This document shows, piece by piece, positions 1 through 38,728 of a DNA stretch of 38,728 nucleotides. The translations under genes and the position numbers were made by a program. The stretch lies in assembly GCA_002717745.1 (NCBI GenBank), contig PBBF01000022.1:9571-48298 (forward strand), in the 5' to 3' direction. The stretch comes from Acidobacteriota bacterium. GTDB taxonomy: Bacteria > Acidobacteriota > Vicinamibacteria > Vicinamibacterales > UBA823. Each line of letters begins with the position of its first letter. Within the stretch, counting starts at the first letter, position 1. The notes beneath the pieces are model-generated. The model was given only the letters and a program-made list of their open reading frames with translations, made no database searches and had not been told where the DNA came from.

Positions 1-1
1 G

Positions 2-1456
2 GGGAAGTTGACGGCGCGCGAGCGGATCGACTTATTCTTCGATCCGGGCACGTTTCAGGAGGTCGACCGTTACGTCACGCACCGCTGCCGCGATTTCGGC
101 ATGGCCGACCAAGTTGTGCCAGGTGATGGTGTCGTCGCTGGATTCGGCCATGTTAGTGGCCGGCTCGTCTTCGCTTTTGCACAGGACTTTACGGTGGTCG
201 GTGGGTCGTTGTCAGAGACCAACGCCGCCAAGATCGTCAAGCTGATGGATCAAGCGGTCAAGATGGGGTCGCCGATCGTTGGTCTTAACGACTCAGGTGG
301 CGCGAGAATTCAGGAGGGAGTGTTATCTCTTGGTGGCTATGCAGACATCTTTCTTCGGAACACACTGGCGTCTGGGGTTGTGCCTCAACTCTCGGCCATT
401 ATGGGACCCTGCGCCGGCGGAGCAGTTTATTCGCCAGCGATCACTGATTTCACTGTCATGGTTGACGGTACAAGCTACATGTTCGTGACTGGTCCAGACG
501 TTATCCAGACAGTCACGCACGAGACGGTGACGAAGGAGTCTCTGGGGGGCGCGACAACACACAACGCCAAGAGTGGAGTCGCCCACTTTGCGGTAGCGGA
601 CGATCACGAATGCCTGTCCTTGTTACGTGACCTTCTCAGTTTTTTCCCAAGTAACAACCTTGATGATCCGCCAATTGTCGCGTCAGGTGATCCACCGGAT
701 CGTGAAGACACAGCGCTCGACCGACTAGTACCCGAAGCGCCAAACCAGCCATACAACATTATCGAGCTCATCAATTCTATTGCTGACGATGGTATTTTTC
801 TGGAGGTACACCAGCAGTTTGCCAAGAACCTAGTCGTAGGATTTGTCCGTCTCGGCGGGCACAGTATTGGAGTCGTTGCCAACCAACCGACTCATCTGGC
901 GGGTACACTCGATATCGATGCGTCAGTCAAGGGTGCCCGGTTTGTGCGCTTCTGCGATGCCTTCAACATTCCGTTGCTGACCCTTGAGGACGTACCTGGC
1001 TTCTTACCTGGCACGCAGCAGGAGCACGGCGGCATAATCCGTCACGGTGCGAAGCTGCTGTACGCATTCGCGGAAGCGACCGTGCCAAAAGTTACGGTTA
1101 TTACCCGCAAGGCTTACGGCGGGGCTTACTGCGTGATGGCAAGCAAGCACATCCGCACCGATCTTAACTACGCATGGCCAACCGCCGAAATCGCTGTCAT
1201 GGGGCCAGAGGGTGCAGTCAACGTGTTATACAAGCGAGAACTTGAGGCAGCCAGCGACCCTGATACTCTGCGTGCTCAAAAAGCTGCTGAATTCCGAGAG
1301 AAGTTCGCTAATCCCTACACCGCGGCGGCACGAGGCTATCTAGATGCAGTGATCCAGCCTCGACGAACTCGTCAAACTCTGGTTACAGCTTTTGCTAGCC
1401 TGGCCAGTAAACGGGACAAGAACCCACCGAAGAAGCACGGCAACATCCCGCTATAA
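2..1456 (+). CDS. Acyl-CoA carboxylase, carboxyltransferase (beta) subunit, 5'-truncated
   Basis: Carboxyltransferase of a biotin-dependent acyl-CoA carboxylase (propionyl/acetyl-CoA type), moving CO2 from carboxybiotin to the acyl-CoA in the cytoplasm. The reading frame is open to the window edge: bases 2-10 read Gly-Lys-Leu and continue into [13 protein letters not shown], which in this family lies roughly 30 residues inside the protein. The TTG at 8 is therefore an internal Leu codon, and the N-terminus is missing. Counting from base 8, the two crotonase-like oxyanion segments are [12 protein letters not shown] (133-144) and [11 protein letters not shown] (from 367), as expected for the fused beta-type subunit. 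The biotin carboxylase and biotin carrier genes follow on the same strand, so the three probably form one enzyme. Propionyl- versus acetyl-CoA preference cannot be settled by eye. Confidence 0.93.
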
Positions 1457-1478
1457 GAGCAAGTCGCTAGCCCTTAAG

Positions 1479-1487
1479 TGCTAGAAT
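1479..1487 (+). promoter_or_regulatory. Possible extended -10 promoter element before the biotin carboxylase gene
   Basis: TG-C-TAGAAT lies in the 102-bp gap between the carboxyltransferase and biotin carboxylase genes, about 70 bp before the ATG. It matches an extended -10 (TGnTATAAT) at five of six hexamer bases. No good -35 is visible 17 bp upstream. It may be a weak internal promoter or chance. Confidence 0.25.
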
Positions 1488-1558
1488 AAAAGGCAGATCG
1501 CGCACATTGAATGCCTGCCTAGCCATGGTGCCTGTGCTGCGAGACCGCAAGGCAAGAC

Positions 1559-3073
1559 ATGAAGGTTCTGGTCGCGAACCGTGGTGAAATCGCCATCCGA
1601 ATCATGCGTGCCTGTCGTGAGATGGGCTTCGCAAGTGTCGCGGTGTATTCCGAATGTGATCGCGGCGCACCACACGTCATCTATGCTGACGAGGCGTACG
1701 CGATCGGGGCAAGCGAGCCGCAAGAGAGCTACCTCTGTGCCGATAAGATGCTTGAAGTAGCCGAGCGTGCTGATGTGTGGGCAGTTCACCCGGGATACGG
1801 TTTTTTATCTGAGAATGGAGAATTCGCCGCTTCCGTCCGGGCAGCTGGCCGGGTGTTCGTTGGTCCTTCGGCAGATGCCATTGCACTTATGGGGGGAAAG
1901 GTGGCGGCTCGCGAGACTGCGGTGGCTGCCGGCGTTTCTGTCGTACCCGGCACTGGTGCGCCAGTCGACCCCGCAATTTCTCACGATGCGATGATCGCTC
2001 TTGCCTCCACCATTGGCTATCCCTTGCTGGTCAAGGCGGTGGCCGGAGGAGGTGGGAAAGGGATGCGGCTGGTTTCCGAGCCATCGGCGATCGCTACGGC
2101 GATCACCGCGGCACGTTCTGAAGCAAGATCGGCGTTTGGTGATGACGCAGTGTATCTTGAGCGCCAGCTTCAATCCCCGCGACATATTGAAATCCAAATC
2201 CTTGCCGACGAGTACGGCACGGTCGTTCCATTCGTCGAGCGCGAGTGCTCAATTCAGCGCCGGTATCAAAAGTTAGTTGAAGAATCACCGGCCTTCGGCA
2301 TGTCGCTTCAACGTCGGACGGCCATGGCCGACGCAGCCGTGTCGATTGCTAAAGCGGTCGGCTACACAAACGCCGGAACCGTTGAATTTCTAGTTGATGA
2401 ATCAGACGCTTTCTATTTCCTTGAAATGAATACGCGGTTACAGGTCGAGCATGGGGTAACCGAAGCAGTTACAGGGATCGATTTGGTTCGGTGGCAGCTT
2501 CGTATCGCTCAGGGTGAAAAGCTCGACATTTCTCCAGAACTTACACTTACACCGGCTGGACACGCTATCGAATGCCGGATTTATGCTGAAGACCCTGATG
2601 CGTCGTTTTTGCCGTCTCCTGGACGTATCCGTGGCCTCCAAGTGCCCTCGGGACCAGGTATCCGCGAGGACAGCTGCGCTGTTGTGGGTGGCGAGGTGCC
2701 TGTTTTTTATGACCCATTGATTTCGAAGGTCGTGGCGTGGGGCGCGGATCGGACGCACGCTATCGCTAGGATGCGGCGGGCGATGGACGAGTTTAGAGTC
2801 CAGGGTATTAAGACGACGGTCCCGTTCTTTCAATGGCTGATCCGAAGCGGTGCGTTCGCCACAGGAACTATAGATACAACGTTTGTCGACACTACCTTAG
2901 TCGAACGAGATGGCCAACCTTTCGCGGAGCCCTCATCTGAAGCAGAGGAGGTTGCCGTTATAGGTGTGGCGGTGCATGCGTTTCTGGAATCCGCTTGGCG
3001 AGAAAGAACGGAAAACCAGGAAACCAGCTCGCCATGGCGTCAGGCGGCGCGGGCAGCTGCATTGCGTATCTAA
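1559..3073 (+). CDS. Acetyl/propionyl-CoA carboxylase, biotin carboxylase subunit
   Basis: ATP-grasp enzyme that carboxylates the biotin of the carrier protein using bicarbonate and ATP. The 504 residues begin with the family signature KVLVANRGEIAIRI. HPGYGFLSEN lies at about 78-87, the glycine-rich ATP loop GGGGKGM at 163-169, ECSIQRR at 229-235 and the catalytic EMNTRLQVEH at 289-298. The biotin carboxylase C-terminal domain follows (AGHAIECRIYAEDP, then FYDPLISKVVAW). Length fits a stand-alone biotin carboxylase rather than the roughly 660-residue subunit that carries a fused biotinyl domain. The carrier is a separate gene starting 6 bp after this stop, so the two are almost certainly co-translated. 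The last 40 or so residues are poorly conserved. Confidence 0.95.
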   Translation: MKVLVANRGEIAIRIMRACREMGFASVAVYSECDRGAPHVIYADEAYAIGASEPQESYLCADKMLEVAERADVWAVHPGYGFLSENGEFAASVRAAGRVFVGPSADAIALMGGKVAARETAVAAGVSVVPGTGAPVDPAISHDAMIALASTIGYPLLVKAVAGGGGKGMRLVSEPSAIATAITAARSEARSAFGDDAVYLERQLQSPRHIEIQILADEYGTVVPFVERECSIQRRYQKLVEESPAFGMSLQRRTAMADAAVSIAKAVGYTNAGTVEFLVDESDAFYFLEMNTRLQVEHGVTEAVTGIDLVRWQLRIAQGEKLDISPELTLTPAGHAIECRIYAEDPDASFLPSPGRIRGLQVPSGPGIREDSCAVVGGEVPVFYDPLISKVVAWGADRTHAIARMRRAMDEFRVQGIKTTVPFFQWLIRSGAFATGTIDTTFVDTTLVERDGQPFAEPSSEAEEVAVIGVAVHAFLESAWRERTENQETSSPWRQAARAAALRI

Positions 3074-3079
3074 TTTACC

Positions 3080-3604
3080 GTGAGCATGCGTTTCAACATC
3101 GAAGTCAACGGCCGGGGGCGAACAGTGAGGGTTAAACGGCCCGCAACATCGCCCGAGCATCATCTGCTAGTTGATGTAGACGGGCGACAACACAAGGTTG
3201 ATGTCCGTCCCCTTGGCAACGGTAGGCTATCGATAATTCGCCTAAACGGGATGCCAAGGAGTCACGACGTGACGGTCACGGCTGCCGGCTGCCGTGGACG
3301 ATTTGACGTCCAACTTCGTGAGGGGGTGTTTTGGGCTGTTGTTGATAGTCGGCGCACGGTGCGCCGTGTGAGGGGGGAGGATGTCTCTGAAAGCAGAGAG
3401 GTCGTTGCTCCGATGCCCGGTCGGATCGTGCGATTGATGGTTGCAGACGGGGACGAGGTCGTTGAACGACAGGACCTCGTTGTCGTTGAGGCGATGAAGA
3501 TGGAGAACGTTTTGAAGGCACCAAAAGCAGGTCGCATAAAGAAGGTGCCTATCCGTGAAGGGATGACGGTTGAGGTTGGACAGCCGTTGGTCACTTTCGA
3601 GTGA
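3080..3604 (+). CDS. Biotin carboxyl carrier protein (biotinyl/lipoyl attachment domain)
   Basis: Carrier subunit that holds biotin and shuttles carboxyl groups between the two preceding enzymes. The protein has 174 residues. The C-terminal 70 or so form a biotinyl domain: APMPGRIVRL (110-119), then the attachment motif EAMKMEN with the biotinylated Lys at 140, and the closing half-motif VGQPLVTFE at the end. The first 100 residues are Arg- and Val-rich, look beta-structured and have no family I can name; they probably dock the carrier to its partners. The start is GTG at 3080 or ATG at 3086; neither has a clear Shine-Dalgarno, as expected for a gene coupled to the stop at 3071-3073. Confidence 0.9.
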   Translation: MSMRFNIEVNGRGRTVRVKRPATSPEHHLLVDVDGRQHKVDVRPLGNGRLSIIRLNGMPRSHDVTVTAAGCRGRFDVQLREGVFWAVVDSRRTVRRVRGEDVSESREVVAPMPGRIVRLMVADGDEVVERQDLVVVEAMKMENVLKAPKAGRIKKVPIREGMTVEVGQPLVTFE

Positions 3605-3627
3605 GTAACTGACTGGATGAGCTGAGT

Positions 3628-6600
3628 GTGAAGGAATCGGGGACAGATTCGAACGCTGATGCGACGACGCCTGCTGTCAAGCGTGGCAGGTGGTGGTATG
3701 CCCGGCTACCTCTCGTCCTAGCCGTGGGACTGGTTGCGGCGTTTGTAGTGACGAGCGTCACTGTGGATGTTGGTCCCGCGCTCCACGGCCAGGTTGAGCA
3801 GATAGGGTCTCGGCAAGTGGGCCGACCGATGCACATCAGAAAGTTATCGGTCTATCTCTTCCTCGGTCGCTTTCTGGCCGAGGATCTGGTTATTGAGGGT
3901 CCGACGCCCGATGACCGTCCTTTCCTGCGAGCGGACCGCATTGTTGTGTCTATGCCCTGGTCATCGTTGTTCCGTGGTGAGATCCTCTTCGATTCAATTG
4001 AGATAACTGATTGGGAGTTGGTTCTCGAGAGCTTTCCTGACGGGCGCCACACGTTCCCCGATCTTGCCGGCGACCCGGTTGACATTGATGACGCAACTGC
4101 AGCGAGCAGCCCTGACAATAGCAACCTGTTTGTTACCACGCTCAGTTACATACGTGCGCAGCGTGGGACAGTTATCTTTGATGATTACGGATCGAATTGG
4201 AGTGCTGTGACGCCGAACTTCGATATCACCGTCACTAAACTTGCGGATTACCGGGGGCAAGTCACGTTCTCCAACGGGACTGTGCAGATCGGAACGTACG
4301 AGCCAATTACAGCGTCGGTACAGGCGGAGTTCGGAATTAATGGTAGTGATGTCATGTTCGATCGCCTTGACTTGGAGACGAACGGCACCATTTCCCATCT
4401 AGTGGGCAAAGTAGATATAGCGAATTGGCCAGAGCAACACTACGAGGTGCAATCAGAAGGAGACTTAGGGGTTCTCAGGGATATCTTCTTTGCCCACGAT
4501 CCGTTCACTGTAGGCGGGATGGGGCACTTTGGCGGAACGTATCATAAGTACGAGAACGGCTATGACCTCCGAGGAGATTTCCGGAGCGACCTGGCAACGA
4601 TTAATGAGCAGCCGTTCCTCGATCTTTCCGGTTCACTCCGTTGGCGTAACGACGACTTTGACGTTTTTGATGCTTCCTCGATTTTTCATGATGGCCCATT
4701 GCAGTTCGAATATGCACTGATGTCACCCGATCTTCCCGGCGGTAACATTGGTCGTCTTGACCTGAGTTATCGAAATGTTGACCTACTGCTTCTTACCGAC
4801 AAACTTGCCCTTGCCGGTATTCGTTTACAGGGTCAATCAACGGGATGGAATCGTATGTCGTGGCCACGCGGCCATTTCCAAGAACACAAAGGTGAAGGGC
4901 ATATTGAAGCGCTACCACCAGATGGCATTCAACTCCAAGCCGAATTGATCAATCAGCTGGTTTTAAAGTCTGAGACCGTATCCTCGCAGTCCGTCAGGCG
5001 CTTTTCTGTCGGTGGGTCGGCGAGCTACCGGTTGGGGCCTGAGTGGATTGACCTTGCGGTTGGGAGTTGGGTTGCTACGCCGCGGACGCGAATCGTGTTT
5101 GAAGGTCGAACTGCTTATGGCGACGATTCCGAGATCCCGTTTAACCTGACAAGCGCCGATTGGCAGGAGACCGATCAAATTCTTGCAGGCGTTATGACCG
5201 CTTTTGGCGAACTGACAAATGAGTTCGAAATTTCTGGACGAGGCACGTTCGACGGTGTCATACAGGGACCGATTTCAAGTCCCCTGATTTCTGGCGTGTT
5301 TGCTGCCGAAGGGTTACGTCTTTGGGACGTGATGTGGGGCCGATGGACGGGTGAGGCGATTATTGAGAACGGTTACTACGAGATTACGGACGGACAAGTG
5401 ACCGACGAAGGTTCGGAAATAAAATTCGATGGGCGATTCGCTTTTAGCTATCCGCGAACCGACGGCGATGAAGAAATGAATGCCACGTTCCGGATCACTG
5501 ATCGGCGCGCTACAGATTTTCTTACAGCCTTTGAACAAGAAGGGTATCGCATCGAAGGATTACTGTCTGGCGAGTTACATGTCTACGGAGATTTCGCAGC
5601 GCCGTTTGGGTTCGGTCAGATGTCGATGCGCAACGGCACGGCATACGGTGAGCCGGTTGAATCCGGGGTCGCGGGACTCCGTTTCGAAGGTGCGGGCGTT
5701 CGGCTCGACGGCGTGGAGATGGTCAAGGGTGGCGGTGTCGTCACCGGTGCAGCGTTCGTCAACTGGCTTGGCACCTACACATTCAATGCGGATGGTTTTG
5801 GAATTCCGATGTCGGAGGTAGCGACTGTTGAGAACCCGTACGCACCACTTTCGGGAACACTCCAGTTTACCGCCTCTGGCGTCGGGGCTTTTGAGACTCC
5901 GAATTACGATGTTCGCGGTCGTGTGGACAGTCTTTTCATGAGTGAGGAGGAGATTGGGCAGGTGACCGGACGCATCGGCGTGAGAAACGAGGAGTTGGAG
6001 ATTGAAATCGAAGCGGCCTCGCCCAGGCTGGCGATTTCGGCACTGGGGCGAGTTGCCCTGACGGTGGAGGGTGACGCTGAGCTGGCATTCCGTTTTACTG
6101 ACACCGCGCTTGATCCCTACATAAGGATTTTCGAGCCTCGTCTGCAGCCGTACACCACGATCCTTGCGAGTGGCTCAACCCGAATTGTGGGCGAGCTCAG
6201 CAATCCTGAGCACCTTCTGATAGATATGACCATTGAACAGTTGCAGTTAGGACTCTTCGATTACGAGGTCCGTAACGAGGGTGACGTTCGCATTGCTTTA
6301 GACCAGGAGGTCGTCCGGATTGAACAGATGCAGCTAGGAGGGGAGGGTACCGCACTCGACCTCGCTGGCGAGATCCGCCTTCAAACCAATGAGGTTGCCA
6401 TTCGGGCTACGGGTGATGCGAACCTCGGCATTCTCCAAGGTTTTATTGGCGATATTCGAAGTTCAGGCAGCGCGGAACTTGTGGCCGAGATTCGCGGTTC
6501 GATTGATGTGCCGGTGCTGGATGGGCATGCGGCGGTGACCGATGGCCGACTTCGACTCTTCTCTCTGCCACACTCGCTGGAAGCGGTGAATGGCCGAGCC

Positions 6601-7728
6601 GTTTTTGGTGCTGATGGTATTCACTTGGATGATCTGTCGGCCACGCTCGGTGGCGGCTTGGTGCAATTCGGGGGACGGATCGGCCTTGACGGCTATCTGC
6701 CTGGCGAGTTGGACATGACGCTGACTGGGCAGGGAATGCAACTGCGCTACCCCGAGGGGATCCGCTCTGTGATCGATGCTGATCTTTCACTGCAGGGGTC
6801 CTTTGAGGATCCGGTACTTGTCGGTGCTGTTGAGGTGGTTGACGCGACCTGGGTCCGGCAGTTTGAGCTCGACACACAGTTCTTGAACTTCTCGGCTCAA
6901 GATGAAATCTATGATCGCGAAAACGAAATCGACTCTGCGTTTCCAATACGCTACGACCTTCAAATCAATGCACCTGGGACGCTTCGTATTGAAGATAAGA
7001 ACGCCCGTGTGACCGCTAGCGTTGACCTCAGAATGCAGGGTACGGCCCAGCATCCGCAGTTACTCGGTTACATAGAGGTCGATCGTGGCGAAGTATTTTT
7101 TGAGGGTAATCGGTACTTTGTAACCAGTGGGAGCCTGGATTTCAGTGACCCCACCACAATCGATCCCTTCTTTGATGTTGAGGCCGAAACGAGTGTGCGA
7201 GTGCCGGGTCAGATTTATCGTGTGATCTTTCATGCCGCTGGTACAGCCGGGCGATTTGTTCCCGACCTTACTTCGGACCCACCGCTACCGGCGATCGACA
7301 TCCTTGCCTTGTTGCTTGGTAGTGTCCACGATCCTGCCGAAGGCGAACTTAGAGCGCTTCGCACTGGAACCGAGACCGATCGCCAGTTGCTTCAGGCGCG
7401 GGCGGCACAACTGCTAACGAATCCGATCTCGTCAGGCTTTGGTCAAGTTGTTGAAGAGTCGCTCGGTGTTGATAGTTTCCAGATTGGGTCGTCGCTGAGT
7501 GATGCGACTTCGAGGCAAACGGCCGCGTTGACATCAACGGCGAGACTGACGATTGGCAAGCGCGTTTCTGACCGAGCATACCTAACTTTGTCGCGTGCTC
7601 TTACGGGTGGAGAGCGCGATTTACTTATTTTGCTAGAGTACGATCAGAGCGACCGGCTTTCGTGGGTGCTGTCCCAAAATGAAGATCGCACTTACGCAAT
7701 TGACTTTCGCGTGCGTCACGCCTTCTAG
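3628..7728 (+). CDS. TamB-like translocation and assembly module protein (DUF490/AsmA-like)
   Basis: Very long (1366 residues) envelope-spanning protein. One N-terminal membrane segment (about 27-46, preceded by Lys/Arg and RWW) anchors it in the inner membrane. The rest is predicted beta-rich periplasmic sequence with repeated short strands, as in AsmA/TamB bridge proteins that move phospholipids or help outer membrane protein insertion. The C-terminal 300 residues resemble the TamB domain: DILALLLGSVHDPAEGE, a long Gln/Ala helix region and a C-terminal Phe (RVRHAF). The start is GTG with only a weak GAG upstream, 24 bp after the biotin carrier stop. An Omp85-family gene begins at the next base after its stop, the classical tamA-tamB type partnership although here tamB comes first. 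The exact cargo cannot be told from sequence. Confidence 0.85.
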   Translation: MKESGTDSNADATTPAVKRGRWWYARLPLVLAVGLVAAFVVTSVTVDVGPALHGQVEQIGSRQVGRPMHIRKLSVYLFLGRFLAEDLVIEGPTPDDRPFLRADRIVVSMPWSSLFRGEILFDSIEITDWELVLESFPDGRHTFPDLAGDPVDIDDATAASSPDNSNLFVTTLSYIRAQRGTVIFDDYGSNWSAVTPNFDITVTKLADYRGQVTFSNGTVQIGTYEPITASVQAEFGINGSDVMFDRLDLETNGTISHLVGKVDIANWPEQHYEVQSEGDLGVLRDIFFAHDPFTVGGMGHFGGTYHKYENGYDLRGDFRSDLATINEQPFLDLSGSLRWRNDDFDVFDASSIFHDGPLQFEYALMSPDLPGGNIGRLDLSYRNVDLLLLTDKLALAGIRLQGQSTGWNRMSWPRGHFQEHKGEGHIEALPPDGIQLQAELINQLVLKSETVSSQSVRRFSVGGSASYRLGPEWIDLAVGSWVATPRTRIVFEGRTAYGDDSEIPFNLTSADWQETDQILAGVMTAFGELTNEFEISGRGTFDGVIQGPISSPLISGVFAAEGLRLWDVMWGRWTGEAIIENGYYEITDGQVTDEGSEIKFDGRFAFSYPRTDGDEEMNATFRITDRRATDFLTAFEQEGYRIEGLLSGELHVYGDFAAPFGFGQMSMRNGTAYGEPVESGVAGLRFEGAGVRLDGVEMVKGGGVVTGAAFVNWLGTYTFNADGFGIPMSEVATVENPYAPLSGTLQFTASGVGAFETPNYDVRGRVDSLFMSEEEIGQVTGRIGVRNEELEIEIEAASPRLAISALGRVALTVEGDAELAFRFTDTALDPYIRIFEPRLQPYTTILASGSTRIVGELSNPEHLLIDMTIEQLQLGLFDYEVRNEGDVRIALDQEVVRIEQMQLGGEGTALDLAGEIRLQTNEVAIRATGDANLGILQGFIGDIRSSGSAELVAEIRGSIDVPVLDGHAAVTDGRLRLFSLPHSLEAVNGRAVFGADGIHLDDLSATLGGGLVQFGGRIGLDGYLPGELDMTLTGQGMQLRYPEGIRSVIDADLSLQGSFEDPVLVGAVEVVDATWVRQFELDTQFLNFSAQDEIYDRENEIDSAFPIRYDLQINAPGTLRIEDKNARVTASVDLRMQGTAQHPQLLGYIEVDRGEVFFEGNRYFVTSGSLDFSDPTTIDPFFDVEAETSVRVPGQIYRVIFHAAGTAGRFVPDLTSDPPLPAIDILALLLGSVHDPAEGELRALRTGTETDRQLLQARAAQLLTNPISSGFGQVVEESLGVDSFQIGSSLSDATSRQTAALTSTARLTIGKRVSDRAYLTLSRALTGGERDLLILLEYDQSDRLSWVLSQNEDRTYAIDFRVRHAF

Positions 7729-10701
7729 ATGAACCCACTTAACTACTCGTCGTGCGCCGAGGGCCGGAAGTTGTGGTTTGCGGTGCGTCACTTAGCCAGC
7801 CTGGTCTTGGCGGGTTGGGCCACCTGTGTCTCTTTAGGTGCGGCGGCAGACATCAATGACTACCTGGGACTCCCAATTGTTGATGTGAACCTCGACTTCG
7901 GGGGTGCAGTGCCAACTCCTGGAAGCGAAGAGTTAATTGTTACAAGCGTCGGGATACCGTTGTCGATGACGGACGTCCGCGAGAGCATTTGGCACCTTTT
8001 TAGCTTAGGTTACTACAGCGATATCCGGGTAGATGCGAGTCTACGGGATGGCGGCGTCGTACTGCTCTACGAACTGATTCCAATTAAGGTGGTCGATCGT
8101 CTCGCCTTCCGGGGTGACCTGGGGCTATCTGGCGGCGACCTCCGTGAAGCGATCGGCGAACGCTATGGTGATCGGCCTCAACTCGGTCAAGTAGACGATA
8201 TCGCAGTGTTTCTACGTGAGCTCTACCGTGACCAAGGATATTTAAATACAAGTATCGCGATCTCGCCGCTCGACCGAGGTGGCGGTTTAATCACACTGAC
8301 CATAGAAATCGCTGCCGGTGAGCAAGCTCGCCTGGCGACGCTTGTCATTAATGGCCAAGTGCTCGAAACAGAGGCTAGTATTTTTCGACGACTCGACCTT
8401 CGGATTGGTGGACATTTCGATCGCGGAGCGCTGGAGCAACGTCTGGCCGACTATGTCAATAATCTGAAACAAGACGGGCACTTTGAAGCTGTGGCTGGTC
8501 ACACTGTAGAGGCGAGGCCAGGCGGACTTCAACTCGATCTGACCTTGACGGTAGACGCGGGGCCCCGTGTCTTAGTGGAGTTTGAGGGCGATTCGCTACC
8601 GGTTGAGATTCAGGATGCTCTTGTAACGGTAGACCGTGAGAGCTCGGTTGATGAGGACTTATTAGAGGACTCTAATCGTCGACTGTTGGACTATCTTCGG
8701 CAACGTGGCTTCCGGCGGGCAATAACCGACTACAGCCGAACGGGTGATGACCTGGAACTTAAGATTGTTTATCACGTTGACCGTGGGCCAGTTGTACGGG
8801 TTGGCGGCATTGAGATCGAGGGTTATCAGGTATTCTCGCGCGCTGTACTTGAGGACAGGCTTGGGGTCGTCATTGGTGATCCGTTCGTGGAGGCGGCTCT
8901 TGATGAAGGTGTCACCGCGATACTCGCCATTTATCGGGAAGTTGGCTATCCGGAGGCACGTGTAGCGACGGAGGTCATCGAAGAATCGAGTCCATCTGGT
9001 CCTATAGTGCATCTCCGCCTCACGGTGACTGAAGGGCTTCGTATGGTCATCGGTTCCATCGTAATCGAGGGTGCACCAAGTTCTGTCGTCTCAAGGCTCC
9101 AGGCAGTAATGACTGCACACTCCGGCGATGTCTATGAGCGATCCGTTGCTTTGGTAGACCGCGACGCGATTCTTCAGCAGTTGCTGAGTCTGGGCTACGG
9201 GACCGCGAATGTGCGCGTGGACGCCTCCTTCGATCCCGACACTCGTCAGGCCCATCTTACCCACGTTGTTGAAGCTGGGCAGCAAATTCTCGTCGATCAT
9301 GTTTTGATTACAGGGCAGTTCCAAGTTAGTACCGCTACGATCCGTCGAGAGATAACACTGGTGCCCGGTCAACCGCTCAGCCGGGACCGACTTGCGGAGA
9401 GTCGGCGGCGGTTGGGGGCGCTTGGATTATTCCGCCGGATTAGAATTACCGAGATTAGCCATAGCAGTGACACCAGACGTGATGTTCTGGTGGCAGTTGA
9501 GGAAGTGCCGGCGACCACACTCGGCTACGGTGGCGGGTTCGAAGCTGGGACAAGACTGCGTCGTGGACGTGAAGAGAGTGGTGCCGCAGTCGAGCAAATC
9601 GAGTTTGCTCCGCGAGGTTTTTTTGAGATCGGCCGACGAAATCTGTGGGGCAAGAACCGTTCAGTTAATCTGTTCACCCGCGTGAGTCTCCGGCCGGATA
9701 ACGACCAGACGATTAATGAGGATTCGAGTAAATTTGGATTCAATGAGTATAGGGTGCTCGCCACATTTCGCGAACCGCGCGCTTTCGGTTCGGCCGGAGA
9801 GCTACTGTTCTCGACCTTCATCGAACAATCAATCCGATCGAGTTTTAACCTCAAACAGCGTGGCGTGCGCGTTGAGTGGCGCCGACCGCTTGGTTCAACC
9901 ACACTTTTCACTGGTGGCTATACGTTTAACCGAGATCAGTTATTTGACGAGCGCTTCAATGTTGAGGAGGAGCGCCTTATCGACAGGTTGTTTCCCGGGA
10001 TCGCACTGTCGACGTTTTCAGGGGCGTTGATTCGGGATAATCGTGACGACCCATTCGACCCAACGCGCGGCGAACTTGTGAGTGTTGACGCTGGGTTAGC
10101 TGGCCGGGCGATTGGGTCCAAGGTCGGTTTTGCGAAGACGCTAATGCAAGGGTTTTTTTACCGCCGTTTACCCGGGATACCATCAGTGGTTTTCGCCACT
10201 GGACTCCGGGTAGGGTTGGCCACTGGCTTTTCGAGGCCCGTTAACGTCATCGATAAAGATGGCAATCCGGTTTTAACATCAAACGGTCTGCCGGTCGAAA
10301 CTGTTCTACGGGATGTCCCCGCGAGCGAGCGGTTTTTTGCCGGCGGCTCAACGACAGTGCGAGGCTTCGCGCTCGACCGTTTGGGCGATGACTCGACGAT
10401 TGACCAGGACGGGTTTCCCCAGGGTGGGAATGGTCTCATTATTATCAACAACGAACTCCGCCTCCCGATTTGGGAGAGTCTGGGTGCTGTCGCGTTCCTT
10501 GACGTGGGTAACGTGTTTAAGACAGTCGACCGAATGAAGTTTGGTGGCTTACGCGGAGGTGCCGGTTTTGGGTTGCGTTACCGGTCACCCATCGGGCCGA
10601 TCCGCATCGATCTTGGATTTAAGCTCGATCGGCGTGACTTCGGTGGTGGAACCCGAGAGAGTTTGATGGCTTTACATGTGAGTATCGGACAGGCTTTCTA
10701 A
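7729..10701 (+). CDS. BamA/TamA family outer membrane protein with about seven POTRA domains
   Basis: Omp85-superfamily outer membrane assembly protein, 990 residues. A signal sequence (about 16-40, ending GAAAD) is followed by tandem POTRA-like units. I count seven from recurring beta-alpha-alpha-beta-beta patterns with VxGxx openers: about 49-118, 119-196, 199-278, 279-353, 354-436, 437-517 and 519-593. The D15-type 16-strand barrel follows (about 596-990), with the lid-loop motif VRGF at 877-880 and a closing segment PIGPIRIDLGF. E. coli BamA has five POTRA domains and TamA three, so the periplasmic part here is unusually long. It starts at the base after the TamB-like stop (TAG then ATG), so translation is coupled. 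Whether this is the main BamA or a TamA-like paralogue cannot be decided without the rest of the genome. Confidence 0.9.
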   Translation: MNPLNYSSCAEGRKLWFAVRHLASLVLAGWATCVSLGAAADINDYLGLPIVDVNLDFGGAVPTPGSEELIVTSVGIPLSMTDVRESIWHLFSLGYYSDIRVDASLRDGGVVLLYELIPIKVVDRLAFRGDLGLSGGDLREAIGERYGDRPQLGQVDDIAVFLRELYRDQGYLNTSIAISPLDRGGGLITLTIEIAAGEQARLATLVINGQVLETEASIFRRLDLRIGGHFDRGALEQRLADYVNNLKQDGHFEAVAGHTVEARPGGLQLDLTLTVDAGPRVLVEFEGDSLPVEIQDALVTVDRESSVDEDLLEDSNRRLLDYLRQRGFRRAITDYSRTGDDLELKIVYHVDRGPVVRVGGIEIEGYQVFSRAVLEDRLGVVIGDPFVEAALDEGVTAILAIYREVGYPEARVATEVIEESSPSGPIVHLRLTVTEGLRMVIGSIVIEGAPSSVVSRLQAVMTAHSGDVYERSVALVDRDAILQQLLSLGYGTANVRVDASFDPDTRQAHLTHVVEAGQQILVDHVLITGQFQVSTATIRREITLVPGQPLSRDRLAESRRRLGALGLFRRIRITEISHSSDTRRDVLVAVEEVPATTLGYGGGFEAGTRLRRGREESGAAVEQIEFAPRGFFEIGRRNLWGKNRSVNLFTRVSLRPDNDQTINEDSSKFGFNEYRVLATFREPRAFGSAGELLFSTFIEQSIRSSFNLKQRGVRVEWRRPLGSTTLFTGGYTFNRDQLFDERFNVEEERLIDRLFPGIALSTFSGALIRDNRDDPFDPTRGELVSVDAGLAGRAIGSKVGFAKTLMQGFFYRRLPGIPSVVFATGLRVGLATGFSRPVNVIDKDGNPVLTSNGLPVETVLRDVPASERFFAGGSTTVRGFALDRLGDDSTIDQDGFPQGGNGLIIINNELRLPIWESLGAVAFLDVGNVFKTVDRMKFGGLRGGAGFGLRYRSPIGPIRIDLGFKLDRRDFGGGTRESLMALHVSIGQAF

Positions 10702-10703
10702 AT

Positions 10704-11354
10704 ATGGGTTACAAGCAGTTGCGGCGAATTCACGCGTTGTGCCGGTTCGCAGTGTTCATGGTGGCCTGTTCCGTGCTCACGTTGCATGCGCGAACCGACA
10801 TTCTTGACCGGGTACTCGCCGTAGTCGGCAGTGACGTCATTATGCTGTCCGATGTGCGGACTGTCACCACGTTTGGTTTAATGCCAGATGCTCACAACGA
10901 AGCTGATGTACTCACGCAGCTGATCGACCGAGCTTTGATTCTCGGTGAAGTCAACCGGTTTATTGTCCCCGAACCAGGGGTCGGAGTTATTGAGGCCAGG
11001 CTTGACGACTTGCGCAGTCGCTTTCCGACGCCTGAGGCGTTTCTGGACGCGCTTGCAAAGGTTGGCATGACCGAGACAAGCTTGGCGCGCGCACTGCTTA
11101 AGGGTTGGCGGGTCGAGAACTATCTCGAACAGCGATTTGGTTCGACGGTCCAACCGACTGAAGCTGAACTGGCACGGTACTATCGCGGGCGGATAAATCA
11201 GTATTCGATAGGCGGGGAGACACAGCCGTTCGATCAAATTCGCGACCAGGTACAGCGTGATTTGCATGGGGAGCGTCAACGAACGCTCATTGCCGATTGG
11301 ATCGCCAGGTTGAATCTCCGTGTAAAAGTGACCCGCCTAGACGAGGAGGGGTAG
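10704..11354 (+). CDS. SurA-like periplasmic chaperone, N-terminal domain only
   Basis: A 216-residue exported protein. The hydrophobic N-terminus (about 12-29) looks like a signal peptide. The mature start ILDRVLAVVGSDVIMLSDVR matches the opening of SurA/PpiD-type chaperones (DRVVAVVNDEVI). The rest is helical with the usual LIDRALI helix, but there is no parvulin rotamase domain: after TEAELARYYR it runs straight to the final DQIRDQVQRDL helix typical of the SurA C-terminus. It would therefore be a holdase only, escorting outer membrane proteins. It begins 2 bp after the Omp85 gene, closing an assembly operon, and converges on the CPBP gene 8 bp away. Confidence 0.8.
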   Translation: MGYKQLRRIHALCRFAVFMVACSVLTLHARTDILDRVLAVVGSDVIMLSDVRTVTTFGLMPDAHNEADVLTQLIDRALILGEVNRFIVPEPGVGVIEARLDDLRSRFPTPEAFLDALAKVGMTETSLARALLKGWRVENYLEQRFGSTVQPTEAELARYYRGRINQYSIGGETQPFDQIRDQVQRDLHGERQRTLIADWIARLNLRVKVTRLDEEG

Positions 11355-11362
11355 GCACAGGT

Positions 11363-12220
11363 TCATTGCAATAAGTGCCGCACTATCTCTAGGATGTTGA
11401 AGCCAGCATGACTCACCATCGGTGCGATAACACTTCTTCGTGTAAGAAACACGACACCCCACACTACCCCGAGCATTGCGGTGACAAGGGCCGCGTCCCA
11501 CCCCTGTAGTAGGTGGCCGGCGCCGAATGCGACACTGAAGACCACGAGTCCGACCGAAGCGCCTCCTAGGTGTTCTTCAAATCGGCAGAGGATGAACGCC
11601 CGCTGCAGTTCTTCGCGTACGCCACCAGCGATAATTGCTACCATGCTGAAGATAACGGCGTCGCGTGGTGTTTGAAGGAGAGACTCAAGCGGGTTTTCTT
11701 CTACGTTATGGAGCCACGGCGCGAATTCCTGAATGAGAGTAAGAGTTAGGAGAACGAACAGGATCACGCCGGGAATGAGCAGTACGCCGAAAAGGGCTTC
11801 GCGTCCGATCGGCCGCTGTCCAAGAAATATTTCACGTGCCGATTCGCTGTGCCTGCGTAGAAACCATAGAATCAGCGCTATCAATACTGCTGTATCTACG
11901 AGCGAGAGCGTAGCGATGTAGAGCAGCGACAGTTGTCCATTGCTTAGCAACGGGCGCAGGCCGATCCATGCGAGCAGCTGAATCAACATCAGCTGTGTTG
12001 GGAAATCTGAACAAAGCACTACCTCACCGAAAGCCCTAATGCGTGTTTTCAAACCTTCGTGTGGTCGGTTGAGGAACTGGGGTGTGTTGGGCACAGACGG
12101 GTCAACTGCGAGTGGTGGGTCGATGGATGAATCGATCTCGTCCGAGTGCACGGTCCGACTGTACCAGTCCTCGACCGGTCGGGGAAGAACCGTGACAGCG
12201 CTTGTACGTCTGGATAACAA
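11363..12220 (-). CDS. CPBP family intramembrane glutamic protease
   Basis: Polytopic membrane protein (285 residues, about seven hydrophobic segments after a polar N-terminus of about 60) of the CPBP/Rce1 family. The motifs are present: a Glu-Glu pair in GGVREELQRAF, FGAGH (FxxxH) and SHAGFN (HxxxN) near the C-terminus. The Arg that normally lies four positions after the second Glu (EExxxR) is one residue nearer here (EELQR). The start is uncertain: TTG at 12220 is the longest, but no Shine-Dalgarno is visible, and a GTG about 25 codons later is an alternative. Substrate unknown; relatives act in prenyl-protein processing or bacteriocin self-protection. Confidence 0.8.
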   Translation of the reverse strand: MLSRRTSAVTVLPRPVEDWYSRTVHSDEIDSSIDPPLAVDPSVPNTPQFLNRPHEGLKTRIRAFGEVVLCSDFPTQLMLIQLLAWIGLRPLLSNGQLSLLYIATLSLVDTAVLIALILWFLRRHSESAREIFLGQRPIGREALFGVLLIPGVILFVLLTLTLIQEFAPWLHNVEENPLESLLQTPRDAVIFSMVAIIAGGVREELQRAFILCRFEEHLGGASVGLVVFSVAFGAGHLLQGWDAALVTAMLGVVWGVVFLTRRSVIAPMVSHAGFNILEIVRHLLQ

Positions 12221-12241
12221 GTATTCAGGATTAGGCCAGTT

Positions 12242-12257
12242 TTACAACATCTTGCGT
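12242..12257 (+). promoter_or_regulatory. NrdR-box-like site 1
   Basis: 16-bp site matching the published NrdR consensus ACACWATATATWGTGT at about 11 of 16 positions. Its core ATCTTG (12249-12254) recurs exactly 31 bp downstream in site 2. NrdR boxes normally come as such pairs, three helical turns apart, upstream of ribonucleotide reductase genes. An nrdJ gene follows. Confidence 0.6.
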
Positions 12258-12272
12258 TTGACCTAAACCTTT

Positions 12273-12288
12273 ACCCTATATCTTGTAG
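12273..12288 (+). promoter_or_regulatory. NrdR-box-like site 2
   Basis: ACCCTATATCTTGTAG matches the NrdR consensus at about 12 of 16 positions and lies 31 bp from site 1 (core 12280-12285). It ends 8 bp before the -35 hexamer of the nrdJ promoter, a position where bound NrdR could block RNA polymerase. The nrdR gene itself is not in this window. Confidence 0.65.
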
Positions 12289-12296
12289 TTTGAGGG

Positions 12297-12325
12297 TTGA
12301 CAAACCGATAAGCAGGACGCATAGT
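12297..12325 (+). promoter_or_regulatory. nrdJ sigma70-type promoter
   Basis: A perfect -35 TTGACA (12297-12302), a 17-bp spacer, and -10 CATAGT (12320-12325, four of six). The predicted transcription start is about 12331-12332, which coincides with the first base of the outer stem of the leader RNA. It lies directly behind the two NrdR-like sites. Confidence 0.6.
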
Positions 12326-12330
12326 TGACC

Positions 12331-12447
12331 GCCGTAGGATCTAACCAGGCCTGCTGAGGACGGTTCCCAGCCTCTCGGTCGGCTCTGCGAAGGGCGCACC
12401 CTCAAAAGAGAGGCGTAGAAGGAATTTTTTCAGCATCCTGCGACGGC
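12331..12447 (+). ncRNA. Structured nrdJ leader RNA (candidate riboswitch or cis-regulatory domain)
   Basis: The untranslated leader can fold into a closed domain. The outer stem P1 pairs 12331-12340 with 12435-12447: ten base pairs with one GCG bulge at 12440-12442. P2, 12353-12357 with 12430-12434, stacks directly on it. P3 pairs CCTCTC (12371-12376) with GAGAGG (12408-12413). A small hairpin AGGG-CGCA-CCCT sits at 12391-12402. TCTGCG (12384-12389) can pair with CGTAGA (12414-12419), making a pseudoknot with P3. I see no cobalamin riboswitch consensus. A motif named nrdJ has been described from metagenomes, but I cannot check whether this matches it. Pairings were found by eye; no energy or covariation was computed. 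Confidence 0.5.
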
Positions 12448-12486
12448 CCGGGACCTTGGGGTGAGGTTTCGGGCTTGATTGTTTTC
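12446..12486 (+). terminator. Terminator-like hairpin in the nrdJ leader
   Basis: 12446-12456 pairs with 12464-12474 in eleven continuous pairs (two G-U), with a 7-nt loop TGGGGTG. It is followed by the U-rich stretch TTGATTGTTTT and then the nrdJ Shine-Dalgarno at 12488. Its 5' arm shares bases 12446-12447 with P1 of the leader domain, so the two may compete. The U-tract is interrupted, so termination could be partial or conditional. Confidence 0.45.
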
Positions 12487-12498
12487 TGAGAGGTAAGC

Positions 12499-15291
12499 AT
12501 GGATAGAGGCGCAGCGCAGCAACCACAAACGACTCAAGTTAGCGTGCCGGAGTCGGCGCGGCGCTCCGAGTCGGCAGCGTCCGGTCTGGAATATCAACGG
12601 GTGTTCACTCGGGAAGGTGTCGACCCGTTCGACGAGATTGAATGGGAGACGCGTTCTGCCGTAATTGGTAATGAGCGAGGCGAGAATGTCTTTGAACAGC
12701 ATGACGTTGAGATTCCAAAGGCGTGGTCACAGCAGGCGACCAACATCGTTGTCTCAAAGTACTTTCGCGGCCAATTAGGCACAGACGAGCGTGAGCGTAG
12801 CGTCAAGCAGTTAATTGGCCGCGTAGTTGAAACCATCACGGAATGGGGACGTGACAAGAAATATTTTGCCAGTCCCGGTGACCTGCAAGCCTTCAGCGAC
12901 GACCTAAAGTATCTCCTTGTGAACCAGCGAGCAGCATTTAACAGTCCCGTTTGGTTCAACTGCGGCTTTGAAAAGGCGCCGCAATGTTCAGCCTGTTTCA
13001 TTAATTCCGTGCAAGACACGATGGACTCCATTTTGACCTTAGCTAAGACTGAGGGGATGCTGTTCAAGTTTGGGTCTGGCACGGGCTCAAACCTTTCTTC
13101 CATCCGCTCGTCCCAAGAGACGTTGGCGGGTGGCGGCACGGCGTCGGGACCGGTTTCGTTTATGAAGGGCTACGATGCGTTTGCTGGTGTCATCAAGTCA
13201 GGCGGTAAGACTCGCCGGGCTGCGAAGATGGTGATCTTAAACGCTGAGCATCCCGACATTGAAGCATTTATCAACTGCAAGGTTGAAGAAGAGCGCAAGG
13301 CTTGGGCGCTCATTGACGCTGGCTACGATGGTTCATTCACCGGGCCGGCCTATGCGTCAGTATTTTTTCAAAACTCGAACAACAGTGTTCGAGTGACTGA
13401 TGAGTTTATGCGTGCTGTGCTGGACGATGGTGAGTGGCAGACGCGCGCTGTGAGCGATGGTCGGGTTATGGACACCTATGATGCGCGAGATTTAATGCAG
13501 CAGATTGCTGAAGCGACCCATGTATGCGGTGATCCTGGAATGCAGTTCGACTCGACAATTAATGACTGGCACACGTGTCCGAACACGGCTCCAATTAATG
13601 CTTCCAACCCGTGTTCGGAATATATGTTTCTTGACGATTCAGCTTGCAACTTGGCGTCATTGAATTTAATGACCTTTATTGACGAGGCGCGTGACTTTGA
13701 CTACGCGGCGTTTACGGCGGCGGTGCGTACCATGCTCACGGCGCAGGAAATCATCGTTGACTGCGCAAGCTATCCAACGAAGGCGATTGAGCGAAACAGT
13801 CGCGACTACCGTCCCCTCGGGTTGGGTTATGCCAACCTGGGCGCGCTCCTAATGTCCCGAGGATTGCCTTATGACAGCGAGGCGGGCCGAGATTATTCGG
13901 CGACGATTACGGCGCTGATGACTGGCGAAGCCTACGCGCAATCGGCACGGATTGCCCGTGACCACGGCGGTTCGTTTGATGGCTACGAAAAGAACGAGGA
14001 ACCGTTCCTGCGAGTCATGCGGAAGCATCGCGTGGCACTGAAGGATATCGATCGGACGAACGTACCGAGTGAGCTTTACGCTGCGGCTAAGCAGTCCTGG
14101 AACGACGCGGTCGATTTGGGTGAAGAGTTTGGCTACCGCAACGCCCAGGCAACCGTACTCGCTCCAACTGGGACGATCGGGTTCATGATGGATTGCGATA
14201 CAACCGGCGTTGAACCCGACATCGCTCTGGTCAAGTATAAGAAACTCGTTGGTGGTGGCATGATGAAGATTGTCAACCATACGGTACCGATGGCGCTGGA
14301 CCGTCTGGGCTATACATCGTCACAGGTCGACGAGATCATTGCTTATATTGATGAGCACGAGACAATCGAGGGAGCACCGCATCTGAAGGATAAGGATGTC
14401 CAGGTTTTTGACTGTGCCTTTAAACCTGCCCAAGGTGAGCGGTCGATTCACTATATGGGTCACGTTAAGATGATCGGCGCAACTCAGCCCTTCATTTCAG
14501 GTGCTATTTCGAAGACCGTTAACGTGCCGAAGGAGGCGACAGCTGATGAGATTCAGAAGGCCTATGTCGACTCGTGGCGACTAGGCACTAAGGCAGTGTC
14601 GATCTACCGTGATGGCAGCAAGCGAACGCAACCTCTCAACACTTCGCGTGATGCTAAGACTGGAATGACCGGCATGGTCGAAGGGCTCCTTGGCCAACCG
14701 GTCCGCCGTCGACTGCCCGATGAGCGTCAAGCGATTACCCACAAGTTTGAAATTGCTGGTCACGAGGGCTACATCACTATTGGATTATTCGAAGATGGTT
14801 CACCGGGAGAGATTTTTCTGGTCATGGCGAAGGAAGGGTCGACGATCTCTGGGTTCGCTGACGCGTTCGCGCAGGCGGTGTCCTATGCGCTGCAGTACGG
14901 TGTTCCCCTGCAGGTATTGGTCGATAAATTTACGCACGTTCGGTTTGAGCCGTCGGGTATGACCAAGAATGCGGAGGTACGGTTCGCGAAGTCGATCGTC
15001 GATTACATTTTTCGTTGGATGGCGACAAAGTTTCTTTCGACCGAGGCGCAGTTTAAGGCAGGCGTCAACCAGCCAGTTGTGCCAGAAGGGCAACCTGTTG
15101 AGGAGCCTAAATTGCCGCTCGATCAGACGGCGGGCAACGGCAACGGCTCGGGTGAACGAGTCGCAGCGTCGTTTGCTGCTATCCAAAACCATGAGGATGC
15201 GCCGCCGTGTTCGACGTGCGGCGAGATTATGGTGCGCAGTGGTAGTTGCTACAAATGTAATAATTGCGGCACAACGAGTGGCTGCGCGTAG
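12499..15291 (+). CDS. nrdJ: Vitamin B12-dependent (class II) ribonucleotide reductase
   Basis: Adenosylcobalamin-dependent reductase making deoxyribonucleotides with or without oxygen; cytoplasmic. The 930 residues carry the class II signature NSPVWFNCG (148-156). Cys163 or Cys166 and Cys383 would be the redox pair. The thiyl-radical Cys is 372 in NPCSE; the 11-residue spacing between 372 and 383 matches the Thermotoga enzyme. FGSGTGSN is at 191-198. The C-terminus carries the expected Cys-rich tail: C904/C907, C917, C920/C923 and C929. The N-terminal 30 residues are variable. The ATG at 12499 follows GAGAGG with a 5-bp gap. Upstream are NrdR-like sites, a promoter and a structured leader; a strong terminator follows. 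Activity needs B12, made or imported elsewhere in the genome. Confidence 0.97.
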   Translation: MDRGAAQQPQTTQVSVPESARRSESAASGLEYQRVFTREGVDPFDEIEWETRSAVIGNERGENVFEQHDVEIPKAWSQQATNIVVSKYFRGQLGTDERERSVKQLIGRVVETITEWGRDKKYFASPGDLQAFSDDLKYLLVNQRAAFNSPVWFNCGFEKAPQCSACFINSVQDTMDSILTLAKTEGMLFKFGSGTGSNLSSIRSSQETLAGGGTASGPVSFMKGYDAFAGVIKSGGKTRRAAKMVILNAEHPDIEAFINCKVEEERKAWALIDAGYDGSFTGPAYASVFFQNSNNSVRVTDEFMRAVLDDGEWQTRAVSDGRVMDTYDARDLMQQIAEATHVCGDPGMQFDSTINDWHTCPNTAPINASNPCSEYMFLDDSACNLASLNLMTFIDEARDFDYAAFTAAVRTMLTAQEIIVDCASYPTKAIERNSRDYRPLGLGYANLGALLMSRGLPYDSEAGRDYSATITALMTGEAYAQSARIARDHGGSFDGYEKNEEPFLRVMRKHRVALKDIDRTNVPSELYAAAKQSWNDAVDLGEEFGYRNAQATVLAPTGTIGFMMDCDTTGVEPDIALVKYKKLVGGGMMKIVNHTVPMALDRLGYTSSQVDEIIAYIDEHETIEGAPHLKDKDVQVFDCAFKPAQGERSIHYMGHVKMIGATQPFISGAISKTVNVPKEATADEIQKAYVDSWRLGTKAVSIYRDGSKRTQPLNTSRDAKTGMTGMVEGLLGQPVRRRLPDERQAITHKFEIAGHEGYITIGLFEDGSPGEIFLVMAKEGSTISGFADAFAQAVSYALQYGVPLQVLVDKFTHVRFEPSGMTKNAEVRFAKSIVDYIFRWMATKFLSTEAQFKAGVNQPVVPEGQPVEEPKLPLDQTAGNGNGSGERVAASFAAIQNHEDAPPCSTCGEIMVRSGSCYKCNNCGTTSGCA

Positions 15292-15312
15292 GTTCGCTGA
15301 GTATCAATTGGT

Positions 15313-15350
15313 ACGGGTCGTTGCTGATGGGCAACGACCCGTTTGTTTGT
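15313..15350 (+). terminator. Rho-independent terminator of nrdJ
   Basis: A perfect 12-bp GC-rich stem (15313-15324 with 15331-15342), 6-nt loop TGATGG, then TTGTTTGT. It begins 22 bp after the nrdJ stop and ends 43 bp before the next gene, so nrdJ is transcribed alone. Confidence 0.9.
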
Positions 15351-15392
15351 ACGTCCTTCCGTGTTTTTCGCCTTGGGCAGGATAGGAATGGG

Positions 15393-16172
15393 ATGGATCT
15401 CGAACTAAACGACAAAATCGCAATTGTCACTGGTTCAAGCAAAGGTCTTGGCTTTGCGAGTGCCAAGGCGCTCGTCGAAGAAGGGTGCCGAGTGACGATC
15501 TGCGCTCGTAATGCCGGTCGGTTGGCTGAGGCTGAAAATGAGTTAAGGGCTGCCTCAGGGCGAAATAACTCTGTTCTAGCTATACAGGTTGACGTCTCGA
15601 CGGCTAGTGGCATCTCGGAGCTTGTCGACCAGACCGTTGAAACATTCGGTGGACTCGATATTCTTGTCAATAACGTCGGAAAAGCTGGTGGAGGGGATAT
15701 TACCGCTGCGACCGACGACGACTGGCACGCTGCATTCAATGCCACTCTGTATCCGGCCATTCGTGCGTCGCGCGCTGCGGTTCCACACCTGCGCAAGTGC
15801 AAGGGTGGTGTCATCATCATGATCACGTCAATTTGGGGTCGCGAATCTGGTGGAAGAATGACCTACAATGCTGTCAAGGCAGCCGAGATTAGTTTGGGTA
15901 AGTCGATGGCGCAGCAGTTGGCCCCTGAGGGAATTCGTGTCGTTAGCTTGGCTCCAGGTTCAATCTTGTTCCCTGGTGGCTCCTGGCACACGCGCCAGCA
16001 AGAAGATCCAGCCGGCATAGCAAAATTCATCGAACACGAGCTCCCATTCGGTCGATTCGGCCGGCCTGAGGAGATTGGTGAAGTTGTCGCTTTTCTGGCT
16101 TCGTCCAGGGCCAGTTGGGTGAGCGGAGCCTGTATACCTGTCGATGGCTGCCAATCTCGTTCTCTGATCTAG
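15393..16172 (+). CDS. SDR family NAD(P)-dependent oxidoreductase
   Basis: Short-chain dehydrogenase of 259 residues with the classical features: nucleotide loop TGSSKGLG (13-20), NNVG (93-96), catalytic Ser146, Tyr158 and Lys162 (YNAVK), and the C-terminal GACIPVDGC sheet region. It resembles 3-oxoacyl-ACP reductase-like SDRs; the true substrate cannot be inferred. The frame stays open upstream to 15264, but that would run back through the terminator into the nrdJ end. The ATG at 15393, preceded by AGGA and opening MDLELNDKIAIVTG, is the normal start. It has no operon partner: nrdJ ends with a terminator upstream and rpmE converges downstream. Confidence 0.92.
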   Translation: MDLELNDKIAIVTGSSKGLGFASAKALVEEGCRVTICARNAGRLAEAENELRAASGRNNSVLAIQVDVSTASGISELVDQTVETFGGLDILVNNVGKAGGGDITAATDDDWHAAFNATLYPAIRASRAAVPHLRKCKGGVIIMITSIWGRESGGRMTYNAVKAAEISLGKSMAQQLAPEGIRVVSLAPGSILFPGGSWHTRQQEDPAGIAKFIEHELPFGRFGRPEEIGEVVAFLASSRASWVSGACIPVDGCQSRSLI

Positions 16173-16293
16173 TCACCCACCGATTTTCACATCTGGGATG
16201 GCCTTGCTTGATGTTTCCAAACCAGAACGCTCTCCAGAAAGCGATTCGTCTCGCCAGCCCGTTCTCTGGGTGAGGGGCGTTGCGCTATGAAGG

Positions 16294-16313
16294 GCTTTCG
16301 TAGTTACGAAAGC
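16294..16313. repeat. 20-bp perfect inverted repeat between convergent genes
   Basis: GCTTTCGTA-GT-TACGAAAGC, nine paired bases about a 2-bp centre, lies in the 190-bp gap between the convergent SDR and rpmE genes. It could be a two-way transcription end structure or a protein site. No T-run flanks it on either strand, so a standard intrinsic terminator is not supported. Nothing else clear is seen in this gap. Confidence 0.45.
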
Positions 16314-16362
16314 GAATGGATGGTGTTCTGTCAGCGCGTGGATTCCGGGGGCGAGTGGGAAC

Positions 16363-16644
16363 TTATTTCGGCACGGTTTGAGAAACTACCGACTTCTTAG
16401 CCTTGGACTTCCTCCGTTTGAGCTGTTCTTTCACCGAAGCTACCGTTTGGGAACCGAACTTCTTGGTGAAGCGCTCCACACGTCCTTCAGGGTCGATTAG
16501 TTTTTGCCGTCCCGTGAAGAACGGATGACAATTTGAACAGATCTCAAGATGAAGTTCCTTCTTGGTCGACCGAGTCTTCCACGTTGCGCCGCAGGCGCAT
16601 CGCGCTTCGACCTCAAAATACTCAGGATGAATCCCTTCCTTCAC
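16363..16644 (-). CDS. rpmE: 50S ribosomal protein L31, zinc-binding type
   Basis: Large-subunit ribosomal protein L31, 93 residues. It opens [15 protein letters not shown] and has the four zinc-ligand cysteines of the C+ form (Cys16, Cys18, Cys36, Cys39), then [20 protein letters not shown]. The last 25 or so residues are a Lys/Ser-rich tail longer than the usual 66-70-residue protein. The start is GTG at 16644 with GGGGAG 6 bp upstream. It lies behind engB at the end of the tig-clpP-clpX-lon block but has its own near-consensus promoter. Confidence 0.93.
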
Positions 16645-16677
16645 TGTCGGCTCCCCTCAATTCCAAGCGAAGGGAGC

Positions 16678-16704
16678 ATTATATCACGCACTCGTATGTG
16701 TCAA
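16678..16704 (-). promoter_or_regulatory. rpmE promoter
   Basis: Minus-strand TTGACA (16699-16704) and TATAAT (16678-16683), both perfect sigma70 hexamers, but only 15 bp apart instead of 16-18. The predicted start is about 16671, giving a leader of about 27 nt before the GTG at 16644. Confidence 0.6.
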
Positions 16705-16734
16705 TCTGGCGCCGCCAGCATGATCGGCGCACCA

Positions 16735-17355
16735 TTACCTGCGATCTGAAACCTGGAGGATCATTTTCCAGAGGTCTTGTAGTCCATTCCCACTCTTGGC
16801 CGACACCAATAAAACTCGGCCCCCTGTGCGGCTGCCAAGCACTTGTGCCACACGTTTTTGCTCAGCCCGTGGCAACGAATCTGCTTTTGTACCCACCGTT
16901 ATCGTTGTCAGGCCTTGGTTCTCCAGCCAGGCGTGAGCATCTCGGTCGGATTTGAGATCGGAATGCCGAGAGTCTACGAGGTGAAGTACCGACGGGACCG
17001 AACCGGCAGCACGTGGTGGTTCACTGAGTGCTCTGAAATAATTTTCGGTAATCTTCGCGAACGACTCGGCGCGCCGAGGTCCTCCTCGCGCGTAACCATA
17101 TCCCGGTAGGTCGACAAAATCGATCGTATCAACTTGGTTTGCAGTAACCGCAAGCCGTACTCGGTAGATGTTGACAAGGTCGGTCTTGCCAGGCGAACGG
17201 CTTGTGCGAGCTAGTTTGCGGCGTATGAGAGCGTTTATCAGGCTAGACTTTCCTACGTTGGATCGGCCGACGAATACAATCTGGGATCTGCCTGAAGACC
17301 TTAGACTAGTGGTACCAGGAGTGCTCGAAATCAGATCGACCTGCAGGATTTTCAC
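16735..17355 (-). CDS. engB: Ribosome biogenesis GTPase EngB (YihA/YsxC)
   Basis: TRAFAC GTPase needed for 50S subunit assembly, 206 residues. G1 GRSNVGKSS (30-38), G2-region SPGKT (54-58), G3 DLPGYGYA (82-89), G4 GTKADSL and G5 VSAKSGNG are all present in order. The start is GTG at 17355 without a recognisable Shine-Dalgarno, 60 bp after the lon stop, so it probably depends on read-through from lon. The lon-engB order is also seen in Bacillus and many other bacteria. Confidence 0.95.
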   Translation of the reverse strand: MKILQVDLISSTPGTTSLRSSGRSQIVFVGRSNVGKSSLINALIRRKLARTSRSPGKTDLVNIYRVRLAVTANQVDTIDFVDLPGYGYARGGPRRAESFAKITENYFRALSEPPRAAGSVPSVLHLVDSRHSDLKSDRDAHAWLENQGLTTITVGTKADSLPRAEQKRVAQVLGSRTGGRVLLVSAKSGNGLQDLWKMILQVSDRR

Positions 17356-17415
17356 GGCTGAATGTTCTGGGCGATGGACTGACCGTAACCCAGGTCTGTG
17401 CTAACTGATCGTGAC

Positions 17416-19800
17416 TCAGTGCGTGATCGTACCGTCTGATGAAGCCGGAGCCGGCTCGGATTCGGCTGGCAGTGTTGTCTGTAGAGGTCGACTCATGGCG
17501 ATCTTCAATACCTCACTCATTGTTTCGACCATGTAAATATTGAGCACGTCAGTGACGTTCTTAGGGATGTCCGCAAGATCCTTTTCGTTGTCTTTAGGAA
17601 GGATAATGTCCTTTAGTCCGGCGCGATGGGCAGCTAACACCTTTTCTTTAACGCCACCGATCGGCAGCACTTTGCCACGCAAGGTGATCTCACCGGTCAT
17701 CGCGACGTCGCGCCTTGTCTCCACCTTGGTAAGCGCCGACACGAGAGCCGTCGCGAGCGTGATGCCAGCCGAGGGGCCATCCTTTGGAATGGCTCCTTCA
17801 GGTACGTGCACGTGAACGTCGGTTTTTCTGTGGAAGTCACTTGGAATTCCAAATTCATCGGCTTTTGCGCGGACGTAACTCATCGCTGCCTGCGCCGATT
17901 CCTGCATAACATCGCCCAGCTTGCCAGTGAGCGTCAGCCGCCCCCCGCCCGGCATAAGCGTTGCTTCGGTGACGAGTAGTTCTCCTCCGGCTTCTGTCCA
18001 GGCTAGACCAGTTGCCACGCCGACCTCGTTTTGCTCTTCAGCCATTGACGGACGGAAGCGGGGTACACCCAAGTACTCAGTAATCTTTTCTGCTGTGAAC
18101 TGTTCTGAGAACTGCTTACCTTCATCCACAACTTTGCGTGCGATCTTTCGACAGACAGATGAAATCTCCCGTTCGAGGCTTCGGACGCCAGCCTCACGGG
18201 TGTAGCGTTGGATGATTGTCTGGAAGGCCTCATCAGTGAAAGTCAGGTGCTTGGTGGTAAGGCCGGTGGCCTTAATAGCCTTCGGCGCGAGAAATTGCTT
18301 TGCGATTTCGATCTTTTCTAGCTCGGTATAACCAGGCAGTTGGAGGACCTCCATCCGGTCGCGCAACGCCTGCGGCACCGTGTGTAAAACGTTCGCGGTA
18401 CATATAAAGATCACGTGCGACAGGTCATACTCGACATCCAGATAATGGTCGAGGAAGGTGTTGTTTTGTTCAGGATCGAGTACCTCTAGCAGAGCTGCTG
18501 ACGGGTCACCGCGGAAATCCATCGACATCTTGTCAACTTCATCCAACAAAAAGACCGGATTCATAGTGGTGGCCTTCTTCATCATTTGGATGATTTGACC
18601 GGGGAATGCGCCGATGTAAGTACGCCTATGGCCGCGGACTTCAGCTTCGTCTCGCACGCCACCAAGTGAAAGCCGTACAAATTTTCGGTTTGTGGCCCTC
18701 GCGATTGATTTTGCGAGGGAGGTTTTCCCAACGCCCGGTGGCCCGGTCAGCGTGAGAATGGTTCCTTTTGGTTTCTTCACAAGTGTTCTCACAGCCAGAA
18801 ACTCAAGGATTCGATCCTTAATCTTTTCAAGCCCGTGATGGTCCTCATTCAAAATTTTCTCAGAGCGCTTAAGGTCTCGGCTTTCACGCGATTTCTTGTG
18901 CCAGGGCACCGCTATTAGCCACTCGACATAGTTCCGTGACACTGTCGCCTCCGCTGACATCGGAGGCATTGACTCGAGGCGTTTGAGCTCCTGGACGGCC
19001 TTCTCTTCAACTTCCGAAGGCATTTTCGCTTCTTCGATTTTTGTCTTTAATTCGTCAATTTCGTTTCCTTTATCTTCTTTGCGACCTAGTTCCTTCTGGA
19101 TTGCCCTCATCTTCTCGTTTAGGTAGTACTCTTTCTGAGCTTTCTCCATCTGCTTCTTGACGCGAGATTGGATACGGCGGTCCACCTGAAGTTTGTCGAC
19201 TTCGTCCTCGATGATGCTAGCAATCCGGCTCAATCGCTCAGTTGGCGAAATGATCTCCAAAAGGTTTTGCTTCTCGTCGACACCGACGAGTAGGTGAGCG
19301 GCGATCGTATCCGCTAACTTGCTTGGGTCGTCTACCCGCACAGCAGCAACCATCGCATCGTAATGCAGGGTGTTCGACAGTTTGACGTACTGTTCGAAGA
19401 GCGAGACTGCCTTACTCATCGTGCTCTCGATGTCATCTCCAGGCTCCTGTTGCTTTTCGATAACCTTGATGACGACGCGATAGAAGCCTTTATCTTCCTT
19501 CCACTCCATCGCACGAGCTCGGTCCACTCCTTCAACAAGGACCTTCACATTACCGTCTGGAAGTTTCAGGCTTTGCACGATGTTAGCTACACAACCCATT
19601 GCGTAGATGTCTTTTGGTGTCGGGTCATCGTTTGTAGCGTCGTGTTGAGCCGCCAAGAAGATCCGCTTGTCCTTCTTCAGAGCGTGTTCAAGGGCACGAG
19701 TCGATGACGGTCGTCCAATGACGAATGGCATCATCATGTGAGGAAAGACCACGACATCGCGAAGTGGGACGATTGGTATAGTTTCGTAGGAATCCACCAT
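17416..19800 (-). CDS. lon: ATP-dependent protease Lon (La)
   Basis: Cytoplasmic AAA+ serine protease that degrades misfolded and regulatory proteins, 794 residues as usual. The N-terminal substrate-binding domain starts [18 protein letters not shown]. Walker A GPPGVGKT is at 353-360 and Walker B FLLDEVDK at 417-424. The protease domain has the catalytic dyad Ser677 (KDGPSAG) and Lys720 (GGVKEK), 43 residues apart as in E. coli (679/722). ATG start with GGAG about 11 bp upstream. It follows clpX by 51 bp. The C-terminal tail (about 25 residues, Pro/Ala/Ser/Glu) is not conserved. Confidence 0.97.
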
Positions 19801-19851
19801 AAGGGCGCTATCTCCGTAAGGCCTATCTGCGCGATGACTGCATAATTCCAG

Positions 19852-21102
19852 CTATCCAGCCTTCTCGAACAAGGTAGTCGGCTTGTCTTTGTCTAGGACC
19901 ACGTCACGTGTAATTGTGCATTCGCGTATCTTCTTCTGGCCAGGCAAGTTGTACATAATGTCGAGCATCAGCTCCTCAATGATCATTCGGAGCCCACGCG
20001 CGCCAAGTTTTCGTTCAAGGGTCAATTCGGCAATCGCCGTGAGAGAGTCTTCGGTGAAGTGTAACTTCACGTTCTCATACTCAAGAAGTTTCTGGTACTG
20101 ACGTGTGATCGCGTTCCGAGGTTTCGTCAATATTTGCATTAAGGCCGATTTATCGAGTTCATGCAGTGTTCCCATGACTGGTAACCGGCCCACGAACTCA
20201 GGAATCAGGCCATACTGAATAAGATCCCCGGGCTCCACCAGTTCGAGCGTTGACCCAATATCACGATCGCGCATCGACTTAACCTCGGCACGAAAACCAA
20301 GTCCTTTCTTACCAACACGTCGGTTGATGTCCTTGTCGAGTCCAATGAACGCACCGCCACAGATGAACAAAATGTTGGTTGTGTCTACTTGGAAAAATTC
20401 TTGGTGAGGATGCTTGCGTCCCCCTTGGGGTGGGACGTTGGCAATCGTGCCCTCAAGGATCTTCAACAGTGCCTGCTGCACACCTTCGCCAGACACGTCA
20501 CGCGTGATTGAGGGGTTTTCGTCTTTCCGGCAAATCTTGTCAACTTCATCAACGTAGATGATGCCCTGCTGACACTTCTCAATGTCCCCACCGGCTGCTT
20601 GCAGAAGTTTGAGGATGATATTTTCGACATCCTCACCGACATAGCCAGCTTCCGTCAGCGTCGTAGCATCGACAATAGTGAAAGGGACCGACAGAAGCTT
20701 TGCTAGGGTCTGCGCAAGCAAGGTCTTGCCGGTACCCGTTGGGCCAATAAGCAAGATGTTAGATTTAGTTAGCTCAATGTCGTTACGATTCTTGGCCTGT
20801 CTTTGAATTTCGATCCGCTTATAGTGGTTGTAGACGGCAACAGCGAGCTTCTTCTTCGTTTGCTCTTGCCCGATGACGTACTCGTCAAGAAATTTCTTAA
20901 TCTCATGCGGTACCGGAAGGGCCGATCGGACCGCCGGACGGCTCTCAAAACGACCATCATCAGCGATGATGTCGTTGCACACTTCGACGCACTCATCGCA
21001 GATGAATACGGTTGGACCAGCGATGAGTTTCCGCACATCATTCTGGTCTTTGTTGCAGAACGAGCAACGGAGAATCTCCGAGTCACTCTGTTTCTTACCC
21101 AT
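19852..21102 (-). CDS. clpX: ATP-dependent Clp protease ATP-binding subunit ClpX
   Basis: AAA+ unfoldase that feeds substrates to ClpP, 416 residues. The zinc-binding domain has Cys13, Cys16, Cys35 and Cys38. Walker A GPTGTGKT is at 120-127, followed by Walker B YVDEVDKI. The ClpP-docking loop reads LGF ([10 protein letters not shown]) rather than the commoner IGF. The sensor-2 region is [11 protein letters not shown]. It lies 42 bp after clpP on the same strand, the normal order. ATG start with no strong Shine-Dalgarno. Confidence 0.97.
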
Positions 21103-21144
21103 GCCGCATGCTCGTCAATCAGTTTACCCAGTCGATCCGAGCGC

Positions 21145-21747
21145 TCAGTCGCGCTGGCGGATCACATCGTCAATGATACCGTATTCTTGGGCTTGCTCGG
21201 CCGACATGATGTAGTCCCGCTCGGTGTCTTCCTGTATCCGTTCGACCGTCTGACCAGTGTGTTTTACGAGGAGTGCGTTCAAACGTTCGCGAATTCTAAT
21301 GATCTCCCGAGCCGCGATATCGATGTCGGTTGCCTGGCCACCCAGGCCAGACATGAGCGGTTGATGGATCACTATCCTAGAATTTGGTAACGAAAAACGC
21401 TTGCCAGGAGTGCCGGATGCCAACAACACGGCACCCATGGATGCAGCCTGGCCGATGCAATAGGTCTGCACGTCTGGCTTAATGAACTGCATCGTGTCAT
21501 AGATGGCCAAGCCGGCCGTGATCGCTCCGCCGGGACTGTTGATGTAAAGCAAGATGTCACGGTCGGGATCCTCAGCCTCCAGGAAAAGCATTTGGGCAAT
21601 GACTAGGTTCGCAATTTCGTCATCGACGGGGGAACCTATGAAGATAATGCTATCCTTGAGCAGCCGTGAGAAGATGTCGTAGGCACGCTCCCCACGGTTC
21701 GACTGTTCGACGACCATTGGAATTAATTGTGCTCGTTCGTTAGTCAT
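21145..21747 (-). CDS. clpP: ATP-dependent Clp protease proteolytic subunit ClpP
   Basis: Serine peptidase that forms the tetradecameric chamber of ClpXP, 200 residues. The catalytic triad is Ser103 ([10 protein letters not shown]), His128 (VIHQP) and Asp174 (EDTERDY). The N-terminus [20 protein letters not shown] matches the processed-form consensus. It sits between tig and clpX; the 143-bp gap to tig holds a stem-loop and perhaps a promoter that I could not identify with confidence. Confidence 0.97.
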
Positions 21748-21802
21748 CTTCGATTCTCAACACATTACTGCACACATCTGCGGCTAGGTGCTCGCGGAGT
21801 CG

Positions 21803-21822
21803 ACCTCAAGTTGCTTTGAGGT
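21803..21822 (-). other. Stem-loop in the tig-clpP intergenic region
   Basis: ACCTCAA and TTGAGGT form a perfect 7-bp stem about a 6-nt loop. On the minus strand it lies 69 nt after the tig stop and 56 nt before the clpP start. No U-run follows, so it may be an RNA processing or stability element rather than a terminator. Nothing else firm is seen in this gap. Confidence 0.35.
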
Positions 21823-21890
21823 GTTCCCCAGTACTCCACTACCACGGTATCGGCAACTTGATGGGATTCCGCAATCGGTGAAGCAACTAA

Positions 21891-23198
21891 CTACACAGTG
21901 ACAATTTTAGCACGCGACAAGAGCAGGTTCATGGCTTTCTCCCGGCGGAGGCCGGTCTCGACTCGCGCAATACCACCATCTTGTTCCAGCTTTGCACGAA
22001 CAGCCGCGGCTGGGCGGCCAGCCCGCTCGGCGTAGCGAGCTAACTCGCTTTCGAGGTCTTGCTCGGACGGGCTGAGTGATTCACGGCGTGCGATCTCGTC
22101 GATGACCAAGGCACTACACACCGCTTCCTGTGCCGGTTTGCGCTGCTGTTCGCGAAACTCTTCCCAGTTAATGTTGGCCTTTTTTGGATCGACCTGCTGT
22201 TCAAGTAAGCGCCGTACAAATTCCTCGACCCGGCGGTCCACTTCGCGGCTGACGAGAGCCTCCGGTAAGTCGAACGTGACCCTCTCCGCGAGCTGCTTAA
22301 CTAATTCGGCCCTAACCTGCCGGTCAGCGTCCTGCTCGGCTTCTTTCTTGAGGTCCTCAGACACGCGGGTGCGCAACGCGTCTAGGTTCTCGAAATCACC
22401 GATGTCCTTCGCGAACTCGTCGTCGAGTTCTGGTACGATTCGACGCTTAATCGCTTTTACTTTTACATCGTAACGAACCGTTGTGCCGGCCAGTTCAGAC
22501 GTTGCGTGGTCAACCGGATACGACAGCGTAAAGTCCTTTACGTCATTTACATCGAGCCCGATCATCTCATCATCAAACCCCGGTGGATTTGCCACTGCAC
22601 CGATCTCAATTGTGACACCTTTGTGTGTGTCCGGTTTTAACTGCCCTGGTGGCACCTCGGTGGACTTCGGTCCGCTGACAACCTCGCGTGTAAGGTCAAG
22701 CACGATCGAATCACCATGTTCGGCCAGACGGCCGCTTACGGGGTCAAAGCGCGCAGACCGCTCCAGGAGCTGGTTCAGAGCCTTATCGATTGCGTCCTCC
22801 TCGACCGAAATGGGCGGTCGTCTGAGCGTGAAGGTCTCATAGTCACCTGGGTCGATTGGTGGCACAGTTTCGAAAGTGGCCGTGAACGTGAGCGCGCTGC
22901 CTTTGTTGATTACCACGTCGTGGATGTCCGGCGTGTCCACCGGGTCGAAGTCGCGTTCACGGAGCGCTTCCTCGACGGCCTTTGGGATCAGGTCGTGCGT
23001 CACTTCGTGCAAGATTTGTTCTCGGAACCGCTGCTGAATTATTTTGGCAGGAACCTTACCAGGCCGGAAGCCGGGTATTTTGGCACTGCGCCCGAAATCG
23101 CTTGTGACACGGTCGATCTTAGTGTCGACGACCTCACTCGGGATTTCTATGGTAATTTTTTTCTGCGTATCACTGATGTCGGTGAACTCGGTCTTCAT
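21891..23198 (-). CDS. tig: Trigger factor (ribosome-associated chaperone, peptidyl-prolyl isomerase)
   Basis: First chaperone to meet nascent chains at the ribosome exit, 435 residues. The ribosome-binding signature GFRPGKVP is at 43-50. An FKBP-like domain follows (about 150-245, with GDSIVLDLTRE and the phrase FDDEMIG). The C-terminal helical chaperone arms are rich in Glu/Arg. The frame is open upstream to 23267, but that stretch runs into the tRNA-Leu gene; the ATG at 23198, giving MKTEFTDISDTQKKITIEIP, is the family's normal start. It is 25 bp downstream of the tRNA and followed by clpP. Confidence 0.95.
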   Translation of the reverse strand: MKTEFTDISDTQKKITIEIPSEVVDTKIDRVTSDFGRSAKIPGFRPGKVPAKIIQQRFREQILHEVTHDLIPKAVEEALRERDFDPVDTPDIHDVVINKGSALTFTATFETVPPIDPGDYETFTLRRPPISVEEDAIDKALNQLLERSARFDPVSGRLAEHGDSIVLDLTREVVSGPKSTEVPPGQLKPDTHKGVTIEIGAVANPPGFDDEMIGLDVNDVKDFTLSYPVDHATSELAGTTVRYDVKVKAIKRRIVPELDDEFAKDIGDFENLDALRTRVSEDLKKEAEQDADRQVRAELVKQLAERVTFDLPEALVSREVDRRVEEFVRRLLEQQVDPKKANINWEEFREQQRKPAQEAVCSALVIDEIARRESLSPSEQDLESELARYAERAGRPAAAVRAKLEQDGGIARVETGLRREKAMNLLLSRAKIVTV

Positions 23199-23223
23199 GT
23201 TTTCACGCTTCGATGCTGAGAAT

Positions 23224-23310
23224 TGGTGCGAAAGGGGGGATTTGAACCCCCACAGCCTCGCGGCCACCGGATCCTAAATCCGGCGCGTCTGCCAGTTCCG
23301 CCACTTTCGC
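23224..23310 (-). tRNA. tRNA-Leu (anticodon TAG)
   Basis: An 87-nt minus-strand cloverleaf with an encoded 3' CCA (23224-23226). The acceptor stem GCGAAAG pairs with CTTTCGC and the discriminator base is A. The anticodon stem CCGGA/TCCGG encloses loop TTTAGGA with anticodon TAG at 23274-23276, reading CUA-family Leu codons. A long variable arm and the T-loop TTCAAAT are present, as expected for a class II tRNA. It stands directly before tig, so both may share a transcript. Confidence 0.96.
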
Positions 23311-23360
23311 ACACGGTAAATTGATGACGAGCAGAACACCGCCGCTGCGCGTACAACGCT

Positions 23361-23366
23361 AGTATA
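23361..23366 (-). promoter_or_regulatory. Possible -10 element of the tRNA-Leu/tig transcript
   Basis: Minus-strand TATACT (five of six of TATAAT) lies about 50 bp upstream of the tRNA 5' end. No matching -35 is seen 17 bp further upstream, so support is weak. The rest of the 233-bp gap between the tRNA and the divergent permease gene shows only the short open frame at 23506-23547. Confidence 0.25.
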
Positions 23367-23505
23367 GCTCGGTGCCTAACCCTCAGGCGAGGGGCTAGAA
23401 GAATCCTTGTTGATGTTTAAGCGATGTACGTGGCTCGGCCTTAAGCGTCATCTGGTACCATGGAGCGGTTTGCGTTTAGTGTTGCGGCCTGTGTGAGGAG
23501 CTACT

Positions 23506-23547
23506 GTGTTCAAGGTCTGCACCTACCCGATGAGGCGAACTGAATGA
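23506..23547 (+). CDS. Possible 13-codon leader peptide overlapping the AI-2E permease start
   Basis: GTG start with GAGGAG 5 bp upstream (23495-23500), encoding MFKVCTYPMRRTE. Its TGA stop (23545-23547) overlaps the ATG of the permease gene (23544-23546). The permease ATG has only a weaker GAGGCG upstream, so coupling through this short frame is plausible. It has no homology that could be judged and may be chance. Confidence 0.25.
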   Translation: MFKVCTYPMRRTE

Positions 23548-24608
23548 TTGCTAATGACCGCCCGGTTCACGATAGAGGCGCTCGCTTCCTAATTATTGCC
23601 GCCAGCCTCGTTATTGTTCTCGCCGGCTTGCGGGCATCAGGGCAGTTGTTACTCCCATTTCTCGTTTCCGTGTTTCTCGCTATCATCAGCCTGCCGTTCA
23701 TGGCAGGTTTGCGGCGTTGGGGATTACCACCTGTACTAGCTGTTTTGGCGACGGTATTGACGGCTGTCGCTGTCCTAGCCGGCGTTGTGATTGTTATTGG
23801 ACAATCCCTTAACGAGTTCACCGCTGCGGCTCCTGGCTACCAAGCACGTTTCCAGGAACTCATAGGGTGGGTATTGGAATGGCTTGAAGCGCGAGGCGTT
23901 GACACTGCTGGGTGGAGTACACCTGACATGCTCAACCCTGCCGCTCTCATGGACCTAGTGGGCGGCACACTCCGTGCTGTGGCGGCAATCGCGCAAAATA
24001 CGTTTCTCGTTATCCTGACAATGGTATTTATACTCGCCGAGGCGGCGGGCTTTTCTGGAAAACTCAAGGCAGCGTTTGGCGATCGGTCGGACCACGTTGA
24101 GCGATTTGGCCACATAACCCGTCAGGTCCAACGCTACTTGGCGATCAAGACGCTCATCAGTCTAGTGACTGGGATTCTTGTGGGTCTGTGGGTCTCTTTA
24201 CTTGGATTCGGATTTCCGCTTTTATGGGGATTGGTCGCATTCATTTTTAACTACATTCCCAACCTCGGTTCAATCCTCGCAGCCATTCCGCCCGTACTGC
24301 TGGTGCTGGTTCAGTTCGGGCCTGCTAGTGCGTCAGTCTTGGCGCTCGGATACCTAGTAATCAACATTGGGCTAGCGAACTTCCTAGAGCCTTATTTAAT
24401 GGGTCGACGCCTCGGACTATCGACGCTGGTTGTTTTCATGTCCTTGGTTTTTTGGGGTTGGATCTGGGGTCCTATTGGGATGCTGTTGTCGGTGCCGCTA
24501 ACGGTCATCGTAAAGATTGCACTGGAGAATACTGAGGACTTCCGTTGGGTGGCTGTGATGCTTGACGCTCACCCGCGGCGGTCGACAGCGCGTTTCTTTC
24601 GACGTTAA
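23544..24608 (+). CDS. AI-2E family (PerM-like) membrane transporter
   Basis: 354-residue polytopic membrane protein of the AI-2E/PerM family. Two N-terminal hydrophobic hairpins (about 18-38 and 40-85) are followed by a soluble region (about 90-145), then several further membrane spans. The typical motif region is FNYIPNLGSILAAIPPVLL with a later NFLEPYLMGRRLGLS, the family's best conserved stretch. Members are proposed to export autoinducer-2 or act as ion antiporters; which of these applies cannot be inferred, and AI-2 transport should not be assumed. The TerB-like gene begins 20 bp downstream and is likely co-transcribed. Confidence 0.88.
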   Translation: MIANDRPVHDRGARFLIIAASLVIVLAGLRASGQLLLPFLVSVFLAIISLPFMAGLRRWGLPPVLAVLATVLTAVAVLAGVVIVIGQSLNEFTAAAPGYQARFQELIGWVLEWLEARGVDTAGWSTPDMLNPAALMDLVGGTLRAVAAIAQNTFLVILTMVFILAEAAGFSGKLKAAFGDRSDHVERFGHITRQVQRYLAIKTLISLVTGILVGLWVSLLGFGFPLLWGLVAFIFNYIPNLGSILAAIPPVLLVLVQFGPASASVLALGYLVINIGLANFLEPYLMGRRLGLSTLVVFMSLVFWGWIWGPIGMLLSVPLTVIVKIALENTEDFRWVAVMLDAHPRRSTARFFRR

Positions 24609-24628
24609 AACGGAATCTTGGAGCGACC

Positions 24629-25165
24629 ATGTCATTGTTAAAATTTCTGGGTTTTGGCGAAGCTGAGCCTAGCGATGTTGAACGAGACACCGAAACTGTT
24701 CATCGGATCGTGAATGAACTTGAACAACTCGATCCGGACAAGGCACGTTATTTGGCCGCGTTTGCTTACGTCCTCGGTCGTGTGGCACATGCCGACCAGT
24801 GCTTTAGTGACGAGGAGGTCGCTGTAATGACCAGGTTCGTTCTCGAACTAGGTCATATTCCTGAAGCCCAGGCGGTACTTGTCGTCAAGATCGCCAGAAG
24901 TCAGAACGAGTTGTTCGGTAGTACTGAGGACTTTCTAGTAACCCGTCAGTTCAAAGAGATGTCCACAGAGGCACAGCGCAGGGAACTGCTCGATTGCTTG
25001 TTTGCTGTGTCAGCTGCTGACGACTCAATCTCGTCGGCCGAGGAGAACCGGATTCGTCAGACCGCAAGCGAACTTGGTATCGACCGCGTTGAATTTACGA
25101 GGGCCCGTGCCGCGTACTCCGATAAGCGGGAAGTTATTCAAGCCTTTCGTAAGAGCGTAGGCTAG
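24629..25165 (+). CDS. TerB-like (DjlA N-terminal fold) protein
   Basis: 178-residue helical, acidic protein without a signal peptide. Two similar halves carry TerB-type acidic turns: RVAHADQCFSDEEVAVM and VSAADDSISSAEENRIRQ, each an (A/H)ADxxxSxxE pattern that could bind a metal. These repeat the tellurite-resistance TerB/DjlA N-terminal module. Despite the family name there is no ter operon here, so tellurite resistance is not implied. It lies 20 bp behind the permease, and its stop shares CTAG with the stop of the convergent secreted gene. Confidence 0.8.
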   Translation: MSLLKFLGFGEAEPSDVERDTETVHRIVNELEQLDPDKARYLAAFAYVLGRVAHADQCFSDEEVAVMTRFVLELGHIPEAQAVLVVKIARSQNELFGSTEDFLVTRQFKEMSTEAQRRELLDCLFAVSAADDSISSAEENRIRQTASELGIDRVEFTRARAAYSDKREVIQAFRKSVG

Positions 25166-25701
25166 GCGGGTGGACGGGAACTGGAGTCTGGTGGAATGGT
25201 CACCGATCCTGGGTTTTCGTTCCCATAGTGTTGGATGAAGGTATCAATCTCGCCGAGGACGACGCTAGTAATTCCGACACGGAGTTCTGTAGCTTGTACT
25301 GCACCGACCACGCCGGTCTGCCAGGTAACGGTCTCGCGCATTACCTGGTCAGGCACGCGCACCAGCCGAGCGGCCTGTCGCAGTTCCACATCCGCACAAT
25401 AAATGTAAATACCACTTCCGGTCGTCATATTGACGTTGACATATAAGTAGGCGCCACCGATGGCGTCAGGAGTAAGCGTAACCCCAGCTTGTCGGAGGCG
25501 ATTCTCCACTGCTTCGACCAAATCGTTCTTGGTTAGACCATCGAGCGACGCCTCAGGAATAAGGTCTTCAACAACGATTTCGATGCCCGTCAGATCACGC
25601 ATGCCACCACTGTTCGCCAAGGCAGGCTGTGCGGCGACGGAGGGAACCGAGAACGGCAGGGCAACAAGTGTTACTAAGACAACGAAGGCAGTACGTGTCA
25701 T
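25162..25701 (-). CDS. Secreted protein of unknown function
   Basis: 179 residues with a clear signal peptide (about 1-24, ending VAAQP). The mature part alternates strands and helices, with NDLVEAVENRLRQAGVTL followed by YLYVNVNM and an amphipathic C-terminal helix (GEIDTFIQHYGNENP). The helix-then-strand pattern resembles small periplasmic beta-alpha proteins, but I recognise no named family. It has a single mature Cys. It overlaps the convergent TerB-like gene by 4 bp. The DUF1028 gene ends 67 bp upstream on the same strand, so the two may be co-transcribed. Confidence 0.8.
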   Translation of the reverse strand: MTRTAFVVLVTLVALPFSVPSVAAQPALANSGGMRDLTGIEIVVEDLIPEASLDGLTKNDLVEAVENRLRQAGVTLTPDAIGGAYLYVNVNMTTGSGIYIYCADVELRQAARLVRVPDQVMRETVTWQTGVVGAVQATELRVGITSVVLGEIDTFIQHYGNENPGSVTIPPDSSSRPPA

Positions 25702-25768
25702 AGCTAAGTACCTCGAATCGAAATATGCGGATCTCCAAAGTAGGATATCGTCGCCCCCGGCTCAGGGC

Positions 25769-26590
25769 TCAGCGACCCTGGTTTGACGTCCAAGCGTCGT
25801 AGCGCATCCGTAGCGTTTTGACTGGATTCGCGTTCTCACTGGGCCGGATGTCTTCATCGGTCGCACTGAGATACATCTTGTAGTCACCGTTATTGAAGGA
25901 ATCGCCCGATGTGTCGTCTGCGTGGGCTTGAAGGATGTAGGCAACGTGCGCGGTCTTCTCATTACACGGTGCCTCAGGCTGCGGTTCGGTGTTGCAATCG
26001 CACCGACGATCGCCACCGTTCGAGTCGGCTGCTTCCATAGCAGCCATCACGCGGTCTGTCAGGCTTCCGGAAGCAACCTGAAGGGCAAAGACGGCCTCGT
26101 CGACCACGGCTTCGGCTGCAAGAATATTCCCCTGGATAGCGTAGAAGATTGGCTTCCCGGCGACTTGGCCCGTGGAGTGGAGCGACACGGCACCATTACC
26201 AGCACCGGAGTAACCAGCATGTCGGCCACGGAGGTCAACAATCCCGAATTGTCGGCGAGCGATTTCGGGGTCCTCTTGGAGCATCCTAATAATTTCGGTC
26301 GGGTCAGTTCCATTTTCGATTTGGTGATGGATTAGCTCTTGGTTGGCTCGCGTCCGGTCCACACCGGCCTGGGCGGCAGCGACACCCTTTCCAGGGACCA
26401 CGATCGCCTGAATATCCATTAGCCCCTTGGCCGAAAAGCCTTCAGAGAACCTACTTTGAGCCACACAGGTGGCAGATGCGATCACGACCTCACCGGTGCG
26501 TTGGTCAACCGCAACGACCGACCATGTAGCAAGGCCCACGGACGGAAACGACGATACGACCAATAAGGCCAAGGTTATCTGTTTCAACAT
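25769..26590 (-). CDS. Secreted DUF1028 (Ntn-hydrolase-like) protein
   Basis: 273 residues. The signal peptide (about 1-21, ending GLAT) is followed at once by TWSVVAVDQRTGEVVIASAT, the DUF1028 opening. Cleavage would leave Thr as the first residue, as in N-terminal nucleophile hydrolases. Further family features are GVAAAQAGVDRTRANQ, RQFGIVD, GYSGAGN and GNILA. A Cys-containing insertion (RRCDCNTEPQPEAPCNE) lies near residue 200. Substrate unknown. The Shine-Dalgarno AAGAGG is about 7 bp before the ATG. The divergent lipocalin-like gene lies 141 bp away; that gap holds no clear operator. Confidence 0.85.
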   Translation of the reverse strand: MLKQITLALLVVSSFPSVGLATWSVVAVDQRTGEVVIASATCVAQSRFSEGFSAKGLMDIQAIVVPGKGVAAAQAGVDRTRANQELIHHQIENGTDPTEIIRMLQEDPEIARRQFGIVDLRGRHAGYSGAGNGAVSLHSTGQVAGKPIFYAIQGNILAAEAVVDEAVFALQVASGSLTDRVMAAMEAADSNGGDRRCDCNTEPQPEAPCNEKTAHVAYILQAHADDTSGDSFNNGDYKMYLSATDEDIRPSENANPVKTLRMRYDAWTSNQGR

Positions 26591-26731
26591 GGTTAAGCCT
26601 CTTTAAAAGACTTGATGTTTCAGTCGAAGATGCGCGGGCACTTTTCCGTCGTCAAAACGAGAGGAGTATACCAAGGCTGGTGTACTATCATCCCACTCCG
26701 ACATGTCCGAGACTAGTGTAAGGAGGCTGAG

Positions 26732-27241
26732 ATGAACCCGAAGAAAAACGTGTGGTTGGCGGTCACTATTCTTCTTAGCTTGACGGTGAATCTTGCCGGC
26801 CATCGGGTATCCGCGCAGCATGTGGATTCGCTTGAGGTCGTGAGGGCAAGGTTTGTGGGTAATTACGAACTCGTGCGATACGTCAGTTTTCAACCCGACG
26901 GCAAAGTGACCCCAAGGAACTACGTTGCTCGAATCATGTATGACCCTCTCGGAAATATGTCAGCTATCGGTATGCCAAATGACCTGCCTCAGAGGGCGGC
27001 AGTGTCCGGCGGTGAGCGCACGGTCGGTGGCTTCGCCTATTTCGGGAAGGCCGAGATAGACATTGCTGCTGGAACGGTCACCCATCATGTTGTCGGTGCC
27101 CCAATACGCCCAGAACTGGTAGGCCAGGGAAGGGTACGGCACTACGAATTCGATGGAGATCTGCTTACCCTGTCAATCAAGGATGAAGAGGAGCGGGTTA
27201 CCGGGCAACTGACCTGGAGAAGAGTATGGTCGGGAAAGTGA
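26732..27241 (+). CDS. Secreted lipocalin-like domain protein
   Basis: 169 residues. Signal peptide about 1-28 (VTILLSLTVNLAGHRVSAQ). The mature protein is a short beta-barrel of the lipocalin-like type: FVGNYELVRYVSF, GKVTPRNYVARIMYDPLGNMSAIGM, FAYFGKAEIDIAAGTVTHHV and a final DLLTLSIKDEEERVTGQLTWRRV. It probably binds a small hydrophobic ligand or an envelope partner; the ligand is unknown. The start is certain: AAGGAGG (26720-26726) is 5 bp before the ATG, the best Shine-Dalgarno in this part of the window. A stem-loop covers its stop. Confidence 0.8.
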   Translation: MNPKKNVWLAVTILLSLTVNLAGHRVSAQHVDSLEVVRARFVGNYELVRYVSFQPDGKVTPRNYVARIMYDPLGNMSAIGMPNDLPQRAAVSGGERTVGGFAYFGKAEIDIAAGTVTHHVVGAPIRPELVGQGRVRHYEFDGDLLTLSIKDEEERVTGQLTWRRVWSGK

Positions 27242-27260
27242 CCAAAGTTTCCGTCACTTT
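27235..27260 (+). other. Stem-loop over the lipocalin gene stop
   Basis: AAAGTGAC (27235-27242) pairs with GTCACTTT (27253-27260), a perfect 8-bp stem with a 10-nt loop. It includes the TGA stop. No U-run follows, so it may be a weak or Rho-assisted end signal. The remaining 160 bp to the next gene hold only a weak inverted repeat (TCAAATT / AATTTGA). Confidence 0.35.
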
Positions 27261-27422
27261 GCAGGCAGGTGCAGTGCGACCAGCGTGCGCCGATCCGTAC
27301 ACGCTTTGAGAACTGGTGGGGTTCGTTCAAATTTCGGCTGTGGATACGAATTTGATCGGAACCTCCTGGCGAGAGACACCGTCTATGCCATCTGACTTGG
27401 GTTCGTTGATGGAGCGCAGTTG

Positions 27423-27911
27423 GTGGCAACCAAATTTGAAATGGGAATGATTAAGGTATTTTTTCTCATGGGTGTGGTCCTAATAGTGGCGTGTGAAACG
27501 CCATCCACGGCTCCGCCGCCTTTTGTGCCGGTGGGCGACGTTCAGCAGCTCATGGAAATGGTAATCGACCCGGCGGCCGACATCGTGTGGGAGTCGGTCG
27601 GGACGATCGTCACCCTCGATGGCACCGAAGAGATTTTTCCGAGGAGTGACGAAGAGTGGTCGACTGTCCGTAACAGTGCTATGGTGCTGGCTGAATCTGG
27701 CAATTTACTGATGGTCGGTGACCGCTCCAAGGGTGAGGGGCCCTGGATGATCATGTCCCAGGCGCTGGTTGAGGCCGGGATGGTCGCGCTTGAGGCCGCT
27801 GAGTCTAAGGACCCGGAGGCAGTCTTTGCGGTGGGTGAACAGATTTACAATGCCTGTGAAACCTGTCACGTGCTGTATTGGTACACTGAGGAAGACGCTG
27901 TCATCAGGTAA
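27423..27911 (+). CDS. Cytochrome c'-like monohaem lipoprotein
   Basis: About 162 residues. The N-terminus (KVFFLMGVVLIVAC) is a lipoprotein signal with the lipobox Cys near position 24, so the protein is membrane-anchored in the periplasm. The mature chain is four-helix-like and ends with the haem motif CETCH close to the C-terminus, the arrangement of cytochrome c'-type proteins. DPAADIVWESVGTI and a YPR-like FPRSDEEW segment recur in related proteins. The start is uncertain: GTG at 27423 (GGAG 8 bp upstream), TTG at 27420, or ATG at 27441/27447. It stands 31 bp before two PD.xGxW genes and is probably the first gene of their operon. Confidence 0.82.
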   Translation: MATKFEMGMIKVFFLMGVVLIVACETPSTAPPPFVPVGDVQQLMEMVIDPAADIVWESVGTIVTLDGTEEIFPRSDEEWSTVRNSAMVLAESGNLLMVGDRSKGEGPWMIMSQALVEAGMVALEAAESKDPEAVFAVGEQIYNACETCHVLYWYTEEDAVIR

Positions 27912-27942
27912 CGCTACGTCAGACTGGGAAGGGTTCACGGCT

Positions 27943-28767
27943 ATGCGCACTCAGGGTAGTGGTCTGGTGCTCGTTTTGGCTGCGGTTGCTGTTGCCGGAT
28001 TGCTGGTGACTACCGAGCAGGCTCTGGGCGCGGAGCAGAGCTACGAGTCCCCGCGTATCGCTGATGATCGGCCAGACCTAAATGGCATCTGGCAGGCTCT
28101 CGGTTCAGCGCATTGGAATATCGAAGGGCATGCCGCCCAGCCAGGCCCGATTGTCGCCCTTGGGGCGATTGGCGCGATACCTGGAGGACTGGGCGTCGTT
28201 GAGGGGGGACGTATTCCGTATCAGCCATGGGCTGCGGCACAGAAGCAGGAGAATTCCGAAAACTGGGTAACGGCCGACCCGGTCGTTAAGTGCTACATGC
28301 CCGGCGTACCGCGCGCCACCTACATGCCGTTTCCGTTTCAGATCGTGCAGACTCCAGACCACGTGCTAGTCACGTATGAGTTTGCTAGCTCGAGTCGGAT
28401 TGTCTATATGAGCCAGCCAGATTTTGAGAGTCCGTTTGACACGTGGATGGGGCATTCCCGCGGACACTGGGAAGGTGACACGCTGGTTGTTGACGTCACG
28501 GCCCAGGTTGGGGACACGTGGTTCGATAGCGCAGGAAATTTTCATAGCGATGCGCTGCATGTTATCGAACGCTACACGCCGATCAGCCCCAACGCACTTC
28601 GTTATGAGGTCGTCATTGAGGATCCAAATGTGTTCACGCGGCCGTGGACTATGAGCATGCCGCTCTATCGGCGGTTAGATGAGAACGTCCAGTTACTGGA
28701 ATTCAAATGTGTGGAGTTTGTCGAAGAGTTAATGTACGGACACCTTCGTAAGGACCCGACGCGATGA
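27943..28767 (+). CDS. Secreted PD.xGxW family protein (copy 1), function unknown
   Basis: 274 residues from the ATG at 27943, which has GGGAAGGG about 10 bp upstream. The frame opens earlier, at 27769, but that part overlaps the cytochrome gene. Signal peptide about 1-30. The mature protein opens RPDLNGIW (44-50) and carries CYMPGVPRATYMPFPFQI, a strand LVTYEF, RGHWEGDTLVVDV (from 173) and EDPNVFTRPWT, with a Cys near the end (EFKCVEF). It shares these blocks with the next gene, so the two are paralogues. Such proteins are abundant in Acidobacteriota, but no activity is known to me. Its stop overlaps the next gene's upstream region (ATGA). Confidence 0.8.
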   Translation: MRTQGSGLVLVLAAVAVAGLLVTTEQALGAEQSYESPRIADDRPDLNGIWQALGSAHWNIEGHAAQPGPIVALGAIGAIPGGLGVVEGGRIPYQPWAAAQKQENSENWVTADPVVKCYMPGVPRATYMPFPFQIVQTPDHVLVTYEFASSSRIVYMSQPDFESPFDTWMGHSRGHWEGDTLVVDVTAQVGDTWFDSAGNFHSDALHVIERYTPISPNALRYEVVIEDPNVFTRPWTMSMPLYRRLDENVQLLEFKCVEFVEELMYGHLRKDPTR

Positions 28768-28772
28768 GGAGG
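28767..28772 (+). promoter_or_regulatory. Ribosome binding site fixing the start of PD.xGxW copy 2
   Basis: AGGAGG, a full Shine-Dalgarno, ends 6 bp before the ATG at 28779. It lies inside the possible longer reading frame from the ATG at 28764, so the downstream ATG is the likely start. Confidence 0.7.
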
Positions 28773-28778
28773 TTGCCG

Positions 28779-29813
28779 ATGGGCGATCGATATTCAGTCT
28801 TGGCGGTAGTGTTCGGATTCGTGAGTTTTGCTTTGGGGATTTTGGTTCTCCCAGCTTCGGGCCAACCCGTACAGCCGGCCGATGCCACTGCGGCGACGGT
28901 GGCTTCGCCAGTGGCTCACACTCCCTGGGGCGTACCCGATCTCCAGGGTATTTGGGACTTTCGGACGATCACCCCCCTGCAGCGTCCAGATGATTTGGTT
29001 GATAAAACTGTCTTCACGCCCGAGGAGGCAGCCGAGTACGAAGCGGCACGTGTCGCGAGTCTTCACAAGGACCAACGCGTTGAGGACGGTCTGAAGCCAG
29101 AGACTGACGTGGCCTACGCTTACAACCATTTTTGGTGGGATTATGGCGACACACTTGTCGAAGACCGGCGCACGTCATTAATTGTGGATCCGTCCGATGG
29201 TAGGATTCCGCCTCTTACCCCCGATGGGGAGTTAAGAGGAGAACAACGACGGGAAGCTCGCAGTCGGCCCGCCCATGGCCCAGAGGACCGTAATGTGTGG
29301 GAACGATGCATCGTTGGGGGTAACGCGGGCCCGCCAATCACTCCGAGTGCCTACAACAACAACGTGCAACTACTCCAGGCTCCCGGGGTTGTCGTGATCT
29401 TCAATGAAATGATCCACGACGCCCGTGTCGTACCGATCGACGGAAGTGCGCACCTTCCTGATGACATCCGCCAGTGGCGTGGTGACCCGCGCGGGCGCTG
29501 GGAAGGTGAGACCCTGGTTGTGGAGTCGACGAATTTTAATGGAAAGACTGCATTTCGGGGGTCTGGTGCAGACCTGCGTTTAGAGGAGCGTTTTACGCGG
29601 GTTGGTGATGACCGGCTTCTCTACCAATTCACTATTGACGACCCAACGTCATTCACTAAGCCGTGGACGGCTGTTATTCCGATGAAAGCGACCGAAGGTC
29701 CGATTTTTGAGTACGCGTGTCACGAGGGGAACTATGGCATGGTCAATCTTCTGGCCGGAGCGCGTGTTCAGGAGGCGGAAGCCGCAGCACTTGCGACGAG
29801 GGAACCGCAATGA
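28779..29813 (+). CDS. Secreted PD.xGxW family protein (copy 2), function unknown
   Basis: 344 residues from 28779. Signal segment about 5-28. Blocks match copy 1: VPDLQGIWD (52-60 region), ERCIVGGNAGPP, a strand GVVVIFNEM, RGRWEGETLVVES (from 238), LYQFTIDDPTSFTKPWT and a Cys near the end (YACHEGN). It has a longer middle with Asp/Glu-rich turns (FTPEEAAEYEAAR). The pairing of conserved Trp, Arg and Glu in RGxWEGxTLVV suggests a shared binding site, but no enzyme can be named. The DUF6152 gene starts in the ATGA overlap with this stop, so the two are translated together. Confidence 0.8.
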   Translation: MGDRYSVLAVVFGFVSFALGILVLPASGQPVQPADATAATVASPVAHTPWGVPDLQGIWDFRTITPLQRPDDLVDKTVFTPEEAAEYEAARVASLHKDQRVEDGLKPETDVAYAYNHFWWDYGDTLVEDRRTSLIVDPSDGRIPPLTPDGELRGEQRREARSRPAHGPEDRNVWERCIVGGNAGPPITPSAYNNNVQLLQAPGVVVIFNEMIHDARVVPIDGSAHLPDDIRQWRGDPRGRWEGETLVVESTNFNGKTAFRGSGADLRLEERFTRVGDDRLLYQFTIDDPTSFTKPWTAVIPMKATEGPIFEYACHEGNYGMVNLLAGARVQEAEAAALATREPQ

Positions 29814-30316
29814 GGATCAGGTCAGCAACAGAGGTGCCATACGATAGGTGGCAAATTGAGGATGGAACTACACGACGAATACGGGTCGTAGTAGGGCTGG
29901 GCATTAGCTTGCTATTAATGCTCACCACAGTGCCGGTTGTAGCGCATCATGCGTTTGCGGCTGAGTTTGATGCGAATAAACCGCTCTCACTGACGGGTAC
30001 CGTGACCAAAATGGAGTGGATAAATCCCCACGCCTGGATCCACGTTGAAGTGACACGGGAGGATGGCACCGTTGAACAGTGGATGATCGAAGGTGGTACG
30101 CCGAACACGCTGTTTCGACGGGGGATTACGAGAGACTCTCTAATGCCGGGAACGACCATCGTGGTTGATGGCTATCAGGCGAAGGACGGCTCATTTAAAG
30201 CGAACGGCCGCAGTCTCACGCTGGAAGGTGGTGAGGAGCTGTTCTTGGGGTCATCAGGAACTGGCGCTCCGCGAGACGGCACCGATCCTGTGGAACGTCG
30301 GCGCCCGCCCGGTTAG
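29810..30316 (+). CDS. Secreted DUF6152 family protein
   Basis: 168 residues from the ATG at 29810; the frame is open further upstream, to 29717, but the ATGA overlap with the previous stop is the natural start. A membrane/signal segment about 24-45 is followed by HHAFAAEFD (46-54), the DUF6152 signature, and LTGTVTKMEWINPHAWIHVEV. His46/His47 and the INPHAW His could bind a metal or haem, by analogy only. The C-terminal 25 residues are Pro/Arg/Gly-rich and disordered. In many Acidobacteriota this family sits next to PD.xGxW genes, as here. Confidence 0.82.
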   Translation: MRIRSATEVPYDRWQIEDGTTRRIRVVVGLGISLLLMLTTVPVVAHHAFAAEFDANKPLSLTGTVTKMEWINPHAWIHVEVTREDGTVEQWMIEGGTPNTLFRRGITRDSLMPGTTIVVDGYQAKDGSFKANGRSLTLEGGEELFLGSSGTGAPRDGTDPVERRRPPG

Positions 30317-30404
30317 TGTTCGTGGATTTCGTATCCCGTTCGCAGCTAGCGGGTACCCCGAACGTCCTTGGAGCAGACTTGGTCTATCGTTGCCTCTTTC
30401 GTCG

Positions 30405-31355
30405 TTAAGGTGTCGAACCACCCTCACCGAGGTCGTGCCGGTCTAGAAACTGTTGTATCGTCTCGTAAATCTTTACCGTCTCCGTTCGGTTGAAGCCGCC
30501 GTGCCCACCGCCGGGGACGGTGTGGAGTTCATTGGGGACACCAGCGTCTTCCAGCGCAGCATGTAATCGAACGGCGTGCTCATACGGCACGACCGGGTCT
30601 GCATCCCCGTGAATCGTAAGAGTTGGCGGCAACTCTTTCCGCACGTAATTCAGTGGTGAAACGAGTTCGGCAATTTCTTCACGGTTAGAGAGGCTGCCTA
30701 GCCATTGGACGACGTAGCCTTTCGTATTTGGTCCCTCGAGCACGTCGTTAACGTCGGTAATACCGTACCAGTTGATGATTGCGGCTACCTCGACCGATGG
30801 GATCGTTGGCGGTCCTGAAAAGCTTCCTGCCGTGCACTCACGTCCGAGGCCAGTCGAGGGCGGTAGCATTCCGCTGGTCAACGCCAGGTGGCCACCAGCC
30901 GAGTTCCCAGAAGTAACGATCCGCGCAATGTCAAAGTTGTAACGTTCCGCGTTACGCGCGATCCACTGGAGCGCACACAAGCAATCTTCAACCGCGGCCG
31001 GAGCCCTAGAGACTTGAACGAGCCGATAGGTGACATTCACAACGGCCCACCCCTTTTCGAGGTAGGGTAGCAACCGAAGGACCTGCGACTCCTTAGTGCC
31101 CTGCACCCAGCCCCCACCGTGGATCATCATCAATACGGGTGTGGGGCCACTTGGGTCTGCTGGCAGATAGAGGTCAAGCTTATTTTCATAGTTGTTCGCG
31201 ACGTGATACACCACGTTAGGCACGACACGATACTGATTGGACACATTGGCCAGGAACGAGGTGGTCTCACTGAGTTGCGCACTTACTACACCGGACCCCG
31301 AGACCAGTATCATCACCACGAAAGCGAATGTGACAGGCCATTTCTTCTGAGGCAT
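30405..31355 (-). CDS. Secreted alpha/beta-hydrolase (carboxylesterase type)
   Basis: 316 residues with a signal peptide (about 1-27). Features of hormone-sensitive-lipase/BD-FAE-like esterases: oxyanion loop HGGGW (79-83), nucleophile elbow GNSAGG with Ser152, acid Asp253 in DADPVV, and His285 in GGHGGFN. It probably hydrolyses short-chain esters, carbohydrate acetyl or feruloyl groups in the periplasm; the substrate is unknown. The ATG has AGGAGG 5 bp upstream. It converges on the DUF6152 gene (88-bp gap, no clear terminator) and lies downstream of pyk on the same strand with 191 bp between, in which I see no gene. Confidence 0.88.
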   Translation of the reverse strand: MPQKKWPVTFAFVVMILVSGSGVVSAQLSETTSFLANVSNQYRVVPNVVYHVANNYENKLDLYLPADPSGPTPVLMMIHGGGWVQGTKESQVLRLLPYLEKGWAVVNVTYRLVQVSRAPAAVEDCLCALQWIARNAERYNFDIARIVTSGNSAGGHLALTSGMLPPSTGLGRECTAGSFSGPPTIPSVEVAAIINWYGITDVNDVLEGPNTKGYVVQWLGSLSNREEIAELVSPLNYVRKELPPTLTIHGDADPVVPYEHAVRLHAALEDAGVPNELHTVPGGGHGGFNRTETVKIYETIQQFLDRHDLGEGGSTP

Positions 31356-31546
31356 CCTTCCCTCCTAGCTGCGAGTGTGTTGCGTAGGCCAATTGAGACT
31401 AGTCAAGCCTTAGTGGTGCCAAGCTTTCTGGCAGAAACCTACACCGGGGCCTAGTATAAAGCCAAATCGGTGGACACCTGTCTTTGCATCACCGGTCCCA
31501 CCGTTCTCCCGACCCACCATCTGTCGAGGTAGTCGCAGAGAGGGAA

Positions 31547-32953
31547 TTATTTGTTTGTGGGGGTTGCTGGAAGTTGGCGAAGCTGAAGGAAATTTCCATC
31601 CGCCAAAGTCGGATCGGAATGGACTCTCACGAAAATAACGAAATCACCTTGAGCCAATGTTTTTCGCTGTAACAACGTCTGCTGAATTGAAGCCGTTTCC
31701 AACCCAGAAGTGGCCACGGTAGTTGAAGAAACACCCCAAGACAGCGCCAGGCGCCGGGCCACGGCGTCGTCGTCCGTCACTGCGTAGATCGGCACACTCG
31801 GTCGGAGCGCAGCCAACTGCAGTGCAGTAGCACCATGACGGGTTACAGCAACGATCACCGAAGCTTTAAATGCTGAAGCAAGACTGACGGCTGCTTCACA
31901 GAGGGCACGGCCGTGATGCCGTCCCATCGTGCTGGGTGGCGGCTGGGTGGCTAGGGGTACGCTTTCGGCGTCTCTAATAACCGAGTCGAGTGTTTCGACG
32001 GCCAATGCTGGGAATGCCCCCACCGCCGTTTCGCCAGCAAGCATGATTGCATCGACTCCATCGTAGACGGAATTCGCCGCGTCGTTTACCTCAGCCCGTG
32101 TTGGTCGCCGTTCGAATCGCATTGTGTCTAGGACCTGTGTCGCGATGATTACAGGGATCCCAACGGCTCGTGCTTGTCGCGTGAGTTCTTTTTGGACACG
32201 CGGTACGTGTTCAAGAGGAATCTCCAACCCGAGATCGCCCCGCGCCACCATAATTGCATCTGCCTCATCAAGAATGTCTGGAAATACTTCTACCGCTTGC
32301 GGTCGTTCAATCTTCGCGACGAGAGCCACCGAATGTCCCACAACCTTTCGCGCCCGACGGAGATCCTCTGATGTCTGCACAAAACTCACGGCCGAGAAAT
32401 CGACCCCAAGATTCATCCCAAATTTGAGATCGTCAACATCTTTTTCGGTTAGCGCTGATTCCGGGAAAAGCACACCAGGAGCGTTTATCCCCTTATGCTC
32501 CCCCAACGGACCACCTTGAACCACTTTTGTGACGATGTCGGTTCCGTCAACCTCTTCCACTCGGAGCTCGATACGGCCGTCGTCGAGCATTAGTTTCGCG
32601 CCAACTTTAACGGTGGCCAAACCGGCGAAGGTTGTTGATACGCGTTCGACATTACCAGCGAAATCCCCAATTGATATCCGAAACGCAGTTCCTTGCTCCA
32701 AGAGGATCGGCTTAGGGCCGGCCAACCGCCCGGTACGAATCTTGGGACCAGCGAGGTCCTGCATAACGGCAATCAGCCGATCGGCGCGAGCCGCCGAGGC
32801 GCGAATGCGATCGTACATGCGCTTTTGACTCTCCCGTGTGCCGTGGGAAAAATTGATGCGAAAGACATCTACACCGGCGGCAATGAGAGCATCGATTTCT
32901 TGGTCTGTATCGCTTGCGGGACCAATTGTGGCGATAATTTTTGTTTGTCTCAA
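31547..32953 (-). CDS. pyk: Pyruvate kinase
   Basis: Glycolytic enzyme converting phosphoenolpyruvate and ADP to pyruvate and ATP. 468 residues from TTG at 32953, giving MRQTKIIATIGPAS, the normal family start; GGGGAGG lies 9 bp upstream. A longer frame to 32983 is also TTG-initiated but lacks a site. Visible motifs include RINFSHG, the catalytic LVAKIERPQA with Lys, MVARGDLGLEIP, IATQVLDTM and MLAGETAVGAFP. The C-terminal allosteric domain is complete (ALQLAALRPSVPIYAVTDD). The upstream 204-bp divergent region to the cytochrome gene holds no clear operator. Confidence 0.96.
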   Translation of the reverse strand: MRQTKIIATIGPASDTDQEIDALIAAGVDVFRINFSHGTRESQKRMYDRIRASAARADRLIAVMQDLAGPKIRTGRLAGPKPILLEQGTAFRISIGDFAGNVERVSTTFAGLATVKVGAKLMLDDGRIELRVEEVDGTDIVTKVVQGGPLGEHKGINAPGVLFPESALTEKDVDDLKFGMNLGVDFSAVSFVQTSEDLRRARKVVGHSVALVAKIERPQAVEVFPDILDEADAIMVARGDLGLEIPLEHVPRVQKELTRQARAVGIPVIIATQVLDTMRFERRPTRAEVNDAANSVYDGVDAIMLAGETAVGAFPALAVETLDSVIRDAESVPLATQPPPSTMGRHHGRALCEAAVSLASAFKASVIVAVTRHGATALQLAALRPSVPIYAVTDDDAVARRLALSWGVSSTTVATSGLETASIQQTLLQRKTLAQGDFVIFVRVHSDPTLADGNFLQLRQLPATPTNK

Positions 32954-32962
32954 GCTGATGAA

Positions 32963-32969
32963 CCTCCCC
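32963..32969 (-). promoter_or_regulatory. Ribosome binding site fixing the TTG start of pyk
   Basis: Minus-strand GGGGAGG, 9 bp before TTG at 32953. No ATG or GTG lies in a better position, so pyk is a probable TTG-initiated housekeeping gene. Confidence 0.65.
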
Positions 32970-33157
32970 AACGGAGCCTGCAATGCGAAGTTTCTGTCCT
33001 AGTTTGCCTATCTCAGCATAGAAGTCTAGTTTTTCTGGTTTGATACGGCGATGTAAAATACGCGGAAATGATTGCAAGAACTAAGGGAGCTGCTGGCTCA
33101 GTCTTCTTGAACCAAAAGCGGCTTTTTGTTACCAAATGCCCCAGTGCGGAACTGCGC

Positions 33158-33943
33158 ATGCGACCGAGGACGATGAGGCGTGGTGTTCCTGGCATTGGCG
33201 CCATTGGTGTTGGCCTTTTATCTTTTGTGGTGCTCTGGACCCAACCCCTGTTTGCGGTGCAGATTTCCGATGAGGGTCAGGGTAAGCGGTTGTACGAAAG
33301 CCAGTGCGGGAGCTGCCACGGACCTTTGGGAAATGGTGGTAAAGGCGCTAATCTGGCACAACCGCGGTTGCGTCGTGCAACTGATGATCAGGCCCTCTTC
33401 AATATCATTCGTCGTGGGATCCGTGGTACTGAGATGCCAGGGTCGCCACTCACTCCTAGTCAGGTTTCGAGTATTGCAGCTTACGTAAAGACGCTTGGAC
33501 GTATCGAACCGGAGGATGTTCCTGGTGATGGCATCCGAGGTGAGACGGTCTATGCCAGGCTCAACTGCGCACGATGTCATACCGTCAGTGGCCGTGGTGG
33601 TAGTGTCGGCCCTGATCTCGATGATATCGGCGCGCGTCGGAGCGCAGCCCACCTCCGAGAAGCACTCATCGAGCCCGAGGAGTCCTTGCCTAATGGTTTT
33701 CTTCAACTTCGGATTGTTACAAAGGATGGTCGCACTCTAACCGGAATCAGGCTCAACGAAGATGGGTTCTCGATTCAGTTCAGGGATCTTTCAGGTCGTT
33801 TCTACTCGTTCTGGAAGGACGAACTCGACACGATCGAGCAGCAGTGGCAGCGCTCACCAATGGTGAGTTACGAAGCGCGACTGACCTCCGATCAAACGGA
33901 TGATCTTGTTGCATACTTGGTTTTACTTAAGGGAGCCAAATGA
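33158..33943 (+). CDS. Dihaem c-type cytochrome with a C-terminal haem-binding domain
   Basis: 261 residues from ATG 33158 (ATG 33173 is possible; an open frame extends to 33068). Signal segment about 11-33. Haem 1: CGSCH (50-54) with a likely Met93 ligand in GTEMPG, a standard class I fold ending IAAYVKTLGR. Haem 2: CARCH (137-141) followed by GPDLDDIGARRSAAHLREALIEPEESLPNGF and a beta-rich tail (VTKDGRTLTGIRLNEDGFSIQFRD), the module known from Planctomycetes-type haem-binding proteins (TIGR02603-like). The ATGA overlap with the PQQ gene makes this its probable electron acceptor. Confidence 0.88.
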   Translation: MRPRTMRRGVPGIGAIGVGLLSFVVLWTQPLFAVQISDEGQGKRLYESQCGSCHGPLGNGGKGANLAQPRLRRATDDQALFNIIRRGIRGTEMPGSPLTPSQVSSIAAYVKTLGRIEPEDVPGDGIRGETVYARLNCARCHTVSGRGGSVGPDLDDIGARRSAAHLREALIEPEESLPNGFLQLRIVTKDGRTLTGIRLNEDGFSIQFRDLSGRFYSFWKDELDTIEQQWQRSPMVSYEARLTSDQTDDLVAYLVLLKGAK

Positions 33944-35757
33944 AAACGCTCTTGCTTATTCTCATCACTGCTGCACCTGTGGCCGCTCAAGTTCCTTATG
34001 AGCGAATTCTGGGTGCTTCGTCCGAGCCTGAAAACTGGCTGACCTATTCCGGAACCTATGACGCACAACGCTACTCGACACTTGACCAGATTAATCGCGA
34101 CAACGTCGACCAACTTCAGCCAGCGTGGATTTATCAGACTGGATCGCTCCAGAAATTTGAGGTCTCCCCGCTCGTTGTTGACGGCGTCATGTACATTTCT
34201 GAGCCACCGAGTGATGCGGCCGCACTTGACCTCCGCACAGGACGCCCCATCTGGACTTACCGGCGTTCTCTCCCTCAGGGGATCGTGACCTGTTGTGGGC
34301 AGGTAAACCGTGGAGTGGCGCTTCTGGATGATCAGGTTTTTCTCGGGACAGTCGATGCGCACCTGGTTGCCCTTGATGCTCGAACCGGCCGGGTGCGCTG
34401 GGACGTTGAGGTTGCCGATTACACCATGGGGCATTCGGTGACGGTGGCACCGCTCGCGCTCAAGGACAAAATCATCGTTGGTATCGCTGGCGGGGAGTAT
34501 GGTATCCGAGGATTTCTTGACGCTTACGACCCAAGGACGGGCGAACGCCTGTGGCGTTTCTGGACCGTTCCGGGGCCCGGCGAGGTCGGTCATGACACGT
34601 GGTCAGGTGACAGCTGGCTCCGGGGTGGAGCACCGACGTGGGTGACTGGTGCCTATGACCCAGACCTTGATCTTCTCTACTGGGGAACGGGAAACCCCGG
34701 TCCGGATTTTATCGGCGAAGTACGCCTTGGAGATAACCTCTACTCCGAATCCGTGATCGCACTTGACCCTGATGACGGGGAACTGAAATGGCATTTCCAG
34801 TTTATCCCTCACGACATTCATGATTACGACGCCACCCAGGTTCCCGTGCTTCTCGACGCCGAATTTAGAGGTGAACCAAGAAAGCTTGTTGTATGGCCGA
34901 ATCGCAACGGTTTTTATTACGTAATCGACCGAGTCACGGGAGAGTTCCTGGTGGGAAAGGAGTTTGCTAAGCAGACCTGGGCTCTCGGTCTGGATGATAA
35001 CGGACGGCCTATTGAAGACCCTGCGACGATACCAAGTAAGGAAGGCGCCCTTGTCTATCCCGACGATGATGGAGCAGCCAATTGGTACAGCCCAACCTAC
35101 AGTCCCCAGACCAATCTCATTTATCAAAACGTTCGAGAAAAGGGCGGCATTTATTACCTCGCTGATGCGACTTACGAACCAGGAAAGATTTACATGGGTG
35201 CTAGTCGCCGCGTCGTTCCAGGAGAAGATCCCAAAGGGTTCTTGCGTGCGCTCCATCCCCTAACAGGTGATCTGGTTTGGGAGATTGCTGTCCACTCTCC
35301 ACCCTGGGCGGGTCTCATGTCCACCGCAGGCGGGTTGGTGTTTTCGGGAACCATGGAGGGTGACTTTTTTGCGGCAGATGCTCGAACAGGCGACGTTCTG
35401 TGGCGATTTCAAACGGGAGGCCGGGTCTACGCAAACCCAATCACGTATATGAGCGAGGGAAAACAATTTATTGCGATCGCTGCAGGAAACGCACTATTGA
35501 CCTTCGCACTACCAGGTTTGTCGCCACTTGGTTGGAGAAGCCCAGCCAATTGGGATCGAATTGAAGAGGGCATGTCCGAAGAACAGGTAGTGGCCATTTT
35601 GGGACCGCCAACGAAACGCGAGGAACAGTTTCTGAGTTACCTACAGCTGTCTTATGAAGGTCAAGTCGAAGGTAGTGGGTTCGTAAGTGGAAACATCACG
35701 CTGGAACGTAACCAGGTGGCAGGTTGGATGATTGAGCCGCCAGTTTTTGATCACTGA
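33940..35757 (+). CDS. PQQ-dependent alcohol-type dehydrogenase with a BamE-like C-terminal domain
   Basis: 605 residues with a signal peptide (about 1-16). The eight-bladed PQQ propeller starts NWLTYSGTYDAQRYSTLDQIN. Cofactor features of quinoprotein alcohol dehydrogenases are present: vicinal Cys118-Cys119, Glu186 (GGEYGIRG) and Asn252 (GTGNP) as metal ligands, and Asp295-Tyr296-Asp297 (HDYDATQ). The second Asp of this DYD motif is the extra ligand of lanthanide-type enzymes. Blades continue to about 520. The final 75 residues (NWDRIEEGMSEEQVVAILGPPTK, then ITLERNQVAGWMI) resemble the BamE/SmpA-OmlA fold, an unusual addition. It oxidises an alcohol or other substrate and probably passes electrons to the overlapping cytochrome gene's product. 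Confidence 0.88.
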   Translation: MKTLLLILITAAPVAAQVPYERILGASSEPENWLTYSGTYDAQRYSTLDQINRDNVDQLQPAWIYQTGSLQKFEVSPLVVDGVMYISEPPSDAAALDLRTGRPIWTYRRSLPQGIVTCCGQVNRGVALLDDQVFLGTVDAHLVALDARTGRVRWDVEVADYTMGHSVTVAPLALKDKIIVGIAGGEYGIRGFLDAYDPRTGERLWRFWTVPGPGEVGHDTWSGDSWLRGGAPTWVTGAYDPDLDLLYWGTGNPGPDFIGEVRLGDNLYSESVIALDPDDGELKWHFQFIPHDIHDYDATQVPVLLDAEFRGEPRKLVVWPNRNGFYYVIDRVTGEFLVGKEFAKQTWALGLDDNGRPIEDPATIPSKEGALVYPDDDGAANWYSPTYSPQTNLIYQNVREKGGIYYLADATYEPGKIYMGASRRVVPGEDPKGFLRALHPLTGDLVWEIAVHSPPWAGLMSTAGGLVFSGTMEGDFFAADARTGDVLWRFQTGGRVYANPITYMSEGKQFIAIAAGNALLTFALPGLSPLGWRSPANWDRIEEGMSEEQVVAILGPPTKREEQFLSYLQLSYEGQVEGSGFVSGNITLERNQVAGWMIEPPVFDH

Positions 35758-35921
35758 AGCCAACTTCGAGCTGCGAACGTTTCGTGTTTAGCCGCGTTCG
35801 TCATCTACAAAGCTTGCCTCGCGTGGGTCACGGAACTCGTTACCTATGAACCGCCGACCGCACCGTTTTTGATTTCAACGAAAAAATTAAGCCCCCGATT
35901 GGAGCCAAGGAGCCTGATGTC

Positions 35922-36410
35922 ATGAAGAATTTACTGAAGTTCGCGAGCGTATTCGTTGCCCTGCTAGTCACGTTCGCCCTCGGTTGGTTCTTGGCAGCGA
36001 CTGGGACTGGCCAGGCGGCAAATCCAGCTTCCTTGAGCGCCCTTGAGCTTAGGTTCACTGAACGCATGCAGAACATTGTTCTCGAAGGGCATTTCACGCT
36101 TGAGGGGCAGGACCAGCGTGACAGAAACCCAGAACGCTATGAAATTGCTGCCGTCACAAAACTAGATGGCGACCGATGGCGATTCGACGTGCGCTTAGTT
36201 TACGGCAGTGTGGATACCACGTTGCCAGTCGTGGTCCCTATTGTTTGGGCTGGTGATACCCCTATGGTCAGTATCACGGATTTTACTATTCCCGGTTTAG
36301 GAGAAAACTTTGGTGCGCGGGTCATTTTCTATGACGATCGCTACGCCGGTACCTGGAACCACGGAATACATGGTGGCACGATGTACGGCACACTCCGACC
36401 GATGCACTAA
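35922..36410 (+). CDS. Small exported protein of unknown function
   Basis: 162 residues. An N-terminal hydrophobic segment (about 7-28, FASVFVALLVTFALGWFLAA) is either a signal peptide or an anchor. The rest alternates short strands (MQNIVLEGHFTLEGQ, YEIAAVTKLDGDRWRFDVRLVYG, PVVVPIVWAGDTPMVSI) and ends NHGIHGGTMYGTLRPMH, a single small beta domain. The His/Gly-rich end may bind a metal, which is a guess. AAGGAG lies 9 bp before the ATG. The 164-bp gap to the dehydrogenase gene shows only a weak 6-bp stem. Confidence 0.8.
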   Translation: MKNLLKFASVFVALLVTFALGWFLAATGTGQAANPASLSALELRFTERMQNIVLEGHFTLEGQDQRDRNPERYEIAAVTKLDGDRWRFDVRLVYGSVDTTLPVVVPIVWAGDTPMVSITDFTIPGLGENFGARVIFYDDRYAGTWNHGIHGGTMYGTLRPMH

Positions 36411-36490
36411 AATAGAGCCAGGTTAGCTGTTGTTCATGAGGAATATGCAATTCAGGAAGTCTGATGGTTAGCTGGAGTAAGAGGGTCATC

Positions 36491-38728
36491 ATGAGTCGAC
36501 AATACGTTACGAGTCTTGGGAACATTCTTGGTTGCCTCGTATTTCTGTCTTCGAGTTTGCTCACGGTGCAGTTGTTAACCGCACAGTCTGTGGAAGACTT
36601 TGTTAATCAACTTGAGTGGCGGAATATCGGGCCCGCGAATATGGGTGGCCGCATCAACGATTTTGCTGTGGTCGAGGCGGACCCCAACATCGTATTCGCT
36701 GCCACGGCCTCGGCTGGTGTCTGGCGGACCACCAACAACGGTGTCACGTGGGAGCCGGTGTTCGACGAACAGCCAGTCAGCAGCATCGGTGACATCGCGG
36801 TCGCGCCCTCCGACCCTTCCATCGTGTGGGTTGGCTCGGGGGAATCGAATAACCGTCAGAGTTCGTCTTGGGGAAACGGAGTTTACAAATCGACCGATGG
36901 TGGTGACAGTTGGACGAACGTTGGTCTCGAGGATACCCTGCACATTGGGCGCATAGTTATTCATCCTACTAACCCAGAGGTCGTCTATGTCGCTGCCACG
37001 GGTCATCTTTGGGGCCCGAATGACGACCGCGGGCTGTATAAGACCACCGACGGCGGGCAGACCTGGACGAACACCCTCTTTATTGACCGCGACACAGGCA
37101 TGACCGATGTCGCAATGGACCCGGTTAGCCCTGGGACGCTGTATGCGGCGTCCTACCAGCGGCGCCGAACCGCCTTCGGTTTCAGCGGCGGCGGGCCGGG
37201 CAGCGGAATTTATAAGACAACCAACGGCGGTGAGAGTTGGAGGCGGTTGACTGATGGCCTACCCGACGGAATCACTGGGAGGGTCGGCCTCGACATTTAT
37301 CGCTCTGACCCTCGCATCGTCTACGCCGTCGTGCAGAATGCCAACGGAGGGATGTTTCGGTCTGACGACCGTGGAGAGTCGTGGACGCGCATGAGCGACA
37401 CTAATCCACGTCCGATGTATTACAGCCAAATTCGCATCGACCCTTTGAACGATCAACGCATCTGGGCAGCTGGTGCGCGGATGGTCTACTCACAGGACGG
37501 TGGAAAGACGTTCGTCGATGATTGGGTTCAGACAATCCATGGGGATTTTCACGCGCTCTGGATCAACCCAGCCGACTCGAACCACATGCTTGCTGGCTCT
37601 GACGGTGGTGTGCATTACTCGTACGACCGAGGGAGAACTTGGGACTTTGTGAACACCATGGCTCTCGGTCAGTTTTACGAAATCGGTTACGACATGGAGA
37701 CGCCCTATAACATTTACGGCGGGTTACAGGACAACGGCAGCTGGGGTGGGCCAGTACGGACACTCTACCGTCGCGGTATCACCAACGAGGACTGGTTTAG
37801 GGTCGGCGGCGGCGACGGCTTCTATACACAAGTGGACCCAAATGATCCGACCACGCTCTATGTGGAGTCGCAAAACGGTAATGTGTCACGTCTCGATCTG
37901 GAAACGAGTGAGCGGAAATCGATTCGACCCGAACCGGAGGACGAAAGCGAGCGTTATCGCTTTGACTGGAACAGCCCGATTCTTATTTCGCCGCATAACT
38001 CACAAACGATTTATTACGGTGGCAATCGGCTCTTCAAATCGACCGACCGTGGTGATACATGGACTACGACCGATGACCTGAGCAAGGATCAGGATCGAGA
38101 TGAGATGCCCATCATGGGAGTTGAAGTGACGGATGATACCCCGTCACGCCATGATGGGATTTCCACTTTTGGCCAGATCATCTCTATCAGTGAATCGCCA
38201 CGGCGCGAAGGTGTGCTTTACGTTGGTACGGACGATGGGAATGTGCAGGTGTCCCAGGATGGGGGCACAAGTTGGCAGGAAGTGGCTGGGTTGATTCCCG
38301 ACTTACCGGAGGGAACCTATGTCAGCCGGGTGCAAGCGTCCTATCATGCCGATACCCGAGTGTATGCCACGATGGACGGCCACCGTAGTGACGACTATAG
38401 CGTGTACGTCTATGTCAGTGAGGATTCCGGTGACAGCTGGCGGTCGCTTGCTTCGAATATACCCGACGGGCACACGATGAATGTCATTCGTGAGCATCCT
38501 CGGAACGAGAACTTACTCGTGCTCGGCGGTGAGTTTGGTGCTTACATCACAATCAACAGAGGTGAAGAATGGCATCAGATCAAGGGAGCAGTGCCGACGG
38601 TACCGGTCGACGACATTGCGATCCATTCACGAGACAATGACCTCATTCTTGGCACGCATGGTCGGAGCATCTGGGTGCTCGACGACATGACCCCACTTGA
38701 GAAACTGAGCGAGGGAGTGCTTGCGTCG
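36491..38728 (+). CDS. VPS10/Asp-box beta-propeller protein, 3'-truncated
   Basis: 746 codons are visible, open to the right edge. ATG at 36491 with GAGGG 5 bp upstream. Signal peptide about 1-32. LEWRNIGPANMGGRINDFAV opens a WD40/YVTN-like sortilin-type propeller. At least ten Asp-box turns recur (TDGGDSW, TDGGQTW, TNGGESW, DDRGESW, QDGGKTF, YDRGRTW, TDRGDTW, QDGGTSW, EDSGDSW, NRGEEW). A conserved GGLQDNGSWGGP sits mid-chain and LGTHGRSIWVLDD near the end. Databases often call such proteins glycosyl hydrolases, but no catalytic residues support that; extracellular binding or a peptidase-linked role is equally possible. About 250-350 residues probably lie beyond the window. Confidence 0.85.
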   Translation, partial: MSRQYVTSLGNILGCLVFLSSSLLTVQLLTAQSVEDFVNQLEWRNIGPANMGGRINDFAVVEADPNIVFAATASAGVWRTTNNGVTWEPVFDEQPVSSIGDIAVAPSDPSIVWVGSGESNNRQSSSWGNGVYKSTDGGDSWTNVGLEDTLHIGRIVIHPTNPEVVYVAATGHLWGPNDDRGLYKTTDGGQTWTNTLFIDRDTGMTDVAMDPVSPGTLYAASYQRRRTAFGFSGGGPGSGIYKTTNGGESWRRLTDGLPDGITGRVGLDIYRSDPRIVYAVVQNANGGMFRSDDRGESWTRMSDTNPRPMYYSQIRIDPLNDQRIWAAGARMVYSQDGGKTFVDDWVQTIHGDFHALWINPADSNHMLAGSDGGVHYSYDRGRTWDFVNTMALGQFYEIGYDMETPYNIYGGLQDNGSWGGPVRTLYRRGITNEDWFRVGGGDGFYTQVDPNDPTTLYVESQNGNVSRLDLETSERKSIRPEPEDESERYRFDWNSPILISPHNSQTIYYGGNRLFKSTDRGDTWTTTDDLSKDQDRDEMPIMGVEVTDDTPSRHDGISTFGQIISISESPRREGVLYVGTDDGNVQVSQDGGTSWQEVAGLIPDLPEGTYVSRVQASYHADTRVYATMDGHRSDDYSVYVYVSEDSGDSWRSLASNIPDGHTMNVIREHPRNENLLVLGGEFGAYITINRGEEWHQIKGAVPTVPVDDIAIHSRDNDLILGTHGRSIWVLDDMTPLEKLSEGVLAS

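Follow-up and report, generated by a model that had tools for sequence, protein, structure and literature searches.

The nrdJ gene of the Vicinamibacterales, widespread Acidobacteriota of soil and water, is very likely preceded by a conserved cis-regulatory leader RNA, as judged from sequence comparison across the order. This leader is probably an undescribed element that lies under an NrdR promoter and acts in translational control. It was studied starting from a stretch of 38,728 nucleotides, hereafter the window (genome G000, contig C22, positions 9571-48298), whose source genome is 1.5 Mb in size and 62% complete. The relatives, retrieved via a protein search, are Acidobacteriota with Vicinamibacterales among the names; their nrdJ upstream regions were taken from whole genomes and genome contigs, oriented and listed from promoter to start. 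About 60 Vicinamibacterales leaders, which are kin and come mostly from metagenome bins, were thereby compared. Three features recur in them, namely a promoter (TTGACA...CATAtT), a hairpin termed H1 and a second hairpin with a GGGG loop, termed H2 (Table 1). A structured leader RNA between the nrdJ promoter and the ribosome-binding site had already been proposed in a sequence-only reading of the window; conservation at the level of the order bears this proposal out, with an anatomy other than the one then drawn.

Table 1. Features of the nrdJ upstream region, in positions of the window
Feature	Position	Strand	Basis or remark
NrdR box 1 (TTACAACATCTTGCGT)	12242..12257	+	closest to the consensus among sites upstream of box 2
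NrdR box 2 (ACCCTATATCTTGTAG)	12273..12288	+	12 matches to the NrdR consensus
Promoter: TTGACA (12297-12302), 17 nt, CATAGT (12320-12325)	12297..12325	+	scan for sigma-70-like sites
Possible closing helix P1, 5' strand	12331..12340	+	complementary; partner 12435-12447 in the window, a more upstream site in relatives
Extended imperfect helix carrying H1 (CAG/CUG, GCC/GGC)	12346..12387	+	minimum-energy fold of the nascent 5' part
H1: arms GAGG(AC)GG and CCUCUC, loop UUCCCAG (12364-12370, CCC at 12366-12368)	12356..12376	+	order-level covariation
Unpaired motif, order consensus about UUYACARCAAC, weakly conserved	12427..12438	+	motif search
H2: 13-14 bp, loop GGGGU (12458-12462)	12445..12475	+	fold, terminator scan; order-level swap test
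Shine-Dalgarno GAGAGG	12488..12493	+	sequence; 6-nt complementarity to 12371-12376 in the window genus only
nrdJ, class II (adenosylcobalamin-dependent) ribonucleotide reductase, 930 aa	12499..15291	+	NCBIfam and Pfam matches

The nrdJ gene and the reductases of the order

The product of nrdJ matches the NCBIfam models NF005122 (1417.7 bits) and TIGR02504 (567.4 bits) and carries the Pfam domains PF02867 and PF08471. The small subunit of the class I reductase is present in 5 of 100 related genomes and absent from the other 95, while no class III NrdD was found in 40 related genomes. NrdJ is therefore usually the sole reductase of the order, and it appears to be the only source of DNA precursors.

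Promoter and NrdR boxes

Upstream of nrdJ, two NrdR boxes are found with a 15-16 bp spacer, and a nrdR gene is present in the genome. The boxes are 31 nucleotides apart from start to start in the window; in 48 of 55 relatives this distance is exactly 32, corresponding to a 16-bp spacer in most; the distance from box 2 to TTGACA is equally fixed, being 23-25 nucleotides in all 55. Most NrdR sites have a spacer of 15-16 bp (PMC12051234), and the window resembles the sites of the NrdR regulon in that two boxes thus spaced lie upstream of a ribonucleotide reductase gene in a genome with nrdR. It differs from them in that repression by NrdR acts at the DNA level, whereas the leader RNA comes on top. 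The TTGACA promoter noted in the sequence-only reading stands as a sequence feature, TTGACA-17-CATAGT being the sole sigma-70-like site within 1.1 kb, and it is retained in 57 of 66 order-level leaders; the start then placed at 12331 is a prediction, and the position of the promoter would put transcription initiation at about 12331-12333.

A covarying hairpin near the transcription start

H1 sits about 25-45 nucleotides after the predicted start and exposes the loop UUCCCAG(C), whose motif in the order is UUCCCAGC. In 43 of 48 leaders, the CCC of this loop falls at +60 to +73 from the start of TTGACA, whereas the distance to the start codon varies from about 120 to 390 nucleotides; H1 is therefore anchored to the point of transcription initiation rather than to the start codon. 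Such a fixed distance from the promoter is what would be expected of a 5' stabiliser, in line with a passive structure that does not switch, in which the 5' hairpin would protect the message and the hairpin close to the ribosome-binding site would keep the start region open. However, a stabiliser has no need to keep its loop invariant or to be lost together with H2, and this explanation is decidedly improbable.

The stem of H1 is supported by compensatory changes. When the 3' arm is fixed by the loop motif in 48 leaders, 5.06 of 6 pairs form, compared to 4.09 when arms are swapped between leaders (at most 4.40 in 2000 swaps), the choice of loop length being repeated in the null and the rows with a misplaced motif being retained. 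In a gap-free alignment of 24 distinct leaders, 91.7% of the cells are paired compared to 65.6% after shuffling, a percentage that leans towards structure since rows were grouped by best-pairing loop length and a few with the motif out of place were omitted. In the same alignment, double changes occupy 38 cells against 10.6 in shuffles, all six pairs have changed on both sides, and the covariation score reaches 0.754 as opposed to 0.270 +/- 0.039 for shuffled columns and 0.199 or less for slid versions of the stem. The second loop-length class gives a covariation of 0.563 against 0.249 in shuffles. Compensatory changes of the kind that mark a structured cis-regulatory leader RNA are thus found in the stem of H1, as they are in that of H2.

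The folding of the window leader depends on the length considered. For 12341-12390, the minimum-energy fold (-19.1 kcal/mol) contains H1 within the longer imperfect helix, whereas the full-length leader is predicted to fold without H1 (-67.7 kcal/mol, against -61.4 kcal/mol with H1 enforced), pairing 12371-12376 with 12408-12413 instead. In the window genus, this 3' arm of H1 is perfectly complementary to 12408-12413 and to the Shine-Dalgarno sequence, which could reflect a genus-level alternative pairing or chance.

A second hairpin beside the Shine-Dalgarno sequence

Across the order, H2 presents its GGGG loop directly before the Shine-Dalgarno sequence. Its flanks form 5.55 of 6 pairs, compared to 4.69 when they are swapped between leaders (z 7.4, thinned set of 33), and without any hand-picking of hairpins, a GGG lies in a predicted hairpin loop within the last 60 nucleotides of 36 of 51 leaders, where shuffling yields 5.8 and never more than 11.

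In the window, the U-containing stretch TGATTGTTTT comes after H2, and the sequence-only reading had described a last hairpin with a U-rich tail. The hairpin is real and conserved at its place beside the Shine-Dalgarno sequence; its interpretation as an intrinsic terminator was rejected, a single terminator-like site having been found where 1.1 are expected by chance. Only the window's family carries the U-rich tail, other relatives passing from H2 to the Shine-Dalgarno sequence with no U tract, so that H2 does not generally act as a terminator. A transcription attenuator, with H2 as terminator and H1 or an alternative fold as antiterminator, would draw on the tail in the window and on the difference between nascent and full-length folds, but the chance-level site count, the restriction of the tail to one family and the position of H2 at the ribosome-binding site in nearly all leaders render it very unlikely.

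Joint conservation of the two hairpins

The GGG-loop hairpin H2 occurs in 36 of 46 H1-positive leaders, thereby leaving ten without a GGG loop, and in none of 14 H1-negative leaders (Fisher p 1e-7; 0 of 6 H1-negative leaders and p 4e-4 with family f9 excluded), p-values that overstate the evidence since several of the absences are common to related leaders and amount to about six separate losses. The two loops are complementary (CCC/GGGG) and kept together, which suggests a contact between them. No covariation was detected between the H1 and H2 loops (4.23 observed, 4.27 swapped), because both are nearly invariant; docking is therefore what we infer from joint presence and complementarity. The spacer between the hairpins varies in length by about 150 nucleotides or more and holds few conserved bases.

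Variable stems under invariant loops, hairpins kept and lost together and a variable spacing, as is often seen at hairpins recognised by proteins, would also suit a leader bound by a protein or by the ribosome, in which H1 and H2 would be two sites of one trans-acting factor, either NrdJ itself acting autogenously or an RNA-binding regulator. Nevertheless, no candidate protein was identified, the Rfam search gave no PyrR or similar element, and a protein site has no need of loops that are complementary to each other, so that this alternative is considered rather unlikely.

Gene and lineage specificity

The module of promoter and H1 is specific to nrdJ and to the Vicinamibacterales. Across the order, a pattern covering both matches 46 times in 100 genomes, and 42 of the matches are nrdJ leaders (assigned by contig position, save one, G045, assigned by sequence on a separate contig), while the reversed control gives 2. 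At the off-target sites examined (L167 and L169), only 3 of the 6 H1 pairs form. In 137 genomes of the phylum outside the order, the pattern matches 10 times and none of these resembles an nrdJ leader, as judged by eye; nor do the nrdJ leaders from outside the order show H1 at the expected place.

Within the order, nearly all of which retains the two hairpins, both are absent from the leaders of family f9 (L043, L044, L113, L124, L131, L133, L139, L141, L144), where nrdJ is present, and f6, f11 and f12 each include individual genomes or genera without the element. NrdR boxes and promoter-like sequence are still visible in several f9 leaders. One genus (G018 and G062; leaders L041/L140 and L115) has a class I reductase and has lost H1. 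A general link between the loss of the leader and a class I reductase was rejected, as three other genomes (G042, G051, G066) have the class I enzyme and keep the H1 motif.

Search for known RNA families

The sole Rfam match in the window is a tRNA gene (23227-23310, minus strand). No family of Rfam 15 otherwise matches the window at gathering score or at E<=10, only sub-threshold chance matches being obtained, and none matches the leaders of 40 relatives or the nrdJ leaders of other phyla. Cobalamin riboswitches (RF00174 and relatives) lie in 5' leaders and make a loop-loop contact to a hairpin at the ribosome-binding site. The nrdJ leader shares with them its 5' position, a possible loop-loop contact to such a hairpin and the B12 theme; however, the cobalamin riboswitch covariance model finds no match in the window at gathering score or even at an E-value of 10, or in 40 relatives, consistent with the earlier remark that no cobalamin-riboswitch core is visible. 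As a regular cobalamin riboswitch was recognised elsewhere in the genome (L183, G000:C32:35469-35611, 57.7 bits), the search would have detected one here.

An nrdJ RNA motif found in Streptomyces by Rfam search (PMC8388888), and for that reason assumed to be among the models, is likewise a bacterial candidate cis-regulatory RNA associated with nrdJ. It differs from the present element in that the window and the 40 relatives match no Rfam 15 family. No description of a two-hairpin nrdJ leader was found in the open-licence literature.

Alternative pairings and other parts of the leader

The sequence-only reading had drawn an aptamer closed by an outer stem (12331-12340/12435-12447) and containing a pseudoknot (12371-12376/12408-12413 with 12384-12389/12414-12419). 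All these pairs are possible in the window: the outer stem has 10 complementary base pairs with a 3-nt bulge, both 6-bp helices of the pseudoknot are complementary, and 12371-12376/12408-12413 is present in the minimum-energy fold. In an alignment of seven leaders of the same family, however, outer stem and pseudoknot do not rise above shuffled columns, with 74.1% of cells paired compared to 72.7% and a covariation of 0.119 compared to 0.112; their pairs are unchanged within the genus save one, and broken in L005-L008. Besides, 12371-12376 serves as the 3' arm of the covarying H1 and was rejected as a pseudoknot strand. The outer stem as drawn and the pseudoknot were rejected as well, and an aptamer of this particular structure is extremely improbable. 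The folding energy of the window leader, -67.7 kcal/mol, is slightly better than the -61.1 +/- 4.6 kcal/mol of shuffled sequences (z -1.45), 14 of 200 shuffles being as good; taken as a single sequence, the leader is thus unremarkable.

A closing helix, P1, has complementary strands in many leaders and is moderately supported; the partner of its 5' strand lies further upstream in relatives than in the window. An anchored order-level test yields z 3.8 (0 of 300 shuffles) with 26 leaders and z 2.5 with 42. In the window genus, the proximal partner is degraded and the distal 12435-12447 is found instead, which is not kept outside the genus. A motif search further retrieved the unpaired motif with a log-likelihood of 103, shuffled sequences reaching 30-39.

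A compact subgroup (L035, L037, L046, L149) shows helices P1 and P2 around H1, with an unpaired AAYUUCACAACAA before H2. Its members also have a conserved GGGUCGUC (GGGUCAUC in L037) between P2 and the 3' strand of P1. This stretch is reminiscent of one in ZTP riboswitches; Rfam gives no match for L037 or L149. A covariance model, R1, was built from three leaders of the subgroup, and about 12 of its 17 non-seed matches could be placed by position in nrdJ leaders of other families, most of them being weak (E-values 0.04-10). When the alignment was stripped of base pairs, the resulting sequence-only model found nothing beyond the compact subgroup. The R1 alignment (A5) includes off-target matches, and the whole alignment was left out of the pair counts.

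Possible modes of regulation

In the proposed mechanism, NrdR, a dNTP-sensing repressor, would set the transcription of nrdJ, and the H1 loop would dock through its CCC on GGGG in the H2 loop, thereby drawing the 5' domain up to the start of translation. The docked state may change ribosome access or message stability, and translation would be set by the balance between docked and undocked hairpins. We regard docking onto the ribosome-binding site with such an effect as evenly balanced between true and false. Adenosylcobalamin as an ON signal, feedback by dNTPs and a protein factor are all possible; where NrdJ is the sole reductase, an adenosylcobalamin OFF switch would make little sense.

Docking overlaps with the idea of a small-molecule riboswitch of a new class, in which adenosylcobalamin (ON) or a dNTP or other nucleotide (OFF) would be the ligand and the contact between H1 and H2 would be the ligand-stabilised state, by analogy with the kissing-loop platform of cobalamin riboswitches. 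Such a riboswitch would fit the placement in a 5' UTR specific to nrdJ, the combination of a P1-P2-H1 arm with a hairpin proximal to the ribosome-binding site, the lack of a match to any known family and the absence of a class I partner from 95 of 100 genomes, whereby both the cofactor and the product of NrdJ matter. On the other hand, the few conserved bases are confined to the loops of the two hairpins and a short linker while the invariant core of known aptamers is larger, the length of the sequence separating H1 from H2 is very variable, and this promoter already has a nucleotide sensor in NrdR. A ligand riboswitch is thus unlikely, and the specific version in which adenosylcobalamin (ON) or a deoxynucleotide gates translation of the reductase through docking of the 5' hairpin on the ribosome-binding-site hairpin is quite unlikely.

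A conserved RNA element ahead of this one gene, on top of NrdR, would subject an essential enzyme to a second level of control. The two hairpins with their CCC and GGG loops provide a concrete and testable candidate for asking whether class II reductases are controlled at the RNA level by their cofactor or by their product.

Follow-up and report, generated by a model that had tools for sequence, protein, structure and literature searches.

A recurrent gene module of PD.xGxW proteins, DUF6152, DUF6644 pairs and a class II cytochrome c in Acidobacteriota and beyond

The four genes found at positions 27441-30316 of the window (the whole stretch of 38,728 nucleotides of an Acidobacteriota bacterium that was analysed) are one locus of a conserved module that comprises PD.xGxW proteins, DUF6152, a DUF6644 pair and a class II cytochrome c. 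The evidence for this module is good, and the gene cluster recurs in distant bacterial groups. In this way, DUF6152, DUF6644 and PD.xGxW are joined into one testable system. Acidobacteriota abound in soils and are little understood, and the genomes of some of them contain dozens to about a hundred genes of PD.xGxW, a predicted barrel family for which no Pfam or NCBIfam family scores above cut-off. This family is tied by presence and clustering to three others, two of which are formally of "unknown function".

The locus and its conservation

The four genes are co-directional and all encode predicted exported proteins. The initial annotation had described them as consecutive, with 31-bp or overlapping junctions, and this arrangement is present: the first junction measures 31 bp and the other two are ATGA overlaps of 4 bases. 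The features of the region are the following:

26732-27241, + strand: exported Lipocalin_5 protein (PF13924, E 3e-10), perhaps also part of the unit in this bacterial family
27441-27911, + strand: cytochrome c'/c556-like monohaem lipoprotein, with lipobox IVAC, CETCH near the C-terminus and Met38 as candidate axial ligand
27943-28767, + strand: PD-A, exported PD.xGxW protein of the short type, 274 aa, putative calycin by homology to PD-B
28764-29813, + strand: PD-B, exported PD.xGxW protein of the long type, 349 aa, predicted calycin barrel
29810-30316, + strand: exported DUF6152 protein (PF19649, E 2.2e-34), with predicted OB fold, His-His mature N-terminus and NPH motif
29945-29950, + strand: codons of H46-H47, predicted by the -1/-3 rule only to be the first two residues of mature DUF6152

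The hydrophobic export signal at the N-terminus of the four proteins and the lipobox-like IVAC of the cytochrome were judged by eye, and the start of the latter could lie up to 7 codons further upstream (in-frame TTG at 27420 and GTG at 27423). The Lipocalin_5 gene, directly upstream of the cytochrome, was absent from the initial annotation. It is also retained upstream of the equivalent locus in genomes G003 and G005, and it may belong to the same unit as the four genes. In G005, the counterpart of this locus has no cytochrome. The DUF6644 pair is missing from the window locus, and no DUF6644 was found in the whole of G000 (62% complete) either.

Among 197 Acidobacteriota genomes, a nearly identical set presented PD.xGxW (23), DUF6152 (24), the cytochrome (22) and DUF6644 (23). 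Given as genomes with both families, only the first, only the second and neither, the profiles were 23, 0, 1 and 173 for PD.xGxW and DUF6152 (Fisher 4e-29, a p-value inflated, like the others, by eight genomes from a single genus, g87), 22, 1, 0 and 174 for PD.xGxW and the cytochrome, and 23, 1, 0 and 173 for DUF6152 and DUF6644. Counted by genus, the phylogenetic profile was 15, 0, 1 and 108 (2e-18), and an order-level sample of 40 genomes gave 17, 0, 1 and 22 for PD.xGxW and the cytochrome.

The gene set is clustered in several acidobacterial lineages, with variable order. The order PD-PD-DUF6152-DUF6644-DUF6644-cytochrome was observed at loci L074, L075, L081 and L155, the identical set in another order at L076, L082 and L158, and a set with a single PD gene at L063, L067 and L198-L200; L201 also presents the set, but with overlapping frames. 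It should be noted that the calling of open reading frames in GC-rich loci was greedy, and antisense frames can be chosen. On the Novosphingobium plasmid L192, the cytochrome, the DUF6644 pair, PD.xGxW and DUF6152 are clustered. Partial sets were also found: L202 carries DUF6644, the cytochrome and DUF6152 without PD.xGxW, and in Azospirillum DUF6152 adjoins DUF6644 in a 16-kb stretch with neither PD.xGxW nor the cytochrome.

Proximity was evaluated as well. Of the 37 cytochrome places, 20 have DUF6152 within 3 kb, against 0.46 expected; as the loci used to construct the cytochrome profile (A2) were themselves close to DUF6152 or PD.xGxW, we also give the count without the 10 seeding loci, which is 12 of 27. 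When loci were found using the DUF6152 model alone, PD.xGxW was within 1.5 kb in 26 out of 30. Starting from 80 named PD loci, DUF6644 was within 6 kb in only 5 and the cytochrome within 8 kb in only 6, so most PD copies are located apart from the core. The cytochrome profile has 1-6 matches per positive genome, and DUF6644 is frequently found in tandem pairs. The initial annotation had made its proposal depend on a neighbourhood conserved beyond close strains, and the families do co-occur and cluster across lineages, also outside the phylum.

Features of the component proteins

The motifs reported earlier as common to both PD.xGxW proteins are real: PD-A and PD-B align with 33% over 127 residues (E 1.2e-17), two Cys (C182 and C319 of PD-B) are invariant across 127 aligned members, and G62, W64 and R276 are present in at least 90% of the 127 rows. 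The view that the two paralogues arose by duplication was right, but the tree makes this an old event and not a local one. In this quick tree, PD-A and PD-B belong to different, deeply separated clades (the one of PD-A, with 15 rows, has an SH-aLRT of 98), and a recent local duplication was rejected on this basis. The tandem pair is retained in other lineages too.

The AlphaFold model of PD-B (pLDDT 86.6, pTM 0.81) contains 8 consecutive strands at 200-310. With VIA, it matched FABP5 (4azq; Z 9.9, rmsd 2.9, 113 residues), and the 50 matches listed were fatty-acid/retinoid binders, NanoLuc-type luciferases and one SAHS (Z 9.0-9.9); the best Foldseek E was only 1.3e-3. No known calycin family was matched by PD.xGxW in Pfam/NCBIfam (E up to 0.1) or among PDB sequences. 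From the model, the PD.xGxW proteins are predicted to be calycin barrels. Regarding their number, one genome has at least 112 profile matches, and at least 43-112 were found in five of the six genomes counted; these counts are lower bounds in four of the six, and matches slightly overcount genes (in G000, 2 PD genes gave 3 matches). This expansion to roughly a hundred copies, the calycin fold predicted for PD.xGxW, the OB fold predicted for DUF6152 and the DUF6644 partners were all absent from the initial annotation.

The window cytochrome (156 aa) carries CETCH at 139-143; the relatives were pre-selected for CxxCH, so its count among them is uninformative. This protein had been called cytochrome c'-like, which PF01322 alone does not sustain (E 0.21, 13 bits, below the cut-off of 26.5; the best among 4 relatives scanned reached 21 bits) and the family profile does (E about 1e-4): it matches solved cytochrome c' chains at 9.9e-5 (8rkp) and 1e-4 (5b3i), in the C-terminal part only. 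A Met is conserved in all 37 distinct genes that hold the position (39 genes in total) and, judging by this conservation, could be the axial haem ligand. In the window protein this candidate is Met38, 105 residues before the haem His. Of the 37 genes, 18 have a spacing of 105 and the other 19 one of 95-132, and this variation makes the assignment of the axial ligand loose.

The window DUF6152 protein scores 117.9 bits against PF19649 (cut-off 27). Of 82 distinct DUF6152 genes, 81 carry HH...NPH, and HH is preceded by Ala in 77 of them, by Gly in 3 and by Ser in 1; H1, H2, N27, P28 and H29 are invariant in an alignment of 70 rows (A5) selected for HH. The "His-rich" partner of the initial annotation is a loose description, the conserved His of the window protein being H46, H47 and H74. 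At the sequence level, the His-His mature N-terminus and NPH are a candidate metal site. The protein is predicted by its AlphaFold model to have an OB fold, in which residues 1-3 have pLDDT below 50, so that the model offers no ordered His site at the N-terminus. A search of PDB sequences with PD.xGxW and DUF6152 gave nothing useful.

DUF6644 is a hydrophobic protein with a first His in 62 of 62 and a second in 34 of 67 distinct rows holding the position (68 rows, not sorted into types by His). A Pfam scan of five DUF6644 proteins gave DUF2214 (0.0015 and 0.026) and DUF3754 (0.038) as the best other matches. CopD did not appear among their matches with E up to 10, a search in which the HMMER filters drop weak ones. 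Our literature search found no paper naming DUF6152 or DUF6644.

Possible partners and function of the module

PQQ dehydrogenase, encoded at 33940-35757 in the window, was seemingly the commonest PD neighbour (8 of 102 scanned neighbours). With at least 75 matches in three of four genomes, it was subjected to a density control in four genomes (150 PQQ and 147 PD places, among the matches listed): 6 of the 150 were within 1 kb of PD.xGxW (6.6 expected), 10 were within 2 kb (9.4 expected) and 22 within 5 kb (17.8 expected). As this proximity is no better than chance, the link was dropped, and no electron source was found. In family f1 and in G015, the DUF6644 pair is adjoined by a glucose/sorbosone dehydrogenase gene, and at L130 such a gene lies 7 kb from the pair in the same stretch; we discarded this link, there being too few independent cases. 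The genes that flank the core clusters are varied: 98 neighbours match 102 Pfam families, any one family is shared by at most 4 of the 98, and no single substrate enzyme common to these clusters emerged. PepSY_TM matches flank the DUF6644 pair only in L198 and L200. Searches of the literature on Vicinamibacter paralogues, Acidobacteria cytochromes and c556/PQQ found nothing on these genes. Many divergent paralogues have been described in Solibacter, and PD.xGxW, DUF6152 and DUF6644 are not among the families named in the available part of that source (PMC3174227).

The reading that we tentatively prefer, at less than even odds, is that the module transfers electrons in the envelope and has exchangeable binders of hydrophobic ligands; its chemistry is what we infer. 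Electrons would cross the periplasm between the membrane DUF6644 pair, whose conserved His perhaps holds haem b or a quinone, and the lipoprotein cytochrome. The PD.xGxW calycins would bind small hydrophobic molecules, be they substrates, products or quinone-like compounds, and their duplication would have provided many ligand specificities; the N-terminal histidines of DUF6152 could hold or deliver metal or haem. For the window locus, the DUF6644 pair would need to come from a second locus, which is the case in the sister genome G003. The periplasmic redox or metal-binding system suggested by the initial annotation gains partial support from the conservation in scattered lineages, the candidate axial Met and the His-His of DUF6152. 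As for the other condition set by the initial annotation, folds that show unrelated roles, the predicted calycin and OB folds and the class II cytochrome are compatible with a shared role but do not point to one.

A rather unlikely alternative is the trafficking of metal, namely copper, in the manner of CopC-CopD or YcnI-YcnJ: the N-terminal His and the NPH His of DUF6152 would take copper to DUF6644, with the cytochrome and the calycins as clients or redox helpers. A secreted protein that has a His at its N-terminus can be a metal protein, and DUF4198, DUF6702 and Ang-1/2 are described as such in the accessible part of PMC12537917, DUF6152 not being among them. The nearly invariant HH...NPH and the Azospirillum arrangement are consistent with this idea; however, the low pLDDT of the first three residues, the missing CopD match and three plasmid stretches in which no copper genes are annotated argue against it. 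Furthermore, CopC is a sandwich, unlike the fold predicted for DUF6152.

It is also possible, though we consider it improbable, that we are dealing with a ligand-binding and stress or envelope-lipid module, whose calycins would bind lipids or hopanoid-like molecules and whose c'-type cytochrome would sense or scavenge a gas (NO, CO or O2). The predicted fold of PD.xGxW, the Lipocalin_5 neighbour and the closeness of the cytochrome profile to cytochrome c' among solved structures point in this direction, and the loose Met spacing leaves room for an open haem; the Met found in 37 of 37 genes favours instead a six-coordinate electron carrier, an assignment based on c556. Finally, the families could merely be abundant in the same bacteria without cooperating, as the high numbers of PD.xGxW and PQQ dehydrogenase matches and their chance-level proximity would allow. 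We regard such an effect of genome architecture as very unlikely, since the cytochrome and DUF6644, which are low-copy, share presence or absence and tight clustering, also outside the phylum.

A bolder reading has a distinctly small chance of being correct: a new envelope respiratory chassis, in which a fixed core for electrons and metal, made of a haem-b-type DUF6644 pair, a c556-like lipoprotein and an N-terminal-His OB protein, would serve dozens to about 100 exchangeable calycin receptors in each genome. If it were true, these mostly uncultured bacteria would be equipped to sense or oxidise a wide range of hydrophobic molecules.

Comparison with known systems

G-x-W ahead of the barrel and a late basic residue are signatures of the calycins (FABP/iLBP, lipocalins, SAHS, NanoLuc), with which PD.xGxW shares a predicted 8-strand antiparallel barrel in PD-B, a G-x-W before it and a late conserved Arg. 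It differs from them in extra N-terminal helices, a C-terminal helix, the two invariant Cys, the lack of a sequence match above cut-off in Pfam or NCBIfam and a copy number that rises to about a hundred in some genomes. The cytochrome resembles class II cytochromes c (c'/c556) in the single C-terminal CxxCH of the window protein and in the profile match to solved structures; the window protein departs from them in its score under the PF01322 cut-off, in being a lipoprotein and in its clustering with families of unknown function.

The window DUF6152 protein is a full member of PF19649, a family of unknown function. DUF6644 recalls the predicted membrane proteins of DUF2214 (PF09980) through weak matches, below cut-off, of two of the five proteins scanned, but it is often found in tandem pairs beside DUF6152 and the cytochrome. 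The mature N-terminal His of DUF6152, with cleavage placed by rule, and its second conserved His resemble, at the sequence level, the histidine-brace copper proteins. In addition, a small exported DUF6152 that starts with His, beside a hydrophobic and presumably membrane DUF6644, is reminiscent of CopC-CopD, of YcnI-YcnJ and of the N-terminal-His proteins in the available portion of PMC12537917, from all of which DUF6152 is set apart by its predicted OB fold, with no homology to them detected.

Layout and possible origin of the window locus

The stretch 27441-30316 of the window carries four genes on the same strand whose products are all exported, in agreement with the initial annotation. The cytochrome gene is separated from the first PD.xGxW gene by 31 bp, and ATGA overlaps are present at both the PD-A/PD-B and the PD-B/DUF6152 junctions. 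Of the four, only DUF6152 (E 2.2e-34) scored above the Pfam/NCBIfam cut-off. The genes of the region are:

25769-26590, opposite strand: DUF1028 protein, synteny kept in the related genome G003
26732-27241: Lipocalin_5 gene, directly upstream of the four-gene set
27441-27911, plus strand: c'/c556-like monohaem cytochrome lipoprotein
27943-28767, plus strand: PD-A, PD.xGxW family
28764-29813, plus strand: PD-B, PD.xGxW family
29810-30316, plus strand: DUF6152 (PF19649)
30405-31355, opposite strand: BD-FAE esterase, downstream
33068-35757: cytochrome c gene (two matched stretches), then PQQ-dependent alcohol dehydrogenase (PF01011, E 4.6e-92), with about 2.8 kb between the DUF6152 gene and the start of this pair
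36464-38728: Sortilin/BNR beta-propeller protein, continuing past the window end

A single such locus was found in the window's genome (1.51 Mb, 62% complete). The order (lipocalin)-cytochrome-PD-A-PD-B-DUF6152 is common to the window and G003 (L061), and G005 (L062) presents lipocalin-PD-A-PD-B-DUF6152 without the cytochrome. In addition, G002-G005 contain a second locus with GSDH (a Pfam assignment from the G002 copy), a DUF6644 pair, a cytochrome, one PD gene and DUF6152. From these gene orders and the second locus, the window cytochrome may be a copy inserted beside an older lipocalin-PD-PD-DUF6152 unit. The second locus was not found in the window's 62%-complete genome, whose incompleteness may be the cause.

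Distribution of the four families

The clustering of PD.xGxW, DUF6152 and cytochrome genes, which the initial annotation had suggested checking, recurs in other acidobacterial lineages and in a Novosphingobium humi plasmid. The exact order PD-PD-DUF6152-DUF6644-DUF6644-cytochrome was observed at L074, L075 (family f2), L081 (Bryobacterales) and L155, and the same set in a different order at L076, L082 (a groundwater acidobacterium) and L158 (Sulfopaludibacter). With a single PD gene it is present at L063, L067 (family f1) and L198-L200. L201 also contains the set, in overlapping frames. L202 carries DUF6644, cytochrome and DUF6152 without PD; the N. humi plasmid (L192), cytochrome, the DUF6644 pair, PD and DUF6152; and Azospirillum (L193), DUF6152-DUF6644 only. 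At loci found by the DUF6152 family model alone, a PD gene lies within 1.5 kb in 26 of 30, and three of the other four (L011, L014, L020) are stretches ended by a contig boundary. Among 80 named PD loci, DUF6152 lies within 1.5 kb in 26, DUF6644 within 6 kb in 5 and the cytochrome within 8 kb in 6; thus, the majority of PD copies sit apart from the core.

Of 40 related genomes, 17 have PD, DUF6152 and the cytochrome are each present in 18, and 16 have DUF6644 (PF20349) over cut-off; the PD-bearing genomes contain the cytochrome in 17/17 cases and DUF6152 in 16/17. In 197 Acidobacteriota genomes, a first look in which the best 11, 17 or 23 candidates were scored per genome, so that weak matches could be hidden, the four families mark nearly one set: PD in 23 genomes, DUF6152 in those 23 plus G180, the cytochrome in the 23 minus G211, and DUF6644 over cut-off in the 24 DUF6152 genomes minus the window's own. 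G011 and G012 have DUF6644 matches below cut-off only. The Fisher p-values for these associations overstate independence, since nine positive genomes belong to family f53, eight of them to one genus; the genus-level PD/DUF6152 table reads 15, 0, 1, 108 (n=124). We consider it very likely that the four-family module is real.

Copy numbers are high in some genomes. DUF6152 reaches 34 copies per genome among the 40, and six genomes gave at least 101, 112, 43, 83, 78 and 10 PD matches (up to 150 candidates scored per genome). G196 (family f69) has 14 DUF6644 matches, the largest set among the genomes here, and at least 23 of DUF6152 (23 candidates scored). A striking PQQ-type expansion was observed in G016, G027 and G037, with at least 75-76 PQQ-dehydrogenase-type matches each (74 candidates scored) and 78-112 PD.xGxW matches.

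Conserved features of each family

In 81 of 82 distinct DUF6152 genes, HH stands right after the hydrophobic stretch and upstream of NPH, with HH preceded by Ala (77), Gly (3) or Ser (1); only a weak match in L204 departs from this. HH is also missing from the ORFs at L167 and L110, which have a late start chosen in ORF calling and an NPH stretch shared with an HH row. Ala directly before HH is also found in the four DUF6152 proteins of three Alphaproteobacterial plasmids. On one Croceibacterium plasmid (L191), two DUF6152 genes, one PD.xGxW gene and a TonB receptor are flanked by G8-domain protein genes. The mature protein was modelled as an OB fold (pLDDT 76.7; PriB match Z 9.7, rmsd 2.4, 81 residues), with NPH at the turn following the first strand. 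No metal site is visible in this model because residues 1-3 have pLDDT <50. In families other than DUF6152, metal proteins have been discovered by looking for an N-terminal His that follows the signal peptide (PMC12537917).

Two Cys, one Gly and one Glu are invariant in 127 aligned PD.xGxW members, and G62, W64, E275 and R276 are kept in at least 90%. AlphaFold on this alignment predicted eight consecutive strands (pLDDT 86.6, pTM 0.81). The top Foldseek match was a tardigrade SAHS protein (E 1.3e-3, target-normalised TM 0.51). Re-examination of the Foldseek matches by VIA-align, where Z 7-8 is typical for models without a clear match, gave Z 9.9 with FABP5 (rmsd 2.9, 113 residues); its top 50 rows were fatty-acid/retinoid-binding proteins, NanoLuc-type luciferases and one SAHS. 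The predicted calycin match is therefore moderate but coherent. PD-A and PD-B fall in separate deep clades (PD-A, 15 rows, SH-aLRT 98 by a quick tree method) and the pair appears again in the same order in L081, L082 and L092; the duplication that the initial annotation had proposed is borne out and is old. A PD.xGxW gene with 45% identity to PD-B, close to an amidase-like gene (by eye), occurs in L121, a MAG titled 'Klebsiella pneumoniae' that is probably a mislabelled environmental bin.

In the putative membrane family DUF6644, one His is present in 62/62 distinct rows with that position and a second in 34/67 (68 rows total). In two f9 genomes, PepSY_TM-like membrane proteins (L198:8253-9812 and L200:6874-8466, the latter under the Pfam cut-off) adjoin the cytochrome and the DUF6644 pair or stand between them, an additional hint of membrane redox.

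The window cytochrome alone matched PF01322 at E 0.21, and the best of four scanned relatives at 6.8e-4, both under the cut-off; the A2 profile of ten relatives matched solved cytochrome c' chains in its C-terminal part (E ~1e-4). In c556-type class II cytochromes the axial Met is located in the first helix. Met38 is conserved in 37/37 distinct genes with that position (n=39, two gapped there), 105 residues from the haem His in 18, including the window, and 95-132 in the other 19. By sequence, Met38 may be the axial ligand in the c556 manner, an assignment kept loose by this variable spacing.

Possible working of the module

In the simplest reading, the DUF6644 pair and the adjoining class II cytochrome lipoprotein would transfer electrons from the membrane to the periplasm, the predicted PD.xGxW calycins could bind hydrophobic ligands, and DUF6152 might hold metal or haem. 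The periplasmic redox or metal-binding system suggested initially is partly supported, and extended, by the conserved module, the conserved candidate axial Met of the haem protein and the HH...NPH pattern; its chemistry stays a proposal. A link to PQQ dehydrogenases as electron donors was dropped, as they show no excess near PD genes.

Our literature search found no publication naming DUF6152 or DUF6644. The folds are already known; within the literature searched, there appears to be no description of this combination of families, of its conservation or of how large the PD family is.
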